This document shows positions 1-64,000 of a stretch of 64,000 nucleotides of DNA, piece after piece. The translations under genes were made by a program, and so were the position numbers. Each line of letters starts with the position of its first letter. Position 1 is the stretch's first letter. Origin of the DNA: Streptomyces sp. NBC_00236 (GTDB taxonomy: Bacteria; Actinomycetota; Actinomycetes; Streptomycetales; Streptomycetaceae); assembly GCF_036195045.1 (NCBI RefSeq), contig NZ_CP108100.1, positions 6,758,001 through 6,822,000 on the forward strand. The letters are read 5' to 3'. The notes beneath the pieces are model-generated. The model had not been told where the DNA came from. It saw nothing but the letters and a program-made list of their open reading frames with translations, and did no database searches.

Positions 1-2
1 TC

Positions 3-521
3 CCCGTCACCGCGTGGCTCGTGCAGGTCTGCGTCACGCAGGAACCGCCCGCTGCCCGGACGGTCGTCGCCGCAGCCGTGGGCGGACAGCCACGGGCCCA
101 TCTGGCGGCCCTGCTCGCCGCGCTGGGGTGCGCAGGGCTCCTGGGCGCGGCCGCCACCGCGGTCGTGCTGCTGATCAGCGAGCCGGCGAGCACGGACCAC
201 ACGGTCGAGGTCCCGCTGCCGTCCGCCGGGCTCGCCGGGCTGCTCGCCGCGGTCTGCTGCGTCCTGCTGGGGGTGGCGGTCGGGGCGCTGTGCACCCGGC
301 CGCTGCTGCACCGGCGCGGCTGGTCCATCGCCGCGACCGCGCTCGCGGCGCTGCTGGCCCTGGTGACCAGTGGGTCGCCCGCGAAGTACGCGGTGACGGG
401 GCTGGTCACCGGCTCGCTCACCGGGGCGGTCCATGTGCCCGTCCTCCCGCTCCTCGGGGCGGGGGCCGTGGCAGCGGCGGCTGCCGCGGTCGCCTGCCGA
501 CTCACGTCCGTGCGGGGCTGA
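3..521 (+). CDS. Integral membrane protein, 5' end outside window
   Basis: The reading frame is already open at the first bases of the window, so the N-terminus is missing and the GTG at 21 is probably internal. The visible 172 residues contain about four to five hydrophobic Ala/Leu/Val segments (for example LLGAAATAVVLLIS and LLAAVCCVLLGVAVG) separated by short polar loops. This suits the C-terminal half of a membrane protein, possibly an ABC-type permease or an uncharacterised Streptomyces membrane protein. No catalytic motif is visible. It ends at a TGA only 14 bp before the next ORF on the same strand, so the two may be co-transcribed. The function cannot be assigned from this fragment. 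Confidence 0.6.
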   Translation, partial: PVTAWLVQVCVTQEPPAARTVVAAAVGGQPRAHLAALLAALGCAGLLGAAATAVVLLISEPASTDHTVEVPLPSAGLAGLLAAVCCVLLGVAVGALCTRPLLHRRGWSIAATALAALLALVTSGSPAKYAVTGLVTGSLTGAVHVPVLPLLGAGAVAAAAAAVACRLTSVRG

Positions 522-535
522 GTAGGCTCGTAGGC

Positions 536-727
536 ATGGACGAACCCGTGAGCGAGTCGTACTGCGAGACGCCGGACGTTCCGACGCCCGGTGCCGCCGC
601 AGGGCAGCCGTACGCCGAGTGCGTGCTGTGCCGGAAGCCGACCGAGTACGCCGCTTCCGTCAAGGGCATCACGCTCTGTCCGGTCTGCGAATGGCAGGAG
701 GCCCAGCGCACGGCCTGCTCCGGCTGA
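536..727 (+). CDS. Small zinc-ribbon-like protein (63 aa)
   Basis: A 63-residue protein read from an ATG just after the membrane protein. It carries two Cys pairs, CVLC and CPVC, about 20 residues apart. That spacing suits a single structural zinc ribbon. The N-terminal third is acidic and Pro/Ala-rich and looks disordered. No signal peptide or membrane segment is present, so it should be cytoplasmic. Function is unknown; candidates are a small nucleic-acid-binding or protein-binding zinc finger. The longer overlapping frame that starts at 14 reads an Arg-rich shadow before this ATG and is not used. Confidence 0.6.
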   Translation: MDEPVSESYCETPDVPTPGAAAGQPYAECVLCRKPTEYAASVKGITLCPVCEWQEAQRTACSG

Positions 728-743
728 CGCATGCCGTTCGGTG

Positions 744-1628
744 TCAGCCGGCCATCAGCTCCGACACCTTCACGAAGCGGTATCCACGCTTCCGCAGTTC
801 CGGCACCACCCGGTCCACCGCCTCGTCCGTGACCGGTGCCGCGCTGCGGGTGCAGTGCATGACGACCAGCGAACCGGGTTTCACCCCGTCCAGCACCTGC
901 TGCGCCACGGCGTCCGCATCCGTCGCGAAGGCGTCACCACTGACGACGTCCCACTGCACCGCGGTCACCTTCTCAGGCGCGAGCGCGCGCAGGGTGGCGT
1001 CGTCGTAACAGCCACCGGGGAAGCGGAAGTACGGCACCACATTGCGGGCACCGGTCCTGCGGATCGCGTCGAAGGCCCGCTTCACCTCGTGGTGCATCGC
1101 GTCCTTCTCCACGGCCGGCAGCCCGTAGCAGGGTGAGGTGAAGGCGTAGTGGCTGTACGAGTGGTTGGCGATCTCGAAGAGCGGGTCCGTGCCGATGGAG
1201 CGGGCCTGGGCGGGGTACTCCTCGGCCCACCGGCCGGTCATGAAGACGGTCGCCGGTACCTTCAGCCGACGCAGCAGCGCGATCAGTTCCGGATTGTCGA
1301 AGTGCTCGCCGGCGGCCGCGCGCGGCCCCTCGTCGGCGGTCATGTCGGCGTCGAAGGTGAGCGCCACGACCTTGTCCGAACGGTTCGGCCCGCGCTCGAG
1401 AACGGGGGTGAGGCCGGCGGGGCCGGGCGCCATCGTGGGCGGCTTCTCCGCGACCCCGGGCGTTGCCGCGGGCGCGTGGGCCGAGGCGCGTGCGGCGGCG
1501 GTCGTACGGTCCGCGCCCGGGTGCCGGTCGCCACGGGAGTCGCCGGAGGCCGAGCAGGCGACAAGCCCACCACCGAGGACCGCTCCCAGAACGGTCATAA
1601 CCGTCATTTTCCGTGCAAAGTTTGTCAC
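744..1628 (-). CDS. Polysaccharide deacetylase (NodB/CE4) lipoprotein
   Basis: A 294-residue exported CE4-type deacetylase, expected to remove N-acetyl groups from cell-wall peptidoglycan or a similar polysaccharide outside the cell. Residues 1-25 form a lipoprotein signal ending in the lipobox LVAC (Cys25). An Ala/Thr/Pro linker to about residue 75 is followed by the NodB domain. Motif 1 is TFDAD (91-95), a variant of the usual TFDD. Motif 2 is HSYSH (156-160), the metal-binding histidines. Motif 3 is RFPGG (202-206). The downstream VVMHC supplies the late His motif. It is convergent with the small zinc-ribbon gene. Substrate is inferred from family only. Confidence 0.85.
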   Translation of the reverse strand: MTNFARKMTVMTVLGAVLGGGLVACSASGDSRGDRHPGADRTTAAARASAHAPAATPGVAEKPPTMAPGPAGLTPVLERGPNRSDKVVALTFDADMTADEGPRAAAGEHFDNPELIALLRRLKVPATVFMTGRWAEEYPAQARSIGTDPLFEIANHSYSHYAFTSPCYGLPAVEKDAMHHEVKRAFDAIRRTGARNVVPYFRFPGGCYDDATLRALAPEKVTAVQWDVVSGDAFATDADAVAQQVLDGVKPGSLVVMHCTRSAAPVTDEAVDRVVPELRKRGYRFVKVSELMAG

Positions 1629-1820
1629 TCACGGAAAATAGCTGATCAACTGACCGGGAACGGCCTGCGCCGTGACGCGTTCGGCCGGGTGGGTGGCGCC
1701 GCGCGGCGGCACCGGCGCGCCCGCGTCCGTCGAACCCGGTCGAGTCCACGATGCCGTCCGCATCGGGAACGGGGCGCGCCGCCGCTGTGCTCAGCCGGCC
1801 GGTGCCGGTGTGTCAGTGCG

Positions 1821-3194
1821 TCAACGCCACGGGCCCGTCACCGCGAACGTCGTCCCCGGCGTGTAGCAGTTGACGAACATCGTCTCCCGGTCCGGCGCGA
1901 ACGTGACCCCGGCGAACTCGCCCCACTCCGGCTCCTCGGCCGTCCCGATGTTCTGCCGGCCGCGTGCCATGGCGTACACCTCGCCGCCCCGCGTCAGACC
2001 GAACACGTGCTGCGCCCCGCCGCCGTCCTCGCAGACCATCAGTCCGCCGTCGGAGGCGAGGCAGATGTTGTCCGGGGACTCGCCCGGCAGCTGGATGTCC
2101 GTGTCCGGACCGAAGGCGATGACCAGCGTCAGCCGGCGCCGCTTCGGCTCGTAACGCCAGACCTGTCCGAAGTGATCGGCGGCCGAGCCCTCCGCGCTGT
2201 GCGCGAAGCTGGAGACGAAGTAGACCGAGGAGCCGCCCCAGTAACAGCCCTCCAGTTTCTGGCCGTGGGTGATGCCCTTCGGCCCGAAGTCCTGGAAGCG
2301 GATGGCCGTTTCGGCGGCCAGCGGATCCGGTACGGGAACCCACTCGATGCCCTCGAAGCTCGTCCCGGTCTCCTGGACCGCCGAGAGGTCGGGGACCCCC
2401 GGCACCCGCATGGCCTCCAGCCGGCCGCCGGCCCGCAGCGAGCCCGTGCCGCCGAGGGGCTTCTCCGGAAGGAAGCGGTAGAAGAGCCCGAACGGCTTCT
2501 CGAACGCGTCCTCGGTCTCGTACACGATCCCGTTCCGCGGATCGATCGCGATCGCCTCGTGCTGGAAGCGGCCCATCGCGGTCAGCGGTACGGCGCCGGT
2601 ACGGTGCGGATTCGCGCCGTCCACCTCGAAGATGAAGCCGTGGTCCTTGGTGTAGCCGTTGGTGCCGGCCTTGTCCTCGGTCTCCTCGCAGGTGAGCCAG
2701 GTGTCCCACGGGGTGCGGCCACCGGCGCAGTTGACCGCGGTACCGGCGATCGCGACGTGTTCGCCGAGGACGTTGTTACGCCCGTCGAGCTCCAGGGCCG
2801 TACAGCCGCCCTTGCCCATCGGGTCGTACGTGAGCCCCTTGACGGTCGGCACGGCGATCTTCGCGGTGACCCGGTTCTCGTGGTTGCGCACGAGGGTCAC
2901 GTGCCCGCGGCGGCCGGCGAACGCGGCCATGCCGTCGTGGTTGCTGGGCACCGGGCCCTCGCCGGAGCGCAGCGGGTCGCCCTCCCGGGAAAGCACCCGG
3001 TAGCGGAAGCCCCTCGGGAGGTCGAGGAGCCCGTCCGGGTCGGGCACCAGTGGGCCGTAGCCCGCGTGGCCGCGGGCGGCGGCCGTTCCCGCGAAGAGTT
3101 CACCGAAGGCCCCGGTGAAGGCGATTGCGGCGGCTGCGCCGCTGGTGGCCAGGACCTGACGGCGTGTCGCGAAAGGTCGGGATGCGGTTGACAT
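1821..3194 (-). CDS. PhoX-family alkaline phosphatase (Tat-exported)
   Basis: A 457-residue protein of the PhoX/DUF839 family: calcium- and iron-dependent phosphatases that release phosphate from organic phosphoesters outside the cell. The N-terminus has a twin-arginine signal with RR at 11-12 followed by an Ala-rich hydrophobic stretch, as expected for a cofactor-loaded secreted enzyme. Family blocks visible include NHENR near residue 105, the region around TWLTCEETED, and SPDNICLASDGGLMVCED near the C-terminus. Length matches the shorter Streptomyces PhoX group. A possible PHO-box half-site lies about 70 bp upstream, which would fit phosphate-starvation control. The symbol phoX is withheld because paralogues are common in this genus. 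Confidence 0.85.
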   Translation of the reverse strand: MSTASRPFATRRQVLATSGAAAAIAFTGAFGELFAGTAAARGHAGYGPLVPDPDGLLDLPRGFRYRVLSREGDPLRSGEGPVPSNHDGMAAFAGRRGHVTLVRNHENRVTAKIAVPTVKGLTYDPMGKGGCTALELDGRNNVLGEHVAIAGTAVNCAGGRTPWDTWLTCEETEDKAGTNGYTKDHGFIFEVDGANPHRTGAVPLTAMGRFQHEAIAIDPRNGIVYETEDAFEKPFGLFYRFLPEKPLGGTGSLRAGGRLEAMRVPGVPDLSAVQETGTSFEGIEWVPVPDPLAAETAIRFQDFGPKGITHGQKLEGCYWGGSSVYFVSSFAHSAEGSAADHFGQVWRYEPKRRRLTLVIAFGPDTDIQLPGESPDNICLASDGGLMVCEDGGGAQHVFGLTRGGEVYAMARGRQNIGTAEEPEWGEFAGVTFAPDRETMFVNCYTPGTTFAVTGPWR

Positions 3195-3260
3195 GTGGCA
3201 ACTCCCTGTTGGCGGACAGGTGACATGGCATTGTCAAAAGCAGGCCTGCCCGTTCGAGGC

Positions 3261-3271
3261 CCTCGGTGAAC
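3261..3271 (-). promoter_or_regulatory. Possible PHO-box unit upstream of the PhoX-type gene
   Basis: On the minus strand this reads GTTCACCGAGG, close to the 11-bp PhoP repeat unit of Streptomyces. The adjoining 11 bp (GCCTCGAACGG) is only a weak second repeat. It lies about 70 bp upstream of a gene family that is normally PhoP-controlled. This is a single-unit match and may be chance. Confidence 0.3.
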
Positions 3272-3275
3272 GTTG

Positions 3276-3461
3276 TCACGGCCGACCGGCCGGTCCGGTC
3301 CCGACGCTCCGGGGCAGAAGCAGACGGAAGGCCGATCCCGCGCCCGGCCGGGTGTGACCGGATGCGCCGGTCGAGGTCACGCGCAGAGCGGTGGCCGAGC
3401 CGCGCCCGACGAGCGCCTCGCGAAGCGATGAGAAACGCGGGTGTATTTCAGGAGGATTCAA
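3276..3461 (-). pseudogene. Possible remnant of a histidine-kinase C-terminus
   Basis: The end of this short frame reads RVTSTGASGH and then GAGSAFRLLLPR, which resembles the last strands of a HATPase domain in sensor kinases. Third positions are mostly G or C. There is no N-box, no histidine box and no plausible start. It sits alone in the 356-bp gap between the PhoX-type gene and OsmC, so it is best read as a decayed fragment. The alternative is chance coding-like sequence. Confidence 0.25.
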
Positions 3462-3503
3462 GATGCCCGACAGGTGGACGCGGCGCCGCGCGGGAACGGC
3501 GAT

Positions 3504-3537
3504 GCCCCCGGGGCCGGCCGCGGCCGGCCCCGGGGGC
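3504..3537 (-). terminator. Inverted repeat, likely terminator of the OsmC gene
   Basis: A 17-bp perfect inverted repeat (arm GCCCCCGGGGCCGGCCG) starts 13 bp beyond the OsmC stop codon. It has no T-run, as is usual for Streptomyces terminators. It is convergent to nothing, so termination of the minus-strand OsmC transcript is the natural role. Confidence 0.65.
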
Positions 3538-3550
3538 GTCGAGGAACTGC

Positions 3551-3976
3551 TCAGGCGAGCGAGGCGCTCAGGGTGATCGTCGTGCCCGTCAGCGCCTGGC
3601 TGACCGGGCAGTTCGCCTTCGCGTCCTCGGCGGCCTTGACGAAGCCCGCCTCGTCGAGACCCGGCACCTCGCCCTGGACGGTGAGGTGGATCCCGGTGAT
3701 GCCGGTGCCCGGCTGGAAGGTGACCTCGGCCTGGGTGTTCAGCCGGGTCGGCGGGGTGCCGGCCGTGGCGAGACCGTTGGAGAGCGCCATCGAGAAGCAG
3801 CTGGAGTGCGCGGCCGCGATCAGCTCCTCCGGGCTGGTCTTGCCGTTCGCCTTCTCCGCGCGGGACGGCCAGGAGACCGGGTACTCCCCGATCCCGGAGG
3901 AGTCGAGGGTGACGACACCCTTGCCCTCGATCAGGTTGCCTTCCCAGACCGTGTGCGCCTGACGCGTGGTAGCCAT
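3551..3976 (-). CDS. OsmC/Ohr-family peroxiredoxin
   Basis: A 141-residue cytoplasmic thiol peroxidase of the OsmC family, which detoxifies organic hydroperoxides. The two family cysteines are present: Cys60 in AAHSSCFSMAL and Cys123 in ANCPVSQAL. The N-terminal strand motif with WEGNL and the GxLxSP-like block are typical of OsmC rather than Ohr. The start is the ATG at 3976 because GGGAA lies at suitable spacing upstream; the ATG 15 bases further upstream has no good site. It is a single-gene unit closed by a strong hairpin. Confidence 0.9.
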   Translation of the reverse strand: MATTRQAHTVWEGNLIEGKGVVTLDSSGIGEYPVSWPSRAEKANGKTSPEELIAAAHSSCFSMALSNGLATAGTPPTRLNTQAEVTFQPGTGITGIHLTVQGEVPGLDEAGFVKAAEDAKANCPVSQALTGTTITLSASLA

Positions 3977-4060
3977 GCTGGTTCCCTTCAAACGGAATGC
4001 GCGGTTGTACGGGGGTGGCGAGGCACTCCGTCGTGCCTCCCCGGTGTTACGCCCCCGAAC

Positions 4061-5161
4061 CTACTGCGCCACCAGCCCCTTTGCGTCACGCGCCAGAGCC
4101 GTCAGCCGGGAGATTGCCCGGAAGTACTTCTTCCGGTACCCGCCGTTCAGCATCTCCTCGCTGAACAGGCGGTCGAAGGGCAGCCCCGAGGCGAGCACCG
4201 GAACCTCCCGGTCGTACAGCCGGTCCGCGAGCACCACGAGCCGCAGCGCGGTCGACTGGTCGGGCACCGGCTGCACCTCGGTGAGGCACACCGCCCGGAC
4301 GCCGTCCGTCAGCGCGCCGTACCGGCTCGGATGGACGCGGGCCAGGTGGTCGAGCAGCGCGGGGAAGTCGTCCAGGCTGGCACCCTCGGTCGCGTACGCG
4401 GCCCTGGTGACCTGCTCCTCGGAGTAGGGCGGCGGGGCGTCGGGCAGGCCGCGGTGGCGGTAGTCCTCGCCGTCGATGCGCAGCGGGCGGAAGTGCGAGG
4501 ACAGCCCCTGGATCTCCCGCAGGAAGTCGGCCGCGGCGAACCGGCCCTCGCCGAGCTTGCCCGGCAGCGTGTTGGAGGTCGCGGCGAGCGCCACCCCCGC
4601 CTCGACCAGCCGGCTCAGCAGCGAGGAGACCAGTACGGTGTCGCCCGGGTCGTCGAGCTCGAACTCGTCGATGCACAGCAGCCGGTGCCCGCTCAGCGTC
4701 CGCACGGTCTGCTGGAAGCCCAGCGCGCCCACGAGGTTGGTCAGCTCCACGAAGGTGCCGAACGCCTTCAGGGAGGGCGCGGCGGGCGTGGCGTGCCAGA
4801 GCGAGGCGAGCAGATGGGTCTTGCCGACGCCGTAGCCGCCGTCGAGATAGACCCCGCGCGGGCCACTGGGCGCCACGGTCTTCTTACCGCCGAACCACTT
4901 GCGCTTGCCGGCGCCCGTCGCGTGCGCTCCGCCGAGCCCGGCCGCGAAGTCGGAGAGGACCTTGACGGCCTCGATCTGGCTCGGCTGGTTCGGGTCGGGG
5001 ACGTAGGTGTCGAAGCGCACCGAGTCGAAGCGCGGCGGCGGCACCATCTCGGCGACCAGACGGTCGGCGGGGACGTGCGGCTCAAGGGCGCACAGGGACA
5101 GCGGGGCCGTTTCGGCTATGGGGCTGGACCCCGGCACGGCAGTGGAGGAGGACACAACCAC
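4061..5161 (-). CDS. zapE: ZapE/AFG1-type P-loop ATPase
   Basis: A 366-residue AFG1-like ATPase. In E. coli ZapE associates with the FtsZ ring and constricts it under stress; mitochondrial homologues act in protein quality control. Walker A is GGYGVGKT (108-115) and Walker B is LLCIDEFELDD from 161. An insertion with KRKWFGGKK precedes the ATPase core. The start is a GTG at 5161, with GTG 5155 as an alternative. It is divergent from the RibD-like reductase, with only 29 bp between the two starts, so the promoters must overlap. The role in Streptomyces septation is inferred from family. Confidence 0.85.
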   Translation of the reverse strand: MVVSSSTAVPGSSPIAETAPLSLCALEPHVPADRLVAEMVPPPRFDSVRFDTYVPDPNQPSQIEAVKVLSDFAAGLGGAHATGAGKRKWFGGKKTVAPSGPRGVYLDGGYGVGKTHLLASLWHATPAAPSLKAFGTFVELTNLVGALGFQQTVRTLSGHRLLCIDEFELDDPGDTVLVSSLLSRLVEAGVALAATSNTLPGKLGEGRFAAADFLREIQGLSSHFRPLRIDGEDYRHRGLPDAPPPYSEEQVTRAAYATEGASLDDFPALLDHLARVHPSRYGALTDGVRAVCLTEVQPVPDQSTALRLVVLADRLYDREVPVLASGLPFDRLFSEEMLNGGYRKKYFRAISRLTALARDAKGLVAQ

Positions 5162-5190
5162 CCAGCTTAGGCCGTGCCAGACTGCGGACC

Positions 5191-5961
5191 ATGCGACGCC
5201 TGTTCCCTGTGACCGACCTGACAGCGGCCGACGACCGAGGCGAGTGGAGCCTGGACGCCCTCGCCGACGCCTACGCCTACCCCGAGACGGACGGCTCCTG
5301 GCTGCGCGCCAACATGGTGTCGACCCTCGACGGCGCCGCTCAGCACGACGGCCGTTCGCGGCCGATCTCCTGCGACGGCGACATGCGGATCTTCGGCACC
5401 CTGAGGGGCCTGGCCGACGTGGTGATCGCTGGTGCGGAGACGGTGAGGCTGGAGGGCTACCGCCCTGCCCGGGCCCGGGAGGCCTTCGCGGCGCGCCGGG
5501 AGGCCGCCGGGCAGGGGCCCGCGCCCGCGGTCGCCGTGGTGAGCGGCAGCCTGGACCTGGACTTCTCGCTGCCGCTCTTCGTCTCGCCGCTGGTCCCGAC
5601 GCTCGTGCTCACCGGTGCGGGGGCGCCGCCCGACCGGATCGAGACGGCCCGGAAGGCAGGCGCCGAGGTGGTGATCGCGGGGGAGGGCTCCCGGGTGGAT
5701 CCCGCCCGTGCCGTGCGGGAGCTGGCCGACCGCGGGCACCGTCGGCTGCTGACGGAGGGCGGGCCCCGGCTGCTCGGTCAGTTCGTGGCGGCGGACGTGC
5801 TGGACGAGATGTGCCTGACCCTGGCACCCATGCTCACGGCCGGTGACGCGCAGCGGATCGCGGGCGGTCCGTCGGTGGCCGTGCCGGAACGATTCTCCCT
5901 GGCATCACTGCTGGAAGAGGCCGGTTTCCTGTTCGCTCGGTACCGTCGGATCCGACAATGA
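5191..5961 (+). CDS. RibD C-terminal-domain reductase
   Basis: A 256-residue NADPH-dependent reductase of the RibD C-terminal (bifunctional deaminase-reductase, DHFR-like) superfamily. The N-terminal block MVSTLDGAAQ and the segment SCDGDMRIFGTLRGLADVVIAGAETVR match the substrate and NADPH sites of stand-alone RibD-like pyrimidine reductases. The LLTEGGPRLLGQF block is also family-typical. The deaminase half of RibD is absent, so it is not a complete RibD. It probably acts on a riboflavin or pyrimidine-type intermediate, but the substrate is unproven. A 7-bp hairpin (CCCCGTG/CACGGGG, 6014-6031) follows the gene. Confidence 0.8.
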   Translation: MRRLFPVTDLTAADDRGEWSLDALADAYAYPETDGSWLRANMVSTLDGAAQHDGRSRPISCDGDMRIFGTLRGLADVVIAGAETVRLEGYRPARAREAFAARREAAGQGPAPAVAVVSGSLDLDFSLPLFVSPLVPTLVLTGAGAPPDRIETARKAGAEVVIAGEGSRVDPARAVRELADRGHRRLLTEGGPRLLGQFVAADVLDEMCLTLAPMLTAGDAQRIAGGPSVAVPERFSLASLLEEAGFLFARYRRIRQ

Positions 5962-6085
5962 GCGGAATTTACCGTTCCGCTTAGCGTTCGGTGGGCAGAA
6001 TGGATCTCGCAGACCCCGTGCGAGCACGGGGAAGGATGGTTTCCGCAGTGATCGGCGACGGTCACTGAAGCAGAAGGGCCCTGTG

Positions 6086-6556
6086 GTGTTCACCAGCGTT
6101 TTGATGATCGAGAAGCCCCTCACTTCCGAGGACGTCGAGTTCGTCACCACCCTGCACGGGGAGGAGCAGATCTCCTTCGTCGTGCTCATGCAGCCGCGTG
6201 GTGACCAGGCGGATGTGCTGTTGCGGGCCATCGACGACCTGGCGATGGGCGAACTGAAGGAAGCGGCCAGGGAGAGCGAGGAGCCGGAGGGCAAGAACGC
6301 CAGACAGTCCGCCGAACTCGCGCTCGAAGTGTCCCTGGAGGCCCTGCGCCAGGCCGGCTCGGAAGCCGTCGGACAGGTGATCGAGGACCACCCCCTGGAC
6401 AAGCTCAAGTCCGTCGTCGACGAGGCGGAGGCCGACGAGGTCATCGTCCTGACCGCGCCGCACTACGTGGAGGAGTTCTTCCACCGCGACTGGGCGTCCC
6501 GCGCCCGGCACAAGGTCGGCGTACCGGTGCTCAAGCTCTTCGCGCACAGCGAATAG
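6086..6556 (+). CDS. Conserved actinobacterial protein, often mislabelled indole-3-glycerol phosphate synthase
   Basis: A 156-residue soluble protein. The block VLMIEKPLTSEDVEFVTTLHG at its N-terminus is highly conserved in Streptomyces, where databases often call the family an indole-3-glycerol phosphate synthase. No TrpC barrel motifs are visible and the length is far too short for that enzyme. The order of elements (beta strand, acidic helix, VIVLTAPHYVEEF, VPVLKLF at the end) looks more like a small alpha/beta fold of the universal-stress type. GTG 6086 is chosen because AGAAGG lies 7 bp upstream; GTG 6083 is possible. It is 40 bp upstream of murC and may be co-transcribed. Confidence 0.7.
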   Translation: MFTSVLMIEKPLTSEDVEFVTTLHGEEQISFVVLMQPRGDQADVLLRAIDDLAMGELKEAARESEEPEGKNARQSAELALEVSLEALRQAGSEAVGQVIEDHPLDKLKSVVDEAEADEVIVLTAPHYVEEFFHRDWASRARHKVGVPVLKLFAHSE

Positions 6557-6596
6557 GCTGGGAGCCCCTACCCGTACCACCCTGGGAGACACACGC

Positions 6597-7988
6597 ATGG
6601 CACCCGGTATTCCTGCCGCCATGGAACGGCCGCACTTCATCGGCATCGGCGGCGCCGGAATGTCGGGCATCGCGAAGATCCTCACCCGGCGGGGTGCGAA
6701 GGTCGCGGGCAGTGACTCCAAGGAGTCCGCCACGGCCGAGGCGCTGCGCGCGCTGGGGGCGACCGTCCACATCGGGCACGCCGCCGGCCACCTGGCGGAC
6801 GACGCCACCTGCGTGGTCGTCTCCAGTGCCATCCGCGCCGACAACCCGGAGCTGGTGCGCGCCGGGGAGCTCTCGATCCCCGTCGTGCACCGCTCCGACG
6901 CGCTCGCCTCCCTCATGCAGGGGCTGCGGCCCATCGCCGTCGCGGGCACCCACGGCAAGACGACCACCACGTCGATGCTGGCCGTCGCCCTCACCGAGCT
7001 GGGCCTCGACCCCTCGTACGCGATCGGCGGCGACCTCGCCGGCCCCGGCACCAACGCCACGCACGGCGAGGGCGCGATCTTCGTGGCCGAGGCCGACGAG
7101 AGCGACCGGAGCTTCCAGAAGTACGACCCCGAGGTCGCGATCGTCCTCAACGTCGAGCTGGACCACCACGCGAACTACGCCTCGATGGACGAGATCTACG
7201 ACTCCTTCGAGACCTTCGCCGGCAAGATCGTCCCCGACGGCACCCTGGTGATCTCCGCCGACCAGTCCGGCGCCGTCGAGCTGACCCGCCGGGTGCGCGA
7301 CCTGTCCGCCCTCAAGGTCGTCACCTACGGTGAGGCCGAGACCGCGGACGTCCGCGTCCACAAGATCACCCCGCGCGGTCTGACCAGCGAGGTCACGGTC
7401 GTCCTGAACGGCAAGTACCTCACCTTCACCGTCTCCGTCCCCGGCCGCCACTACGCGCTGAACGCCGTGGCCGCCCTGGCCGCGGGCGTCGCCCTCGGGA
7501 TCCCCGCCCACAACCTCGCCTCGGCCCTCGGCAAGTACACCGGGGTCAAGCGACGCCTCCAGCTCAAGGGCGAGGCGGCCGGCGTCCAGGTCATCGACAG
7601 CTACGCCCACCACCCGACCGAGATGACGGCCGACCTCGAAGCGATGCGCGGCGCCACCGACGCCCGGATCCTGGTCGTCTTCCAGCCCCACCTCTTCTCC
7701 CGCACCCAGGAGCTCGGCACCGAGATGGGCCAGGCCCTGGCGCTGGCCGACGCCTCCGTGGTCCTGGACATCTACCCGGCCCGCGAGGACCCGATCCCCG
7801 GCATCACCAGCACCCTGATCATCGACGCCGCGAAGGCCGCCGGCGCCGACGTCACCGCCGTGCACGACAAGGCGACGGTCCCCGAGGTCATCGCGGGAAT
7901 GGCGAAGCCCGGCGACCTCGTTCTCACCATGGGGGCGGGCGATGTCACGGACCTCGGCCCGCAGATCCTGGACCACCTGTCGAGCTGA
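6597..7988 (+). CDS. murC: UDP-N-acetylmuramate-L-alanine ligase
   Basis: A 463-residue cytoplasmic Mur ligase adding L-Ala to UDP-MurNAc, the first amino-acid step of peptidoglycan stem-peptide synthesis. The N-terminal Rossmann motif GIGGAGMSG (16-24), the ATP loop GTHGKTTT (117-124), EADESDRSF with ligand carboxylates, and SYAHHPTEM near residue 340 are all present. The length is normal for MurC. A GGGAG site precedes the ATG. It is followed 10 bp later by msrB. In many Streptomyces this murC lies apart from the main dcw cluster, as it does here. Confidence 0.95.
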   Translation: MAPGIPAAMERPHFIGIGGAGMSGIAKILTRRGAKVAGSDSKESATAEALRALGATVHIGHAAGHLADDATCVVVSSAIRADNPELVRAGELSIPVVHRSDALASLMQGLRPIAVAGTHGKTTTTSMLAVALTELGLDPSYAIGGDLAGPGTNATHGEGAIFVAEADESDRSFQKYDPEVAIVLNVELDHHANYASMDEIYDSFETFAGKIVPDGTLVISADQSGAVELTRRVRDLSALKVVTYGEAETADVRVHKITPRGLTSEVTVVLNGKYLTFTVSVPGRHYALNAVAALAAGVALGIPAHNLASALGKYTGVKRRLQLKGEAAGVQVIDSYAHHPTEMTADLEAMRGATDARILVVFQPHLFSRTQELGTEMGQALALADASVVLDIYPAREDPIPGITSTLIIDAAKAAGADVTAVHDKATVPEVIAGMAKPGDLVLTMGAGDVTDLGPQILDHLSS

Positions 7989-7998
7989 GGGAGCCACC

Positions 7999-8403
7999 GT
8001 GCCGTACGACATCGAGAAGCCGGACGAGCAGTGGCGGGAGGAACTGTCCCCCGCCGAGTACGCCGTCCTGCGCAAGGCGGGCACCGAGCCGGCGTTCGTC
8101 GGCGAGTACACCGACACCAAGACCACCGGCGTCTACTCCTGCCGCGCCTGTGACGCGGAGCTGTTCCGCTCCGACACGAAGTTCGAGTCGCACTGCGGCT
8201 GGCCGTCCTTCTACGACCCGAAGGACACGGACGCGGTCGAACTGATCCAGGACCGCAGCCACGGCATGGTCCGCACCGAGGTCCGCTGCGCCCGCTGCGG
8301 CTCGCACCTGGGCCACGTCTTCGAGGGAGAGGGTTACCCCACCCCGACGGACCAGCGGTACTGCATCAACTCGATCTCGCTGCGACTGACGCCCGACGCC
8401 TGA
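7999..8403 (+). CDS. msrB: Peptide-methionine (R)-S-oxide reductase
   Basis: A 134-residue MsrB that reduces the R epimer of oxidised methionine in proteins. Zinc is held by CxxC pairs at 48-51 and 97-100. The catalytic Cys is 122 in RYCINSISL, and Cys66 in SHCGWPSF is the usual second conserved Cys. The start is a GTG at 7999 with GGGAG just upstream. The longer frame upstream runs inside murC and is not used. It lies 10 bp after murC, so one transcript is likely, ending at a strong hairpin. Confidence 0.95.
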   Translation: MPYDIEKPDEQWREELSPAEYAVLRKAGTEPAFVGEYTDTKTTGVYSCRACDAELFRSDTKFESHCGWPSFYDPKDTDAVELIQDRSHGMVRTEVRCARCGSHLGHVFEGEGYPTPTDQRYCINSISLRLTPDA

Positions 8404-8413
8404 GAACCGGCCA

Positions 8414-8448
8414 GGAAGGGGACTGACGCGGCCCGTCAGTCCCCTTCC
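8414..8448. terminator. Bidirectional hairpin shared by msrB and the facing gene
   Basis: A 15-bp perfect stem (arm GGAAGGGGACTGACG) with a 5-nt loop starts 11 bp after the msrB stop. The facing minus-strand gene has its own stop codon (8436-8438) inside the right arm, so the hairpin can serve both directions. Confidence 0.75.
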
Positions 8449-8897
8449 GGCGTCTCCGGCTTCAGCAGCGGGTGCACCACACCGGGGAAGACCCGGGCCC
8501 GCACGACAGACTCGGCCGAACCGCCCTGGATCACGGTCTCCGCGACACCCCAGGGACGGCCGGGCAGCCGGACGATCAGCGTGTACGAAGCGGGGCAGCC
8601 CAGGCACTCGTACCGGTCGACCCACGTCTCCACGTCCGTGGCACTGCCCGGGTAGCGGGCCACGTGCCGGTGCAGCGCGTGGCAGCGCTCGCAACGCTCG
8701 CCCGGCTCGCACGTGCCCCCGCAGGGACACGGCACGTCGAGGGACTCGGCCGGGCGCCAGCGCTGCGTGAGGACGGCGTCACGGGTGGCGCCCATGTCCT
8801 TCATCGCCTTGAGGTTGCGGGCGGCCACGTTGTACGACTCACCGGTCGCCGCCATCCGGTCGCGGATCACGTCCTTGCGCCCACGGTTCGTCGTCAT
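8436..8897 (-). CDS. Cys-rich zinc-binding protein of unknown function
   Basis: A 153-residue protein that I cannot assign to a named family. Residues 1-45 are charged and helical, with RKDVIRDRMAATGESYNVAARNL resembling a small helical DNA-contact or toxin/antitoxin-type segment. From about residue 57 there are clustered cysteines (CPCGGTC, CERC, CLGC), suggesting one or two zinc sites. The C-terminal third is beta-rich. There is no signal peptide. It is convergent with msrB, sharing its terminator. The visible GAGGAAC-type site 7 bp before the ATG supports the start. Confidence 0.6.
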   Translation of the reverse strand: MTTNRGRKDVIRDRMAATGESYNVAARNLKAMKDMGATRDAVLTQRWRPAESLDVPCPCGGTCEPGERCERCHALHRHVARYPGSATDVETWVDRYECLGCPASYTLIVRLPGRPWGVAETVIQGGSAESVVRARVFPGVVHPLLKPETPEGD

Positions 8898-8993
8898 CTG
8901 TTCCTCCTGGGGTTCACGCAGCCCGCCAGGAGCCCACGAGATCGTTGTGCCCCAAAGGTACCCGGCGGACGGTGCCCCCGACGACTCGCGCGT

Positions 8994-11453
8994 TCAGCCC
9001 CGGCGCACCCGCCCCGCGATCCGCCGCCCGATCCGCCCCAGGGTGCCCCGGCCCCGGCGGTTCCAGTCGTGGAAGGCCTCCGCCCGGCCGCTGCTCCCCG
9101 AGCGTCCCACGGCCTCCTCCACCGCGGCGACCCCGTCGGCGGAGAGCGTGCGCACGGCGGGGCGCAGCACCTCCTCCAGCAGGGCGTCCGCGGTCCGGCT
9201 CCACGCCGCTCCGGCGTGCGGATGAGCGGTCCAGACGGCGAAGCAGTCCGCGGTGTACGCCGGTTCCGCCTTCAGCCGGGAAAGGACACCGGCCTCGCGC
9301 GCGGCCCGGTCGTACGCGGCGACGAGATCCGGGTCGCCGCTGTGCACCAGGGCGTACAGCTCGGCCTCCGGCCGGTCCGGCGCGAGCAGCCGTGCGGCGA
9401 GCGCCCCGTACGCATGGTCCAGCACCTCCGGTTCCACCGGCTCGGCGCCCTCGCGCAGTGCGCGGGCCCGCTCCGCCCACTCCGGCGCCGCCGCGTCCGA
9501 CCGGATCTCGCGGGCGAACTCCAGGAGCAGCAGGGCCGCGCGTTCCCGGCCCGCGATCTCCTGCGGGAAGCCGCGCAGCAGGTCGTGGGCGAGCTCCGGC
9601 GCCTCCTCGTCGGTGGCGGGCGCGCCGAGCGCCGCGGCCACCAGGTGCGACCAGGTGCCGGCCGTCCGATGGGCGTCCGACGTGGCGGCCTCCAGCAGCA
9701 GCCGGCCCTCGCCCGCCGTCATCGTGTCCTTCTCCGCGTTCTCCTCCCACACCAGCCCCACGGCCGTCCGCAGCACCAGCGGCTCCGCGAACGGCGACAT
9801 CCCGGCGGCCCGGAGCACCCGGTGCACCGCGCCCACCCGGTCCGCCCCGCAGCCGGCCTTGGCCTCCGGCGCCTCGGCGCACATCCGTAGATGCGGCAGC
9901 GACTGGGTGCCGGTGAAGGGCAGCGGGACCCGGCCCAGCAGCCGCTCGACGCCCGACGGGTCCTGCGGCGCGATCCGGTCCAGCGCACCGAGCAGGGCCG
10001 TACGGACGTCGAACTGCTCATCCATCAGTTCCAGCAGCGCGGGCGCCCAGCCCGGCTCACCGTCCCCGGGCTCCAGCAGCGCGGGCGCGAGCCGGCGGAC
10101 GACCGCGGGCAGCAGCTCCGCGCAGTCCACGCCGAGCAGCCGGGCCACCCGCAGCAGCTGCACCGTCCTCGCCACGTCGAGACCGACGCCCGCGCCGCTC
10201 AGCTCGGTCAGGATCTCCGGGCCCAGCACCGAGGCGACGGCCGCACCCTCGGGACCGCTGAAGGCGGTACGGCCGGGCAGCTCCACGGAGCCGTTGCCGC
10301 CGCGGACCGCCTCCGTGACCAGCATCGCGGCCAGCGGTGCCGTGGTCGTCGCGGGGGAGCGGCCGTCGAGTGCGGCGAACAGCCGTCCCGCGGCGTCGAA
10401 CTCGGGACCGGTGCGGTCGTCGACCCCGGGCGCGGTCAGCGCGTCGACGAGCTGCCGGGTGCGCTTGGCGTCCAGCGCGTAGGGCCGCTCGGCGGCCCAG
10501 CCGGCCGCGGCGGCGCGCCCGCCCGTGCCCAGCGTGATGCCCGCGCACAGGGCCGTCACGGCCACCGGCCCCGCGGCGAACGGCTCCCCGGGCAGCTCGG
10601 CGGCCTCCCGGAACAGTTCCGGTGCGCGGCTGCGCCAGATCCGGGCGGCCGTCTCCGCCCAGGTGTCGGCCACGGTCCCTTCCGGGCGCGGGCCGGTGCA
10701 GGTGTGCACGTGGAAACCGGGGCCCGTCAGCTCGTGCGCGTCCTGCGGCAGCGTTCCGACGATCTGCTGCGGGGCGCGCCGCGGGTGGCGGGCGTACGTG
10801 GTGAAGGTCAGCCGTTCGGCGAGTTCGTCGGGCAGCGCGACGCAGGCCAGCGCGATCCACCGGGCCACGTCCGCGCTCTGCCGCTCGACGAGCACGACCC
10901 GGCCGTCGCCGTCCTGTCCGTACAGCCGGCGCAGGTCGGCCAGCACACCGGCGAGCCAGGGGCCCCGGGAGACGGCGAAGTCGTTGAGCCCCTCGCGGTC
11001 CCGGGCGTGGCCGGTGGCGGGCAGGGCGGCGAGGGGGCCGGGCAGCGTACGGTCCGGTGTCGCGGCGGCCCAGCGGGCGGACCGGCAGGCGGTGATCGGG
11101 AGGGCGCCGCCCGGCAGCCGGGTGCCGACGGGGAGATGGACCGCGTGTGCGTGGAAGCCCACGTCGGAGCCGGGCCCGGGCCGGACCGCCACGGTCCTGG
11201 CCAGCAGATGGCTGCCGTCGGAGAGGACGCTGTAACTCAACGCCTCGGGCAGCGCGCGCAACGCGGCTTCCGCGAGCCGGGGTTCCGTTCCGGTGGGCGT
11301 CCCGTAGGCCAGGAGCGGTCCCGCCTCGGTGAGCACGGACGCGGGTATCGCGGCGTCAACTGCGGTGAAGCGGGCCGGTATCGGTTCGGCCTCGCCGGTG
11401 CCGGGACCGTCCCCGCCGGTCGCGGAGGTGTAGTGCAACTGCGCGAGGCTCAT
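8994..11453 (-). CDS. GTPase-associated protein 1-like large protein
   Basis: An 819-residue protein matching, from memory, the GTPase-associated protein 1 (GAP1-N/M/C) architecture found in actinobacterial NTP-dependent conflict and signalling systems. The N-terminal block SLAQLHYTSA, the GLLAYGTP-like segment and LSYSVLSDGSHLLART are characteristic. The middle and C-terminal parts are long alpha-helical Ala/Leu/Arg-rich repeats. The start is the ATG at 11453, because the upstream 45 codons read as poor coding sequence. Family members normally sit beside a TRAFAC-type GTPase and vWA proteins. None is visible here, which is unusual. It has no membrane segment. Its molecular function is unknown. 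Confidence 0.65.
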   Translation of the reverse strand: MSLAQLHYTSATGGDGPGTGEAEPIPARFTAVDAAIPASVLTEAGPLLAYGTPTGTEPRLAEAALRALPEALSYSVLSDGSHLLARTVAVRPGPGSDVGFHAHAVHLPVGTRLPGGALPITACRSARWAAATPDRTLPGPLAALPATGHARDREGLNDFAVSRGPWLAGVLADLRRLYGQDGDGRVVLVERQSADVARWIALACVALPDELAERLTFTTYARHPRRAPQQIVGTLPQDAHELTGPGFHVHTCTGPRPEGTVADTWAETAARIWRSRAPELFREAAELPGEPFAAGPVAVTALCAGITLGTGGRAAAAGWAAERPYALDAKRTRQLVDALTAPGVDDRTGPEFDAAGRLFAALDGRSPATTTAPLAAMLVTEAVRGGNGSVELPGRTAFSGPEGAAVASVLGPEILTELSGAGVGLDVARTVQLLRVARLLGVDCAELLPAVVRRLAPALLEPGDGEPGWAPALLELMDEQFDVRTALLGALDRIAPQDPSGVERLLGRVPLPFTGTQSLPHLRMCAEAPEAKAGCGADRVGAVHRVLRAAGMSPFAEPLVLRTAVGLVWEENAEKDTMTAGEGRLLLEAATSDAHRTAGTWSHLVAAALGAPATDEEAPELAHDLLRGFPQEIAGRERAALLLLEFAREIRSDAAAPEWAERARALREGAEPVEPEVLDHAYGALAARLLAPDRPEAELYALVHSGDPDLVAAYDRAAREAGVLSRLKAEPAYTADCFAVWTAHPHAGAAWSRTADALLEEVLRPAVRTLSADGVAAVEEAVGRSGSSGRAEAFHDWNRRGRGTLGRIGRRIAGRVRRG

Positions 11454-11658
11454 GCGTCGGCTCTCTTCGTCCCTGCCGTGAAGGTCCCCCTGCCACCCGC
11501 ACCCGCCGTCGCGTGGTGGCAGCGCCGTCCCGGCAGAGCGACGACCCCGGCGGGGAGTGGTCCGCAGTCGCTGGGGCGACGCTATCAAGGACTGGGGCCC
11601 CCGAGGTCGCGAAGACGGGGCCGGGGCCGGGTGCCCCGCCCCGCCTTCGCGCGCCGGA

Positions 11659-12270
11659 TCAGTTCGGCGTGCGGACGCCCGGTGCGGTGGGCACGGGGAT
11701 GTCGTCCATCCCCCTGTCCGCCGAACCCGCGGGGGCGTCGGCGCCCACCGGCGTGGTGGTCATCGGCCGGGCGGCGGCGCACCGCTGCTTCTCCGACTCG
11801 GACATGGGCCGGTGCGCTGAAGAACGCGGTCCGGTACGGCCCGTGACGGACCGTCGATCACTGCGTGGAGCCGGTAGTCGTCCGTGTTGCCCAGGAACCA
11901 GCCCGCCACGCGCTCACGGCTCGGCCGGCTCTCCACCCAGCTCTCCTCGGCGGGCCGGATCCGCTCCACGCTCTCCCGCCGGTCGGTGCTGAACCACTGC
12001 CAGGGCCGCTGCCCGCCCTTCGCGGTCAAGTCCTTGGGGAAGAACACGGAGGGCGGACTCGGCAACGACTCCACCGCCGACAGCAACGTGGCCGGCGACG
12101 TCGCCCACCTCGAAGGCGTGGCCCGCGTCTCCGCCAACGCCCAGCTCGGTGACGGCACGGACACCCCGTCGCTCTGGCCGGTGACCGTACTTACGGCCGG
12201 CAGCGGCATCGCCACCGCGAAGACGGGCCGCTCCAGCTTCGCGTACTGGGCACGGACCCATCCGCGACGG
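11659..12270 (-). pseudogene. Probable frameshifted remnant gene, family not recognised
   Basis: The 948-bp gap before the Ser/Thr kinase holds a minus-strand frame with strong G/C third-position bias. From about 12260 to 11830 it reads protein-like text (QYAKLERPVFAVAMP, WQWFSTDRRESVERI, RVAGWFLGNTDDYRLHAVI). Bias then moves to another frame that contains MSESEKQRC and runs to a TGA at 11659. A single frameshift near 11820 would join them. The plus strand around 12050-12250 also reads plausibly (DVAHLEGVARVSANAQL), so orientation of that part is not certain. No start codon with a ribosome site is visible. Confidence 0.35.
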
Positions 12271-12401
12271 AGGGGGCCGGGGGGTGCACGGCGGCGGCCC
12301 CGGCCACGCGAGAGGGCGGCTGGAACGCAACACCGACACACCCCGAACCCCCTGGAACCCCCTCTATTGTTGCGGACTACACGGCACACTCTGGGGGTTG
12401 G

Positions 12402-14378
12402 ATGCACAGCGAGGGAACGACCGGTCCCGGTTCGGGCGACGGCTCGGGCACGGTCATCGCGGGCCGCTACCACTTGCAGCGCCGGCTCGGGCGGGGCGGA
12501 ATGGGTGTGGTCTGGGAGGCCTTCGACTCCAGCCTGGACCGGAAGGTCGCCGTGAAAGGGCTGCTCCATCCCGGCGCCGTTTCCTCCGACGCCCAGTCGG
12601 AATGGGTGAGCCGGGCACGCCGTGAGGCGCGGGCCATCGCCCGGATCGGGCACCGGAACGTGGTCGCCGTGCACGACGTGATCGAGGACGGCGATCAGGT
12701 CTGGATCGTCATGGAACTGCTCGACCCCCGCTCGCTGGCCGACCTGTTGCAGGAGCGGCAGCAGCTCCCCGTACCGCACGCGGCCCGGATCGGTCTCCAG
12801 GTGCTGCGTGGACTGACCGCCGCGCACGAGGCCGGGGTGCTGCACCGCGACATGAAGCCGCACAACGTCCTGTTCCGATCCGACGGACGCGCCCTCCTCA
12901 CGGACTTCGGGATCGCCACCTTCGAGGGCGCCGTGCAGGTGACCCGGACGCACGAGGTGATCGGCACCGCCCAGTACCTCGCACCCGAACTGCTCACCCG
13001 TACCGCCGAACAGCCCCACCCCGCATCGGCGGCGTCCGACCTGTGGGCCCTGGGGGTCACGCTCTACGAGATGGTGGAGGGCAGGCGCCCGTTCAACGGC
13101 GGGAGCAGCTACGAGATCTGGATCGCCGTCCGCGACTCCCCGGTGCCTCCCATGCGGTACGCCGGGCCGCTCGCCGCGCTGATCGAGGCGCTGCTGCACA
13201 AGGACCCACGGCAGCGCCCGGACGCCGCCGAAGCCGAACGGATGCTCCAGGAGGTCACCCGGGACCTCGTCGCACCCGGGCCCCCGGCCGGCCGCTCGCC
13301 CACGGAACCGGCGCGGCACGAACCCGCCCCCGTGCCCGTCGCGACCGCCCCCGCGGAGCCGGTGGGCCGCCCGGCGGCGGCACCGGGTGCGCCCGCACAC
13401 GCCGGGGTGCCCGCGGCGCCCGAACCGCCCGGCGGGCGGGCCGGGGGCCGGTGGAAGGTTCCGGTCGCCGTTCTCTGCACGGCATTGCTCGTCGGAACCG
13501 GATGGTACGTGTGGGGGCGGCCCGACGACTCCGTGAAGCGCGACGCCGCCGCAGCGGACAAGAACACACCGGCACCGAGGTTCAAGGACACGCACGAGGA
13601 GCTGTGGTTCGGCGTCAAGGCCGATCAGCCCGGTCTCAGCCAGAAGACCGGAGGCGGGTACGAGGGGTTCGAGGTCGACCTGGCCAAAGAGATCGGCCGC
13701 CGGATGGGATACAGCGCGGACCCGCGGAAGAAGGAGATCCGCTTCTACCCCGTGACGTCCGGCACGCGGGCGGCGATGGTGACGACGAAGGGCCGGGTGG
13801 ACCTCGTCATGGCGACGTACAGCGTCGGCGAGGAGCGGAAGAAGAAGGACGGGGTGGACTTCGCCGGCACGTACTTCAACCCCCTCGGCGCGCTTCTGGT
13901 GAAGAAGGACAACTTCAAGGACATCAACAGCCGGCAGGACCTGAAGAACGACAGGAGCGCCGAGGTCTGTACGGCGGCGGGGTCGATGTACGAGAAGTGG
14001 ATCACGGACGAGGGGATGACCCCGGAGAAGAACTATCCGTCCGGCTACGAGGAATGCGCCAGAGAGGTCACCACCAGGGGCAACAACGTGTACGCGATGG
14101 CCACGGACGACGTCATCGTCGCCGGATACGCCAGCAGGTTCCGCAACACGAGGATGGTCGACACCTTCGACGGCGGGGTCGAGGGATACGGCGTGGCGAT
14201 GGCCCCCGGCCAGAAGGGGCTCAAGACGGAGGTCTGCCGCGCCCTTTCGAAGATCATGGAGAGGCGCGGGGGACGGCCCTCGACGTGGATGGAGCTGTAC
14301 GACAAGCACCTGAGGCCCCTCATGCCGGACGAGTACAAGGTGGAGGAGCCGGAACTGACGCAGTGCGAAGGACTGTAG
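12402..14378 (+). CDS. Transmembrane Ser/Thr kinase fused to a solute-binding domain
   Basis: A 658-residue PknB-type kinase whose extracellular part is a family 3 solute-binding domain of the kind used for polar amino acids. The kinase spans about 18-290: Gly loop LGRGGMG, Lys52, HRD with Asp150, DFG 168-170, APE near 194-196. A Pro/Ala linker leads to one membrane helix (353-372). Residues from about 396 contain LWFGVKADQPG, GFEVDLAKEIG, and VDLVMATYS, all typical of the amino-acid-binding fold. The natural reading is a one-protein sensor in which ligand binding outside sets kinase activity inside. It starts at ATG 12402 after a GGGGG stretch and stands alone. Confidence 0.85.
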   Translation: MHSEGTTGPGSGDGSGTVIAGRYHLQRRLGRGGMGVVWEAFDSSLDRKVAVKGLLHPGAVSSDAQSEWVSRARREARAIARIGHRNVVAVHDVIEDGDQVWIVMELLDPRSLADLLQERQQLPVPHAARIGLQVLRGLTAAHEAGVLHRDMKPHNVLFRSDGRALLTDFGIATFEGAVQVTRTHEVIGTAQYLAPELLTRTAEQPHPASAASDLWALGVTLYEMVEGRRPFNGGSSYEIWIAVRDSPVPPMRYAGPLAALIEALLHKDPRQRPDAAEAERMLQEVTRDLVAPGPPAGRSPTEPARHEPAPVPVATAPAEPVGRPAAAPGAPAHAGVPAAPEPPGGRAGGRWKVPVAVLCTALLVGTGWYVWGRPDDSVKRDAAAADKNTPAPRFKDTHEELWFGVKADQPGLSQKTGGGYEGFEVDLAKEIGRRMGYSADPRKKEIRFYPVTSGTRAAMVTTKGRVDLVMATYSVGEERKKKDGVDFAGTYFNPLGALLVKKDNFKDINSRQDLKNDRSAEVCTAAGSMYEKWITDEGMTPEKNYPSGYEECAREVTTRGNNVYAMATDDVIVAGYASRFRNTRMVDTFDGGVEGYGVAMAPGQKGLKTEVCRALSKIMERRGGRPSTWMELYDKHLRPLMPDEYKVEEPELTQCEGL

Positions 14379-14568
14379 GGCGGCCGGGGAGTCCCGAGCC
14401 GAGCAGGCGGCGGGCACCCGTGCCTCGGGCTGTCCTGCCCCGGCCGCCGGGTTCCGTTCCCGGCCGGGGAGCGGAATATCCGCGCCGCCTCCCGCGATGT
14501 AACGGCTGTCGGAACGACGATCACCGCGGGGCGGACCGCAGCCCATCGCACGGAGGGGACGGGCACCC

Positions 14569-15465
14569 ATGAGCCTTCGCCAGTTCGAGTACGCCCTGGC
14601 CGTCGCCGAGGAGGGGTCGGTGACGGCGGCCGCGGAGCGGCTGCGCGTCGCCCAGCCGTCGGTCTCCCAGCAGATCCGCGGCCTGGAGCGGGAGCTCGGC
14701 GTGGAGCTGTTCTCCCGCACCCCGACGGGACTCGTGGCCACCGCGGTCGGCCGCGCCTTCCTGCGGGAGGCGGAGGTCGCGGTGAGCGCGGCGCGGAAGG
14801 CGAGGGCGACGGCGCGGGCCGGGGCCGACGAGCTGGTCGGCGAGCTGGTGGTCGCGGCACAGATGGGCTTCGGAACGCGGCAGTTGCCGGGTGCGCTGGA
14901 CGCGCTGCGACGCCGTTTCCCCCGGCTGGAGGTGACCGTCTTCGAGGAGCCGAGCTCCGCGGAGCTGGAGCGGCTGTGCCGCCGGGGCGTGCTGGACCTG
15001 GCCCTGATGGCGGCGTGCGAGCAGACCCCCGACGACGCCCACCGCCTCGGCGACGAGGAGTTCGTCGTGGTGCTCGGCCCCGGTGACCGGCGGCTCGCCG
15101 CGGACCGGGTCGGCCTGCGCGAGCTGGACGGGGAGGCGTGGGTGAGGTTCGACCGTGACAGCGCGCTCGACGGCGTGCTCCTCGGCGTGCTGCGGGACAA
15201 CGGCCTCACCCCGTCCACGGCCGCCCGCGTGTCCCAGCCCGCGACGGCCGTCCGCTGGGCCGCCCACGGGCTGGGGGCGGCCCTCGTGCCGGCTTCGGCG
15301 GTGCCCCGGGGCCACGAGCACCTCGTCCGCCCGGTGTTCCCGGCCGTGTCCCAGCCCGTCATCGCCGTGCTCCGGCAGGGTGCGGGGCCGGGGGAGACGG
15401 CTCTGCTCGATCTGCTGCGCCGGGAAACCTGGACCGCGTCCGCCTCCTTCGCGCCGGTGTCCTGA
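14569..15465 (+). CDS. LysR-family transcriptional regulator
   Basis: A 298-residue LysR regulator. The N-terminal winged HTH (about residues 1-60) has the standard AVAEEGSVTAAAERLRVAQPSVSQQI sequence. The remainder is the two-lobed effector-binding domain, with the lobe-1 start ELVVAAQMGFGTRQLPGAL and the end ALVPASAVPRG. A GGAGGGGACG site precedes the ATG. It lies in its own unit after the Ser/Thr kinase and is not divergent from an obvious target. Its regulon cannot be read from the sequence. Confidence 0.9.
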   Translation: MSLRQFEYALAVAEEGSVTAAAERLRVAQPSVSQQIRGLERELGVELFSRTPTGLVATAVGRAFLREAEVAVSAARKARATARAGADELVGELVVAAQMGFGTRQLPGALDALRRRFPRLEVTVFEEPSSAELERLCRRGVLDLALMAACEQTPDDAHRLGDEEFVVVLGPGDRRLAADRVGLRELDGEAWVRFDRDSALDGVLLGVLRDNGLTPSTAARVSQPATAVRWAAHGLGAALVPASAVPRGHEHLVRPVFPAVSQPVIAVLRQGAGPGETALLDLLRRETWTASASFAPVS

Positions 15466-15769
15466 CAGGCCAGGAGGAGCAGACCTCGCTGGGTTCGCGT
15501 TTCACCCCTCACTACGCGCCCTCCGCCAGCGGCGACGGGCGCGCGATCACATATTTTCCCAACGGTAGGTGACGGGGCAAGACGACCAAGTGAAGGGAAC
15601 GAGCCCGGCCTGCACCCCTCTCAGCCTGCCCAAACGTGCAATCGATCACGTCCGTTCCCATCGGCGGCCCATTGCCAGAAGCCGGATAAGTTCCCAAGAT
15701 TCGGAATAGTCTCCGGCAAGGCACCGGGGGTCGGGCCGCCTGCGGCCGAACGCGGAAGAGGGTGCGAAC
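15466..15769. other. Intergenic region, no gene recognised
   Basis: This 304-bp stretch has lower GC than its neighbours, particularly 15545-15720. It lacks a convincing ORF on either strand, and no strong hairpin was found. It most likely contains the promoter of the regulator at 15770. Confidence 0.5.
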
Positions 15770-16621
15770 GTGGAGGCGATGAGGCCGTCGGACGAGGAAG
15801 CACACCTTCACGGCGAACCGGTGCGCGAGGGCCCCAGCGGTTTACCCCGGCTCGCGGCCCGGCTGGGCCCGGCACTTGAGAGCGTCGACCGGGCGCTGGA
15901 GGGACTCGTCCGGCAGGGGCGGGCGATGAGGCAGGACGGCGCCTGTCCGCCGGTGGCCGCGGTGATACCCGCCGCGGCCCCGCAGCCGCCCTGGCGCGTC
16001 ATGTCACCGCGCGACAGCCTGCTGCTCCGGGCGCGGCACGAGGTGCTCCACTTCGACGTGCCGCCGTACCTGTCCACCGACAACGGGACCCAACTGGACC
16101 AGCTCGCCCAGGGGGTGGTCTACCGGACCGTGTACGGACAGCGGGCCATCGAGTACCCGGGGGCGATGGTCCTCATCGATCAGTGTCTGGAAGCCGGAGA
16201 GAAGGCGCGGGTCACTGCCCGGCTTCCGATGAAGATGATGATCGTCGACCGCGAGCGGGCCGTCGTCTCCGCTCCCGCCGAAGTGGCACTGCGGCCCGGC
16301 GCCTCCGTCGTCATCACCAACGGCCCCCTGCTGGACGGGCTGATCGAGCTGTTCGAACGAGTCTGGGCCGAGAGCGTGCCCCTGGACCCCACCGGTGCCG
16401 CCGTCGGGGCCCAGGAGGGCGAACTGAACCCCGAAGAGACGCGTCTGCTGGCTCTTCTGCTCAGCGGGCTCACCGACGACGCGGTCGCCCGCCACCTGGG
16501 GATCGCCCGGCGCACCGTCGTGCGCCGGGCCCGCAGCCTCATGGACCGGGCCGGGGTGGCGACCCGCATGCAACTGGGCTGGCACGCGGCGCGCTGCGGA
16601 TGGATCGAGGTACCGGGCTGA
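15770..16621 (+). CDS. LuxR-type HTH regulator with TrmB-like N-terminal half
   Basis: A 283-residue regulator. The C-terminus (about 220-278) is a LuxR-type HTH: LLALLLSGLTDDAVARHLGI followed by ARRTVVRRARSLMDRAGVATRMQLG. The central part (about 75-205), with LRARHEVLHFDVPPYL and VLIDQCLEAGEKARVTARLPMKMMIVD, resembles the effector region of Streptomyces HTH proteins related to TrmB regulators. No receiver domain is present. The GTG start at 15770 follows GAAGAGGG. It lies 213 bp upstream of a small secreted peptide gene on the same strand; regulator-peptide pairing is suggestive only. Confidence 0.8.
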   Translation: MEAMRPSDEEAHLHGEPVREGPSGLPRLAARLGPALESVDRALEGLVRQGRAMRQDGACPPVAAVIPAAAPQPPWRVMSPRDSLLLRARHEVLHFDVPPYLSTDNGTQLDQLAQGVVYRTVYGQRAIEYPGAMVLIDQCLEAGEKARVTARLPMKMMIVDRERAVVSAPAEVALRPGASVVITNGPLLDGLIELFERVWAESVPLDPTGAAVGAQEGELNPEETRLLALLLSGLTDDAVARHLGIARRTVVRRARSLMDRAGVATRMQLGWHAARCGWIEVPG

Positions 16622-16834
16622 GGACGGCGGTGACGGACCCCCTTCCGCCCGGGACCCCGTCCGCCGAGGTTCGCAGGTGGCGCAGATGCGACACCGAAGG
16701 AACCTCAACACCGGACCTGACGGGCTATAGCCTCCGAATGCGCTGATCATCCGGCCGGATCTCCATGCTTCCAGGGCGTCGTGCCCGGAGTTCGGCGTGC
16801 GCCGATTCTCTGCTCCCCACCCAAGGAGACGTAC

Positions 16835-17008
16835 GTGAACAGTCCCTCTCGCGGCAGACGTGGCAGACGGCTGATCGCCGTTGCCACGGTGATCGCTACC
16901 GGAGCCCTCATACCCGTGGTCGGCTCCGGTACCATCAGGGCCGAGCTGTGGGACTCTGCCGGCAGCCGCACGGTCGAGACCATCGACTGGGCCTACGGCC
17001 TGAAGTAG
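16835..17008 (+). CDS. Small exported peptide (57 aa)
   Basis: A 57-residue secreted-type peptide too short for a usual gene call. It starts at the GTG at 16835, six bases after a perfect AAGGAG. The first 30 residues are a classical export signal: RGRRGRR followed by LIAVATVIATGALIPVVGSG. The predicted mature part is only about 20 to 25 residues and ends in TIDWAYGLK. There are no cysteines. A strong terminator follows 21 bp after the stop, so it is a complete transcription unit. Its neighbour upstream is a LuxR-type regulator. It could be a signalling peptide or small surface protein; I do not recognise the family. Confidence 0.6.
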   Translation: MNSPSRGRRGRRLIAVATVIATGALIPVVGSGTIRAELWDSAGSRTVETIDWAYGLK

Positions 17009-17029
17009 GGATCGACCGGCGTCACGTTC

Positions 17030-17060
17030 CCGGCCCCGGACACCTTGTGTCCGGGGCCGG
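17030..17060 (+). terminator. Strong hairpin after the small peptide gene
   Basis: A 14-bp perfect stem (arm CCGGCCCCGGACAC) with a 3-nt CTT loop, followed by TTCCCTTT. It lies between the peptide stop at 17008 and the convergent SDR gene and may act on both strands. Confidence 0.85.
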
Positions 17061-17144
17061 TTCCCTTTCGGGTCAGTGAGCTCGCATTCTTCCCGGGAGC
17101 CCGATGGTTGCCATTGTTTTCCGCGCCCCGCAATTCGGTCCGCG

Positions 17145-17915
17145 TCAACTCCTGGGAAATTCGCCGCCGTCCACCGTGAGAATGTTTCCGGTCACCCAGC
17201 TCGCCCGGTCGGAAACAAGGAACAGCACCGCGTCGGCGATGTCATCGGGCCGGCCCACTCGCCCCAACGGCACGCCGCTGTCGTCCGCGCCCGTCCCCGG
17301 GACCATGCGCGCCCACTCCTCCCGCGTCGCTTCGCCGCCGGGAGTCTCGGTCCTGCCGGGGCTGACGATGTTGACCCGGATGCCGGACGGTGCCAGCTCC
17401 AGGGCCAGCCCCCGGCTGTAGTTCTCCAACGCGGCCTTCGCCGCCGTGTAGTGGAGGAACGGCGGGGGTGTGAACGGGGTCGCTGCCGACGACACGTGCA
17501 CGATCGCCCCCGAACCCCGCTTCCGCATCCCCGGCGCCAGCAGTGCGTCCAGCCGTACGGAGGCCAGGTAGTTCAGGTCCAGCTGGTTCTGCCACTCCTC
17601 GTCCGGGATGTCCGCGGTCTGCCGGAACGGGCCTGCCCCGCCCGCGTTGTTGACCAGGATGTCCACCCCGCCGAGCGTCTTCTGCGCGGCTGCGGCGATG
17701 GCCTCCGCCCCGGCGCGTGTCCGCACGTCGGCCTCCATGAAGGTGACGCCCTCCGGCACCGCGTCCGGCGCCGACCGGGCGGTGGTGAGCACCTCGGCGC
17801 CCGCGTCGCGGAGTTGGCGCACGATGGCCGCGCCGATTCCACGGGAACCACCTGTGACCAGGGCCCGCTTTCCGGCGAGTTCCCGCGTTCCTGATCCGAT
17901 TTCCGTCGTGCTCAT
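17145..17915 (-). CDS. SDR-family oxidoreductase
   Basis: A 256-residue classical short-chain dehydrogenase/reductase, cytoplasmic and NAD(P)-dependent. The cofactor motif is TGGSRGIG near residues 21-28, NNAGG near 90-94 marks the structural motif, and the catalytic Ser and YxxxK are in HVSSA and YTAAK. The C-terminal VTGNILTVDGGEF is typical. An Arg following Ser in the cofactor loop favours NADPH. Substrate is unknown. It is preceded by a perfect inverted repeat about 90 bp upstream of its start, a candidate operator. Confidence 0.9.
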   Translation of the reverse strand: MSTTEIGSGTRELAGKRALVTGGSRGIGAAIVRQLRDAGAEVLTTARSAPDAVPEGVTFMEADVRTRAGAEAIAAAAQKTLGGVDILVNNAGGAGPFRQTADIPDEEWQNQLDLNYLASVRLDALLAPGMRKRGSGAIVHVSSAATPFTPPPFLHYTAAKAALENYSRGLALELAPSGIRVNIVSPGRTETPGGEATREEWARMVPGTGADDSGVPLGRVGRPDDIADAVLFLVSDRASWVTGNILTVDGGEFPRS

Positions 17916-18005
17916 TGCCGCTGTTCCTCTCGGTGAATTCGTACGCTTCCGCGTTGTTCTGAAGGTACGACCGGGAGAGAACGAGAGGCAAAGACCAAAT
18001 GTCAG

Positions 18006-18036
18006 CAGGCGCTATAGGGGATTCCTATAGCGCCTG
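18006..18036. promoter_or_regulatory. Perfect 13-bp inverted repeat, operator or terminator
   Basis: CAGGCGCTATAGG, a 5-nt GGATT spacer, then its exact complement. It lies about 90 bp upstream of the SDR start and 142 bp downstream of the ridA-like stop. The A/T-containing core CTATAG is unusual here and suits a dimeric regulator site, but it could also fold as a terminator for the ridA-like transcript. Confidence 0.5.
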
Positions 18037-18177
18037 GAGTTGTGTGCTCAGCCCTGGACCGACCCGGTAGCGACGAATTGGGTCCGGGCGGTGGGTCAGG
18101 TGGCGACCTCCGCGCACGCTGCGTGCCGAGGTCAAGCACGGTACGTGCGGAGCGGGACCTCTTGCGCTGAGCCGGTG

Positions 18178-18588
18178 TCAGGCGTCGAGGACGGCGGCGA
18201 CGGCTTCGATCTCGACGAGCTGGTCGGTGTAGCCGAGCACGGTGACGCCCATCAGCGTGCTGGGAACGTCGTGGTCGCCGAAAGCCTCCCGGACCACCTT
18301 CCAGGCGGTGCCCAGGTCCTCCTGGCGGGAGGAGGCGACGAGTACGCGGGTGCTGATGACGTCCTCCAGGGACGCGCCGGCGTCCTTCAGCGCGGTCCGC
18401 ATGTTCTCCACGGCTTTCGCGGCCTGGCCCGCGTAGTCCCCGACGGCCGCCGTCGAACCGTCCTCGTTCAACGGGCACGCGCCCGCGAGGAAGATCAGCC
18501 GCGCCTCGGCAGGGGCCGTGGCGGCGTAGGCGTACTCGGCGACGTCCGACAGGGCGGCGGAGCGTATGAGGGTGACGGCACGGGGCAT
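18178..18588 (-). CDS. RidA/YjgF-family protein
   Basis: A 136-residue RidA-superfamily protein. RidA proteins hydrolyse reactive enamine/imine intermediates produced by PLP enzymes. Family blocks visible are FLAGACPLNEDG, QAAKAVENMRTALKDAGAS and the C-terminal VEIEAVAAV. In canonical RidA an Arg binds the substrate carboxylate; here the corresponding late region reads STLMGVTVLGYTDQLVEIE without that Arg at the usual RxxV position. A deaminase function is therefore uncertain, and it may belong to a non-deaminating Rid subgroup. It is followed by the palindrome before the SDR gene. Confidence 0.85.
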   Translation of the reverse strand: MPRAVTLIRSAALSDVAEYAYAATAPAEARLIFLAGACPLNEDGSTAAVGDYAGQAAKAVENMRTALKDAGASLEDVISTRVLVASSRQEDLGTAWKVVREAFGDHDVPSTLMGVTVLGYTDQLVEIEAVAAVLDA

Positions 18589-18671
18589 GGTCGGTCAGGT
18601 CCTCCGGTGTGAGGGGGCAGGGGAATCGGGACCGGCGGGCCGGGGTGTGGTCCCGGCCCGCGCGCGTCCGG

Positions 18672-19292
18672 CTACTCGAATCGGGCCGGGTCGCCGGCTC
18701 CGCGTCGTACGATCTCCAGCTCGCCGCTGGAGAAGTCGATGACGGTGGTCGGCTCCGTGCCGCAGTCGCCGGAGTCGACGACGACGTCCACCTCGTGGTC
18801 GAGGCGTTCCTTGATCTCCCAGCCCTGGGTCATCGGCTCGTCCTCTTCGGGCAGGAGCAGGGTGCTGGAGAGCAGCGGCTCGCCGAGTTCCTCCAACAGG
18901 GCCTGGACGACGGGGTGGTCGGGGATGCGGACGCCGACGGTCTTCTTCTTCGGGTGCAGCAGCTGGCGCGGCACCTCCTTCGTCGCCGGAAGGATGAAGG
19001 TGTACTGGCCCGGCGTCGCGGCCTTGATGGCGCGGAACACGTCGTTGTCGATCTGCACGAACTGCCCGAGCTGGGCGAAGTTCTGGCACATGAGCGTGAA
19101 GTGATGACGGTCGTCGAGGTTGCGGATCGCGCGGATGCGGGAGATGCCGTCACGGCTGCCGAGCTGACACCCGAGGGCGTAGCAGGAGTCCGTCGGATAC
19201 GCGACGAGTGATCCGGAGCGGATGCTTTCGGCCACGTTGGTGATGGTGCGCCGCTGGGGATTTTCGGGGTGTACGTCGAAATACTTCGCCAT
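18672..19292 (-). CDS. Sua5/YciO/YrdC-family protein (YciO type)
   Basis: A 206-residue YrdC-fold protein, the same length as E. coli YciO. The family makes threonylcarbamoyl-AMP for the t6A modification of tRNAs reading ANN codons; YciO-type paralogues are less well characterised. Visible blocks: SLVAYPTDSCYALGCQ near 30-45, the KR-type segment IRAIRNLDDRHHFTLMC, PGQYTFILPATKEVP, and VGVRIPDHPVVQALL. The start ATG is followed by AKYFDVHPENPQRRTI, typical of YciO. It is divergent from the MarR gene with a palindrome-rich intergenic region between. Confidence 0.85.
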   Translation of the reverse strand: MAKYFDVHPENPQRRTITNVAESIRSGSLVAYPTDSCYALGCQLGSRDGISRIRAIRNLDDRHHFTLMCQNFAQLGQFVQIDNDVFRAIKAATPGQYTFILPATKEVPRQLLHPKKKTVGVRIPDHPVVQALLEELGEPLLSSTLLLPEEDEPMTQGWEIKERLDHEVDVVVDSGDCGTEPTTVIDFSSGELEIVRRGAGDPARFE

Positions 19293-19420
19293 CCGGCGAG
19301 TCTACGGCGGGGGTGGTGAGTGGTACGAGGGGAAAGCGGGTTGTCCTGCCCCTGGGAGGAGCAGGACAACCGTTTCGAGTGGTGGGGCGTCACTCAAACC
19401 TTTTCAGCCAGGCGTCCGGC

Positions 19421-19478
19421 GATGTGCACGTGGCATGTGACATGTAGAGTGCACATGAATTGCATGATGCACACGTGT
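19421..19478. promoter_or_regulatory. Palindrome-rich operator region between yciO-like and marR-like genes
   Basis: This AT-richer block carries ATGTGCAC (19421-19428) and its complement GTGCACAT (19449-19456), the 11-bp palindrome TGCATGATGCA (19461-19471) and ACACGTGT (19471-19478). Such stacked palindromes beside a MarR gene are typical of autoregulation. Confidence 0.55.
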
Positions 19479-19547
19479 GGTATATATGTACAAAAGAGGT
19501 CGCCCGCCCCGTGGGGAGGCGAGCCCGGCAGTCGAAGGAAGCCTCGC

Positions 19548-19994
19548 GTGGACATGCCCGTGGACCGGATCGAGTTCGAGACGATGCTGCTCGGGCGGCA
19601 TATGAGTCTGCTGACCTCGCGAGGCGGCGGGCGGCTCGACCGGAGTGCCTACATCCTCCTCAGTCGCATCCGGGCCCAGGGCCCGATGTCCATCGGGCAG
19701 CTCCGGGACGCCTTCGGCCTCGACACATCCACGCTGAACCGGCAGACCGCGGCGATGCTCCGGGTCGGAGTCGTCGAGCGCATCCCCGACCCGGACGGCG
19801 GGATCGCCCGGAAGTTCGCCATCACGGCCGAGGGCGAGCACCGGCTGGACAAGGACCGCGCCGAGAACCGGGACGGTCTGCAGCGCGTACTGGCCGAGTG
19901 GACCCCGCAGGAGGCGGCCCAGCTCGCGGACTGCCTCGCACGCCTCAACCGCGACATCGAGCGCCTCGACGGACGGCCCTGGCCGAGAGACTGA
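19548..19994 (+). CDS. MarR-family transcriptional regulator
   Basis: A 148-residue winged-helix MarR regulator. The HTH region reads AYILLSRIRAQGPMSIGQLRDAFGLDTSTLNRQTAAML, followed by the wing ERIPDPDGGIARKFAITAEG. The C-terminal helices contribute to dimerisation. GTG 19548 is chosen because AAGGAAG lies six bases upstream; ATG 19554 is the alternative. The open frame further upstream reads through the operator region and is not coding. It likely represses itself through the palindromes at 19421-19478, which lie about 70-130 bp upstream. Confidence 0.88.
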   Translation: MDMPVDRIEFETMLLGRHMSLLTSRGGGRLDRSAYILLSRIRAQGPMSIGQLRDAFGLDTSTLNRQTAAMLRVGVVERIPDPDGGIARKFAITAEGEHRLDKDRAENRDGLQRVLAEWTPQEAAQLADCLARLNRDIERLDGRPWPRD

Positions 19995-20016
19995 GCGGGA
20001 CGGCAGGGATGCGGAA

Positions 20017-20049
20017 CGGGGCCGGGTGCCTTCTCGGCACCCGGCCCCG
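20017..20049. terminator. Bidirectional terminator hairpin
   Basis: A 14-bp perfect stem (arm CGGGGCCGGGTGCC) with a TTCTC loop lies between the convergent marR-like and beta-helix protein genes, 22 bp from each stop. Confidence 0.85.
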
Positions 20050-20070
20050 CCCCTGTGTACCGCGGTCCGG

Positions 20071-22050
20071 TCAGGACAGCTTGGTGAAGGCCCAGGTCTG
20101 GACCGCGGTGGTGGAGGGCGCCTGCTGGGTGAGCGGCGCCCCGTTCGTGGTGGAGGCCGCGGTGAGGAGCAGCCCGCTGGACCTGCTCGTCAGCCGGTAG
20201 CCCCCGGCCGCGGGGGTCGCGGTCCAGCGCTGGTTCGCGTCGCCGCTGCACGCCCACTGGTCGATGGCGGCCCCCGCCGCCTTGGAGTTCTGGTAGACCT
20301 CCGCGCACAGGCCGCTCGTGACGTTCTTCAGGGTGTACGTGCCGTCGGTGTTGGCCGTGACGTTCCACTTCTGGTTGTCGCCGCCGTTCCAGAGCCAGCC
20401 GACCAGTTGGGTGCCCTGGGCCGTGGAGTGCGCCGGTACGTCGATCGCCTGGGTGCCGGCGGAGATCCGGTTGATCCCGGCCGTCGGTCCCGTCGGCTTC
20501 ACGCAGGTGGTGGACGACTGGTGGGCGCCGCGGTCCGGTACGCAGCCGGCCGCGACCGGGCCGCCGAAGTAGTCGCGTGCACCCGCGTTCGCCACGACCG
20601 CGCCGTTGGCCAGGGCGGAGGAGCCCGCCCGCAGCCGGTAGCCGTCGGCGTCCGTGCGTGAGGTGGCCGTGCCGGGGGCCGTCAGCTTCGGGTCCGTCGT
20701 CACCTTGTGGGCGTCGGCCGGCTCACCGGCCGGGTGGGTGCCGTAGAAGACGTTCGCGTCGTACCCGAGACCTGCGGCGTTGACGTAACTCGCGTCGGCC
20801 GTCGCCACGTGGAAGATGTTGTTGGTGAACGTGGCGTTCGCCGCCGTCGAACCGTTCGAGTTGCTGATGATCTCGACCGGCTTCGAGAGGTAGAAGGTGT
20901 TGTTGTGGATCTGCGTGTTCGTCGTCTTGGCGCAGACCATGTCGAAGAGCTGGCCGCCGTCGTTCTGGCTGATGTTGTACCGGACGATGTTGTCGGCGGT
21001 CGTCGACCCCGAGCCGTTGCACAGGAGGATGAAGCCACCCTCGTTGTCGTGGCTGTAGTTGTACTGGTAGATGGTGCGGATATTGCCCTCGTCGAGGTCG
21101 AGCCCCTGCCCGTCGCAGGTGCTCTTGCCGCCGCTCACCTCGTTGAACTGGTACAGCGTGTCCTGGGTGTTCCATCCCCAGAGGCCGGCCGCGCAGTGCG
21201 CGGGCTCGCGCTCGCGGAATCCGTCGACCTTGTTGTATTCGAGGAGCGCGCCCTCGGTGTGATGCGGCACGATCGCGTCGCCACCGATGTCGGAGACGGT
21301 GTTCCCGCGGATGACGACCCGTGTCTGAGGGGTCCATGCCCCGCAGGTCGTCCCGCAGTTGGCGTTGGCGAGCTCGGGGCGCTGCATCCACCGGGTCCAG
21401 AAATGGATCCCGTAACGGTCCACGGCCCGCACGGTGTTGCCCGTCAGGACGACGTCGTCGAACTTCGTGGGCGTCGTGTTGCCCAGGACCTCGAAGAAGA
21501 TTCCGGCGCTGGCGTCGTCGTCCTTCTTGGTCTGGTTCCCGTTGACGTCATGGATGTCGAGACCGGTGAGCCGGTAGTAGGTGCCGGTACCCGAGTCGGT
21601 CCTGGTGATGTGGACACCGCGACGGGTCGCCGCGGCCGCACCCTTGTTGGAGACGTCCAGGTTGCGGATCTCCCAGTACTGCTGGTCCGCGAGCCGGACG
21701 ACGTCGGTGACCAGGCCCGCGCCGGCCAGTGCCGGCTTGGCGCCCGTGCCGTACGCGTCGACCACGACCGGCGCTCCGGCCGCGCCCGAGCCCTTGGGGA
21801 AGAGCGTCTGGCCGGTGCAGGTCGAACCGCGCTTGAGGAGGATGGAGTCGCCCGGCCGGAAGGTGCGGGAGTTCACCGGAGCCAGTGCGTTCCAGGGTGC
21901 GGCCTGGGTTCCGTCGCCCGCGGCTGCGGCACCGCAGTCGACGTAGAAGGACTGCGCGGCGGCCTGCGCTGCTGTGGCGGGGGCCGCGGTCAGAAGGGAT
22001 GCCAGCGGTAGCGACAGGGCCGAGAGGAGCAGGGTTCGTCTTCCGGTCAT
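20071..22050 (-). CDS. Secreted right-handed beta-helix protein with ricin-type lectin domain
   Basis: A 659-residue secreted protein. Residues 1-30 are a Sec-type signal peptide. The central region (about 35-480) has the repeating strand-turn pattern of right-handed parallel beta-helix proteins, with many Asn/Gly turns (GNTVSDIGGDAIV, YNKVDGF, IHNNTFYLS), as in polysaccharide lyases and hydrolases. Residues about 525-659 form a ricin B-type carbohydrate-binding domain (CBM13) with QKWNV, LCAEVYQN, and DQWACSGDANQRW repeats. Probable role: binding and cleaving a plant or microbial polysaccharide. The catalytic residues cannot be named, so lyase versus hydrolase is open. Confidence 0.8.
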   Translation of the reverse strand: MTGRRTLLLSALSLPLASLLTAAPATAAQAAAQSFYVDCGAAAAGDGTQAAPWNALAPVNSRTFRPGDSILLKRGSTCTGQTLFPKGSGAAGAPVVVDAYGTGAKPALAGAGLVTDVVRLADQQYWEIRNLDVSNKGAAAATRRGVHITRTDSGTGTYYRLTGLDIHDVNGNQTKKDDDASAGIFFEVLGNTTPTKFDDVVLTGNTVRAVDRYGIHFWTRWMQRPELANANCGTTCGAWTPQTRVVIRGNTVSDIGGDAIVPHHTEGALLEYNKVDGFREREPAHCAAGLWGWNTQDTLYQFNEVSGGKSTCDGQGLDLDEGNIRTIYQYNYSHDNEGGFILLCNGSGSTTADNIVRYNISQNDGGQLFDMVCAKTTNTQIHNNTFYLSKPVEIISNSNGSTAANATFTNNIFHVATADASYVNAAGLGYDANVFYGTHPAGEPADAHKVTTDPKLTAPGTATSRTDADGYRLRAGSSALANGAVVANAGARDYFGGPVAAGCVPDRGAHQSSTTCVKPTGPTAGINRISAGTQAIDVPAHSTAQGTQLVGWLWNGGDNQKWNVTANTDGTYTLKNVTSGLCAEVYQNSKAAGAAIDQWACSGDANQRWTATPAAGGYRLTSRSSGLLLTAASTTNGAPLTQQAPSTTAVQTWAFTKLS

Positions 22051-22268
22051 GGAACGACTCCATATTCTGAAAACGGACAGCAGACGTCTGATGCCCGCTC
22101 ACATTAGGGAGCCGGGGTGTCAGTGGTCAAGACCTGTTCATGTCAATCGACGGCCGGTGGCCGGTGCCTCAACGTCCGGATGGCGCAACAGTTTTGACGC
22201 CTCCTGCCCCTGGGCGACCCGCGATCATAGGATCGGGACGGCCTTCGGGGGAGACGGGGTGGTCGGTC

Positions 22269-23078
22269 GTGGCGTGCGCAAGGGCGATACGCGGATACGG
22301 AGTACTGGTGCTGGCTCCACTGATGCTGGCGGCCTGTTCCAGCAGCGGTGGAAGTCCGGGCGGCGAGGGGACGAGCGCCTCCGCGACCGGCGGCGTCAGC
22401 GCGGAGCCCAGCTCGACACCCGAGGACTCCGGCGGCATCGACGCGGACCCGGCCAGGCTGCCGGCCACCCGCAAGGAAGCCCTCGACCTCATCGGCCGCG
22501 TCATCGCGGAACCCTCGACGTTCGGCCCCGGCGTGGTCAAGCGGAGCCCGTACGAGAGTGATCCGGCCACCTGGCCCGTCCTCGGCACCGACTGCGTCTG
22601 GCGGCAGGAGAAGCCGGTGAGCAGTGTCCTCGCCACTGTGAGCCGCTCCTTCGAGGTGCCCGCCGCGGGCGGCAAGGGGCCGATGCGGCTCTCCGCCGTC
22701 GTCACCGTCCACCGCACGCGCGACGACGCCCGCTGGGAGATGGCCGAATCGGTGGAGGAGACGATGCGCTGTCCCACCCAGCAACTGCGGCAGGGCGAGC
22801 TGATCGGGTCGATGATCGCGTCCTCGCTGGGGCAGGAGAAGGGCGTCATGGACAGCGCCGAGGACTTCCTGCTGGAGTCCGGTGAGTATCAGAACGCGGA
22901 GCTCGGCGGCGGTCCGTACCCGTACTCCTGGTACCTGTCGCAGAGCCTCCAGTTCACCGTCGCCGTGACCGGCAAGGGGGCCAAGGGCTGGAGCGCAGAG
23001 GAGATCGACGTGCTGGCGAACCAGGCCCACGCCACCATGCTGCTGCGGCTCGGGTCCGCAGTCGAGAAACAGAGCTGA
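22269..23078 (+). CDS. Lipoprotein preceding two sensor kinases
   Basis: A 269-residue lipoprotein. The GTG at 22269 gives a normal signal peptide (ARAIRGYGVLVLAPLMLAAC) with lipobox LAAC; starts further upstream would place about 40 unsuitable residues before it. After a Ser/Gly/Thr-rich spacer the mature domain (about 60-265) contains CVWRQE and a membrane-distal mixed alpha/beta region with no catalytic motif that I recognise. It ends 16 bp before a kinase gene and is probably in the same operon. It may be an accessory ligand-binding or cell-wall-associated component for the kinases. Confidence 0.7.
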   Translation: MACARAIRGYGVLVLAPLMLAACSSSGGSPGGEGTSASATGGVSAEPSSTPEDSGGIDADPARLPATRKEALDLIGRVIAEPSTFGPGVVKRSPYESDPATWPVLGTDCVWRQEKPVSSVLATVSRSFEVPAAGGKGPMRLSAVVTVHRTRDDARWEMAESVEETMRCPTQQLRQGELIGSMIASSLGQEKGVMDSAEDFLLESGEYQNAELGGGPYPYSWYLSQSLQFTVAVTGKGAKGWSAEEIDVLANQAHATMLLRLGSAVEKQS

Positions 23079-23094
23079 GAGAGCGGAGAGCGTG

Positions 23095-25239
23095 ATGGAG
23101 AAGCTGCGCCCCTCCGACCCCCCACGGATCGGCGGGCACCGGCTGATCGGGCGGCTCGGCACCGGCGGCATGGGAGTCGTCTACCTCGGCCGTACGGACA
23201 CCGGGGCCCTGGCCGCGATCAAGGTGATCCTGCCCGAGTACGCCGCCGACGACGCCTTCCGGACCCGCTTCCGGCGCGAGGCCGAGGCCGCCCGGCGGGT
23301 GGACAGCCCCTGGGCCGTGCCGGTCACCGGCGCGGACACGGAAGGCGAACAGCCCTGGCTGGCCACCGCGTTCGTGCCCGGTCCCGCACTGTCCGAAGCC
23401 GTCGCCCGGTGCGGACCGCTGCCCGCACGCAGCGTCCGGGTGCTCGGCCGTCTGCTCGCCCGAGCCCTGACCGCCGTACACACGGCGGGACTTGTCCACC
23501 GAGACGTCAAGCCGGGCAACGTGCTGCTCACCGTCGACGGGCCGCGCCTGATCGACTTCGGGATCGCGCGGGCCGCCGACGCCACGGCGCTCACCGCCAC
23601 CGACCTCGTCGTCGGCACCCCCGGCTTCCTCTCCCCGGAACAGGCCACCGGAGGCCGCACGGAGGCCGGGCCCGCGAGCGACGTCTTCTCGCTCGGCTGC
23701 CTCCTGGCATACGCCGCGACGGGACGCCCTCCGTTCGGCAGCGGGGCCGTCGACGCCCTGCTCTACCGCACCGTCCACGACGAGCCCGACCTCGCGGGGG
23801 TCGACGACCCCGAACTCCCCGCGCTGCTCGCTGCCCTGCTGGCCAAGGACCCCGGCGCGCGGCCCACGGCGGCGGACCTCGACACGCTGATCACCGAGGA
23901 CGCGCCGGACGGCACCGCCGACTGGCTGCCCAGCGACGTCGTGGCGCTGATCGCCGACCGGTCCGCCGCCATGCTGGAGCTGCCCGACATCGACCCGACG
24001 CTCGACGAGAACACCCCGCAGCCCGGACCGGGGCGGCGCAAGGTGCTGCTGTTCGCCGGTGCCGGCCTCGTGGTCGCGGCCGGTGGCGGATTCGCCGTAC
24101 GGGAATGGCTGACCGACGAGACGGAGGGCTCCGCCGCCACGTCCGGCGAGCGGGCCTGGACCATCGGCGTCCAGGCCGACCTCTCGGGTCCGCGGAAGGC
24201 CGCAGGGCAGGCTCAGGAACGCGGGGTGCGGCTGGCCGTCGAGCAGTTCAACGCCCGTGAGGACAAGCCCTTCACGCTGACCGTCAAGGCCGTCGACGAC
24301 GGGGGTGACACCACTCGCGCGGCGAAGGCCGCCGACCGGTTCGCCCGCGACCGCGACGTGCTCGCCGTCGTCGGCCCGACCGGAGACGCCGCCACGGAGG
24401 CCGTCCTCGGCGTGTACGACGAGGCGATGCTGCCGCTCATCACCGTGTCCTCGCTCCAGCTCACCTACGCGGCCCGGTCCAGGAAGTCCTTCTTCCAGGC
24501 GGCCCCCGCCGACGCCGTACTGGCCCAGCCGATCGTCAGACGACTCGTGCTGCGACCCGACGTCGAACGGCTCGGGGTGCTGCTCGACCGGGCCGGCGGC
24601 CAGTCCGCCTACCAGGTCGGCTACCTCACCAATATGGTGACGGGCCAGATCACCACCGGGACCACCTATCCGCGCGTGATCCCGTCCGGAACGCAGGACC
24701 TGGCACCCGTGATCAAGGACATGCTCGCGCACGCCAGCGACGCCTTCTTCTACGCCGGTGACGCGGCCGGCGCCGCCCGCACCGCTCGCGCGCTCGCGGC
24801 AACTCCCTTCAAGGGGCCCCGGATGGCCATGCACACGGCCATGGACGCGCGCTTCATCGAGGACGCCGGACAGGGCGCCGAACGCTGGGAGTTCACCGCG
24901 CCCTACGTCGACCCGTCGGTTCCCGCGGCCAAGAAGTTCGCCGCGGCCCACCGCGCCGCCTTCGGCACCGCGCCCGCGCACTGGGCCGCCGAGGGGTACG
25001 ACGCGGCCGGGATGGTGATCGCCGCCGTGACCGCCCTCGCCAAGGTGACGGCAGGCCGGCCGAGGCGCCCGTCGCGCAGCGCACTCGTCGCGAAGATCGC
25101 CGCGTCCACGTACAAGGGCGTCTCCCGCACGTACGCCTTCGCCGAGGACCACCGGCTCGTGGGCGATGACGCCCACCTGTACGGGGTGCGGAACGGGCGC
25201 TACGTCTACCTCGGCGCCGCGCCGAAGGCCGCGGCCTGA
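23095..25239 (+). CDS. Ser/Thr kinase fused to a branched-chain-type periplasmic-binding domain (first of pair)
   Basis: A 714-residue PknB-type receptor kinase. The kinase is at about 12-265: GTGGMG loop, Lys43, HRD 135-137 and DFG 154-156. A single membrane helix lies at about 313-333 (LLFAGAGLVVAAGGG). The extracellular region from about 350 to 710 is a type I periplasmic-binding fold of the branched-chain amino-acid receptor kind, with GVQADLSGPRKAAGQAQERGVRLAVEQFN at its start and AVVGPTGD near 425. ATG 23095 is preferred over GTG 23092 by spacing to GGAG. It is one of two tandem paralogues separated by 6 bp. Confidence 0.85.
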   Translation: MEKLRPSDPPRIGGHRLIGRLGTGGMGVVYLGRTDTGALAAIKVILPEYAADDAFRTRFRREAEAARRVDSPWAVPVTGADTEGEQPWLATAFVPGPALSEAVARCGPLPARSVRVLGRLLARALTAVHTAGLVHRDVKPGNVLLTVDGPRLIDFGIARAADATALTATDLVVGTPGFLSPEQATGGRTEAGPASDVFSLGCLLAYAATGRPPFGSGAVDALLYRTVHDEPDLAGVDDPELPALLAALLAKDPGARPTAADLDTLITEDAPDGTADWLPSDVVALIADRSAAMLELPDIDPTLDENTPQPGPGRRKVLLFAGAGLVVAAGGGFAVREWLTDETEGSAATSGERAWTIGVQADLSGPRKAAGQAQERGVRLAVEQFNAREDKPFTLTVKAVDDGGDTTRAAKAADRFARDRDVLAVVGPTGDAATEAVLGVYDEAMLPLITVSSLQLTYAARSRKSFFQAAPADAVLAQPIVRRLVLRPDVERLGVLLDRAGGQSAYQVGYLTNMVTGQITTGTTYPRVIPSGTQDLAPVIKDMLAHASDAFFYAGDAAGAARTARALAATPFKGPRMAMHTAMDARFIEDAGQGAERWEFTAPYVDPSVPAAKKFAAAHRAAFGTAPAHWAAEGYDAAGMVIAAVTALAKVTAGRPRRPSRSALVAKIAASTYKGVSRTYAFAEDHRLVGDDAHLYGVRNGRYVYLGAAPKAAA

Positions 25240-25245
25240 TCCGGC

Positions 25246-27354
25246 ATGCGACCGCTCACCTCGGACGACCCGCGCACCATCGGCGAGTTCCGCACGCTCG
25301 TCCGCCTCGGCGCGGGCGGCATGGGTGTCGTCTACCTGGCCCGCTCCCTGGGCGGCACGCTCGCCGCCGTGAAGGTGATCCGCGCCGAGCACGCCGCGGA
25401 CCCCGGATTCCGCGCGCGGTTCCGTCGCGAGGCCGAGGCAGCGGCGCGGATCACCGGGCCGTGGGTGGTCCCGGTCACCGGGGCGGACACCGAGGCCCCG
25501 GAGCCCTGGCTCGCCACCGTGTTCGTGCCCGGCCCTTCGCTGGGCGAAGTCGTGGAGGGGCAGGGGGCGTTGCCCACCGCAACGGTCCGGGCGCTCGGCT
25601 CCCGGCTGGCCGAAGCGCTCGCCGCCGTGCACGACGCGGGCCTCCTGCACCGCGACGTCAAGCCCGGCAACGTGCTCCTCGCGCTGGACGGCCCCCGGCT
25701 CATCGACTTCGGCATCGCCCGCCACGAGGGCGCCACCGCGCTCACCGCGACCGACTCGGTGATCGGCACGCCGGGCTACCTCGCCCCCGAACAGGCTTCG
25801 GCGGGGCCGCTGGGTCCGGGCTGCGACGTGTTCTCCCTCGGCTGCGTGCTCGTGTACGCGGCGACCGGGCGGCGCCCGTTCGGTCAGGGCTCCCCGGCCG
25901 GGGTGCTCTTCCGCACGGTGCACGAGGCGCCGGATCTGGAGGGGGTGCCGGCCGCCCTGCTGCCCCTGATCACGGCCTGCCTGGCCAAGGACCCGGCGGA
26001 CCGGCCGGGCGCCCGGGAGGCCGCGCGGGAGCTCGCCGGGAGCGGTGCGGGCTGGGAGGTGCCGGGCCTGTCCGCCACGGTCGCCGCCCGCTCGGCCGCC
26101 GCACTGGCCCTGCCCGACCCCGAACCGCCCACGGTCGTCCAGGACCCCGGGGCGCCGCGCCCCACCCGGCGGCGCGTGCTCACCGCGGGAGCCGCCGGTG
26201 CCGTGCTCCTCGCCGGCGGAGGGACGGCCGCTTGGGTGGCCGCCGCCCGGCGCGGCGGCACCGGAACGGCACCCCGCACCCTTCCCGCCTACCGGATCGC
26301 CCTGCACGCGGACCTGACCGGACCGGGGAAGGCCGTCGGCCTCGCCCATGAGCGCGGGGCCCGACTCGCGATCGACGACCACAACGCCCGTACGGACAAG
26401 GCGTTCACGCTCACCTTGCGCACGGAGAACGACGCGGGTGACGCGGAGCGCGCCCTCGATGTCGCGGACCGGATCGCCGCCGATCCCCGGGTGCTCGCCG
26501 TCGTCGGCCCCACCGGGGAAGTCGCGGACGCGAAGGTCGTCAGCCGTTACGAGAAGGCGGGCCTCGCCCAGGTCATCGTCGCGGCACGCTCCACCACGGC
26601 CGAGTGGGTGGAATCCAAGTCCCTTTGCGTACTGCGGTTGTTCGACAAGAGCCTGGCCATCGGACTGAACCATTACCTGGCCCGCGTCCGGCCGGCCAAG
26701 CAGGTCGTCGTCATCGAGGACCCCGAGGACCCGCAGAGCAGCTGGGCGATCAGGAACCTGCTGCCGAGCGCCCCGGCCGACGGGGCCGCGTACACCGTGC
26801 ACACCGTTACAGCCGGCGCCCGCACCATCGCCCCGGCCGCCCGGGCCGCCGTCGCCGCCGGAGCAGGCGCGGTCGTCTACGCCGGATCGTCCGCCGCCCG
26901 GGGCGCCCGCTGCGCCAAGGACCTGGTCGCTGCCGGCTTCACCGGAACCGGCCTGGCGGTCGGCCCCGTCCTCACCCGGGCCTTCCTCCGGGACGCGGGC
27001 AAGGCCGCCGAGGGCTGGGTCTTCGCCGAGGCGTACACCGATCCGTCGGCCCTGTCCTCCGCCCAGGCGTTCAGTGCCGCGCACCGCAGACGGTTCGGTT
27101 CCCCACCCGCCACCTGGGCGGCGGAGACGTACGACGCCGTGGGACTGATCGCACAGGCCGGCCGCACCACCAGCGCCACCGACGCCCCGCGCGACGGGGT
27201 GGCCGCACGGATCTCGCGGAGCAGCTACCGGGGCATCACCCGGCAGCTCTCCTTCGGCGGTTCCACCCACCAGGTGGACAACGCCACAGGCATCCTTCTC
27301 TATCGGGTCGACAAGGGGCGGGTCCGCTTCCTGGGGCCCGCCGCGTCGGTGTGA
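25246..27354 (+). CDS. Ser/Thr kinase fused to a branched-chain-type periplasmic-binding domain (second of pair)
   Basis: A 702-residue paralogue of the preceding kinase with the same layout: GAGGMG loop, Lys43, HRD at 135-137, one membrane helix at about 310-330 ([17 protein letters not shown]), and an extracellular periplasmic-binding domain from about 345. The binding domain begins [30 protein letters not shown], nearly parallel to its partner, but the later ligand-facing segments diverge strongly, so the two may recognise different ligands. The ATG lies 6 bp after the preceding stop, implying translational coupling. The pair looks like a tandem duplication. Confidence 0.85.
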
Positions 27355-27425
27355 GCCGAGGCTCCCCTCCCCGCGCTCGGTACGGTGGAGCGACGAGTGC
27401 CGGACCCACCGAAGAGGAGTACCGC

Positions 27426-28262
27426 ATGGCCGAGTTGCAGCTCTCCGCAGGTGTCGTGGAGTACGAGGACACCGGCGGGGACGGGCCGGTCGTGGTCCTG
27501 CTGCACGGTGTGGCGATGGACGGCTCGCTGTGGCGGCACGTCGTCGCGGATCTGCGGGACGGCCACCGGTGCGTCGTGCCGACGCTGCCGCTCGGCGGTC
27601 ACCGGCGGCCGATGAAGCCCGACGCCGACCTTTCGGTCCTCGGCGTGGCACGGCTGGTCGCGGAGTTCCTCGAAGCGCTCGATCTCATCGACGTCACGCT
27701 GGTCATGAACGACTGGGGCGGCGCGCAGGCCCTGGTCGCGGACGGCCGGGACCAGCGGATCGGCAAGCTGGTCATCACCTCCTGCGAGGCGTTCGACAAC
27801 TTCCCGCCCGGTCTGCCCGGCAACAACCTGTACGCCTCCGCCAAGATGCCCGGCGGCCTGAACATGGCCTTCACCCTGTTGAGGTTCAAGCCGATGCGGC
27901 GGCTGCCGATGACCTGGGGCCGGATGAGCAAGCGGCCGGTGCCCGACGCGGTCATGGACGGCTGGTTCCGGCCACTGTGGACCTCCCCGGATATCCGCCG
28001 GGACCTGCGGAAGTACGTCCTGGGCGTGCCACCGAAGGCCGAACTCCTGCGCTGGGCCGAAGCCCTGCGCACCTTCGACCGGCCCGCGCTCGTCGCCTGG
28101 GCCTCGGAGGACAGGGTCATGCCGCCCGAGCACGGCCGCCGGCTGGCCGGCATGCTGCCCCAGGGCGAGCTGGTGGAGATCGGGGACAGCTACACCCTGA
28201 TCCCGGAGGACCGGCCGGAGGAACTCGCCCGGCACATGCGGGAGTTTCTCCGGACGGCGTAA
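27426..28262 (+). CDS. Alpha/beta hydrolase-fold protein, likely atypical active site
   Basis: A 278-residue alpha/beta hydrolase. LLHG near residue 26 is the oxyanion block and NDWGG (95-99) is the nucleophile elbow, with Asp96 in place of Ser as in haloalkane dehalogenases. The position of the catalytic His near the C-terminus, normally within a GH or HF motif, reads [13 protein letters not shown]. The His is therefore replaced by Tyr. A similar DSYTLIP sequence is common in related actinobacterial proteins as I recall them. It may bind rather than hydrolyse, or use another base. The ATG follows AGAGGAG with normal spacing, 71 bp after the kinase pair. Confidence 0.75.
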
Positions 28263-28264
28263 AG

Positions 28265-28676
28265 GCCCAGCCGCTGACCATGTCAGTACTCCCAGGACGC
28301 CGTCGAGCGCGGTGCCTTCGCCGGCCGCCTGCTTGCCGATGCGGTCAGCTATCTGCTCTCAGCAGCAGGAATCCGTGCGATCGGTGGCAGCGAGCCGCTC
28401 CCTGCGCGGACGGGCACGCCAAGGTCGCGCCTCCGCGATCTGGCACACGTTCTCCTCCAGGACCGCGGCCGCGATGGCGTCCCGGTCGGGGAAGTGCCGG
28501 TACAGAACGGCCTGCCCCACCCCGGCCCGGCGCGCGATCCCGGACAGCGGGGCGTCCAGGCCGTCCGTCGCGTAGATCTCCCGGGCGGCGGAGATCAGGG
28601 CGGCCCGGTTGCCGGCGGCGGCCTTCGGGCCCCGGTTCGCGGGCCTCCGCCCGGCCGTCATGGGGTACTGGGTCAT
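28265..28676 (-). pseudogene. Truncated TetR-family regulator
   Basis: The N-terminal HTH is intact: [42 protein letters not shown]. After about residue 78 the sequence turns into Arg-rich text and stops at a TGA near 28360. Beyond that stop a TetR-like stretch reappears in frame ([23 protein letters not shown]) before the region ends against the convergent alpha/beta hydrolase stop. The ligand-binding half is therefore disrupted and mostly deleted. It is about half the normal TetR length and is unlikely to function. Confidence 0.7.
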
Positions 28677-28990
28677 CGGGTCAGGGTGACGGCAGGGCCG
28701 GGCCCCGGCCGGGCCCCTTCAGCCTCGTCCCGTCCGCCGAACGGAGCAGGCTGCCCTCACGCCGTGAGGCCGGGTGTGAAGCCAAGCTGCGGGCGCGCTT
28801 AAGAAAACCTCGATGGACCTGGGGCGCGGGGTACGGCAGATTTCTCCGTGACGGCGGAGGATGGTGCGCGGCAGCCGGTCGAACGCGCTGCCACGCAGTC
28901 CCTCTCATACTTCCCCGGGCCGCAGGCTTCCTTTGGCATGCCCCCGGCCCGGGGACATCAACGCCGCACCAGGTACAGGGAGCCGCAGCC
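28677..28990. other. Leader and promoter region of tdh-kbl
   Basis: This 314-bp stretch between the TetR remnant and tdh has no credible ORF. GC-rich inverted segments (GGCCGGGCCCCGGCC near 28695-28720) and a less GC-rich block at 28795-28860 are visible. The tdh promoter presumably lies in the latter; no specific operator was recognised. Confidence 0.4.
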
Positions 28991-30019
28991 GTGAAGGCAC
29001 TCGTGAAGCAGAAGGCCGAGCCGGGACTCTGGCTGATGGACGTGCCCGAGCCGGAGACCGGCCCCTCGGACGTGCTGATCAAGGTGCTCCGCACCGGCAT
29101 CTGCGGCACCGACCTGCACATCCGTAACTACGACGGATGGGCGCAGAACGCGATCAGTACCCCGCTCGTCCTCGGCCACGAGTTCGTCGGCGAGGTCGCC
29201 GCGATCGGCTCCGACGTCGTCGACATCGCCGTCGGCGACCTGGTCAGCGGGGAGGGCCACCTGGTCTGCGGCAAGTGCCGCAACTGCCTGGCCGGACGCC
29301 GCCACCTCTGCCGCTCCACGCTGGGGCTCGGCGTGGGACGCGACGGGGCCTTCGCCGAGTACGTCGCCCTGCCCGCGTCCAACGTGTGGGTCCACCGGGT
29401 CCCCGTCGACCTGGACATCGCCGCGATCTTCGACCCGTTCGGCAACGCCGTGCACACCGCGCTGTCGTTCCCGCTGGTCGGCGAGGACGTCCTCATCACC
29501 GGCGCCGGCCCGATCGGCATCATGGCGGCCGCCGTCGCCAAGCACGCCGGCGCGCGCAACGTGATGATCACCGACGTCAGCGAGGCCCGCCTGGAGCTCG
29601 CCCGCAAGGTCGGCGTCAGCCTCGCCCTCAACGTCGGCGAGCAGACCATCGCCGACGGTCAGCGGGAGCTCGGGCTGCGCGAGGGCTTCGACATCGGCCT
29701 GGAGATGTCCGGCCGCCCCGAGGCGATGCGCGACATGATCGCGAACATGACGCACGGCGGCCGCATCGCGATGCTCGGACTGCCGTCCGAGGAGTTCGCC
29801 GTCGACTGGTCCCGGATCGTCACCTCCATGATCACGGTCAAGGGGATCTACGGCCGCGAGATGTACGAGACCTGGTACGCCATGTCCGTCCTGCTGGAGG
29901 GCGGCCTCGACCTCGCCCCCGTGATCACCGGCCGGTACGGCTACCGCGACTTCGAGGCGGCCTTCGACGACGCGGCGAGCGGACTCGGCGGCAAGGTCAT
30001 CCTCGACTGGACCGTCTGA
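28991..30019 (+). CDS. tdh: L-threonine 3-dehydrogenase
   Basis: A 342-residue zinc-dependent medium-chain dehydrogenase oxidising L-threonine to 2-amino-3-ketobutyrate with NAD. The catalytic zinc ligands are Cys38 and His63-Glu64. The structural zinc is held by Cys93, 96, 99 and 107. The Rossmann motif ITGAGPIG lies near 170-177. The length equals that of E. coli Tdh. The start is GTG 28991 after a GGGAG-type site. The next gene encodes the ligase that uses its unstable product, 26 bp downstream, so the two form the classical tdh-kbl operon of threonine degradation to glycine and acetyl-CoA. Confidence 0.95.
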
Positions 30020-30045
30020 CCCTCACACCTCTTAAGGAATCCCGC

Positions 30046-31239
30046 ATGTTCGACTCCGTACGCGACGATCTGCGCACCACCCTCGAAGAGATCGAGGCCG
30101 CCGGGCTGCACAAGCCCGAGCGCGTCATCGGTACCCCGCAGTCCGCGACCGTGGCCGTCACCGCGGGCGGCCGCCCCGGTGAGGTGCTGAACTTCTGCGC
30201 CAACAACTACCTGGGCCTCGCCGACGACCCCGACGTGATCGCCGCCGCGCACGAGGCGCTGGACCGCTGGGGCTACGGCATGGCCTCCGTCCGCTTCATC
30301 TGCGGCACCCAGGAGGTCCACAAGGAGCTGGAGCAGCGGCTCTCCTCCTTCCTGGGCCAGGAGGACACGATCCTCTACTCCTCCTGCTTCGACGCCAACG
30401 GCGGAGTCTTCGAGACCGTCCTCGGCCCGGAGGACGCGGTCATCTCCGACGCCCTCAACCACGCCTCGATCATCGACGGCATCCGGCTGTGCAAGGCCAA
30501 GCGCTTCCGCTACGCCAACCGCGACATGGCGGACCTGGAGCAGCAGCTCAAGGAGGCGTCCGGGGCCCGGCGCCGCCTCGTCGTCACCGACGGCGTCTTC
30601 TCCATGGACGGGTACGTCGCCCCGCTCCGCGAGATCTGCGACCTGGCCGAGCGCTACGACGCCATGGTCATGGTCGACGACTCGCACGCCGTCGGCTTCG
30701 TCGGCCCCGGCGGTCGCGGCACGCCCGAACTGCACGACGTGATGGACCGCGTCGACATCATCACCGGCACCCTCGGCAAGGCGCTGGGCGGCGCGTCCGG
30801 CGGCTACGTGGCCGCCCGCGCCGAGATCGTGGCGCTGCTGCGCCAGCGCTCGCGCCCGTACCTCTTCTCCAACTCGCTCGCCCCGGTCATCGCGGCGGCC
30901 TCCCTCAAGGTCATCGACCTGCTGGAGTCCGCCGGCGACCTGCGCGAGCAGCTCAACGCCAACACCGCGCTCTTCCGTACCCGGATGACCGAGGAAGGCT
31001 TCGACGTCCTGCCCGGCGACCACGCCATCGCCCCCGTGATGATCGGGGACGCGGCGAAGGCAGGCCGGATGGCGGAGCTGCTCCTGGAGCGCGGTGTGTA
31101 CGTGATCGGGTTCTCGTACCCGGTCGTCCCGCAGGGCGCGGCCCGTATTCGCGTCCAGCTCTCCGCCGCCCACTCCACGGCGGACGTGAACCGGGCGGTC
31201 GACGCCTTCGTCGACGCCCGGGCGGCGCTGGGGGAGTGA
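30046..31239 (+). CDS. kbl: Glycine C-acetyltransferase (2-amino-3-ketobutyrate CoA ligase)
   Basis: A 397-residue PLP enzyme of the alpha-oxoamine synthase family. It cleaves 2-amino-3-ketobutyrate with CoA to glycine and acetyl-CoA. Lys245 in GTLGKALGG is the PLP lysine. [10 protein letters not shown] near 50-59 and [15 protein letters not shown] (211-225) are typical. ATG 30046 is chosen because AAGGAA lies upstream; the much longer upstream frame overlaps tdh and is not coding. It is co-transcribed with tdh. Confidence 0.95.
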
Positions 31240-31282
31240 GGCCCGACGGGGTCGCCCTTCGCGACCTGGGACAATGGGGCAC

Positions 31283-32203
31283 ATGATCGATGCACGGCGG
31301 CTGCGCATCCTGCGTGCGGTGGCGGACCACCGCACGGTGACGGCCGCGGCCGCCGCGCTGTATCTGACCCCCTCCGCCGTCTCCCAGCAGCTCGCCGCGC
31401 TGGAACAGGAGACCGGCCACCGGCTGGTCGAACGGAACGCCCGCGGCGCCCGGCTCACCCCGGCCGGGGAGATCCTGCTGACCCACGCCAACGCGGTGCT
31501 GGCCCAGTTGGAACGGGCGGAGGCCGAACTGGCCGCGTACGGCGCGGGCGACGCCGGTACGGTCACGGTCGCCGCCTTCGCCACCGGCATCGGCCTGGTC
31601 CTCGCCCCCGCGATAGCCGCCCTGGGCCGGACCGCGCCCGGCATCAAGGTCCGCGTCCAGGACGCCGAGGGCGACGCGAGCGTCCCCATGGTGCTGGACC
31701 GGCAGGTCGATGTGGCGGTCGCCGTCGAGTACCGCGGCGCCCCGGGTGAGGACGACCGGCGGCTCACCCGCGTACCGCTGTACTCGGAACCGTTCGACGC
31801 GGTGCTCCCGGTGGGGCACCGGCTGGCCGGCCAGGAGCAGGTGGCCGTCGCCGACCTGGCGAAGGACGCGTGGATCGGCCCCTACCCGGGCAACCCCTGC
31901 CACGACGTGGTGGTCCTGGCCTGCGAGTACGCCGGTTTCGCACCGAACCTCGAACACTCCTCGGACGACTTCCACGCGGTGGTCGCGCTCGCCGGGGCCG
32001 GCGCCGGAGTGGCCCTGGTCCCGCGTTCCGCGCTGCGCGGGGTGGCCCTGGCCGGAGTGGTGGTCCGCCCGGTGCAGGGCAGTGCGCCCACCCGCCGGGT
32101 CTTCGCGGCGGTGCGGCGGGGCGCGGAGGCGCATCCGCTGATCGCCCCGGTGCTGGAGGCGCTGGCGGGGGCGGCGGGGGACGACGTCCTCAGGACGGGC
32201 TGA
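31283..32203 (+). CDS. LysR-family transcriptional regulator
   Basis: A LysR regulator of 306 residues. The HTH region RRLRILRAVADHRTVTAAAAALYLTPSAVSQQLAALE is at the N-terminus. The effector domain shows lobe blocks IKVRVQDAEGDASVPMVLDRQVDVAV and ALVPRSAL. ATG 31283 gives the usual MIDARRL N-terminus; ATG 31274, nine bases earlier, is equally possible. It lies 43 bp downstream of kbl on the same strand and may regulate the threonine operon, but a divergent arrangement that would show this is absent. Confidence 0.85.
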   Translation: MIDARRLRILRAVADHRTVTAAAAALYLTPSAVSQQLAALEQETGHRLVERNARGARLTPAGEILLTHANAVLAQLERAEAELAAYGAGDAGTVTVAAFATGIGLVLAPAIAALGRTAPGIKVRVQDAEGDASVPMVLDRQVDVAVAVEYRGAPGEDDRRLTRVPLYSEPFDAVLPVGHRLAGQEQVAVADLAKDAWIGPYPGNPCHDVVVLACEYAGFAPNLEHSSDDFHAVVALAGAGAGVALVPRSALRGVALAGVVVRPVQGSAPTRRVFAAVRRGAEAHPLIAPVLEALAGAAGDDVLRTG

Positions 32204-32305
32204 GGACCGGGTCGCCGCGGATCTCCGCAATCCGCACCGCGTTCCCGGCCGACCGGCCAGACTTGCTCCTGTTTCCCGCTTCCCGGTGACGAGAGGACAG
32301 CAGGC

Positions 32306-32869
32306 ATGGCGAAGAGCGCGCTCCTTGTGATGGACGTCCAGCGCGACATCGTGGACATCACCGGTGCCGGCACCGGCTACCTGTCGCGTCTGAACCGGGC
32401 GATCGAGGGTGCCCGGGCGGCGGACATACCCGTGATCTACGTGGTCATCGCGTTGCCGTCCGGAGATCCCGAGGTCAGCCCGCGCAACCGGGTGATCACG
32501 AACGCCGTGCGGGCCGGCTGGTTCACCGAGGGCGAGCCCGGCACCGCGATCCATCCCGCCGTCGCGCCCCGGCCGGGCGACGCCGTCGTCACCAAGAGGC
32601 GGGGCAGCGCGTTCTCGGGCAGCGATTTCGATCTGGTGCTCAGGGCCCGCGACATCGACAGCCTCGTGGTCACCGGTATCGCCACGAGCGGTGTGGTGCT
32701 GTCCACCCTGTGCCACGCCGTCGACCTGGACCTCGGCCTCACCGTCCTGGTGGACGCCTGCCACGACACCGAGACGGAGTTGCACCGGGCGCTCACCGAG
32801 ACCCTGTTCCCGCGCTGGGGCGACGTCATCACGGTCGAGGACTGGCTGAAGGCCGTCGCCCCGCGGTAG
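32306..32869 (+). CDS. Isochorismatase-family hydrolase lacking the catalytic cysteine
   Basis: A 187-residue cysteine-hydrolase-fold protein. The Asp of the family triad is Asp10 in VMDVQRDIVD and the Lys is in VTKRRGSAFSG near residue 96. The usual nucleophile block GVxTxxCVxxT is here GIATSGVVLST, with Val at the Cys position. This substitution is seen in other actinobacterial members as I recall, and suggests an isochorismatase-type or non-hydrolytic role rather than an amidase. Its last 41 bases overlap the end of the convergent permease gene. Confidence 0.8.
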   Translation: MAKSALLVMDVQRDIVDITGAGTGYLSRLNRAIEGARAADIPVIYVVIALPSGDPEVSPRNRVITNAVRAGWFTEGEPGTAIHPAVAPRPGDAVVTKRRGSAFSGSDFDLVLRARDIDSLVVTGIATSGVVLSTLCHAVDLDLGLTVLVDACHDTETELHRALTETLFPRWGDVITVEDWLKAVAPR

Positions 32870-35441
32870 CGGCCGGCCCGGGCCGTGAAGCCCCCGGGAA
32901 CAGTGTGCCCATGGCCGCCGCCACCGTGACGGCCAGTGCGAGCACCCCGTACTGCACGGGCGGCAGGTACGGCAGCCCGCCCGTCGCCGGGAGCGCGAAC
33001 GCGAGCAGCGGGACCGCCGCGACCACGGTTCCGATGGTCAGACCGGCCACCGTCACCAGGCCCGTCTCCAGCACCCGCATGCGCAGCAGCTGCCCGCGTC
33101 CCGTGCCGACCAGCCGCAGCAGGCGGAACTCCGGGCGGCGGCCGACCGAGATCAGGGCGAGGGTGCTGACCACGGCGAGCAGCGCGAAGCCGCCGATCAC
33201 TCCGACGCCGATGACGATCAGGGCGTCGTCCTGGTCCGAGGACGACGGGCTGATCCGCACGTCGTCCGCGGTCGCCGGGCGGACATCGAGGCCCTTGTAC
33301 GGTGCCAGCGCACGCCGTACGGCGGACGTGGCGTCCCCGTCCGTCGAGCGGACCAGGATCTGCCGGTCGCGCGGAGCCGAGACATGACCGGCCAGGGCCT
33401 CGCGGGGAAGCATGAACTCGCCGAGCCCCAGGGACCGTTCATAGAGCGCCACCACCCTGAGCCGTGCCCGCGTCCCGTCCCCGAGGCGCAGCGCGACGTC
33501 GTCCCCGACACCGACGCCCAGATCGTCGGCCCGGTCCTCGCCCACGGCGACCGTGCCCCGGCCCGTGAGCGCGGCCGGATCACCGTCCGTGACCCGGGCG
33601 TCGAGCGTGCCGGACAACTGGTCCGCGGTGACGCCCAGCACCGGGAAGCGGTCCAGCGCCGGTTCGCCGGTCTCGCGGTGGGCGAGGACGACGGCCGACC
33701 GCAGCAGGCCCGTCGCGGCAGCCACCCCGGGCGCCCCGCGCACGGCCTCGGCGGCCTCGGCCGGGATACCCGCCGCCGGGCCCGTCACCACCAGGTCCGC
33801 GCGCAGGGCGTCGGCCGCCTGCCGGCCGGCGGCCCGCTCCAGCGTCGTACCGGCCGCCAGCTGGACGCACACGAACGCGACGACCAGCACGATCGGGGTG
33901 AGCGCCGCACCCAGCCGGCGATGGTGTGCGGCGGCGGACCGGGCGGCAAGGAATCCGGCGGCCCCGCCCGCACGCCGGGCCGGCGCACCGAGCACCCGCA
34001 TCGAGATCCGGGCGATCCACGGACCGAGCAGCGCCACCGCGACGATCAGTGAGGTCGCCGCCCCGGACGCGGCGAGCGCCGCGGCCTGACCGCTCTGCGT
34101 GGCCGCCGTACCGGCCGACCCCAGCCCCGCGACCGCGAGCAGCACACCCGCGCCCGTGCGCAGCCGCCCCGGCTCGCCGGGCTCCGGTGCCCGCGCCGCG
34201 CTCAGGGCCGCCGCAGGCCGCATCCGGGTCACCGCACGCGCCGCGAGCAGCGCCACCGGCCGGGCGGCCAGGGCGACGAGCAGCGCGCCCACGACGCCCG
34301 CCGCGACCGGCAGCCACACCGGGACGGGCAGCGGCAGCGGGTCCGTGGTCAGCAGCGACCGCATCAGCAGGCCGAGCGGCACGGCCCCGGCCGCGCCCAG
34401 TAGCGCGGCGGCGCCCGCGACCCGGCTTGCCTCACGGCCGACCGCCGACCTGAGCTGCCGGGGCGTCGCCCCGACCGCCCGCAGCAGCGCCAGTTCACCG
34501 GAGCGCTGGTGCACGGCCTGGGAGATCGTCGTGGCGATCACCAGCAGCGCCACCATGACCACCGTCCCGGCGATCGACGCCAGCATCGCCAGCAGATCGC
34601 CGCGGCCGCCGAGCGCGTCGATGTGCTCCGCCTCGCCGCGCCCGGCCCCGGTCAGCACGCGCGGCCCGCGCTCGCCGCCGCCCAGCCCCGCCACGGCCCT
34701 GTCCAGCGAGGCCCGCAGCGTGTCGGCGGACACACCCCGCTCGGCCACGACGCCGATCGCGTCCACCGTGCCGGGATGCCCTGCCAGTGCCGTGAGCCGG
34801 TGCTCGGTGAAGAACACGGCGGGTGTGCCGCCCCGGTGACCGGTCGCGGCAACCCCGCTGACGGTGTACTGCCGCGCCGCGCCGCCCACTTGAAGCGTGA
34901 CGCGCCTGCCCGGGGACGCCAGCGCCGCGTCCACGACCACCTCGGATGCGGACCTGGGCGCACGCCCCTCGGACAGCTCGTACGGAGTGAGTGCGGCGGA
35001 CGGCCAGGAACGGCCCACCGCCGACGCCCCCTTGCCCACCGTCACCGGAACCGAGTCGTCCGCGACGGCTCGCGCCACGCCGTCCGCCGCTGCCGCCCGC
35101 GCCAGCACGGAACGCTCCAGCCGTACCCGCTCCGGCAGATGGGCGGTGGCCGTCTGCGGTTCGCTGCCCCACGGCTTCGCCGTGTACGTCACCCGCTGAT
35201 CGGCCACCACCACCGCATCGGCCCCGGTGTAGCGCTCCACCGGCGGCAGGGCCAGCAACAGCGAGCCGAGCACCAGCGCGAAGGCGCCGAGCAGCGCGGC
35301 AGCGGCCGCCGTCGCGGCGAACACCGCGGTCCAGGCCCGGCGATGGGATGTCAGCGAGCGGCGGGCCAGGAACGCCGAGGCCCGCCTGCTCCCGGTCCGC
35401 ACGCTCGCGCGCACCGGGTTCTCCGCCCTGGTGACCGTCAT
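32829..35441 (-). CDS. FtsX-like ABC transporter permease
   Basis: An 870-residue permease with about ten membrane helices and two FtsX-type permease domains, one near 255-400 and one near the C-terminus. A large extracellular region follows the first helix (about 65-250), as in MacB/LolC-type transporters that remodel or export lipophilic compounds and peptides. Its ATG overlaps the stop of the ATPase gene by four bases (ATGA), so the two are translationally coupled. The divergent two-component genes upstream are probably its regulator, by analogy with Bce/Vra-type modules. Confidence 0.88.
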   Translation of the reverse strand: MTVTRAENPVRASVRTGSRRASAFLARRSLTSHRRAWTAVFAATAAAAALLGAFALVLGSLLLALPPVERYTGADAVVVADQRVTYTAKPWGSEPQTATAHLPERVRLERSVLARAAAADGVARAVADDSVPVTVGKGASAVGRSWPSAALTPYELSEGRAPRSASEVVVDAALASPGRRVTLQVGGAARQYTVSGVAATGHRGGTPAVFFTEHRLTALAGHPGTVDAIGVVAERGVSADTLRASLDRAVAGLGGGERGPRVLTGAGRGEAEHIDALGGRGDLLAMLASIAGTVVMVALLVIATTISQAVHQRSGELALLRAVGATPRQLRSAVGREASRVAGAAALLGAAGAVPLGLLMRSLLTTDPLPLPVPVWLPVAAGVVGALLVALAARPVALLAARAVTRMRPAAALSAARAPEPGEPGRLRTGAGVLLAVAGLGSAGTAATQSGQAAALAASGAATSLIVAVALLGPWIARISMRVLGAPARRAGGAAGFLAARSAAAHHRRLGAALTPIVLVVAFVCVQLAAGTTLERAAGRQAADALRADLVVTGPAAGIPAEAAEAVRGAPGVAAATGLLRSAVVLAHRETGEPALDRFPVLGVTADQLSGTLDARVTDGDPAALTGRGTVAVGEDRADDLGVGVGDDVALRLGDGTRARLRVVALYERSLGLGEFMLPREALAGHVSAPRDRQILVRSTDGDATSAVRRALAPYKGLDVRPATADDVRISPSSSDQDDALIVIGVGVIGGFALLAVVSTLALISVGRRPEFRLLRLVGTGRGQLLRMRVLETGLVTVAGLTIGTVVAAVPLLAFALPATGGLPYLPPVQYGVLALAVTVAAAMGTLFPGASRPGPAATAGRRPSASPRP

Positions 35442-36148
35442 CGCAGCCGGCCCCCGTCCATCGTCATGACCGTGTCCGCCCAGCTCGCCGCCACCGGGTC
35501 ATGGGTGACCATGACGACCGTGCGGCCGTCGAGCCGTACCGCGTCCCGCAGCAGCCCCAGCACCAGCGCCGCGGACTCGGGGTCCAGGGAGGCCGTCGGC
35601 TCGTCCGCGAAGACCACATCGGGTTCGGTCACCAACGCCCTCGCGACCGCCACCCGTTGCTGCTCACCGCCCGACAGGGCCGCCGGTCCGCCACTGCCCC
35701 GGCCGGACAGCCCGACCCGCTCCAGCAACCGGCGTCCACGGTCCAGCACGTCAGTGGCCCCGGGATCGGCACCGGCCAGGACGAGCGGCAGTACGACGTT
35801 CTCCTCGATGCTCAGTGATGCCACCAGGTTCAGCGCGTGCGACTGGAAGACGAAGCCGATCCTGTCCCGGCGCAGCCGGGTCAGCGCGGCCTCGGAGAGC
35901 GTGCCGAGATCGGTCCCGGCGATCCGTACCGTGCCCGACGACGGACGGTCCAGGCCCGCCGCGCACTGGAGGAACGTGCTCTTGCCCGACCCCGAGGGGC
36001 CGACCACCGCGGTGAAACTCCCCACGGGAATCACACAGCTCACCGCATCCAGCGCGACCGCCTCCCGGCCGCTGCCGCGCCGCCCGTGGCGCCGGCTCAC
36101 CGACTTGAGCTCCAGCGCCGCCGTGCGCACTGCCGTGGTTGTCCCCAC
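35438..36148 (-). CDS. ABC transporter ATP-binding protein (MacB/LolD type)
   Basis: A 236-residue ABC ATPase partner of the FtsX-like permease. Walker A is GPSGSGKS (50-57), signature LSGGE (158-162) and Walker B VVFADEP (178-184). Q-loop and H-loop residues are in FQSH and THDP. The sequence matches the MacB/LolD class that pairs with FtsX permeases. The GTG at 36148 is selected because GAGGGG lies six bases upstream; a longer start at 36325 would run into the divergent histidine kinase. It is divergent from the sensor kinase with a 169-bp gap. Confidence 0.9.
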   Translation of the reverse strand: MGTTTAVRTAALELKSVSRRHGRRGSGREAVALDAVSCVIPVGSFTAVVGPSGSGKSTFLQCAAGLDRPSSGTVRIAGTDLGTLSEAALTRLRRDRIGFVFQSHALNLVASLSIEENVVLPLVLAGADPGATDVLDRGRRLLERVGLSGRGSGGPAALSGGEQQRVAVARALVTEPDVVFADEPTASLDPESAALVLGLLRDAVRLDGRTVVMVTHDPVAASWADTVMTMDGGRLR

Positions 36149-36317
36149 CGTGGTCCCCTCGCCTCTTGCGTACCTTCTGACCTGTGTAAACGCTATGAGT
36201 GCGCGGGTGTGGGGGCGAGGGTGCACGCTCCCGGACCGGGGGTGTAGCGGGCACCACCACCGCCCGGGGTGACGGCTCCACTCCGGGGGTGGGCGAGCCC
36301 CCGTAACGTAGTGCGGC

Positions 36318-37547
36318 ATGAGCACCGCCCCCGTCCCGCTGACCGTCGCAGTCCGGCGTTCCTGGCACGCCTCGCGCTATGTCCTCATCGGCATCCCGAT
36401 CGCACTGATCGCGTACGTCGCCACGTTCCTGCTGGTGGCGGCGCTGTTCTTCGCGGTCGTGGTCATCGGGCTGCCGGCGCTTCCCGAGGCGGCCAAGGCG
36501 CTGCACCGGTTCGCGGAGTTCGAGCGGCGCAGGGCGGCGGCCCACCTCGGATTGGCCTTCCGGCCCACGCCGTATCTCCCGCTCGACGGCGGCGAACTCG
36601 CCGCGCGGGTCAGGCATGCGCTCACCGACCCCGTCGTCCGGCGCGAGGCGGTGTGGCTGCCGTTCCAGGCGCTGGCGGGCAACCTCATCGGCTACGCCAC
36701 GATGGTGCTGTGGCCGGTGGGCCTGCTGGTGGACGGGATCGTGCTCAGCGCCGCGCACCTGCTGGACCGGCGGAGCAGCGACGAGTACGGCACGACGCCG
36801 CCCGAGCGCCAGGGCCTGCTCCTGCGCTGGCACCCCGTACTCGCGGAACTCTCCGCGAGCTGGACGAGGGCCCTGCTGACGGCACCGCACTCCGCCGAAC
36901 TCACCGAACGCATCACTCAGTTGACGGAGAGCAGGGCGGGCGCGGTCGAGGCGCACGGCGCCGAACTCCGCCGTATCGAAAGGGACCTGCACGACGGCGC
37001 GCAGGCGCGGATCGTCGCCCTGTCGATGCGCATCGGCCTGGCCAAGCAGCTCCTGGACCGGGACCCGGCTGCCGCACGGCAACGCCTCGACGAGGCCCAG
37101 GACGGCGTCGACGCGGCGCTCGCGGAGCTGCGGCACGTGGTCCGCGGCATCCACCCGCCCATCCTGACGGACCGTGGACTCGCGGGAGCCGTAAGGGCGT
37201 TGGCGGCGGACTCGGCCGTCCCCGTCACGGTGGTGCTCGACGGCGTCGAGGACGGGCGCCGGCTGCCGGCGGCCATCGAGGCCGCCGCCTACTTCGTGAT
37301 CGCCGAGGCACTCACCAACATCGGCAAGCACAGCGGTGCCACAACGGCCCATGTACGGGTCGGCCGGGCCCGTGACGCCCTGCTCGTGGCCATCGGCGAC
37401 GATGGGCACGGCGGCGCGGACGAACGCGGCGGCAGCGGGCTGGTCGGGATCAGGCGGCGGATCGCCGCCCTGGACGGCACCACCCGCATCAGCAGCCCCA
37501 CCGGGGGGCCGACGGACATCGAAGTGGAGCTGCCGTGCGGATCGTGA
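36318..37547 (+). CDS. Sensor histidine kinase (HisKA_3 / NarX-like)
   Basis: A 409-residue membrane sensor kinase. Two N-terminal hydrophobic segments (about 21-52) and another pair (about 114-147) anchor it. The dimerisation region carries His225 in ERDLHDGAQARIVALSMRIG, the NarL-partner class. The ATPase domain has the N box EALTNIGKHSGA, DDGHGG, and the G2 box GSGLVGIRRRI. It overlaps the response-regulator gene by 13 bp and is divergent from the ABC exporter, which it probably controls. The signal is unknown. Confidence 0.9.
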   Translation: MSTAPVPLTVAVRRSWHASRYVLIGIPIALIAYVATFLLVAALFFAVVVIGLPALPEAAKALHRFAEFERRRAAAHLGLAFRPTPYLPLDGGELAARVRHALTDPVVRREAVWLPFQALAGNLIGYATMVLWPVGLLVDGIVLSAAHLLDRRSSDEYGTTPPERQGLLLRWHPVLAELSASWTRALLTAPHSAELTERITQLTESRAGAVEAHGAELRRIERDLHDGAQARIVALSMRIGLAKQLLDRDPAAARQRLDEAQDGVDAALAELRHVVRGIHPPILTDRGLAGAVRALAADSAVPVTVVLDGVEDGRRLPAAIEAAAYFVIAEALTNIGKHSGATTAHVRVGRARDALLVAIGDDGHGGADERGGSGLVGIRRRIAALDGTTRISSPTGGPTDIEVELPCGS

Positions 37548-38194
37548 TCGCCGAGGACAACGCCCTGCTGCGGGAGGGGCTGATCCTGCTCCTCACCAGC
37601 TCGGGCCATGAGGTGGTCGCCGACGCCGCGGCCGGCCCCGAGGTCCTGCCCGCCCTGCTGGAGCACCGCCCGGACGCCGCCGTGCTCGACGTACGGCTGC
37701 CGCCCACGTTCCGTGACGAGGGGCTGCGCGCCGCCATCGCCGCCCGCGAGGAGATGCCCGGCCTGCCGATCCTGGTCCTCTCCCAGTACGTCGAGGAGAC
37801 GTACGCCGCCGAGCTGCTGGCCCGGGGCGCGCAGGGCATCGGCTATCTGCTCAAGGACCGGGTGGGCCGCGTCGACCAGTTCCTCCAGGCCCTGGACCGG
37901 GTGGCGTCCGGCGGCACCGCGCTCGACCCCGAGGTGGTCAGCCAGTTGCTGACCCGCAAGGCGTCCGCGAAGCCGCTGCTCAGCCTCACCCCCCGGGAGC
38001 GGGAGGTGCTGGAACTGATGGCGCAGGGCAAGGCGAACGGCACGATCGCCACCGAACTCGTCGTCACGGAACGGGCGGTGAGCAAACACATCGGTTCCAT
38101 CTTCGCCAAGCTCGGACTCGAAGCGGACGACGGATCGGTCCACCGCAGGGTCCTCGCGGTCCTGGCGTACCTGGAGGGCAACGGGGCGCGCTGA
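37535..38194 (+). CDS. NarL/FixJ-family response regulator
   Basis: A 219-residue response regulator. The receiver has acidic residues Glu7-Asp8, phosphoacceptor Asp52 in AVLDVRLPP, and Lys in LLKDRVG. The C-terminal LuxR-type HTH reads LTPREREVLELMAQGKANGTIATELVVTERAVSKHIGSIFAKL. The start GTG at 37535 overlaps the kinase gene. It pairs with that kinase and likely activates the divergent ABC genes. Confidence 0.93.
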   Translation: MRIVIAEDNALLREGLILLLTSSGHEVVADAAAGPEVLPALLEHRPDAAVLDVRLPPTFRDEGLRAAIAAREEMPGLPILVLSQYVEETYAAELLARGAQGIGYLLKDRVGRVDQFLQALDRVASGGTALDPEVVSQLLTRKASAKPLLSLTPREREVLELMAQGKANGTIATELVVTERAVSKHIGSIFAKLGLEADDGSVHRRVLAVLAYLEGNGAR

Positions 38195-38200
38195 GTGCGC

Positions 38201-38587
38201 TCACGCAGGCTGGAGCAGATCCCAGCGGTTGCCGTACAGGTCCTCGAAGACCGCGACCGAGCCGTAGACCTCGTGCCGCGGCTCCTCCAGGAACCGGACC
38301 CCGGCCGCCCGCATGCGCGCGTGGTCACCGGCGAAGTCCTCGGTGTGCAGGAAGAAGCCGACCCGCCCGCCGGTCTGGGCTCCGACACTGGCACTCTGCG
38401 CCTCGTCCTTGGCCCGGGCCAGCAGCAGCCCGGATCCCTCGGTTCCGCGCGGACGCACCACGATCCAGCGGGTGCCGTCGCCCCGGTCGGTGTCCTCCAC
38501 CAGCTCGAAGCCGAGGGCGCCGGTGTAGAAGCCGAGCGCCTCGTCGTAGTCGCGGACGACCAGGGTGACCAGAGCGATGTGGGACAT
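38201..38587 (-). CDS. VOC-family (glyoxalase-like) protein
   Basis: A 128-residue VOC protein with paired beta-alpha-beta-beta-beta modules. Metal-ligand-like residues appear at the start (HIALVTLVVRDYDEALGFY) and near the middle and end (FFLHTEDF, VFEDLYGNRWDLLQ). Members include glyoxalases, dioxygenases and resistance proteins, and this sequence does not discriminate between them. The ATG at 38587 is preferred because the longer frame upstream is antisense to the downstream kinase gene. It is convergent with the response regulator, with only 6 bp between stops. Confidence 0.85.
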   Translation of the reverse strand: MSHIALVTLVVRDYDEALGFYTGALGFELVEDTDRGDGTRWIVVRPRGTEGSGLLLARAKDEAQSASVGAQTGGRVGFFLHTEDFAGDHARMRAAGVRFLEEPRHEVYGSVAVFEDLYGNRWDLLQPA

Positions 38588-38653
38588 GGGATTCCTCGCG
38601 GTACGGAAGGGGACGGGCGGCTCCAGACAGGACCTGGCAGGACAATATCCGCC

Positions 38654-39295
38654 ATGGACACCAGCGACCTCATCGGGCTGACGGCCCGCGCCCGCCGCCT
38701 CGCCCTGGCCGCGGACCGCCGCATCCTCGGAATCGCCGGGCCGCCCGGTGCCGGGAAGTCCACCCTGGCGGAGCAGCTCGTCGCCGCGCTCGGCCCGCTC
38801 GCCGTCCTCGTGCCGATGGACGGCTTCCACCTGGCACGGGCCGAACTGGAACGGCTCGGCCGGGCCGGGCGCAAGGGCGCGCCCGACACCTTCGACGCCG
38901 CCGGGTACGCGGCCCTGCTCCGGCGGCTGCGGGCGCCCGAAGCGGGGACCGTCGTCTACGCCCCCGTCTTCGACCGGTCCCTGGATCAGCCGGTCGCGGG
39001 ATCCGTCCCCGTACCGCCGGACGTCCCGCTGGTCGTCACCGAGGGCAATTACCTCCTGCACGGGGAGGGGGACTGGGCGCCCGTGCGGGAGCTGCTCGAC
39101 GAGGCGTGGTTCCTGGAGCTCGACCAGGACGTACGGATCCGCAGGCTCGTCGACCGGCATGTGCGGTTCGGCAAGCCCCGGCCCCACGCGGAGCGCTGGG
39201 TGGCCGGTTCCGACGAGGCCAACGCGCGGCTCGTCGCGGCCGGGCGTGACCGGGCCGACCTCGTCGTACGACTGACCGACGGCACGCCGCCCTGA
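38654..39295 (+). CDS. Uridine-kinase-like nucleoside/nucleotide kinase
   Basis: A 213-residue P-loop kinase of the uridine kinase/FrcK-like group. Walker A is GPPGAGKS (29-36), followed by the acceptor block VPMDGFHLARAEL, typical of small-metabolite kinases such as fructose/uridine kinases. VVTEGNYLL is the Walker B equivalent. The lid motif VRIRRLVDRHVRFGK near 160-175 is Arg-rich. Substrate could be a nucleoside or sugar and is not decided by sequence. It starts 67 bp from the divergent VOC gene. Confidence 0.82.
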   Translation: MDTSDLIGLTARARRLALAADRRILGIAGPPGAGKSTLAEQLVAALGPLAVLVPMDGFHLARAELERLGRAGRKGAPDTFDAAGYAALLRRLRAPEAGTVVYAPVFDRSLDQPVAGSVPVPPDVPLVVTEGNYLLHGEGDWAPVRELLDEAWFLELDQDVRIRRLVDRHVRFGKPRPHAERWVAGSDEANARLVAAGRDRADLVVRLTDGTPP

Positions 39296-39362
39296 CGCTC
39301 GCGGCCGGGCCCCCGGGCGGGCAGGATGCACAGAGCCGTTCCGCGTCGCCAGGAGGTTCCGC

Positions 39363-40493
39363 ATGTCCAGCCCGAAGCAGCCCGTACCGTTCACCGCCGA
39401 CGACTACCGGGCCCGGATGACGCGGGCCGCCGAGAGTGCCGCAGCCGCCGGACTCGCGGGTGTACTGGTGGCCCCCGGACCGGACATGGTCCATCTCACC
39501 GGCTACCGGCCCACGGCGGACACCGAGCGCCTCACCCTCCTCGTCCTCACCGCGGGCCAGGACCCGGTCCTGGTCGTACCGACTCTGGAGGCCGCGGACG
39601 CCGAGAAGGCCGTCGGCGCGCCCGCGCTGACCCTGCGCGACTGGACCGACGGCAAGGACCCCTACGCCATCACCGCGCCGCTGCTCGACGGCCAGGGCCG
39701 GTTCGGGATCAGCGACAACGCCTGGGCCATGCATCTGCTCGGCCTCCAGCAGCTGCTGCCCGGGACGTCGTACGCCTCCCTCACCGAGGCGCTGCCGATG
39801 CTGCGCGCCGTGAAGGACGGCCCTGAGCTGGACCGGCTGGCCGCCGCCGGGGCCGCTGCCGACGCCACGTACGAGGAGATCCTGAAGGTCCGGTTCTCCG
39901 GCCGCAGGGAGACCGACGTCGCGGCCGACCTGGCCCGGCTGCTCACCGAGTCCGGGCATTCCCAGGTCGACTTCACCGTGGTCGGCTCCGGACCCAACGG
40001 CGCCAACCCCCACCACGAGGCGGGCGACCGCACCATCGAGCGCGGCGACATGGTGGTGCTCGACTTCGGCGGCCTCAAGCACGGGTACGGCTCCGACACC
40101 TCCCGTACGGTCCACGTCGGCGAACCCACCGCCGAGGAGCAGCGGGTCCACGACATCGTGCGGGAAGCACAGGACGCGGGCTGCAAGGCCGTCCGGCCCG
40201 GTGTCGCCTGCCAGGAGATCGACCGGGCCGCCCGCGCTGTCATCACCGAGTTCGGCTACGGGGAGCGCTTCATCCACCGCACCGGACACGGCATCGGCGT
40301 CACCACCCACGAACCGCCGTACATGATCGAGGGCGAGGAGCAGCCGCTCGTTCCCGGTATGTGCTTCTCCGTGGAGCCGGGCATCTATCTGCCGGGCCGG
40401 TTCGGCGTCCGGATCGAGGACATCGTGACCGTCACCGAGGACGGCGGCCGGCGCCTCAACGCCACCGCCCGCGAGCTGGCGATCGTCGAGTAG
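39363..40493 (+). CDS. M24-family Xaa-Pro aminopeptidase
   Basis: A 376-residue two-domain peptidase. The N-terminal creatinase-like domain runs to about 145. The C-terminal pita-bread domain carries the five dimetal ligands: Asp in VLDFGG, Asp in GSDTSRT, His in HRTGHGIG, Glu in SVEPGIY and Glu in VRIEDIV. It would release an N-terminal residue before Pro from peptides in the cytoplasm. An AGGAGG site precedes the ATG at normal spacing. It is convergent with treZ, 10 bp between stops. Confidence 0.92.
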   Translation: MSSPKQPVPFTADDYRARMTRAAESAAAAGLAGVLVAPGPDMVHLTGYRPTADTERLTLLVLTAGQDPVLVVPTLEAADAEKAVGAPALTLRDWTDGKDPYAITAPLLDGQGRFGISDNAWAMHLLGLQQLLPGTSYASLTEALPMLRAVKDGPELDRLAAAGAAADATYEEILKVRFSGRRETDVAADLARLLTESGHSQVDFTVVGSGPNGANPHHEAGDRTIERGDMVVLDFGGLKHGYGSDTSRTVHVGEPTAEEQRVHDIVREAQDAGCKAVRPGVACQEIDRAARAVITEFGYGERFIHRTGHGIGVTTHEPPYMIEGEEQPLVPGMCFSVEPGIYLPGRFGVRIEDIVTVTEDGGRRLNATARELAIVE

Positions 40494-40503
40494 GAGCGCC
40501 TTC

Positions 40504-42264
40504 TCAGTCGTCGGCCAGCACCACGCACGACTCCGGCGGCAGATGCAGCGCCCCGTCCGGGCCGGGCGCGTCGACGGGCAGCCAGGCGGCCAGCACCCGG
40601 CCCCCGCCACCGCGGTGCCGGCCGCCGCCCAGCGGGATCGTGGCCGGCTTCTCGTCGAGGTTGACGGCGATCCGCAGGTCGCCCCGGCGCAGCGCCAGCC
40701 AGCGGGCCTCGTCGTCGTACGCCGTCCGGACCGTCGCCAGATCCGGGTCGCAGAGGTCGGGCAGGGAGCGGCGCAGCGCGATCAGTTCGCGGTACCAGGC
40801 GTGCAGGCGGGCGTGCGGTTCGCGTCGCGGCTCGCTCCAGTCCAGGCACGACCGGTCGCGGGTGGCGGGGTCCTGCGGGTCCGGGATGTCCTCCTCGGCC
40901 CAGCCGTGCGCCCCGAACTCCCGCCGTCTGCCGGTGCGTACGGCCTCGGCGAGCTCCGGATCGGTGTGGTCCGTGAAGAACTGCCAGGGCGTACGGGCGC
41001 CCCACTCCTCGCCCATGAACAGCATCGGGGTGAAGGGCCCGGTGAGCACGAGCGCCGCCGCGCAGGCCAGCATGCCGGGGGAGAGGGAGGCGGCGAGCCG
41101 GTCGCCGAGCGCCCGGTTGCCGATCTGGTCATGGGTCTGGGCGTAGCCGACGAAGCGGTGGGCGGCGCTGCGCGTGACATCGACGGGGCGGCCGTGCGTA
41201 CGGCCGCGGAAGCTGGAGTACGTGCCGTCGTGGAAGAAGGCGCTCGTCACGGTCTTGGCGAGGCCGGCCAGCGGGGCGGCGGCGAAGTCCGCGTAGTAGC
41301 CCTGGGCCTCGCCCGTCAGCGCGGTGTGCAGACAGTGGTGGAAGTCGTCGTTCCACTGGGCGTGCAGACCGATGCCGCCGGACTCGCGCGGAGTCGTCGT
41401 CCGCGGGTCGCAGAGGTCGGACTCGGCGATGAGGGAGAGCGGACGGCCCAGTTCGGCCGAGAGCGCGTCGGTGGCGGCGGACAGCTCCTCCAGGAACGTC
41501 AGCGCCCGGGTGTCGGCCAGTGCGTGGACCGCGTCGAGCCGGAGCCCGTCCAGCCGGTAGTCGCGGAGCCAGGCGAGCGCGCTGCCCAGCAGGAAGGCCC
41601 GCACCTCGTCGGAGCCCGGCGCGTCCAGATTGACGGCCGCGCCCCAGGGGGTGTGGTGCGTCTCGGTGAAGTACGGGCCGAAGGCGGGAAGGTAGTTGCC
41701 GGACGGGCCCAGGTGGTTGTGGACCACGTCCAGGACGACCGCGAGCCCGAGCCCGTGCGCCGTGTCGACAAAGCGCTTCAGCCCTTCGGGGCCGCCGTAC
41801 GGCTCGTGCACGGCCCACAGCGACACCCCCTCGTACCCCCACCCGTGGACCCCGGGGAACGGGCAGACCGGCATCAGCGACACATGGGTGATGCCCAGCT
41901 CGGCGAGATGCCCCAGCCGGGCCGCCGCCGCGTCGAAGGTGCCCTCGCCGGTGTACGTACCGATGTGCAGCTCGTACAGGACCGCGCCCGTCAGCCCGCG
42001 TCCCGCCCAGTCGGTGCGCCAGGCGTACCTGTCGTGGTCGACGACGGCGCTCTCGCCGTCCGGTCCGTCCGGCTGGCGGCGCGAGCGGGGGTCGGGGCGC
42101 ACCGGGCCGTCGTCCAGGGCGAATCCGTAGCGGTCGCCGTCGGTCGCCTCCGCGTCCGCGGTCCACCAGCCGGGCCGGTCCGGATCGCGCTCCATGGTCC
42201 GCAGCTCACCCGACAGCCGCAGGGCGGCCACATCCGCGTCCGGTGCCCATACCTCGAACAACAT
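40504..42264 (-). CDS. treZ: Malto-oligosyltrehalose trehalohydrolase
   Basis: A 586-residue GH13 enzyme that releases trehalose from maltooligosyltrehalose made by TreY. The N-terminal beta domain begins MLFEVWAPDADVAALRL. The four GH13 regions are VVLDVVHNHLG, GLRLDAVHAL (nucleophile Asp), LIAESDL (acid/base Glu) and YAQTHDQIGN. Length and motif spacing match TreZ. The ATG at 42264 follows a GGGAG site; the longer frame upstream has poor coding character. treY and glgX lie 3.6 kb and 6 kb away on the same strand, separated by the 42.4-45.9 kb insert. Confidence 0.93.
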   Translation of the reverse strand: MLFEVWAPDADVAALRLSGELRTMERDPDRPGWWTADAEATDGDRYGFALDDGPVRPDPRSRRQPDGPDGESAVVDHDRYAWRTDWAGRGLTGAVLYELHIGTYTGEGTFDAAAARLGHLAELGITHVSLMPVCPFPGVHGWGYEGVSLWAVHEPYGGPEGLKRFVDTAHGLGLAVVLDVVHNHLGPSGNYLPAFGPYFTETHHTPWGAAVNLDAPGSDEVRAFLLGSALAWLRDYRLDGLRLDAVHALADTRALTFLEELSAATDALSAELGRPLSLIAESDLCDPRTTTPRESGGIGLHAQWNDDFHHCLHTALTGEAQGYYADFAAAPLAGLAKTVTSAFFHDGTYSSFRGRTHGRPVDVTRSAAHRFVGYAQTHDQIGNRALGDRLAASLSPGMLACAAALVLTGPFTPMLFMGEEWGARTPWQFFTDHTDPELAEAVRTGRRREFGAHGWAEEDIPDPQDPATRDRSCLDWSEPRREPHARLHAWYRELIALRRSLPDLCDPDLATVRTAYDDEARWLALRRGDLRIAVNLDEKPATIPLGGGRHRGGGGRVLAAWLPVDAPGPDGALHLPPESCVVLADD

Positions 42265-42474
42265 GCAGCGCTCCCTCGTTTCCGTGTACCGGCCCATGCT
42301 CGGCAGAGGGCGCGATCTTCGACCCCGTGACACTGGATCGAGCCCGTTACCGGCGATGAAGGTCTGGTTCTGATCATTGCCCTGACCGGTTCCGCCCTAC
42401 GCACTCCCTGTTGTGGCTGTGGCATGCGGCGCACGTCTCACAGCGACTCGTACGCGGCCCTGCGCGTGCGTCCG

Positions 42475-43431
42475 TCAGCGGTCCCACACCATGTCGAAGG
42501 CACGCTCGAAGTTGACGTACCCCAGGCGTGCGAAGGACTTCGCCATCGGCACGTTGCCGACGTCCGTCGCCGCCCGGATGCGCTCCACACCGTCCTGCCC
42601 GGCGAGCACCCGGGTTCCCTCGGCGAGGAGTTCGTCGATGTAGCCGTGCCCGCGCTGCGCGGGCACGACGCCGATGTACGCGATGATCGGGTTGTAGCTG
42701 TTGCGGGCCGGGATCACGAAGCCGACCGGTCCGCCGTCCGGGAGTTCGGCGATGCGCCACCACTCCTGCGGGGTCGAGTAGTGGGCGAGCTCCTCGTCGT
42801 AGTGCTTCTCCGCGGCCTCGCGCGCCGACAGGCCGGACGCCAGGTCCTGCTGACCGTGGGCGTCGAGCGTGCCCTCCATCACCGGCGTCATCAGCGCCAG
42901 GAGATCCTCGCGCCCCGCCACCGGACGGAACCGCAGCCGGCCACCGTCGGCCGGAACGGGGGTGCCCGCACGCCACTCCAGACGCAGCCGCTCCACGAGC
43001 ATCCGGGCACCGCTGCGTTCCATGACCCGGACGCGCGCCTCCACGACGTCGCGGGCCGCCGGGTCCGCACGCCAGTCGGGCGGTACGAAGCGCCCGTACT
43101 CGGGGCGCGGGGCACCGGCCGGGACGACGGCGGCCGTCGCCGTCTCCAGCAGCCGCATTCCCGCCTCCCCGCGTTCGGGCTCGGGAAGCGTGTCGTCCAG
43201 GTCGAAGAAGTCGAGGAGCAGCGGCTCCTTGCCGTCCTTGCCCCACCAGGCGATCCGCGCCACCACCCGGTCGCCCCGCAGGGCCACCCACATCCACTCC
43301 GGGCGGCGACGCCCCGCCGCCAGATCGTCCGCGAGCTCGTGATCCAGGACGTAGGACAACCGGCAGAAGAGACCGAGTTCCTCCGGCCCGCTGATCGGAC
43401 GGACAGTCAGGCCGAGTGGTGCGTCGAGCAC
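42475..43431 (-). CDS. GNAT-family N-acetyltransferase
   Basis: A 318-residue acetyltransferase, long enough for two GNAT folds. The C-terminal fold has the acetyl-CoA loop VVPAQRGHGYIDEL and the following NVPMAKSFARLGY, both hallmarks of GNAT. The N-terminal half (1-150) is a degenerate fold without a clear CoA loop. It resembles the mycothiol-synthase-like double-GNAT layout, but its residues do not prove that reaction. The GTG at 43431 is taken as start; a GGGGGA site lies close upstream. It is divergent from the FHA gene. Confidence 0.8.
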   Translation of the reverse strand: MLDAPLGLTVRPISGPEELGLFCRLSYVLDHELADDLAAGRRRPEWMWVALRGDRVVARIAWWGKDGKEPLLLDFFDLDDTLPEPERGEAGMRLLETATAAVVPAGAPRPEYGRFVPPDWRADPAARDVVEARVRVMERSGARMLVERLRLEWRAGTPVPADGGRLRFRPVAGREDLLALMTPVMEGTLDAHGQQDLASGLSAREAAEKHYDEELAHYSTPQEWWRIAELPDGGPVGFVIPARNSYNPIIAYIGVVPAQRGHGYIDELLAEGTRVLAGQDGVERIRAATDVGNVPMAKSFARLGYVNFERAFDMVWDR

Positions 43432-43605
43432 GGATCCCCCACAGGTGTACGGGCTCGCCCGGCGGTCGCCGGAGCGGCACGGCGGCCGACAGTAGCAACG
43501 CCCGGCGCGCGGCGCCCCGGAAATCTCCGGGGCCGCGCAGGTCAGGAGGGCGGAAAGCGGCGTTGTTCTGGACACCCCGGGGCGGTCGGCCCGACAATTG
43601 GCCCT

Positions 43606-44172
43606 GTGACGTCCTCCTTCGAGTCCCACACGTATCCCGCGCGGCTGTCCGACGCCCAGCGCGACCGTGTTCTCGGTGTGCTCAGAGAGGGCGCGGCACA
43701 GGGCAAGCTCTCCCACGACACCTTCATGCGGCGCATGGAACTGGCCCTGACCGCCAGCCGTTCCGAGCAACTGGACGCGCTCACCGCCGACCTGGAGCGC
43801 GACGGCCGCTGGTCGCGGCAGCTGTTCCGGGCCGTGAGCGGGGTCTCCGGCTTCCCCGAACGGGTACGCAGGGCCTGGCGGGCCGAGCGGCTGCCCAAGC
43901 TGCTGCTCCCGGCACCGAGCCCGCACCCCCTGCGCATCGGCCGCGACCCGGGCAACGGACTCCGCCTCAGCCACGAGACGGTGTCCCGGATGCACGCCGA
44001 ACTCACCGCGCACGGCGGACGGTGGCTGCTGCGCGACCTCGGCTCGACCAACGGCACCTGCGTCAACGGGCAGCGCGTCACGGGGGCCGTGTCCGTGCGG
44101 GAGGGGGACCAGGTGAGCTTCGGCAGGATGACCTTCCGGCTCTCCGCGCCGGCACTCCGGCCGCCCGCGTAA
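43606..44172 (+). CDS. DUF1707 and FHA-domain protein
   Basis: A 188-residue cytoplasmic adaptor. Residues about 8-62 are a DUF1707 module (RLSDAQRDRVLGVLREGAAQGKLSHDTFMRRMELALTA). Residues about 100-185 form an FHA domain with IGRDPGN, SRMHAEL and GSTNGTCVNG, which binds phosphothreonine peptides. It is a plausible substrate or docking partner for the Ser/Thr kinases that are abundant here, but no genetic link is seen. The GTG at 43606 is assigned by domain alignment. It is divergent from the acetyltransferase gene, 174 bp apart. Confidence 0.88.
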   Translation: MTSSFESHTYPARLSDAQRDRVLGVLREGAAQGKLSHDTFMRRMELALTASRSEQLDALTADLERDGRWSRQLFRAVSGVSGFPERVRRAWRAERLPKLLLPAPSPHPLRIGRDPGNGLRLSHETVSRMHAELTAHGGRWLLRDLGSTNGTCVNGQRVTGAVSVREGDQVSFGRMTFRLSAPALRPPA

Positions 44173-44182
44173 CCGGACGCGG

Positions 44183-44507
44183 TCACGCCTGCTGGTGCGG
44201 CCCGCGGCCCGCCAGGGTGACGAACGCCTCACCGACCGCCTCCGAGAACGTCGGGTGCGGGTGGATGTGGTGGGCCACGTCGAAGGGTTCGGCGTCCCGG
44301 CCGACGATCAGCCGGCTCCCGGCGATCATCTCCGAGACGTGCGGCCCGACCCGGTGCACCCCGAGCACCCGGCCGCCGCGCTCCGCGACGACCTTCACCG
44401 CACCGCCCTGCCCGTGCGCCATCCCCTTGGCGACGGCCGTCAGCGGCATCGTGCTGACCACGACCTCGTGCCCGGCGTCCCGGGCCCGCGCCTCGGAGGG
44501 CCCGACG
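44183..44507 (-). pseudogene. C-terminal fragment of dihydrolipoamide dehydrogenase
   Basis: The translated frame reads VVVSTMPLTAVAKGMAHGQGGAVKV, then GRVLGVHRVGPHVSEMIAG and AHHIHPHPTFSEAVGEAF. This is the dimerisation domain of a lipoamide dehydrogenase, including the catalytic HxxHxHPT His-Glu motif. The FAD and NAD domains are absent: the frame has no start codon near 44507 and abuts a LysR fragment on the other strand. Only about 108 of roughly 460 residues remain, so it is a deletion remnant. Confidence 0.8.
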
Positions 44508-44508
44508 G

Positions 44509-44769
44509 ATGCGGTCTGCGGTGCTGACCGGGCACACGTCGACCGCGGTACGGACGGCGGCGGCAGGTGTGGGCCTCGCGACGGCCCCCGCGCACGTCGT
44601 ACGGGGCGCGGTCGGCGAGGACCGCGCGGTGCTCACCGTGGACCCGCCCCGGCGGCGGGAACTCGCGGTCTTCTCCCGCGTCGGGCCGACCGGCGCGGGA
44701 GCCGCGTTCACCGAGCTGCTGACCGTCTGCCGGCCGCCCGGAACCCCGGGAGCCCGGACCGAACGGTGA
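44509..44769 (+). pseudogene. C-terminal fragment of a LysR regulator
   Basis: Protein-like sequence (STAVRTAAAGVGLATAPAHVVRG, then ELAVFSRVGPTGAGAAFTELL) matches the last lobe of a LysR effector domain. The HTH and first lobe are missing. It starts within two bases of where the lpd fragment ends on the opposite strand, marking a recombination junction. It is not expected to make a functional protein. Confidence 0.65.
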
Positions 44770-44880
44770 CCGCCCCGTCACCCGGACGGCCGCCCGCCGG
44801 CTGCGACGGGACCGTTCAGGTGATCCCCTGACAGGGAGCGCGCCGCGCACCGGCGCACCTGACACCCCGGGGGCTACGCC

Positions 44881-45888
44881 ATGCAGGCAGACACGCCCGG
44901 AGACATACCGGCCCCGACACCCTCGCCCGAACGACGCGGCCTCCGGAGCCCGTCCACGCGGCCCCGCCGTGCCGCCCGCGCCGGCGGCGGCCCCAGTCTC
45001 CTCGCACCCGGCGCGGCCCACGACCCGTACCGGCTCTACCGGGTGCTCCGCGAGGAGTACCCGGTCTGCTTCGACGCGCCGCTCGGCGCCTGGCTGGTCA
45101 GCCGGTACGACGACGTGGCCACCGCCCTCACCGACCCGCGGTTCGCGGGCTTCCCGCACGACGGGGCGCCCCGGGGCGGCCCGGCGCCGCTCGGCCTCTG
45201 CCACGGGAACTTCCGCTGCCTGCCCAGCGACCCCTACGCGGTCGCGCCCGGCACCGTGCCCGGGCATCTGGCCGAGCGCGTCGAGCGGACCGCCTACGTG
45301 CTGGCCCGGCGCATCGCCACCCGCCCGCAGGCCGATCTCGTCGAGGAGTTCTGCCGCTGGCTGCCCACCGGCGCACCCGCCGACGCCCCCTGCACCCGGC
45401 GCACCGCGCTGCGCGAGACGGCGCTCGCCTCGTTCCTCGCCAATCTGCTGGACGACCCGGACCTGATGGCCGTCATGCGGATCGAACCCGCGCTCGCCGG
45501 GCGGGCCTGGACCGAGTCGCTGCGCCGCGACCCACCCGTCCAGATCGTGCTGCGCCGCACCGTCGCCGAGGTCACCCTCAGCGGCGGCACGCTGCCCGCT
45601 CGGGCACCCGTCGCCTGCCTGATCGGCTCGGCGGGCCGGGATCCGGAACGGTTCGCCGCACCGGACGTCTTCGACCCCTTCCGCCGCGACCAGGACCGCG
45701 GCACACCCGGCCCCGCGGGATGCCCCGCCGTGCTGCTCGGCCGGCTGGAGGCCGAACAGGGGCTGCGCGCCCTGCTCGACGCGATGCCCGCCCTGCGCTG
45801 GGCCGAGGGCTTCCGTCCGGCGGCCACCGGCCTGCTCACCCGAGGCCCGCGCTCTCTCCTCGTCCGGCCCCAGGGGCTGCCCGGCTGA
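44881..45888 (+). CDS. Degenerate cytochrome P450-like protein
   Basis: A 335-residue P450-related protein, about 70 residues shorter than normal. The helix-K motif survives as ESLRRDPP. The heme Cys survives in AGCPAVLLGRLEAE, matching the spacing of CxxxxLARLEAE, but the preceding FGxGxH is replaced by GTPGPAG. The oxygen-activating I helix (AGxxT) is absent: the frame jumps from a helix-E/F-type region to ETALASFLANLLDDPDLMAVM. The frame is otherwise uninterrupted and well biased, so it is either expressed with a new role or newly decaying. Its last 53 bases overlap the end of treY on the other strand. Confidence 0.6.
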   Translation: MQADTPGDIPAPTPSPERRGLRSPSTRPRRAARAGGGPSLLAPGAAHDPYRLYRVLREEYPVCFDAPLGAWLVSRYDDVATALTDPRFAGFPHDGAPRGGPAPLGLCHGNFRCLPSDPYAVAPGTVPGHLAERVERTAYVLARRIATRPQADLVEEFCRWLPTGAPADAPCTRRTALRETALASFLANLLDDPDLMAVMRIEPALAGRAWTESLRRDPPVQIVLRRTVAEVTLSGGTLPARAPVACLIGSAGRDPERFAAPDVFDPFRRDQDRGTPGPAGCPAVLLGRLEAEQGLRALLDAMPALRWAEGFRPAATGLLTRGPRSLLVRPQGLPG

Positions 45889-48253
45889 GCAGGGCCACCG
45901 GGCGCTCCGCGAACAGTTCCGCGGCCGGCACCGCGCCGCCGGAGAACTTCCGGCCCGGCGTCAGCAGGTCGTGCCACACCTCCTCGTCCGGCAGCGCCAG
46001 TTCCGTCCCGCGCCAGCCGCCCGACTCCGCCAGCCGCAGCGACAGCCGGGTCACCGCGGTGACCACCTCACCGGAACGGCAGAAGGCGAGCAGGTGCGCC
46101 GCCGCCGGACCGGAGGCGGTCAGCGGGGCGTACGTGCCCGACTCGCCGAACACCTCGGGCCGCTCCCGGCGCAGCCTCAGCGCCGTCCCGGTGAGCTCGC
46201 CCTTCTCGTCGTCGGGCGTTCCGTCGGGCGGCTGCCGGAACGGCCGCCGGTTGTCCGGGTCGACCAGCGCCAGATACTCCCGCTCCGTCCCCTGATAGAG
46301 GTCCGGCACCCCCGGCATCGTCAGGTGCACCAGCGCCGCGCCCAGCGTGTTGGCCCGCACATGCGGGGCCAGCTTTCCCGCGAACCGTTCCAGGAGCGCC
46401 CGCACCGGACCCGTGCGGGCGGCCGGACCGGCGGCGACGAAGTCCGTCGCGACCCGCTCGTACACCGGATCGGGCTCGGTCCAGCTCGTGAACAGCCCCG
46501 ACTCGCGCACCGCCTTCAGCAGCGCCGGCTCCAGCCGCCCGGCCTGCTCCCCGGGCGGGAACCCCACACAGCCGATCGCGGTCTGCCACGCCTGCCAGGC
46601 GAGCTGCGGATCGGGGGCGGCGGGGGCCGTCCGCGTCAGTTCGGCGACCAGCTCCGTCCAGGGGCCGGGGCACTGCGACAGCACCGCGATCCCCGCCCGC
46701 ACGTCGGCGCTGCGCTTGGTGTCGTGCGTCGTCAGCGCCGTGCCGGTGGCGGGCCAGTCGCGGGCGAGCCGCGCGCAGAAGGCGTGGAACGCCTCCGGTG
46801 CCACCGCCGGCTGCCCCGGATCGCCGCCGACCTCGTTGGCCGAGATCAGCGGCACGTACCGGTAGTACGCCGTGTCCTCGACCGCCTTGGCGCGCAGCGC
46901 GGACGCGGTCTGGGCGAACCGCGCGCAGAACGCCGCCCGGTCCACGCCCCCGCCGAGGTCCTGTCCGAGCCGGCCCAGGGCCAGCTCCCGCACCACGTCG
47001 ACGGCCGACGCCTCCTCCCGTACCGCGAACGCCGCCTTGGCATCGCTCACCGCGACCGCGTCGAGCGTCGCCTCGGCCGTCTCGGTGCAGGGCCCGCCCG
47101 CCGTCACGTACGGGCGGTAGACCGGGACCCGGACCAGCAGCTCGCGCACCGCGGTGTGCAGCGCCCAGGGGGCGTGGTCGCGCAGGGCGGGGTCCTCGGC
47201 GCAGACGCGTGAGGCGATCCGGGTCAGCAGTTCGGTCTCGGCGGCCAGTTCATGAGTGACCACCCGGTACGCGGCCCGGCGCACCGTCGCCGTCCAGTAG
47301 CCGCCCCGGTCACCGGCCGGGGCGGCGGACTCGCGGTAGCCGCCGAGCAGCTCGGCGGCGCCCACCGGGTCCACGAAGAGCCCGTCGATCCGGTGCAGCG
47401 CGTCGTACCCGGTCGTCCCGGCGACGGCCCAGCCGGCGGGCAGCGGCTCGGGGCCGGTGAGGATCTTCTCCACCACCGTCCACACCCCGCCGCTCGCCAC
47501 GGAGAGCCGCTCCAGATAGCCGGCCGGGTCGGCGAGCCCGTCCGGGTGGTCGATCCGCAGGCCGTCCACGACCCCGTCCCGGACCAGCTCCAGGATCTTG
47601 GCGTGGGAGCCGGCGAAGACCTCGGGGTCCTCGACCCGTACCCCGATCAGCTCCGAGATGGTGAAGAAGCGCCGGTAGTTCAGCTCGGTGCGGGCCAGCC
47701 GCCACCAGCCGAGCCGGTAGTGCTGGGCGTCCAGCAGTTCGGGCAGATCGAGGTGGGCGGTGCCGTCCCGCAGCGGGAACTCCTGCTCGCCGTAGCGCAG
47801 CACGTCCCCGTCGACCCGCAGCCGGTCCGACTCCTCGCCGATGCGTCCGGCGAGGACGGGCAGCAGGATCCGCCCGTCGCCCGCCGCCCAGTCGATGTCG
47901 AACCAGCGGGCGTACGGGGAGGCGGGCCCTTCGCGCAGGACCTCGCGCAGTGCGTGGTTGTGGCGGGGGTCGGCCGCCATGTGGTTCGGCACGATGTCCA
48001 GGACGAGGCCGAGCCCGTGCTCGCGGGCGGTGCGGGCCAGCCGGCGCAGCCCCTCCTCGCCGCCCAGCTCGGCGCGTACCCGGCCGTGGTCGACGACGTC
48101 GTAGCCGTGCCGTGAGCCGGGCACGGCTTCGAGCACGGGGGACAGGTGCAGATGGGAGACGCCGAGCGAGGCGAGATACGGCACGGCGTCCTCGGCGGCC
48201 GAGAACGGGAACTCCGGCTGGAGCTGGAGCCGGTACGTGGCGGAAGGCGTCAT
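45836..48253 (-). CDS. treY: Malto-oligosyltrehalose synthase
   Basis: An 805-residue GH13 enzyme that isomerises the reducing end of maltodextrins into a terminal trehalose unit. Visible regions are LVLDIVPNHMA, GLRIDHPDGLADP with the nucleophile Asp, WTVVEKIL with the acid/base Glu, and TALTTHDTKRSADVRAGIAVLS, a TreY-specific block. The N-terminal MTPSATYRLQLQPEF is also characteristic. Its product is the substrate of TreZ, encoded 3.6 kb downstream on the same strand. glgX lies 66 bp upstream, so glgX-treY are likely co-transcribed. Confidence 0.95.
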   Translation of the reverse strand: MTPSATYRLQLQPEFPFSAAEDAVPYLASLGVSHLHLSPVLEAVPGSRHGYDVVDHGRVRAELGGEEGLRRLARTAREHGLGLVLDIVPNHMAADPRHNHALREVLREGPASPYARWFDIDWAAGDGRILLPVLAGRIGEESDRLRVDGDVLRYGEQEFPLRDGTAHLDLPELLDAQHYRLGWWRLARTELNYRRFFTISELIGVRVEDPEVFAGSHAKILELVRDGVVDGLRIDHPDGLADPAGYLERLSVASGGVWTVVEKILTGPEPLPAGWAVAGTTGYDALHRIDGLFVDPVGAAELLGGYRESAAPAGDRGGYWTATVRRAAYRVVTHELAAETELLTRIASRVCAEDPALRDHAPWALHTAVRELLVRVPVYRPYVTAGGPCTETAEATLDAVAVSDAKAAFAVREEASAVDVVRELALGRLGQDLGGGVDRAAFCARFAQTASALRAKAVEDTAYYRYVPLISANEVGGDPGQPAVAPEAFHAFCARLARDWPATGTALTTHDTKRSADVRAGIAVLSQCPGPWTELVAELTRTAPAAPDPQLAWQAWQTAIGCVGFPPGEQAGRLEPALLKAVRESGLFTSWTEPDPVYERVATDFVAAGPAARTGPVRALLERFAGKLAPHVRANTLGAALVHLTMPGVPDLYQGTEREYLALVDPDNRRPFRQPPDGTPDDEKGELTGTALRLRRERPEVFGESGTYAPLTASGPAAAHLLAFCRSGEVVTAVTRLSLRLAESGGWRGTELALPDEEVWHDLLTPGRKFSGGAVPAAELFAERPVALLSRAAPGAGRGESAGLG

Positions 48254-48319
48254 GGAAACGTTCGTACCCAGATCCGGGCCGCCTCTGTCATCCGGGCCCG
48301 CACGAGTGCCCGGTCGGTC

Positions 48320-50491
48320 TCATGCCGGCCGCTGCAGCACCACCATGCTCCGCCCCACCAGCGTCACCCGATCGCCCGCCGCCACCTTCGGACCGGCCCC
48401 GGTCAGCACCCCGTCCGGGCGGGCCGTGTCGACCACCGCCAGCCACTGCCTGCCGTGATTGACCGGAACGGCGAATTCCAGCGTTTCGGCGCTCGCGTTG
48501 AACATCAGCAGGAACGAGTCGTCGGAGATCCGCTCCCCGCGCGGGCCGGGCTCCGAGATGGCGTGCCCGTTCAGGAAGACCGTCAGCGCCTTGGCGTGCG
48601 CCGCCTGCCAGTCCCGCTGGGTCATCTCCTGGCCCTCGGGCGTGAACCACGCGATGTCCGAGAGCTCGTCGTGCGTCCCCTCCACGGGACGGCCGTGGAA
48701 GAACCGCCGGCGCCGGAAGACGGGATGGTCGCGGCGCAGCCACACCATCGCCCGGGTGAACTCCAGCAGACTGCTGCCGAGGCCGCCGTCGTCCTGCCCG
48801 GCCCGCTCCTCGCCGTCACCGTCGCTGTCCGCCGTGCGGCCCGGGTCGGGCCAGTGCACCCACGACAGCTCGTTGTCCTGGCAGTAGCCGTTGTTGTTGC
48901 CCCGCTGCGTCCGGCCGAACTCGTCGCCGTGACTCAGCATCGGCACGCCCTGGGACAGCATCAGCGTGGCGATGAAGTTGCGCATCTGACGCTCACGCAG
49001 CTCCAGCACCTCGGGCCGGTCGGTCTCACCCTCCACACCACAGTTCCAGGACCGGTTGTGACTCTCGCCGTCCCGATTGCCCTCGCCGTTGGCCTCGTTG
49101 TGCTTGTCGTTGTACGAGACGAGGTCGTGCAGGGTGAATCCGTCGTGGCAGGTGGCGAAGTTGATCGAGGCCAGCGGCCTGCGCCCGTCGTCCTGGTACA
49201 GGTCGGAGGAGCCCGTCAGTCGGCCGGCGAACTCGGCCAGCGTCCGCGGCTCGCCGCGCCACAGGTCCCGCACGGTGTCCCGGTACTTCCCGTTCCACTC
49301 GGTCCACAGCGGCGGGAAGTTCCCCACCTGGTAGCCGCCCTCGCCCACGTCCCACGGCTCGGCGATCAGCTTCACCTGGCTGACCACCGGGTCCTGCTGC
49401 ACCAGGTCGAAGAACGACGACAGCCGGTCCACCTCGTGGAACTGACGGGCCAGCGTGGCCGCCAGATCGAAGCGGAAACCGTCCACGTGCATCTCGGTCA
49501 CCCAGTAGCGCAGCGAGTCCATGATCAGCTGGAGCACGTGCGGGGAGCGCATCAGCAGGGAGTTCCCGGTCCCCGTGGTGTCCATGTAGTAGCGCTGGTC
49601 GTCGGCGAGCCGGTAGTACGAGGCGTTGTCCAGTCCCCGGAAGGAGAGCGTCGGCCCCAGGTGGTTGCCCTCCGCCGTGTGGTTGTAGACCACGTCGAGG
49701 ATCACCTCGATGCCGGCCTGGTGCAGGGCGCGCACCGCCTGCTTGAACTCCAGGACCTGCTCGCCCCGGTCGCCCCAGGAGGCGTAGGCGTTGTGCGGGG
49801 CGAAGAAACCGATGGTGTTGTAGCCCCAGTAGTTGGCGAGCCCCGCGTCCGCCAGCCGGTGGTCCTGGACGAACTGGTGCACCGGCATTAATTCGATGGC
49901 CGTGACGCCGAGCTCCGTCAGATGCGCGATGACCTCCGGATGGGCCAGCCCGGCGTACGTACCGCGCAGCTCCTTCGGCAGCCCCGGATGGAGCATCGTC
50001 AGGCCCTTCACATGGGCCTCGTAGATGACCGTGCGGTGATAGTCCGTACGGGGCCGCCGGTCGTCGCCCCAGTCGAAGTACGGGTTGACCACCACCGAGG
50101 ACATCGTGTGGGGCGCCGAGTCGAGGTCGTTGCGCGCGTCGGGCCGGCCGAACGGATAGCCGTACACCGCCTCGCCCCACTGGATCTGCCCGGCGACCGC
50201 CCGTGCGTACGGATCCAGGAGCAGCTTGGCGGAGTTGCAGCGGGCGCCGCGCTGGGGTTCGTACGGCCCGTGGACCCTGAACCCGTACCGCTGGCCGGGC
50301 ATCACCCCGGGGAGATAGGCATGGCGGACGAAGGCGTCGGTCTCCCTCAGCTCCACCGCCGTCTCGGAGCCGTCGTCGTGCAGCAGGCACAACTCGATTC
50401 GGTGGGCGGCCTCCGAGAAGACCGCGAAGTTGGTCCCGGCGCCGTCGTACGTGGCACCGAGGGGGTACGCCTGTCCCGGCCAGACCTGCAT
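48320..50491 (-). CDS. glgX: Glycogen debranching enzyme
   Basis: A 723-residue GH13 isoamylase-type debranching enzyme that removes short alpha-1,6 branches from glycogen and supplies maltodextrins to TreY. An N-terminal CBM48-like domain precedes the barrel. Motifs are VILDVVYNHTAEGNH, GFRFDLAATLA (nucleophile Asp), LIAEPWDVG (acid/base Glu) and the hallmark NDKHNEANGEGNRDG with SWNCG. The start ATG follows GGGAAGAG. It heads the glgX-treY transcription unit, closing a glycogen-to-trehalose route with treZ. Confidence 0.95.
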   Translation of the reverse strand: MQVWPGQAYPLGATYDGAGTNFAVFSEAAHRIELCLLHDDGSETAVELRETDAFVRHAYLPGVMPGQRYGFRVHGPYEPQRGARCNSAKLLLDPYARAVAGQIQWGEAVYGYPFGRPDARNDLDSAPHTMSSVVVNPYFDWGDDRRPRTDYHRTVIYEAHVKGLTMLHPGLPKELRGTYAGLAHPEVIAHLTELGVTAIELMPVHQFVQDHRLADAGLANYWGYNTIGFFAPHNAYASWGDRGEQVLEFKQAVRALHQAGIEVILDVVYNHTAEGNHLGPTLSFRGLDNASYYRLADDQRYYMDTTGTGNSLLMRSPHVLQLIMDSLRYWVTEMHVDGFRFDLAATLARQFHEVDRLSSFFDLVQQDPVVSQVKLIAEPWDVGEGGYQVGNFPPLWTEWNGKYRDTVRDLWRGEPRTLAEFAGRLTGSSDLYQDDGRRPLASINFATCHDGFTLHDLVSYNDKHNEANGEGNRDGESHNRSWNCGVEGETDRPEVLELRERQMRNFIATLMLSQGVPMLSHGDEFGRTQRGNNNGYCQDNELSWVHWPDPGRTADSDGDGEERAGQDDGGLGSSLLEFTRAMVWLRRDHPVFRRRRFFHGRPVEGTHDELSDIAWFTPEGQEMTQRDWQAAHAKALTVFLNGHAISEPGPRGERISDDSFLLMFNASAETLEFAVPVNHGRQWLAVVDTARPDGVLTGAGPKVAAGDRVTLVGRSMVVLQRPA

Positions 50492-50877
50492 GGATTCGAC
50501 TCTTCCCCTTCTGATGCGGTTGCCTGGGGATTGCGGGCCCCCTGGGGCAGATCTTCCCCGAAAGAGCGGCCCTTACCTAGGACCGGCCGGTTAACGGGGG
50601 CGGCGTCGCGGACGCCGCCCGGTCCGGTCAACATCGGGCCCCTTCGCGTCGCCCGGAACCGGAATCCGGCACCTCGCCCGGGAGGTTGTCCGGAATGCGG
50701 CTTGAGGTGGGGTGTTTAATCACTATGAATCCGCTCACTCCGGCAGATCTCGTCGCGAGGAACATGCGTGTGCCGTAGGGGAGTTGGGAAAGGAGCCTGT
50801 GCATCCGGCTGCACCGGCTCCCGCTCGCGGAGTACCCTTCCTTGATCGTTGGTGGGGGAGTGGAAGGCGGTGCGCGG
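50492..50877. other. Divergent intergenic region between glgX and the HEPN gene
   Basis: This 386-bp stretch contains a 10-bp hairpin (GGGCGGCGTC, loop GCG, 50598-50620) and a partial repeat GGAGCC/GGCTCC (50792-50821). A lower-GC segment near 50700-50740 probably holds the plus-strand promoter. No ORF with a ribosome site was found. Confidence 0.45.
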
Positions 50878-52110
50878 GTGAGCTCGGGAGGGTTCGAGCT
50901 GCCCCCAGGTGACACGGGTCACGAGGGGGATCCGGCCGACGTCCCGCCCGGGGCGGTCTCGCTGGCGCAGCCTCTGGAGATCGGTGCGGAACTGGACTGG
51001 GGCGCGGACGCCTGGAGCGAGGTGCGCACGCGCGCCCAGCGGGCCGGGCGCGCCTACATCTGGCTGAATCTCGTCGAACAGCGGCTGCGTGCCGTGGTCG
51101 CCGCGGTGCTCCGGCCGATCTACGAACCGGTCCACGGGGAGGACTGGGTGGTGGCCGCGGCGGGACCCGCCGGGCAGGAGTGGGTACAGCGTGCCGTCGC
51201 CGTACGCGAGGTCTCCCGGCGCAAGGGCTATCTGCTCGACCCGGCCGACGACAACGTCCTGAGCTTCCTCACGCTGCCGCAGCTGCGTGAGCTGATGGTC
51301 CAGCACTGGCCCTGCTTCGAGCCCTACTTCGACGACCGACGGGACGTCGAGCTGGCGCTGGACGAGCTGGAGGTCGCCCGCAACGTGGTCTCCCGCAACC
51401 GCGCCCTCAACGAGGCGGTGCTGGCCCAGGCGGAGCGGGCCTCCGCCCGGCTGCTGGAGATCCTCGGCAGCGGCGCGGCCGTCCCGTCCGCCGACCGGCT
51501 TCCGGTGGACGCCGTGGAGGAGCTCGTCGGCGACCGGTACGCGGACGTGGTCTCCGTCCACCCCGACCGGGTGCGGCTCCAGCGCCAGCTGCCCGCCGAG
51601 GACCTCTTCGGCGGGGCGCGCCGGCTGGACGCGATCGGCATAGGGCTCAACCTGCTGGTGCAGAACTTCTCCGGGCGCCGGCTGATCCGGCTCGCCGAGT
51701 CGGGCTGCCGGGTCCGGCTGCTCTTCATCAACCCGGCCAGCAGCGCGGTCAAGCGCCGGGAGCGGGAGCTCGGCCTCAAGAAGGGCGAGCTGAGCCGGTC
51801 GGTGGAGATGAACATCCTTCACATGCGCCGGGTCCGCTCGAAGCTGCGCGACCCCGGTGCCTTCGAGATCCATGTCTTCGACGAGACGCCGCGCTTCACC
51901 GCCTACCTGGTGGACGGCGACGGCGCCAACGCCGTGGGCGTCGTCCAGACGTATCTGCGCCGGGCGCGCGGCATGGAGGCGCCCGTGCTGGTGCTGCGGG
52001 GCGGCGGACGGGCGGTCGTCCGGGCCGGCCAGGACAGCGAGCACGGGCTGTTCGAGACGTACCGCGAGGAGTTCGAGTCCGTGTGGACGGACTCCCGGCC
52101 GGTCTCCTGA
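50878..52110 (+). CDS. SAV2148-family HEPN-domain protein
   Basis: A 410-residue protein of a family conserved across Streptomyces and known as SAV2148. The N-terminal part (about 20-180) has the long helices expected of a HEPN domain, including YIWLNLVEQRLRAVVAAVL. The C-terminal half (about 225-400) contains strands LLVQNFSGRRLIRLAE and VRLLFINPASSAVK, resembling phospholipase-D-like or nucleotide-binding folds; no HxK pair is visible. HEPN proteins often act as RNases. The start is uncertain between GTG 50878 and upstream TTG/GTG codons at 50842 and 50860. Confidence 0.75.
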   Translation: MSSGGFELPPGDTGHEGDPADVPPGAVSLAQPLEIGAELDWGADAWSEVRTRAQRAGRAYIWLNLVEQRLRAVVAAVLRPIYEPVHGEDWVVAAAGPAGQEWVQRAVAVREVSRRKGYLLDPADDNVLSFLTLPQLRELMVQHWPCFEPYFDDRRDVELALDELEVARNVVSRNRALNEAVLAQAERASARLLEILGSGAAVPSADRLPVDAVEELVGDRYADVVSVHPDRVRLQRQLPAEDLFGGARRLDAIGIGLNLLVQNFSGRRLIRLAESGCRVRLLFINPASSAVKRRERELGLKKGELSRSVEMNILHMRRVRSKLRDPGAFEIHVFDETPRFTAYLVDGDGANAVGVVQTYLRRARGMEAPVLVLRGGGRAVVRAGQDSEHGLFETYREEFESVWTDSRPVS

Positions 52111-52188
52111 GGGACCGTCCCTCCTCGTTGTCAGTGCCCCGTGCGAGGGTGGTCGTCATCTGGGGGAGCACCACGAAGGAGGTACGGG

Positions 52189-52935
52189 ATGAGCTGGCAC
52201 CGGCATGCGCTGGTCGGCTTCGACCTGGAGACGACGGGTACGGAACCGCTGGAGGCCCGGATCGTGACGGCCGCGGTCATCCGTGTCGACGGCCGGGAGG
52301 GGGAGCCGGTGAGCCGGCACACCTGGCTGGCCGATCCGGGGATCAGGATCCCCGCACAGGCCTCGGCGATCCACGGCATCAGCAGTGAGCGGGCGGCGGC
52401 GGAGGGCCGGCCGGTGCGCGAGGTGGCCGACGAGATCGCCGACACCCTGACCGGGTACTGGCGCGAGGGCGTCCCGGTCGTCGCGTACAACGCGGCCTTC
52501 GACCTGACGTTGCTGACGGCCGAGCTCCACCGCCACGGGCTGCCCTCGCTCAGCGACCGGCTCGACGGCGCGGGGATCGGACCGGTGATCGACCCGTACA
52601 CGATCGACCGGTCCGTCGACCGTTACCGCAAGGGCAAGCGCAATCTCGAAGCGGTCTGCGTCGAGTACGGCGTGGTCCACCAGGGAGCGCACGACGCGGC
52701 GGCGGACGCGCTGGCGGCGGTGCGCGTGGCGTACGCGATAGCCGCACGGCACGGCTCGGTGGCCGCGCTGTCGGCGCAGGAGCTGCACGAGCGCCAGATC
52801 GTCTGGTACGAGGAGTGGGCGGCCGACTTCCAGCAGTTCCTGCGCCGCAAGGGGACGGCGGACGCGGTCATCGACGGCCGCTGGCCGGTCCGGGAGCCGG
52901 TGCAAGGAGCGAAATCGAGCCCGTCCGGCGTTTGA
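52189..52935 (+). CDS. DEDDh 3'-5' exonuclease (DnaQ-like)
   Basis: A 248-residue exonuclease of the DnaQ/epsilon type. The metal-binding acids are Asp12 and Glu14 in GFDLETTG, Asp in AYNAAFDLTLL, and the final HxxxxD in GAHDAAADAL. It lacks polymerase or BRCT domains. It could act as proofreading-like or repair nuclease on DNA or RNA; the substrate is not shown by sequence. A GAAGGAGG site six bases before ATG 52189 fixes the start. It is convergent with the APH-like gene, 18 bp between stops. Confidence 0.9.
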   Translation: MSWHRHALVGFDLETTGTEPLEARIVTAAVIRVDGREGEPVSRHTWLADPGIRIPAQASAIHGISSERAAAEGRPVREVADEIADTLTGYWREGVPVVAYNAAFDLTLLTAELHRHGLPSLSDRLDGAGIGPVIDPYTIDRSVDRYRKGKRNLEAVCVEYGVVHQGAHDAAADALAAVRVAYAIAARHGSVAALSAQELHERQIVWYEEWAADFQQFLRRKGTADAVIDGRWPVREPVQGAKSSPSGV

Positions 52936-52953
52936 GGGCCAAGGGCCAAGCCC

Positions 52954-53820
52954 TCAGAACGGGTACCACCGCACCGACGTGTCACCGTCCCGCAGGGACG
53001 CGACCCGGCGGCGGAACTCGGCGAGTGCCTTCGGATTGGCCGGGGCGTGCTGCGCCACCCATGCGCAGCTGGCCGTCTCCCGTGCCCCGCGCAGTACCGC
53101 GCAGCCGTCCCACTCCCGCACGTCCCACCCGTACGCCGAAGTGAACGCGTCATAGGCCTCGGCCTCCAGGCCGTACCGGTCGCGGGACAGGGCGAGCACC
53201 ACCAGGTCGTGCTCGCGCAGATCCGCGGAGAAGGTCTCCAGGTCCACCAGGACCGGCCCGTCAGGACCGACATGGACGTTGCGTGCGAGCGCGTCACCGT
53301 GGATGGGGCCCGGGGGCAGCTGCGGGACCAGGCCGGCGGCCGCCGCCGCGAAGCCGTCGCGGCGCTCGCGCAGATACGCGGCGTCGGCCGGGTCGATCGC
53401 CTCGCCCGCCAGGCTCAGCCAGCGCTCGACGCCGCCCAGCAGTTCCCGGCGGGGCAGGCCGAGGCCCGCAGGGTCCGGCAGGGCGTGCACCGCGCGCAGC
53501 AACGGCGCCAGATCGCGCGGCTCGGCGGGCCGCACCGCGTCCGGCAGCCGGTGCCACAGCGTCACCGGGTGGCCCTCGACCAGCCGCGCCTCCGGCTCGG
53601 CCGCCCGGACAGCGGGGACGCCGGACGCGGCGAGCCACCGCGCCACGGCCACCTCGCGCTCGGCCCGGTCCCGCAGTTCCGGGCTCCGCACGGCGTCCCG
53701 GCCGATCTTGACGACCAGGTCGCCCACGGCGAACACCGCGTTCTCGCCCAGCGCGATCAGCTCCGCGTCACCGGGCAGTCCGGCGGCGGTCAGTACCTCG
53801 CGCGCTCGCATCTCGTTCAT
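52954..53820 (-). CDS. Aminoglycoside-phosphotransferase-fold kinase
   Basis: A 288-residue APH/choline-kinase-fold protein. The catalytic loop is IHGDALARNV (H-G-D with Asn five residues later) and the metal-binding Asp is in VLVDLE. A P-loop-like start GENAVFAVGDLVVKIGR holds the ATP-anchoring Lys. Such proteins phosphorylate aminoglycosides, other antibiotics, or small metabolites; without closer homologues no resistance function is claimed. ATG 53820 is taken by family alignment; the longer frame upstream is antisense to the ABC permease. Confidence 0.82.
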   Translation of the reverse strand: MNEMRAREVLTAAGLPGDAELIALGENAVFAVGDLVVKIGRDAVRSPELRDRAEREVAVARWLAASGVPAVRAAEPEARLVEGHPVTLWHRLPDAVRPAEPRDLAPLLRAVHALPDPAGLGLPRRELLGGVERWLSLAGEAIDPADAAYLRERRDGFAAAAAGLVPQLPPGPIHGDALARNVHVGPDGPVLVDLETFSADLREHDLVVLALSRDRYGLEAEAYDAFTSAYGWDVREWDGCAVLRGARETASCAWVAQHAPANPKALAEFRRRVASLRDGDTSVRWYPF

Positions 53821-53946
53821 GGATCCGATTTTCGCATCCGTGCAGGTTGCCTTGACGAACCGACGGCCCGTCAGCACGATGGCGGAGGCCACCTGAGCGG
53901 CCAGAACGGTATAAAGCCGGTCGAATGACGCAAGGGGGTCGTATCC

Positions 53947-54897
53947 ATGACATTGGCGAACGCAACCGTACAGTCCGGACGGCATGGTCCGCCGGGCGGC
54001 CCGGGCGACAAGCGGTCCGGACGGACCAACCGGAACGCCGGAACCTGGTTCCTGGTGCTGCCCGCCCTGATCCCCATCCTGATCCTCAGCGTCGGTCCCC
54101 TGCTCTACGGCATCGCGCTGGCCTTCACGGACGCCCAGTCCGGCCGCACCCGGTCCACCCAGTGGGTCGGCGTACTGAACTTCCAGGACCTGCTCCACGA
54201 CGGGCTGTTCTGGGAGTCGTTCCGGATCGGCCTGGTCTGGGCGGTCGGCGTCACCGTCCCGCAGTTCGTGCTCGCCCTGGGTCTCGCCCTGCTGCTCAAC
54301 GAGAACCTGCGGATGCGCTGGCTGGCCCGGGCCCTGGCGATCATCCCGTGGGCGATGCCCGAGGTCGTCGTCGGCATCATGTGGCGCCTCGTCTACAACC
54401 CGGACGCCGGCATCCTCAACGAGACCATCCGCGACCTGGGACTCGGCGACGGCCGGGACTGGCTGACCGGTCTCGCCACCGCGCTGCCCGCGGTGATCCT
54501 CGTCGGTGTCTGGGCCGGCATGCCGCAGACCACGGTCGCCCTGCTGGCCGGACTGCAGAACACCCCGCACGAACTCCACGAGGCCGCCGCCCTGGACGGC
54601 GCGGGTGCCTGGCGCCGGTTCCGCACCGTCACCTGGCCCGCGCTCAGACCCGTCGCGCTCTCCATCACCGCGCTCAACTTCATCTGGAACTTCAACGCCT
54701 TCGCCCTGGTCTACGTACTGACCAACGGCGGCCCCGGCGGCCGTACCCGGCTGCCGATGCTCTTCGCGTACGAAGAGGCATTCCGGTACGGACAGTTCGG
54801 CTACGCCGCCGCGATGGGCTGTGTGATGGTCGCGGTGATCTCCGTGATCCTCGCCGTGTACCTCGCCGGACGGCTCAGGGGAGGCGAGGACCGATGA
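53947..54897 (+). CDS. Sugar ABC transporter permease, MalF type
   Basis: A 316-residue permease with about six membrane helices, first of a three-gene carbohydrate importer. The EAA loop facing the ATPase is EAAALDGAGAWRRFRTVTWPAL near 218-239. A 30-residue basic N-terminal tail precedes helix 1 (FLVLPALIPILILSVGPLLYG). Its TGA overlaps the ATG of the next permease. No ATPase is encoded here, so it probably shares a genome-encoded multitask ATPase such as MsiK. Confidence 0.9.
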   Translation: MTLANATVQSGRHGPPGGPGDKRSGRTNRNAGTWFLVLPALIPILILSVGPLLYGIALAFTDAQSGRTRSTQWVGVLNFQDLLHDGLFWESFRIGLVWAVGVTVPQFVLALGLALLLNENLRMRWLARALAIIPWAMPEVVVGIMWRLVYNPDAGILNETIRDLGLGDGRDWLTGLATALPAVILVGVWAGMPQTTVALLAGLQNTPHELHEAAALDGAGAWRRFRTVTWPALRPVALSITALNFIWNFNAFALVYVLTNGGPGGRTRLPMLFAYEEAFRYGQFGYAAAMGCVMVAVISVILAVYLAGRLRGGEDR

Positions 54898-55733
54898 GTC
54901 TGCGTACCAGCCGGCCGGCGCGCGCCGGACAGTACCTCGCACTGCTCTGCTATCTGGTCTTCCTGGCCTTCCCGTTCCTGTGGCTGATCTCGACCGCCTT
55001 CAAACCCGCACCCGAACTCGGCTCCCTGCACCCGACCTGGATCCCCGAGAACCCGACGCTGGACAACTTCCGGCAGGCCTTCGACGAGCAGCCGCTGCTC
55101 CGGGCCGCCGCGAACTCGCTCGTCGCCGCGCTCAGCGCGGGCGTCATCGCCGTCGTCATCGCGACGCCGATGGCCTATGTGATGGCCCGTCACCGCACAC
55201 GGCTCTCCACCGCCGCCACCGGCTGGGTCGTGATCAGCCAGGCTTTCCCCTTCGTCCTGCTGATCATTCCGCTCTTCCTGGTCCTCAAGAACCTGCATCT
55301 GATCAACACCCTGTGGGGGCTGATCATGGTGTACGTCGTCTGGGCCCTGCCGTTCGCGCTGTGGATGCTGGTCGGCTACGTACGGGCCGTACCGCCCGAA
55401 CTGGAGGAGGCGGCGGCGGTCGACGGGGCCGGCCGGCTGCGGACCCTGGTCTCGGTCACCGCACCCCTGCTGGCTCCCGGGATCGTCGCCACCGCGCTCT
55501 TCGCCTTCATCACCGCATGGAACGAGTTCTTCTTCGCGCTCGTCCTGCTCAAGACACCGGAGAAGCAGACCTTGCCGGTCGTACTGACCCACTTCCTCGG
55601 CGCGGAGGGCGCCAGCGACCTCGGACCGCTCGCCGCCGCCGCGTTCCTCGCCACCCTCCCCTCACTCGTCCTCTTCGCCGTCATCCAGCGGCGGATCACG
55701 GGCGGCATGCTCGCAGGGGCGGTGAAGAGCTGA
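54894..55733 (+). CDS. Sugar ABC transporter permease, MalG type
   Basis: A 279-residue permease with six membrane helices, partner to the MalF-type protein. The EAA loop is EEAAAVDGAGRLRTLVSVTAPLL. It starts at an ATG overlapping the upstream stop by four bases (ATGA) and its own stop overlaps the next ATG (TGATG), so the three genes are translationally coupled. Sugar specificity lies mainly with the binding protein. Confidence 0.92.
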   Translation: MSLRTSRPARAGQYLALLCYLVFLAFPFLWLISTAFKPAPELGSLHPTWIPENPTLDNFRQAFDEQPLLRAAANSLVAALSAGVIAVVIATPMAYVMARHRTRLSTAATGWVVISQAFPFVLLIIPLFLVLKNLHLINTLWGLIMVYVVWALPFALWMLVGYVRAVPPELEEAAAVDGAGRLRTLVSVTAPLLAPGIVATALFAFITAWNEFFFALVLLKTPEKQTLPVVLTHFLGAEGASDLGPLAAAAFLATLPSLVLFAVIQRRITGGMLAGAVKS

Positions 55734-57025
55734 TGCGCGCAGTGGCACGTACGGCAGCGGCTGCGGCCACCGCGCTCGCCCTGCTGCTCACCGGATGCGC
55801 CGGGGACGGCGACGACGGGGCGGACGGGAGGATCCGGATCCGCTTCCAGTCGCTCGCCTGGCAGAAGGAGTCCGTGGACATCAACAGGCAACTGGTGAAG
55901 GAGTGGAACGCGAGCCATCCCGACGTCGAGGTCCAGTACGTCCAGGGCAGCTGGGACAGCGTCCACGACCAGCTCCTGACCTCCTTCGAGGGGGACGAGG
56001 CCCCCGACGTCATCCACGACGCGTCCGACGACCTCGCGGACTTCGCGTACGGCGGCTACCTCGCCGATCTCCGCACGCTCCTCCCGGACCGGCTCACCGA
56101 CGACATCCCCGCGCAGAGCTGGCAGACCGCCACCTTCGACGGCGGCGTCTACGGGGTCCCGTTCCTCCAGGAACCGCGGGTCCTGATCGCCAACACCAGG
56201 ATCCTCAGGGAGTCCGGTGTCCGCATCCCGACCCCCGAGAAGCCCTGGAGCTGGCCGGAGTTCCGCCAGGTCACCAAGGAGCTGACGGGCGAAGGCCGTT
56301 ACGGGGTCGCCTGGCCCCTCAAGGAGCCGGTCTCCGTCACACTCAATCTGGGCCTCTCGGCGGGCGGCCGGCTCTTCCACCGCGGCGCCGACGGAAAGGT
56401 GACGGTCGAGTCGGGCGAGGGCGACCAGGTCGTCCCGGGCACCATCCACGACCAGGTCAACACCGACCACAGCGCCGCCCGCACGGCGCTCGGCATGGGC
56501 GGTGGCGACACGCTGCCCGGCCTCTTCGGCGGGAAGTACGCCATGGTGCCGCTCGGGTTCTCCTACCGCCAGCAGGTGGTCGAACAGGCCCCGAAGGGCT
56601 TCGAGTGGACCGTGCTGCCCGCTCCGGCCGGCAGCGAGGGCCTGGCCCAGGGAGTGAGCCCGCAGACCCTGTCCGTCGCCGAGGACAGCCCGCACAAGAA
56701 GGAGGCCGTGGAGTTCATCGACTTCCTGCTGCGGCCGGCGAACATGGTGCGCCTGGCCAAGGGGGACTGGATGCTGCCAACCGGAACGGCCGCGCTGGCC
56801 GACCCCTCGCTGCACACCGCCGACCTGGGCTGGGCGACCGGCGCCGCCCTCGCGACCGCGCTGCGCCCGGCGCCGGCGCAGTCGGTGCGCGGCTATCCCG
56901 AGTGGAAGGACAAGGTCGCCACACCCGCCCTCCAGGAGTACTACAGCGGGGCGATCGGGGCGGACGAACTGAGGGAGCGTCTGGTGGAGGACGGGAACCG
57001 GGTCCTGGCGCGATATCAGCGCTGA
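55733..57025 (+). CDS. Carbohydrate ABC transporter substrate-binding lipoprotein
   Basis: A 430-residue family 1 solute-binding lipoprotein. The signal peptide ends in the lipobox LLTGC near residue 22. Typical family blocks are WNASHPDVEVQYVQGSWD, APDVIHDASDDLADFAYGGYL and YGVPFLQEPRVLIANTRIL. It delivers a sugar, probably a di- or oligosaccharide, to the two permeases encoded just upstream. The genomic setting near treYZ and glgX makes maltodextrin or trehalose plausible, but this is inference. The last reading frame ends 409 bp before the atropopeptide precursor. Confidence 0.92.
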   Translation: MRAVARTAAAAATALALLLTGCAGDGDDGADGRIRIRFQSLAWQKESVDINRQLVKEWNASHPDVEVQYVQGSWDSVHDQLLTSFEGDEAPDVIHDASDDLADFAYGGYLADLRTLLPDRLTDDIPAQSWQTATFDGGVYGVPFLQEPRVLIANTRILRESGVRIPTPEKPWSWPEFRQVTKELTGEGRYGVAWPLKEPVSVTLNLGLSAGGRLFHRGADGKVTVESGEGDQVVPGTIHDQVNTDHSAARTALGMGGGDTLPGLFGGKYAMVPLGFSYRQQVVEQAPKGFEWTVLPAPAGSEGLAQGVSPQTLSVAEDSPHKKEAVEFIDFLLRPANMVRLAKGDWMLPTGTAALADPSLHTADLGWATGAALATALRPAPAQSVRGYPEWKDKVATPALQEYYSGAIGADELRERLVEDGNRVLARYQR

Positions 57026-57294
57026 CACCGGGCAGAGCACTCAATTACCGACCGGTACGTCTCTTTCTTGCGTCGCACGCCGGGCGGGCCGACCGCCGGT
57101 CGTCTGCCCGCAGCCGAGGCAAGGCATTCCTGAACGGCGGCGATTCAGACACGTCGAGGCTTGAATTTGCGTCTTCACGCCCTTGCTCCGACATGCGCAT
57201 ACGGGTAAGGGCAGGGGGAACGTGCCGTTTCCTATGGGCTGTTGCGAGTGGGTCAAAACTGAACGTGTGGACGCTTTTGGCCGAAAAGGAATTC

Positions 57295-57309
57295 ATTGAC
57301 AACGTCAAT
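57295..57309. promoter_or_regulatory. Candidate operator or promoter element ATTGACAACGTCAAT
   Basis: A perfect 6-bp inverted repeat with a 3-nt spacer, about 125 bp before the precursor ATG. The left arm also supplies TTGACA, the standard -35 hexamer, but no good -10 follows at 17-18 bp. Confidence 0.4.
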
Positions 57310-57340
57310 TGCCCTGGGCTTCACTCCTGTCGGCAGTCAG

Positions 57341-57351
57341 CGGTAAGGGTT
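57341..57351 (+). promoter_or_regulatory. Motif CGGTAAGGGTT, copy upstream of precursor
   Basis: This 11-bp sequence is preceded by GTCAG and recurs exactly before the S8 protease gene (58907-58917), where it is preceded by GTCAAT. A shorter copy, GGTAAGGG, is at 57204. The role is unproven. Confidence 0.4.
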
Positions 57352-57352
57352 A

Positions 57353-57366
57353 TCCGTCCGGACGGA
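57353..57366. promoter_or_regulatory. Perfect 14-bp palindrome TCCGTCCGGACGGA
   Basis: A perfect dyad with no spacer 69 bp before the precursor ATG. Its size suits a dimeric repressor such as a TetR-type protein. No cognate regulator gene is adjacent. Confidence 0.45.
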
Positions 57367-57434
57367 ATCAAACCGCGAGTACTGCCAAATCCTGTCCAAG
57401 GAAAGTAAATCCAGAGCAAAATGGAGGTGCTGTG

Positions 57435-57515
57435 ATGAAGTTCCTTTTTCTGCTGAAGGACAAGATGACGCCGGAGAAGAGCCTGAAGGCGTACGCCTGG
57501 TACCACTGGTACTAG
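57435..57515 (+). CDS. Atropopeptide (tryptorubin-like) precursor peptide, core AWYHWY
   Basis: A 26-residue ORF, too short for standard gene callers, ending in the hexapeptide AWYHWY immediately before the stop. A strong GGAGG lies 7 bp before ATG 57435. The leader MKFLFLLKDKMTPEKS is hydrophobic then charged, followed by LKAY and the aromatic core. Tryptorubin A comes from AWYIWY, so this core differs in one position (Ile to His). The next gene, 115 bp downstream, is a P450, as in known atropopeptide clusters where the P450 forms C-C and C-N bonds between aromatic side chains and the backbone. The peptide is expected to be crosslinked and released by a host protease. The motif match is direct; the product is inferred. 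Confidence 0.9.
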   Translation: MKFLFLLKDKMTPEKSLKAYAWYHWY

Positions 57516-57534
57516 ACCGGCCTGTGAGTCCAGT

Positions 57535-57561
57535 TGACCGAGGGGCCCGGCCCCTCGGTCA
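57535..57561 (+). terminator. Hairpin between precursor and P450 genes
   Basis: A 12-bp perfect stem (TGACCGAGGGGC) with a CCG loop lies 19 bp after the precursor stop. Without a T-run it may act as a partial terminator, giving more precursor than P450 transcript, or protect the 3' end of the short messenger. Confidence 0.7.
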
Positions 57562-57630
57562 GGGCTCGTGTCCCGGCGTGGCCTCACCGGCGCGCCGGGC
57601 GCGGGCGCCTCTCGCTTCTTGGAGACCACG

Positions 57631-58677
57631 ATGCAGATATCCGGTACCGGCAGCCGCGCCCGGGACGTCGTCTTCGCGCCGAGACTCCAGGCGCTCCTGA
57701 CGGATCATCGGGGTGAGGAGGCATTCAGGTTGGACCCCGGCACCGTCGGCGTGGCCGGAGCGTCCCTGACCGACAGCATCCTCGCCGCCAGGCCGGCCAC
57801 CGAGGACGAGCGCCCCACCTTCAAACCTCTTCACGGGCGGTCCATTCCCCGGGCCGAGGCCGCCACCGTCATGCAGGCGATCGGCCGCGACGTGCGGACG
57901 GCCCTGAAGAAGCCCGTGCCCGAGGACGCCGACCTCCGCGGTGAATGGCCGCACGTGGGCCACGTGTACTTGCGTGACCTCCTGCTCGGCGACGACCCCT
58001 ACCGGTTGCGGGTCCTCATGGATCGCGTCCTGGAGCTGACGCCCAAACTCACCTGGTCGGTCATCGTCGCCGGAGCCGCTCTGCCTGGCAGGCTGCGCCC
58101 CGGCGCCGCCGTCTCCGCCATAGCGGGACTCACCGCCGAGGCCGAGGGGTACGGAGACCGCCGTTACGCCATGGGCCTGTACCGCAGGGCCGCGGCCCCG
58201 GTCTGCTTCACCGTCTCGACCCTCGTGGCCAACGCGCTCTGGCTGGGCGCCCCGTTCGACGACGCGGCCTCGAACCGGAACATCCTCTACGAGGCCATGC
58301 GGCTGCTGCCGCCCTCCTGGAACATCCTGCGCAGGGCGTCCCCGGAGTACCCCGCACTCGATCCCCGGATCGGCGACGGCGACGACGTCCTGCTCCTGCC
58401 GCTGCTGAGCCACCGGGACCCCGCGCTCTGGGAGGAGCCCGGTGTGTTCCGGCCGGAGCGCTGGGACAGCCTCGACCCGGACGACCAGCCCGGCTACCTG
58501 CCCTTCGGCCATGAGTCCGAGCGTTGCTGGGGGCGGCACATGGTGATGCCTCTCGCCGAGATGCTGCTCGACATGGTGCGCGGCGGCGGTCTGACGGTGG
58601 ACCCCGCGCAGACGGCCTCCGACGTCCCCCTCGCCGGGCTGATGGGTGTGACGGGTGTGCGGATCGTCCGACGCTGA
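57631..58677 (+). CDS. Atypical cytochrome P450, likely atropopeptide-forming
   Basis: A 348-residue P450, short against the usual 400. ExxR is EAMR (221-224). The heme-binding loop is FGHESERCWG (292-301) with Cys299, but the usual Gly four residues after Phe and the Arg/His two before Cys are Glu. The I-helix acid-alcohol pair is missing; the matching segment reads VSTLVANALWLG (195-206). Such loss is known in P450s that couple aromatic rings rather than insert oxygen. ATG 57631 has GGAG at 6 bp. It directly follows a 26-residue precursor ending AWYHWY, and is the presumed enzyme making the crosslinks. Confidence 0.85.
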   Translation: MQISGTGSRARDVVFAPRLQALLTDHRGEEAFRLDPGTVGVAGASLTDSILAARPATEDERPTFKPLHGRSIPRAEAATVMQAIGRDVRTALKKPVPEDADLRGEWPHVGHVYLRDLLLGDDPYRLRVLMDRVLELTPKLTWSVIVAGAALPGRLRPGAAVSAIAGLTAEAEGYGDRRYAMGLYRRAAAPVCFTVSTLVANALWLGAPFDDAASNRNILYEAMRLLPPSWNILRRASPEYPALDPRIGDGDDVLLLPLLSHRDPALWEEPGVFRPERWDSLDPDDQPGYLPFGHESERCWGRHMVMPLAEMLLDMVRGGGLTVDPAQTASDVPLAGLMGVTGVRIVRR

Positions 58678-58689
58678 AGCGGCCCCTGC

Positions 58690-58726
58690 TCGCCCCGTTC
58701 ATGACGAAGCGTCCTGAACGGGGCGA
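58690..58726 (+). terminator. Terminator hairpin after the P450 gene
   Basis: A 12-bp perfect stem (TCGCCCCGTTCA) with a 13-nt loop begins 12 bp after the P450 stop, closing the two-gene unit. Confidence 0.75.
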
Positions 58727-58906
58727 AGTGCTGTCGCCGGGAACGCGAGCGCGGCAGGAGCGTGGCCGTGATGAGCAGCCGGTGGTGCGCGGTTGGTAAC
58801 GGGCAGTGATTGTGACGGAGTTGAGTGCGGGTGGTCGACTTCCTGTGACGAAACCGTGCTCCGGACGGCTGGGGCACGGAGTGGGTCTTGATCTGCGCGC
58901 GTCAAT

Positions 58907-58917
58907 CGGTAAGGGTT
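58907..58917 (+). promoter_or_regulatory. Motif CGGTAAGGGTT, copy upstream of S8 protease
   Basis: The exact 11-bp motif found before the atropopeptide precursor recurs here, 74 bp before the protease ATG, followed by AATCAA (AATCAA also follows the other copy, but 14 rather than 3 bases later). Confidence 0.4.
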
Positions 58918-58990
58918 TCGAATCAACCCCCGGAGATCTTCCGGCCGAGGGCCAATCCCCCCACAAAGAATGACGAGGAGATCCCTCTTC

Positions 58991-60193
<1,203 letters not shown>

Positions 60194-60212
60194 GCACGGT
60201 CACCCGCTGACC

Positions 60213-60253
60213 TACGGCCGCCGCGCTCACCCCCACGGGGCGCGGCGGCCGTA
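60213..60253 (+). terminator. Terminator hairpin after the S8 protease
   Basis: A 14-bp perfect stem (TACGGCCGCCGCGC) with a 13-nt loop starts 20 bp after the protease stop. Confidence 0.75.
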
Positions 60254-60284
60254 CGGCTCGGGCAGATCGTCCTATGGTGTGCCC

Positions 60285-60404
60285 ATGATGATGTACGCGG
60301 TGCCGTCACCCGGGACGAGCCGGAGCGGCCACCGGAGGCCCGTCGCGGCCTGGCCCCACGCGCTGCCCACCGGACCGGCAGCCACCCCCGGACGCCGCGC
60401 ATGA
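60285..60404 (+). CDS. Possible 39-aa upstream ORF coupled to the NTF2-like gene
   Basis: Three tandem ATG codons open a 39-codon frame (MMMYAVPSPG...) whose TGA overlaps the ATG of the following gene by four bases (ATGA). No strong ribosome site is visible. The peptide is Pro/Arg-rich and matches no family that I know. It may be a coupling leader ORF or chance. Confidence 0.3.
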   Translation: MMMYAVPSPGTSRSGHRRPVAAWPHALPTGPAATPGRRA

Positions 60405-60799
60405 GCGAGCCGACCCCCGGAGTGGCCGCGGCGGTCGAGGGCGAACTCCGCCTCATGGACCCGATGGTCCGGGCCTCCACCGAACTCCTCGTCCAGGTCC
60501 TGCACCCCGACTTCCACGAGGTCGACACGACCGGCCGCCACTGGGACCGCGCGATGGTCATCACCTCGCTGATCTCGGACGAGGCACCGCGGCCCGGACA
60601 GCTCACCGCCTCACGGATGCGCGGCGTCCAGCTCGCCGACGAGCTCGTCCACGTCACCTTCGACACCGAGGCCAAGGGGAAACGGGCCCACCGCAGTTCG
60701 TTGTGGCGGCTCACCGAGGCGGGCTGGCTCCTCTACTACCACCAGGCCACCCCCTTCGACATCGCGGCGGACACCGATGAGCGGGAGTCCGGCGGCTGA
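60401..60799 (+). CDS. NTF2/DUF4440-like small protein
   Basis: A 132-residue protein with the cone-shaped NTF2/DUF4440 pattern: an N-terminal helix (AAAVEGELRLMDPMVRASTELL), then ILHPDFHEVDTTGRHWDRAMVI-like block, and C-terminal strands RSSLWRLTEAGWLLYYHQATPF. Members bind small ligands or act as isomerases, and no catalytic residue can be named. It is convergent with the ABC ATPase gene, 14 bp between stops. Confidence 0.8.
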   Translation: MSEPTPGVAAAVEGELRLMDPMVRASTELLVQVLHPDFHEVDTTGRHWDRAMVITSLISDEAPRPGQLTASRMRGVQLADELVHVTFDTEAKGKRAHRSSLWRLTEAGWLLYYHQATPFDIAADTDERESGG

Positions 60800-60813
60800 C
60801 CTCCTGACCGGGG

Positions 60814-61650
60814 TCAGCCACGGGCCGGCCGCTGCGCCCGCGCCGTCCACCGCCCGTCCGAGCGGGCGATCCGCACCGGATGACCGAAGCAGTCACTGAC
60901 CAGGTCCGTGGTCAGTACCTCGTCGGCGGACCCCGAGGCCGTACAGCGCCCGCCGCGCAGCAGCATCGCGTGCGTCGTGGAGGCCGGCAACTCCTCCAGA
61001 TGGTGCGTGACCAGCACCGTCGCCAGCTCCGGATGCTCCTCGCGCAACGCGTCCAGACTGTCCAGCAACTGCTCCCGGGCGGCCAGGTCCAGCCCGGTGG
61101 CCGGCTCGTCGAGCAGCAGCAGCCGGGGCTGCGGCATCAGCGCACGTGCGATGAGCGTACGGCCGCGCTCACCCTGCGAGAGGGCCGGCCAGCGCGAGTT
61201 CGTTTTGCCGCCCATCCCCAGCATCCTCAGCAGCCGCTCGGCCCGCTCCCGCTGCTCCGCCCCGGGCGCCCAGCGCGGCAGCGGCTCGACCGAGTTGGTC
61301 AGCCCGGTCAGCACCACCTGGCTCACGGTCAGCGGAGACCGCAGCGGATGACGCGGATCGACATGACCCAGCAGGGTGCGCAGCTCCCGCAGATCCACCC
61401 GGCCGAGCGTGCGCCCCAGCACCTCCACCGTGCCCCGGGTCGGGTGGGAGACCGCGCCGAGCAGTTTGAGCAGGGTGCTCTTGCCCGCACCGTTGGCACC
61501 GAGCAGGGCCCAGTGCTCCCCGCCGCGCACGGTCAGCGAGACCGAGTCCAGCAGGACGTTCCCGTCGCGCACGAGCGAGACGCGGTCGGCCCGGATCACC
61601 GGCACTCCGGCAGTCGGGGAGGGGCGGCCGCCGGCGGCGGTCATGGTCAT
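60814..61650 (-). CDS. ABC transporter ATP-binding protein
   Basis: A 278-residue ABC ATPase. Walker A is GANGAGKST near 54-62, the signature is LSQGERGR, and Walker B is LLLLDEP followed by THHLEEL. It resembles YadG/ModF-like stand-alone ATPases; no permease is adjacent. ATG 61650 has AAGGAG upstream; the ATG six codons earlier lacks one. The gene begins 14 bp after the stop of the aldo/keto reductase, so it is probably co-transcribed with it. Confidence 0.88.
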   Translation of the reverse strand: MTMTAAGGRPSPTAGVPVIRADRVSLVRDGNVLLDSVSLTVRGGEHWALLGANGAGKSTLLKLLGAVSHPTRGTVEVLGRTLGRVDLRELRTLLGHVDPRHPLRSPLTVSQVVLTGLTNSVEPLPRWAPGAEQRERAERLLRMLGMGGKTNSRWPALSQGERGRTLIARALMPQPRLLLLDEPATGLDLAAREQLLDSLDALREEHPELATVLVTHHLEELPASTTHAMLLRGGRCTASGSADEVLTTDLVSDCFGHPVRIARSDGRWTARAQRPARG

Positions 61651-61664
61651 GTGCGGGTACTCCT

Positions 61665-62534
61665 TCATACGGGTGCGAGCGCCTCCAGGCGGCTCATGTC
61701 CTCAGTCGTCAGCCGGATCTCCCGCGCCCCCAGGTTCTCCGAGAGATGGACGGGCGAACCGGTGCCCGGGGTCGGGCACAGCACGGGGGAGCGGTGCAGC
61801 AGCCAGGCGAGGGCGATCTGCCCGCGGGTGGCACCGTGACTCCGCGCCACCTCGTCGAGGGCGGCGGCGGCCCCGCCCGTCAACGCGCCATTGGCCAGCG
61901 GGAACCAGGGGAGAAACGCCAGGTCATGGGATTCGCACAGCCTCAGCACCGCGTCCGAGCCGCGGTCGAGGAGGTTGAAGCGGTTCTGCACCGAGGCGAT
62001 CCCGGTCAGGGAGAGCGCCTGCTCCAGCTCGTCGGCGGTGAGGGTGTCCAGACCGATGTAGCGGATCTTACCTTCCTGCCGCAGCGCGTCCAGGGCGCCC
62101 AGCTGCTCCGCCATCGGCACCTGGGGGTCCAGCCGGTGCAGCTGGTACAGGTCGATCCGGTCGGTACGCAGCCGGCGCAGGCTGGCCTCGCACATCGCAC
62201 GCAGCTGCTCGGGCCGCCCAGCGATGTGCCAGGCGTCGTCGCCGGTCCGTACGACCCCGCCCTTCGTCGCGATCACGAGGTCGTCGCGGTACGGGTGCAG
62301 CGCTTCGGCCACCAGTTCCTCGGCCACACCGGGGCCGTAGTTGTCGGCGGTGTCGATCAGCGTGACCCCCTGCTCGACCGCAGACCGGAGCACCGCCAGC
62401 GCGTCCGGGCGCTCGCCGCGCGGGCCCCAGTAGCCGGGGCCGGTCAGCTGGGCGGTGCCGTAGCCGAGACGGCGCACGGGCAGCTCCCCGCCAAGGAGGA
62501 ACGAACCGTCGGGAGAGGGCAGCGATGAAGGCAT
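61665..62534 (-). CDS. Aldo/keto reductase
   Basis: A 289-residue NADPH-dependent aldo/keto reductase with the TIM-barrel tetrad: Asp in LIDTADNYGPG, Tyr (N-Y-G), Lys in VIATKGG and His in LYQLHRLD. The substrate range of this subfamily is broad. It is followed closely by the ABC ATPase gene. The start ATG at 62534 is consistent with family alignment. Confidence 0.9.
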   Translation of the reverse strand: MPSSLPSPDGSFLLGGELPVRRLGYGTAQLTGPGYWGPRGERPDALAVLRSAVEQGVTLIDTADNYGPGVAEELVAEALHPYRDDLVIATKGGVVRTGDDAWHIAGRPEQLRAMCEASLRRLRTDRIDLYQLHRLDPQVPMAEQLGALDALRQEGKIRYIGLDTLTADELEQALSLTGIASVQNRFNLLDRGSDAVLRLCESHDLAFLPWFPLANGALTGGAAAALDEVARSHGATRGQIALAWLLHRSPVLCPTPGTGSPVHLSENLGAREIRLTTEDMSRLEALAPV

Positions 62535-62629
62535 GAGGAAACAGTAATCCGGCGTTCAGGGGCCCTCCGGCCGGGCCCTGTCGCGTTTTTTCAAGACCGG
62601 GAGCAGTGATCCTTCCTAAAGTGAGGGGC

Positions 62630-63214
62630 ATGAAGACCGAGCACACCCACATGACCGAATGCGCCGCCGAAGCCGCCCGTGTGGCCCGCGGCATCCGCCC
62701 CGAACAGCTCGACGCCCCCGTCACTCCCTGTGCCGGCTGGGATGTCCGCGGCCTCGTCAACCACTGGGTGCTCTACACCTCTCACGGAATGGAGCACCGC
62801 GCCCTGCGCACGGAGATCCCCGAGGAACTCACCACCCGGGACTTCACGGCGGACGCCGACTGGGCCGAGCAGTACGCGGCCCAGCTGGACCGAGCCGTCG
62901 CCGCCTGGTCGGACCCCGCCGTCTGGGAGGGAGAGATCGGCACCGGTGAGTCGGCCACCCCGGCCGCGGACACCGCCGCGATGCTCATCGAGGAGACGGC
63001 CCTGCACGGCTGGGACGTGGCCCGCGCCACCGGCCAGGAGTTCCGCCTCTCCGACGAGGCGGCCGCCCACGTCCTGGGGATCGTCGAGAGCACCGCCGCG
63101 CTCTACCGCCAGTACGAGGGCTTCGCCGACGAGGTCACGGTCGACCTGGGGGCCGACGACTTCACCCGCGCCCTGGCCCTGAGCGGCCGTGATCCGCAGT
63201 GGACCGCCGCATAG
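62630..63214 (+). CDS. TIGR03086-type DinB-like metal-binding protein
   Basis: A 194-residue protein of the mycothiol-dependent maleylpyruvate isomerase/DinB superfamily. The N-terminal helix leads to CAGWDVRGLVNHW with a His metal ligand; further ligands are expected in EETALHGWDVARATG. Such proteins are four-helix metalloproteins often using mycothiol. ATG 62630 follows GAGGGG; the upstream ATG at 62606 is less likely. It reads divergently from the aldo/keto reductase and precedes a mycothiol-type DsbA gene on the same strand. Confidence 0.85.
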   Translation: MKTEHTHMTECAAEAARVARGIRPEQLDAPVTPCAGWDVRGLVNHWVLYTSHGMEHRALRTEIPEELTTRDFTADADWAEQYAAQLDRAVAAWSDPAVWEGEIGTGESATPAADTAAMLIEETALHGWDVARATGQEFRLSDEAAAHVLGIVESTAALYRQYEGFADEVTVDLGADDFTRALALSGRDPQWTAA

Positions 63215-63283
63215 GAAATGGCCCATTCCCGCGGGTGCCGAATGGCCCCCGGGGATGAGCCACCGGCTGGCTAGGCTCCTCGC

Positions 63284-63916
63284 ATGACCTCTCACCACAC
63301 CCCGGGCACGGGCAGGGCCGTCGTCGACTTCTACTTCGACCCGGCCTGCCCGTTCGCCTGGATCACCTCCCGCTGGATGCTGGAGGTGGAGCAGCAGCGC
63401 GACATCGAGCTCCGCTTCCACGTGATGAGCCTCTACCTCCACAACACGGGCAACGAACTCCCCGACTGGTACCGCACCCTCGTCGACAAGTCGATCGGCC
63501 CCGTACGCGTCGCCGCCGCGGCGGCCGGACTGCGCGGAGAGGGTGTGCTGCGCGACCTGTACACGGCCTACGGGACCCGGATCCACCAGCAGAAGAACGA
63601 GGACTTCGACGAGGTGATCGCCCAGTCCCTCGCCGAACTCGGCCTCCCCGCCGAACTGGCCGCGGCCGCGCACGACCCGGCGTACGACGAGGCGGTGCGG
63701 CGCAGCCACGACGCCGGCAGGGACCCGGAGGCGGACGGATACGTGGGCACGCCCACCCTCCACGTCGACGGAACCGTGTGGTTCGGCCCCGTGCTGCGGG
63801 CGGTGCCGCGCGGCGAGGAGGCGGCGCGGCTGTTCGACAGCTTCCGGGTGCTCGCCGGCCACCAGGACTTCTTCGAGCTCAAGCGGACCCGTACGGGCAG
63901 CCTGGACGTGGGCTGA
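63284..63916 (+). CDS. DsbA-family protein, Rv2466c-like, with CPFA active site
   Basis: A 210-residue thioredoxin-fold protein of the mycothiol-dependent reductase group, typified by Rv2466c of Mycobacterium tuberculosis. The thioredoxin motif in Rv2466c is CPWC; here it is CPFA (22-25), so only the first Cys remains, as in a monothiol mechanism. The [12 protein letters not shown] start and the cis-Pro block [10 protein letters not shown] are typical. It lacks a signal peptide and should be cytoplasmic. It lies 69 bp downstream of the DinB-like gene. Confidence 0.85.
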
Positions 63917-63940
63917 GAGAAAGCCCGGACCGGACCGCGC

Positions 63941-64000
63941 CTATGCGCTGACCCGGGCGGTCCCGGCCGCCCGGACACGTGCCTCGTCGTACCGGTCGAG
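63941..64000 (-). CDS. C-terminal end of a gene continuing beyond the window
   Basis: A minus-strand frame enters from the right edge and ends at TAG 63941-63943, giving 19 residues ending ARVSA. In Streptomyces the neighbour of this DsbA gene is often aminopeptidase N as I recall, but the visible residues do not prove it. Confidence 0.45.
   Translation of the reverse strand, partial: LDRYDEARVRAAGTARVSA

Follow-up and report, generated by a model that had tools for sequence, protein, structure and literature searches.

A probable minimal atropopeptide gene cluster with the core AWYHWY in Streptomyces sp. NBC_00236, and stem-loops between its precursor and P450 genes

A two-gene locus ending in an inverted repeat

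We analysed a window of 64,000 nucleotides from Streptomyces sp. NBC_00236, in which a short precursor gene is followed on the same strand, 115 nt downstream, by a cytochrome P450 gene (Table 1). Translation of the precursor gene gives the 26-residue product MKFLFLLKDKMTPEKSLKAYAWYHWY. The original prediction had described a 26-residue reading frame with a good ribosome site ending in AWYHWY, a P450 behind it on the same strand, and a cluster spanning 57435-58677. The frame, its ribosome site, the gene order and these limits proved right, with the P450 probably starting at the ATG at 57631. An in-frame GTG at 57568, the mechanical start of the open reading frame, would give 369 residues; the ATG is favoured because most relatives have 344-356 residues (among the 120 matches listed of 430). 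The prediction had also bounded the P450 gene with a hairpin. An inverted repeat, probably the hairpin at the 3' end of the operon, indeed follows the P450 gene, and the picture had to be corrected in that stem-loops also lie between the two genes (57536-57606).

Table 1. Features of the AWYHWY locus (positions in the window)
Feature	Position	Strand	Evidence
GGAGG ribosome site of the precursor gene, 7 nt 5' of ATG	57423..57427	+	Sequence; unchanged across an alignment of 13 loci
Precursor gene (leader MKFLFLLKDKMTPEKSLKAY, core AWYHWY, stop)	57435..57515	+	Translation; NF038372, 59.5 bits; single genome match
Stem-loop A, intergenic, 11-bp stem, 3-nt loop	57536..57560	+	Fold; 72.4% of pairs kept (13 sequences)
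Stem-loop B, intergenic, just 5' of the P450 ribosome site, no U tract	57564..57606	+	Fold; covariation; family z-scores
GGAG ribosome site of the P450 gene, 6 nt 5' of ATG	57621..57624	+	Sequence; no variation across 13 loci in alignment
Atropopeptide-type cytochrome P450, 348 aa	57631..58677	+	PF00067; homologues; conserved motifs; AlphaFold2
Inverted repeat after the P450 gene, 11-bp arms	58691..58725	+	Sequence; self-inverted match with L004 and L032

The precursor scores 59.5 bits against the NCBIfam model NF038372 ("tryptorubin family RiPP precursor", tryptorubin_fam), for which the cut-off is 33, and the model has no second match in the genome (E 3.4e-14 for this one); the same search of 14 control genomes returned zero matches. 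A reading frame arising by chance can therefore be set aside, given this score and the single match. That standard gene calling misses such a precursor, as had been supposed, is only partly fair, since the NCBI annotation library holds this model. In two relatives (L009 and L010) the precursor protein is identical to that of the window, with 1 and 3 nucleotide differences, respectively, all synonymous or in the stop codon.

The P450 carries a PF00067 domain, as do all of the best 120 of the 430 homologues found by protein search, the nearest of which is 92% identical among the matches listed. Its ExxR motif (residues 221-224) and heme-binding stretch FGHESERCWG (residues 292-301, Cys299) consist of residues that are invariant or nearly so in 48 P450 sequences. 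The AlphaFold2 model (pLDDT 85.1, pTM 0.87) matches P450 folds with query-normalised TM-scores of about 0.44-0.62 among the 50 matches listed, and the solved structures closest to it in sequence belong to distant P450s. Codon changes are mostly synonymous, with 65 against 22 codons for L009 and 66 against 29 for L031, in a comparison that left out L034 for its difference in length. Related P450s, 59.9-66% identical, also occur on large plasmids in 16 Streptomyces clavuligerus and 2 Embleya records. In a Xanthomonas record (L057:4001-5038) the P450 frame is split, through either decay or sequencing error.

Assignment to the atropopeptide family

According to PMC11450843, atropopeptides are defined by a KSLK motif in the leader and a core with Trp as its second residue (xWxxxx), and the bitryptides among them by an xWxxWx core with a KSLK leader. 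The precursor has KSLK at residues 15-18 and Trp at position 2 of AWYHWY, lies above the NF038372 cut-off, and its core A-W-Y-H-W-Y also has the bitryptide spacing. To examine the pairing of precursor and P450, we assembled 110 loci: the best 80 of 115 from a P450-based contig scan, and 30, including that of the window, from a survey of 392 genomes of the genus with NF038372, which gave 45 matches in 44 genomes. A precursor lies upstream in all of the P450-found 80 (best 80 of 115), 78 being recognised by the motif list and two (L074 and L079) having KNLK and RSFK. Over the whole set, 107 of the 110 loci have a precursor by the motif list, and the other three (L022, L074 and L079) have KNLK or RSFK. 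The 30 survey loci were chosen by their precursor and so provide no independent test of the pairing, for which only the P450-found 80 count. In some precursors (L079:3780-3851, L022, L074, L056 and L109), RSFK, KNLK or QSLK replaces KSLK; the CoreFinder step would miss them, because these motifs are absent from the list given in PMC11450843.

Judged by its homologues and its precursor neighbour, the P450 is of the atropopeptide type. We thus read the locus, with a probability of about 0.92, as a minimal RiPP cluster for an atropopeptide of the tryptorubin type, in which a precursor with KSLK and AWYHWY is followed by a family-specific P450. The predicted assignment from a precursor plus one P450 is supported by NF038372, KSLK, Trp-2, the P450 relatives and the gene order, and the comparison with known members proposed alongside it yielded, besides the 59.5 bits against NF038372, a P450 64% identical to that of the amyxirubin producer. 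We regard the cluster as genuine and as a further member of a known family.

The locus resembles that of tryptorubin A/B in its 26-residue-type precursor with KSLK, its xWYxWY core and its single downstream P450, but has His at core position 4 where tryptorubin has Ile (AWYIWY in the original prediction; tryptorubin B is WYIWY, PMC11450843). The locus L099 of Amycolatopsis xylanica, with the core AWYIWW, is inferred to be the amyxirubin cluster from the organism named as producer in PMC11450843. It shares the two-gene layout, the 64% identical P450 and a strong intergenic stem-loop (z −5.8), and differs from the window at core positions 4 and 6. Biarylitides are likewise minimal P450-crosslinked RiPPs, some with His, but they derive from a five-residue precursor encoded by an 18-bp gene (PMC13417212), without a KSLK leader; we rejected membership in that family for a precursor of 26 residues.

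Chromosomal site

On one side of the cluster lies a solute-binding-protein gene, with homology that stops near 57025, and on the other an S8 protease gene (58991-60193). We considered the S8 protease as the leader protease of the cluster and rejected it as a neighbour rather than a cluster gene, because it adjoins the solute-binding-protein gene in relatives without the cluster. In two of 13 loci inspected, both from genomes without an NF038372 match, the 5' side of the protease gene lies about 91 nt (L119, G002) and about 173 nt (L124, G021) from the solute-binding-protein gene; in the other 11, the two genes were not seen adjacent within the flank of about 1.5 kb. A general protease could still act on the leader. 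The upstream ABC permease and solute-binding protein were rejected as parts of the cluster on the same ground, being kept in L119 and L124 without it.

A second clade with His at position 4 has different flanks. In three of its four loci compared (L035, L036 and L037, not L110), these are homologous to the window from 1826 onward, and in L037 also to 754-1442; the cluster therefore occupies different chromosomal sites. In these three loci it adjoins homologues of the far left end of the window (754-4400), about 55 kb from the cluster of the window. Such a distribution suggests, from sequence comparison, that the cluster may have relocated.

Stem-loops between the precursor and P450 genes

The 115-nt intergenic region of the window folds into two stems with a z-score of −3.27, and none of 200 shuffles was as stable. 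Across the family, z fell below −2 in 75 of 96 distinct intergenic regions (100 dinucleotide shuffles each); of the others, 19 lay above about −2 and two were positive. A second run, which left out one intergenic region longer than 210 nt (L057), gave 77 of 95. Equal-length controls fell below −2 in 2 of 95 cases for the P450 interior, 10 of 95 for stretches upstream and 18 of 93 for stretches downstream, and control gaps between other co-directional genes, placed by a rough gene finder, in 19 of 95 (about 20%). The 3' end of the main stem lies at a median of 24 nt before the P450 start, with the ribosome site downstream of the stem in 73 of 96 regions; a U tract, sought as at least six T in the next 10 nt, followed the stem in 0 of 96.

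For stem B, 95.2% of the cells in the alignment of the window and 12 relatives are paired, five pairs are changed on both sides, and five measures were reached by only 1 to 6 of 500 shuffles; the structure was derived from L009, itself among the 13 sequences, and kinship inflates the covariation counts. Stem A is weaker, with 72.4% of cells paired and two of the five measures unremarkable (reached by 64 and 280 of 500 shuffles). We take the covariation as support for a conserved stem B, not as proof. One stem-loop sequence conserved across the family was not found; the sequence differs between clades, and the family thus shares a strong stem and its place rather than one RNA motif. Rfam gave no match in 56900-59100 at E values up to 1.

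We did not find a stem-loop between atropopeptide genes described in the literature searched, including the main texts of PMC11450843 and PMC12352619. Hairpin passages in two papers that mention tryptorubin concern other peptides. Lantibiotic operons are known to carry stem-loops that separate the genes for precursor and enzymes. In the present locus, the stem-loops would most likely lower P450 output relative to that of the precursor, which would come about through attenuated transcription or a stabilised precursor mRNA. That P450 output can limit yield follows from the sva cluster, where an extra ribosome site before the P450 raised the yield 100-fold (PMC11450843).

A scan for promoters and terminators gave no hit of the first kind and a single, unrelated one of the second. 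A TTGACA block near 57297, common to near relatives, was not named a promoter, a well-spaced −10 box not being found. A perfect 14-bp palindrome, TCCGTCCGGACGGA, occupies 57353-57366 between the upstream gene and the precursor and is not conserved in relatives.

Recurrence of His at core position 4

A reading of the AWYHWY core as rare was not borne out: it occurs in 12 of the 110 loci, that of the window included, with nine distinct P450s from more than one lineage once identical ones are merged, and it is the core of 6 of the 45 precursor matches in the survey of 392 genomes. On a P450 tree of 95 sequences, the nine His rows need six changes, at least four of them forced by well-supported branches, in counts that do not separate gain from loss; a single His-4 clade is rejected (p-AU 2.7e-44). 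A first tree had left out L022, L074 and L079 (outside the motif list), L057 (split P450) and 13 identical P450s, and L074 and L079 were restored in the second. L079 carries AWYHWY with a different leader inside a clade of AWYFWY, AWYVWY and AWYIWY cores. In the seven-member clade to which the window belongs, position 4 is His in some loci and Leu in others, with P450s 85-94% identical to that of the window; over the loci examined it takes H, L, I, F, G, A or V. Position 4 thus looks free to vary, given the repeated changes and the alternation among close P450s.

Among the products described in the literature searched, we saw no bond reported at position 4, and a WPHWY precursor is a substrate of the P450 ScaB, which also tolerates the substitution I25H, giving products at −2 H (PMC12352619). 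ScaB resembles the P450 studied here in taking cores where His precedes the second Trp; it differs in that its substrates are combinatorial or mutant and receive one −2 H crosslink, whereas the window pairs a native His core with its own P450. The claim that His-4 could alter the crosslinks or the fold is unsupported, position 4 being variable and His being accepted there by ScaB, and the likeliest view is that the side chain of His-4 is simply tolerated. We also screened all P450 columns in the window's clade for one that tracks His-4. Residue 222, inside ExxR, was considered and is not claimed: eight of the nine His rows have Ala there, but Phe-4 and Gly-4 usually go with Ala as well, and the four pairs available to an independent-pairs test gave a median p of 0.25.

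In the literature searched we found no product of an AWYHWY core and, in the main texts, no AWYHWY sequence; the core may still be on record elsewhere. PMC11450843 lists more than 650 atropopeptide clusters, which may well include it.

Predicted product and alternative readings

Mature atropopeptides carry crosslinks that join aromatic side chains. In the proposed route, the P450 would bind the precursor at the KSLK region of its leader and couple such side chains by oxidation, forming a Trp2-Tyr3 C-N and a Trp2-Trp5 C-C bond; Trp5 would also close onto a backbone amide, as in varsorubin B1 (PMC11450843). Host proteases would then remove the leader, and often Ala1. The expected [M+H]+ values would be 921.3678 (AWYHWY −4H) and/or 850.3307 (WYHWY −4H), or 923.3835 (AWYHWY) and 852.3464 (WYHWY) for a possible monocyclic −2H form with one crosslink. 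The rule originally proposed, that three crosslinks mean a loss of six hydrogens, is contradicted by varsorubin B1, in which three bonds go with −4 H (791.3540 found, 791.3511 calculated; PMC11450843). It is laurentirubin B, with four bonds, that shows −6 H (824.3401 found; PMC11450843), for which WYIWY −6H calculates to 824.3402. The product of the window need not show the −4H pattern, since P450 phylogeny is a poor guide to product and one cluster yielded both a three-bond and a one-bond product (PMC11450843).

Silence or decay, such that nothing is made in this strain, appears very improbable. A consensus promoter was not found, and many Streptomyces clusters are silent in culture; decay, however, is made unlikely by two intact reading frames, the presence of the key P450 residues, mostly synonymous P450 codon changes, and the conservation of the ribosome sites and stem-loop B. 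A simpler product with a single Trp2-Trp5 crosslink (scabrirubin or varsorubin B2a type, −2 H), lacking the three-bond cage, is unlikely but deserves more weight. The family includes products of this kind (PMC11450843), and ScaB turns WYIWY, WYQWL and WPHWY cores into −2 H products (PMC12352619), but the window retains WY at both positions 2-3 and 5-6, like tryptorubin, and co-expression of lauA with lauB1 led to tryptorubin B with its three modifications (PMC11450843).

It is improbable, too, that His-4 is itself bonded, for example to Tyr6, in a new crosslink pattern. The imidazole as crosslink partner, or as a metal- or proton-binding site, would explain why AWYHWY was reached in separate P450 lineages, a reading to which we likewise give little credence. 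A biarylitide P450 joins Tyr and His, an engineered form joins His-x-Tyr (PMC12352619), and H4-W5-Y6 has that spacing; yet position 4 alternates between His and Leu among the close P450s of the window's clade, no P450 column cleanly tracks His, and ScaB forms ordinary Trp-Trp links despite His within the core (PMC12352619). We therefore retain the tryptorubin-type cage with a tolerated His-4 as the preferred reading, whose AWYHWY product is a testable member of the atropopeptides and would bring an ionisable group into an otherwise mostly hydrophobic cage. The family-wide intergenic stem-loop is a more general point than the His-4 core, and if it controls the ratio of precursor to enzyme, it would offer a handle for raising yields.
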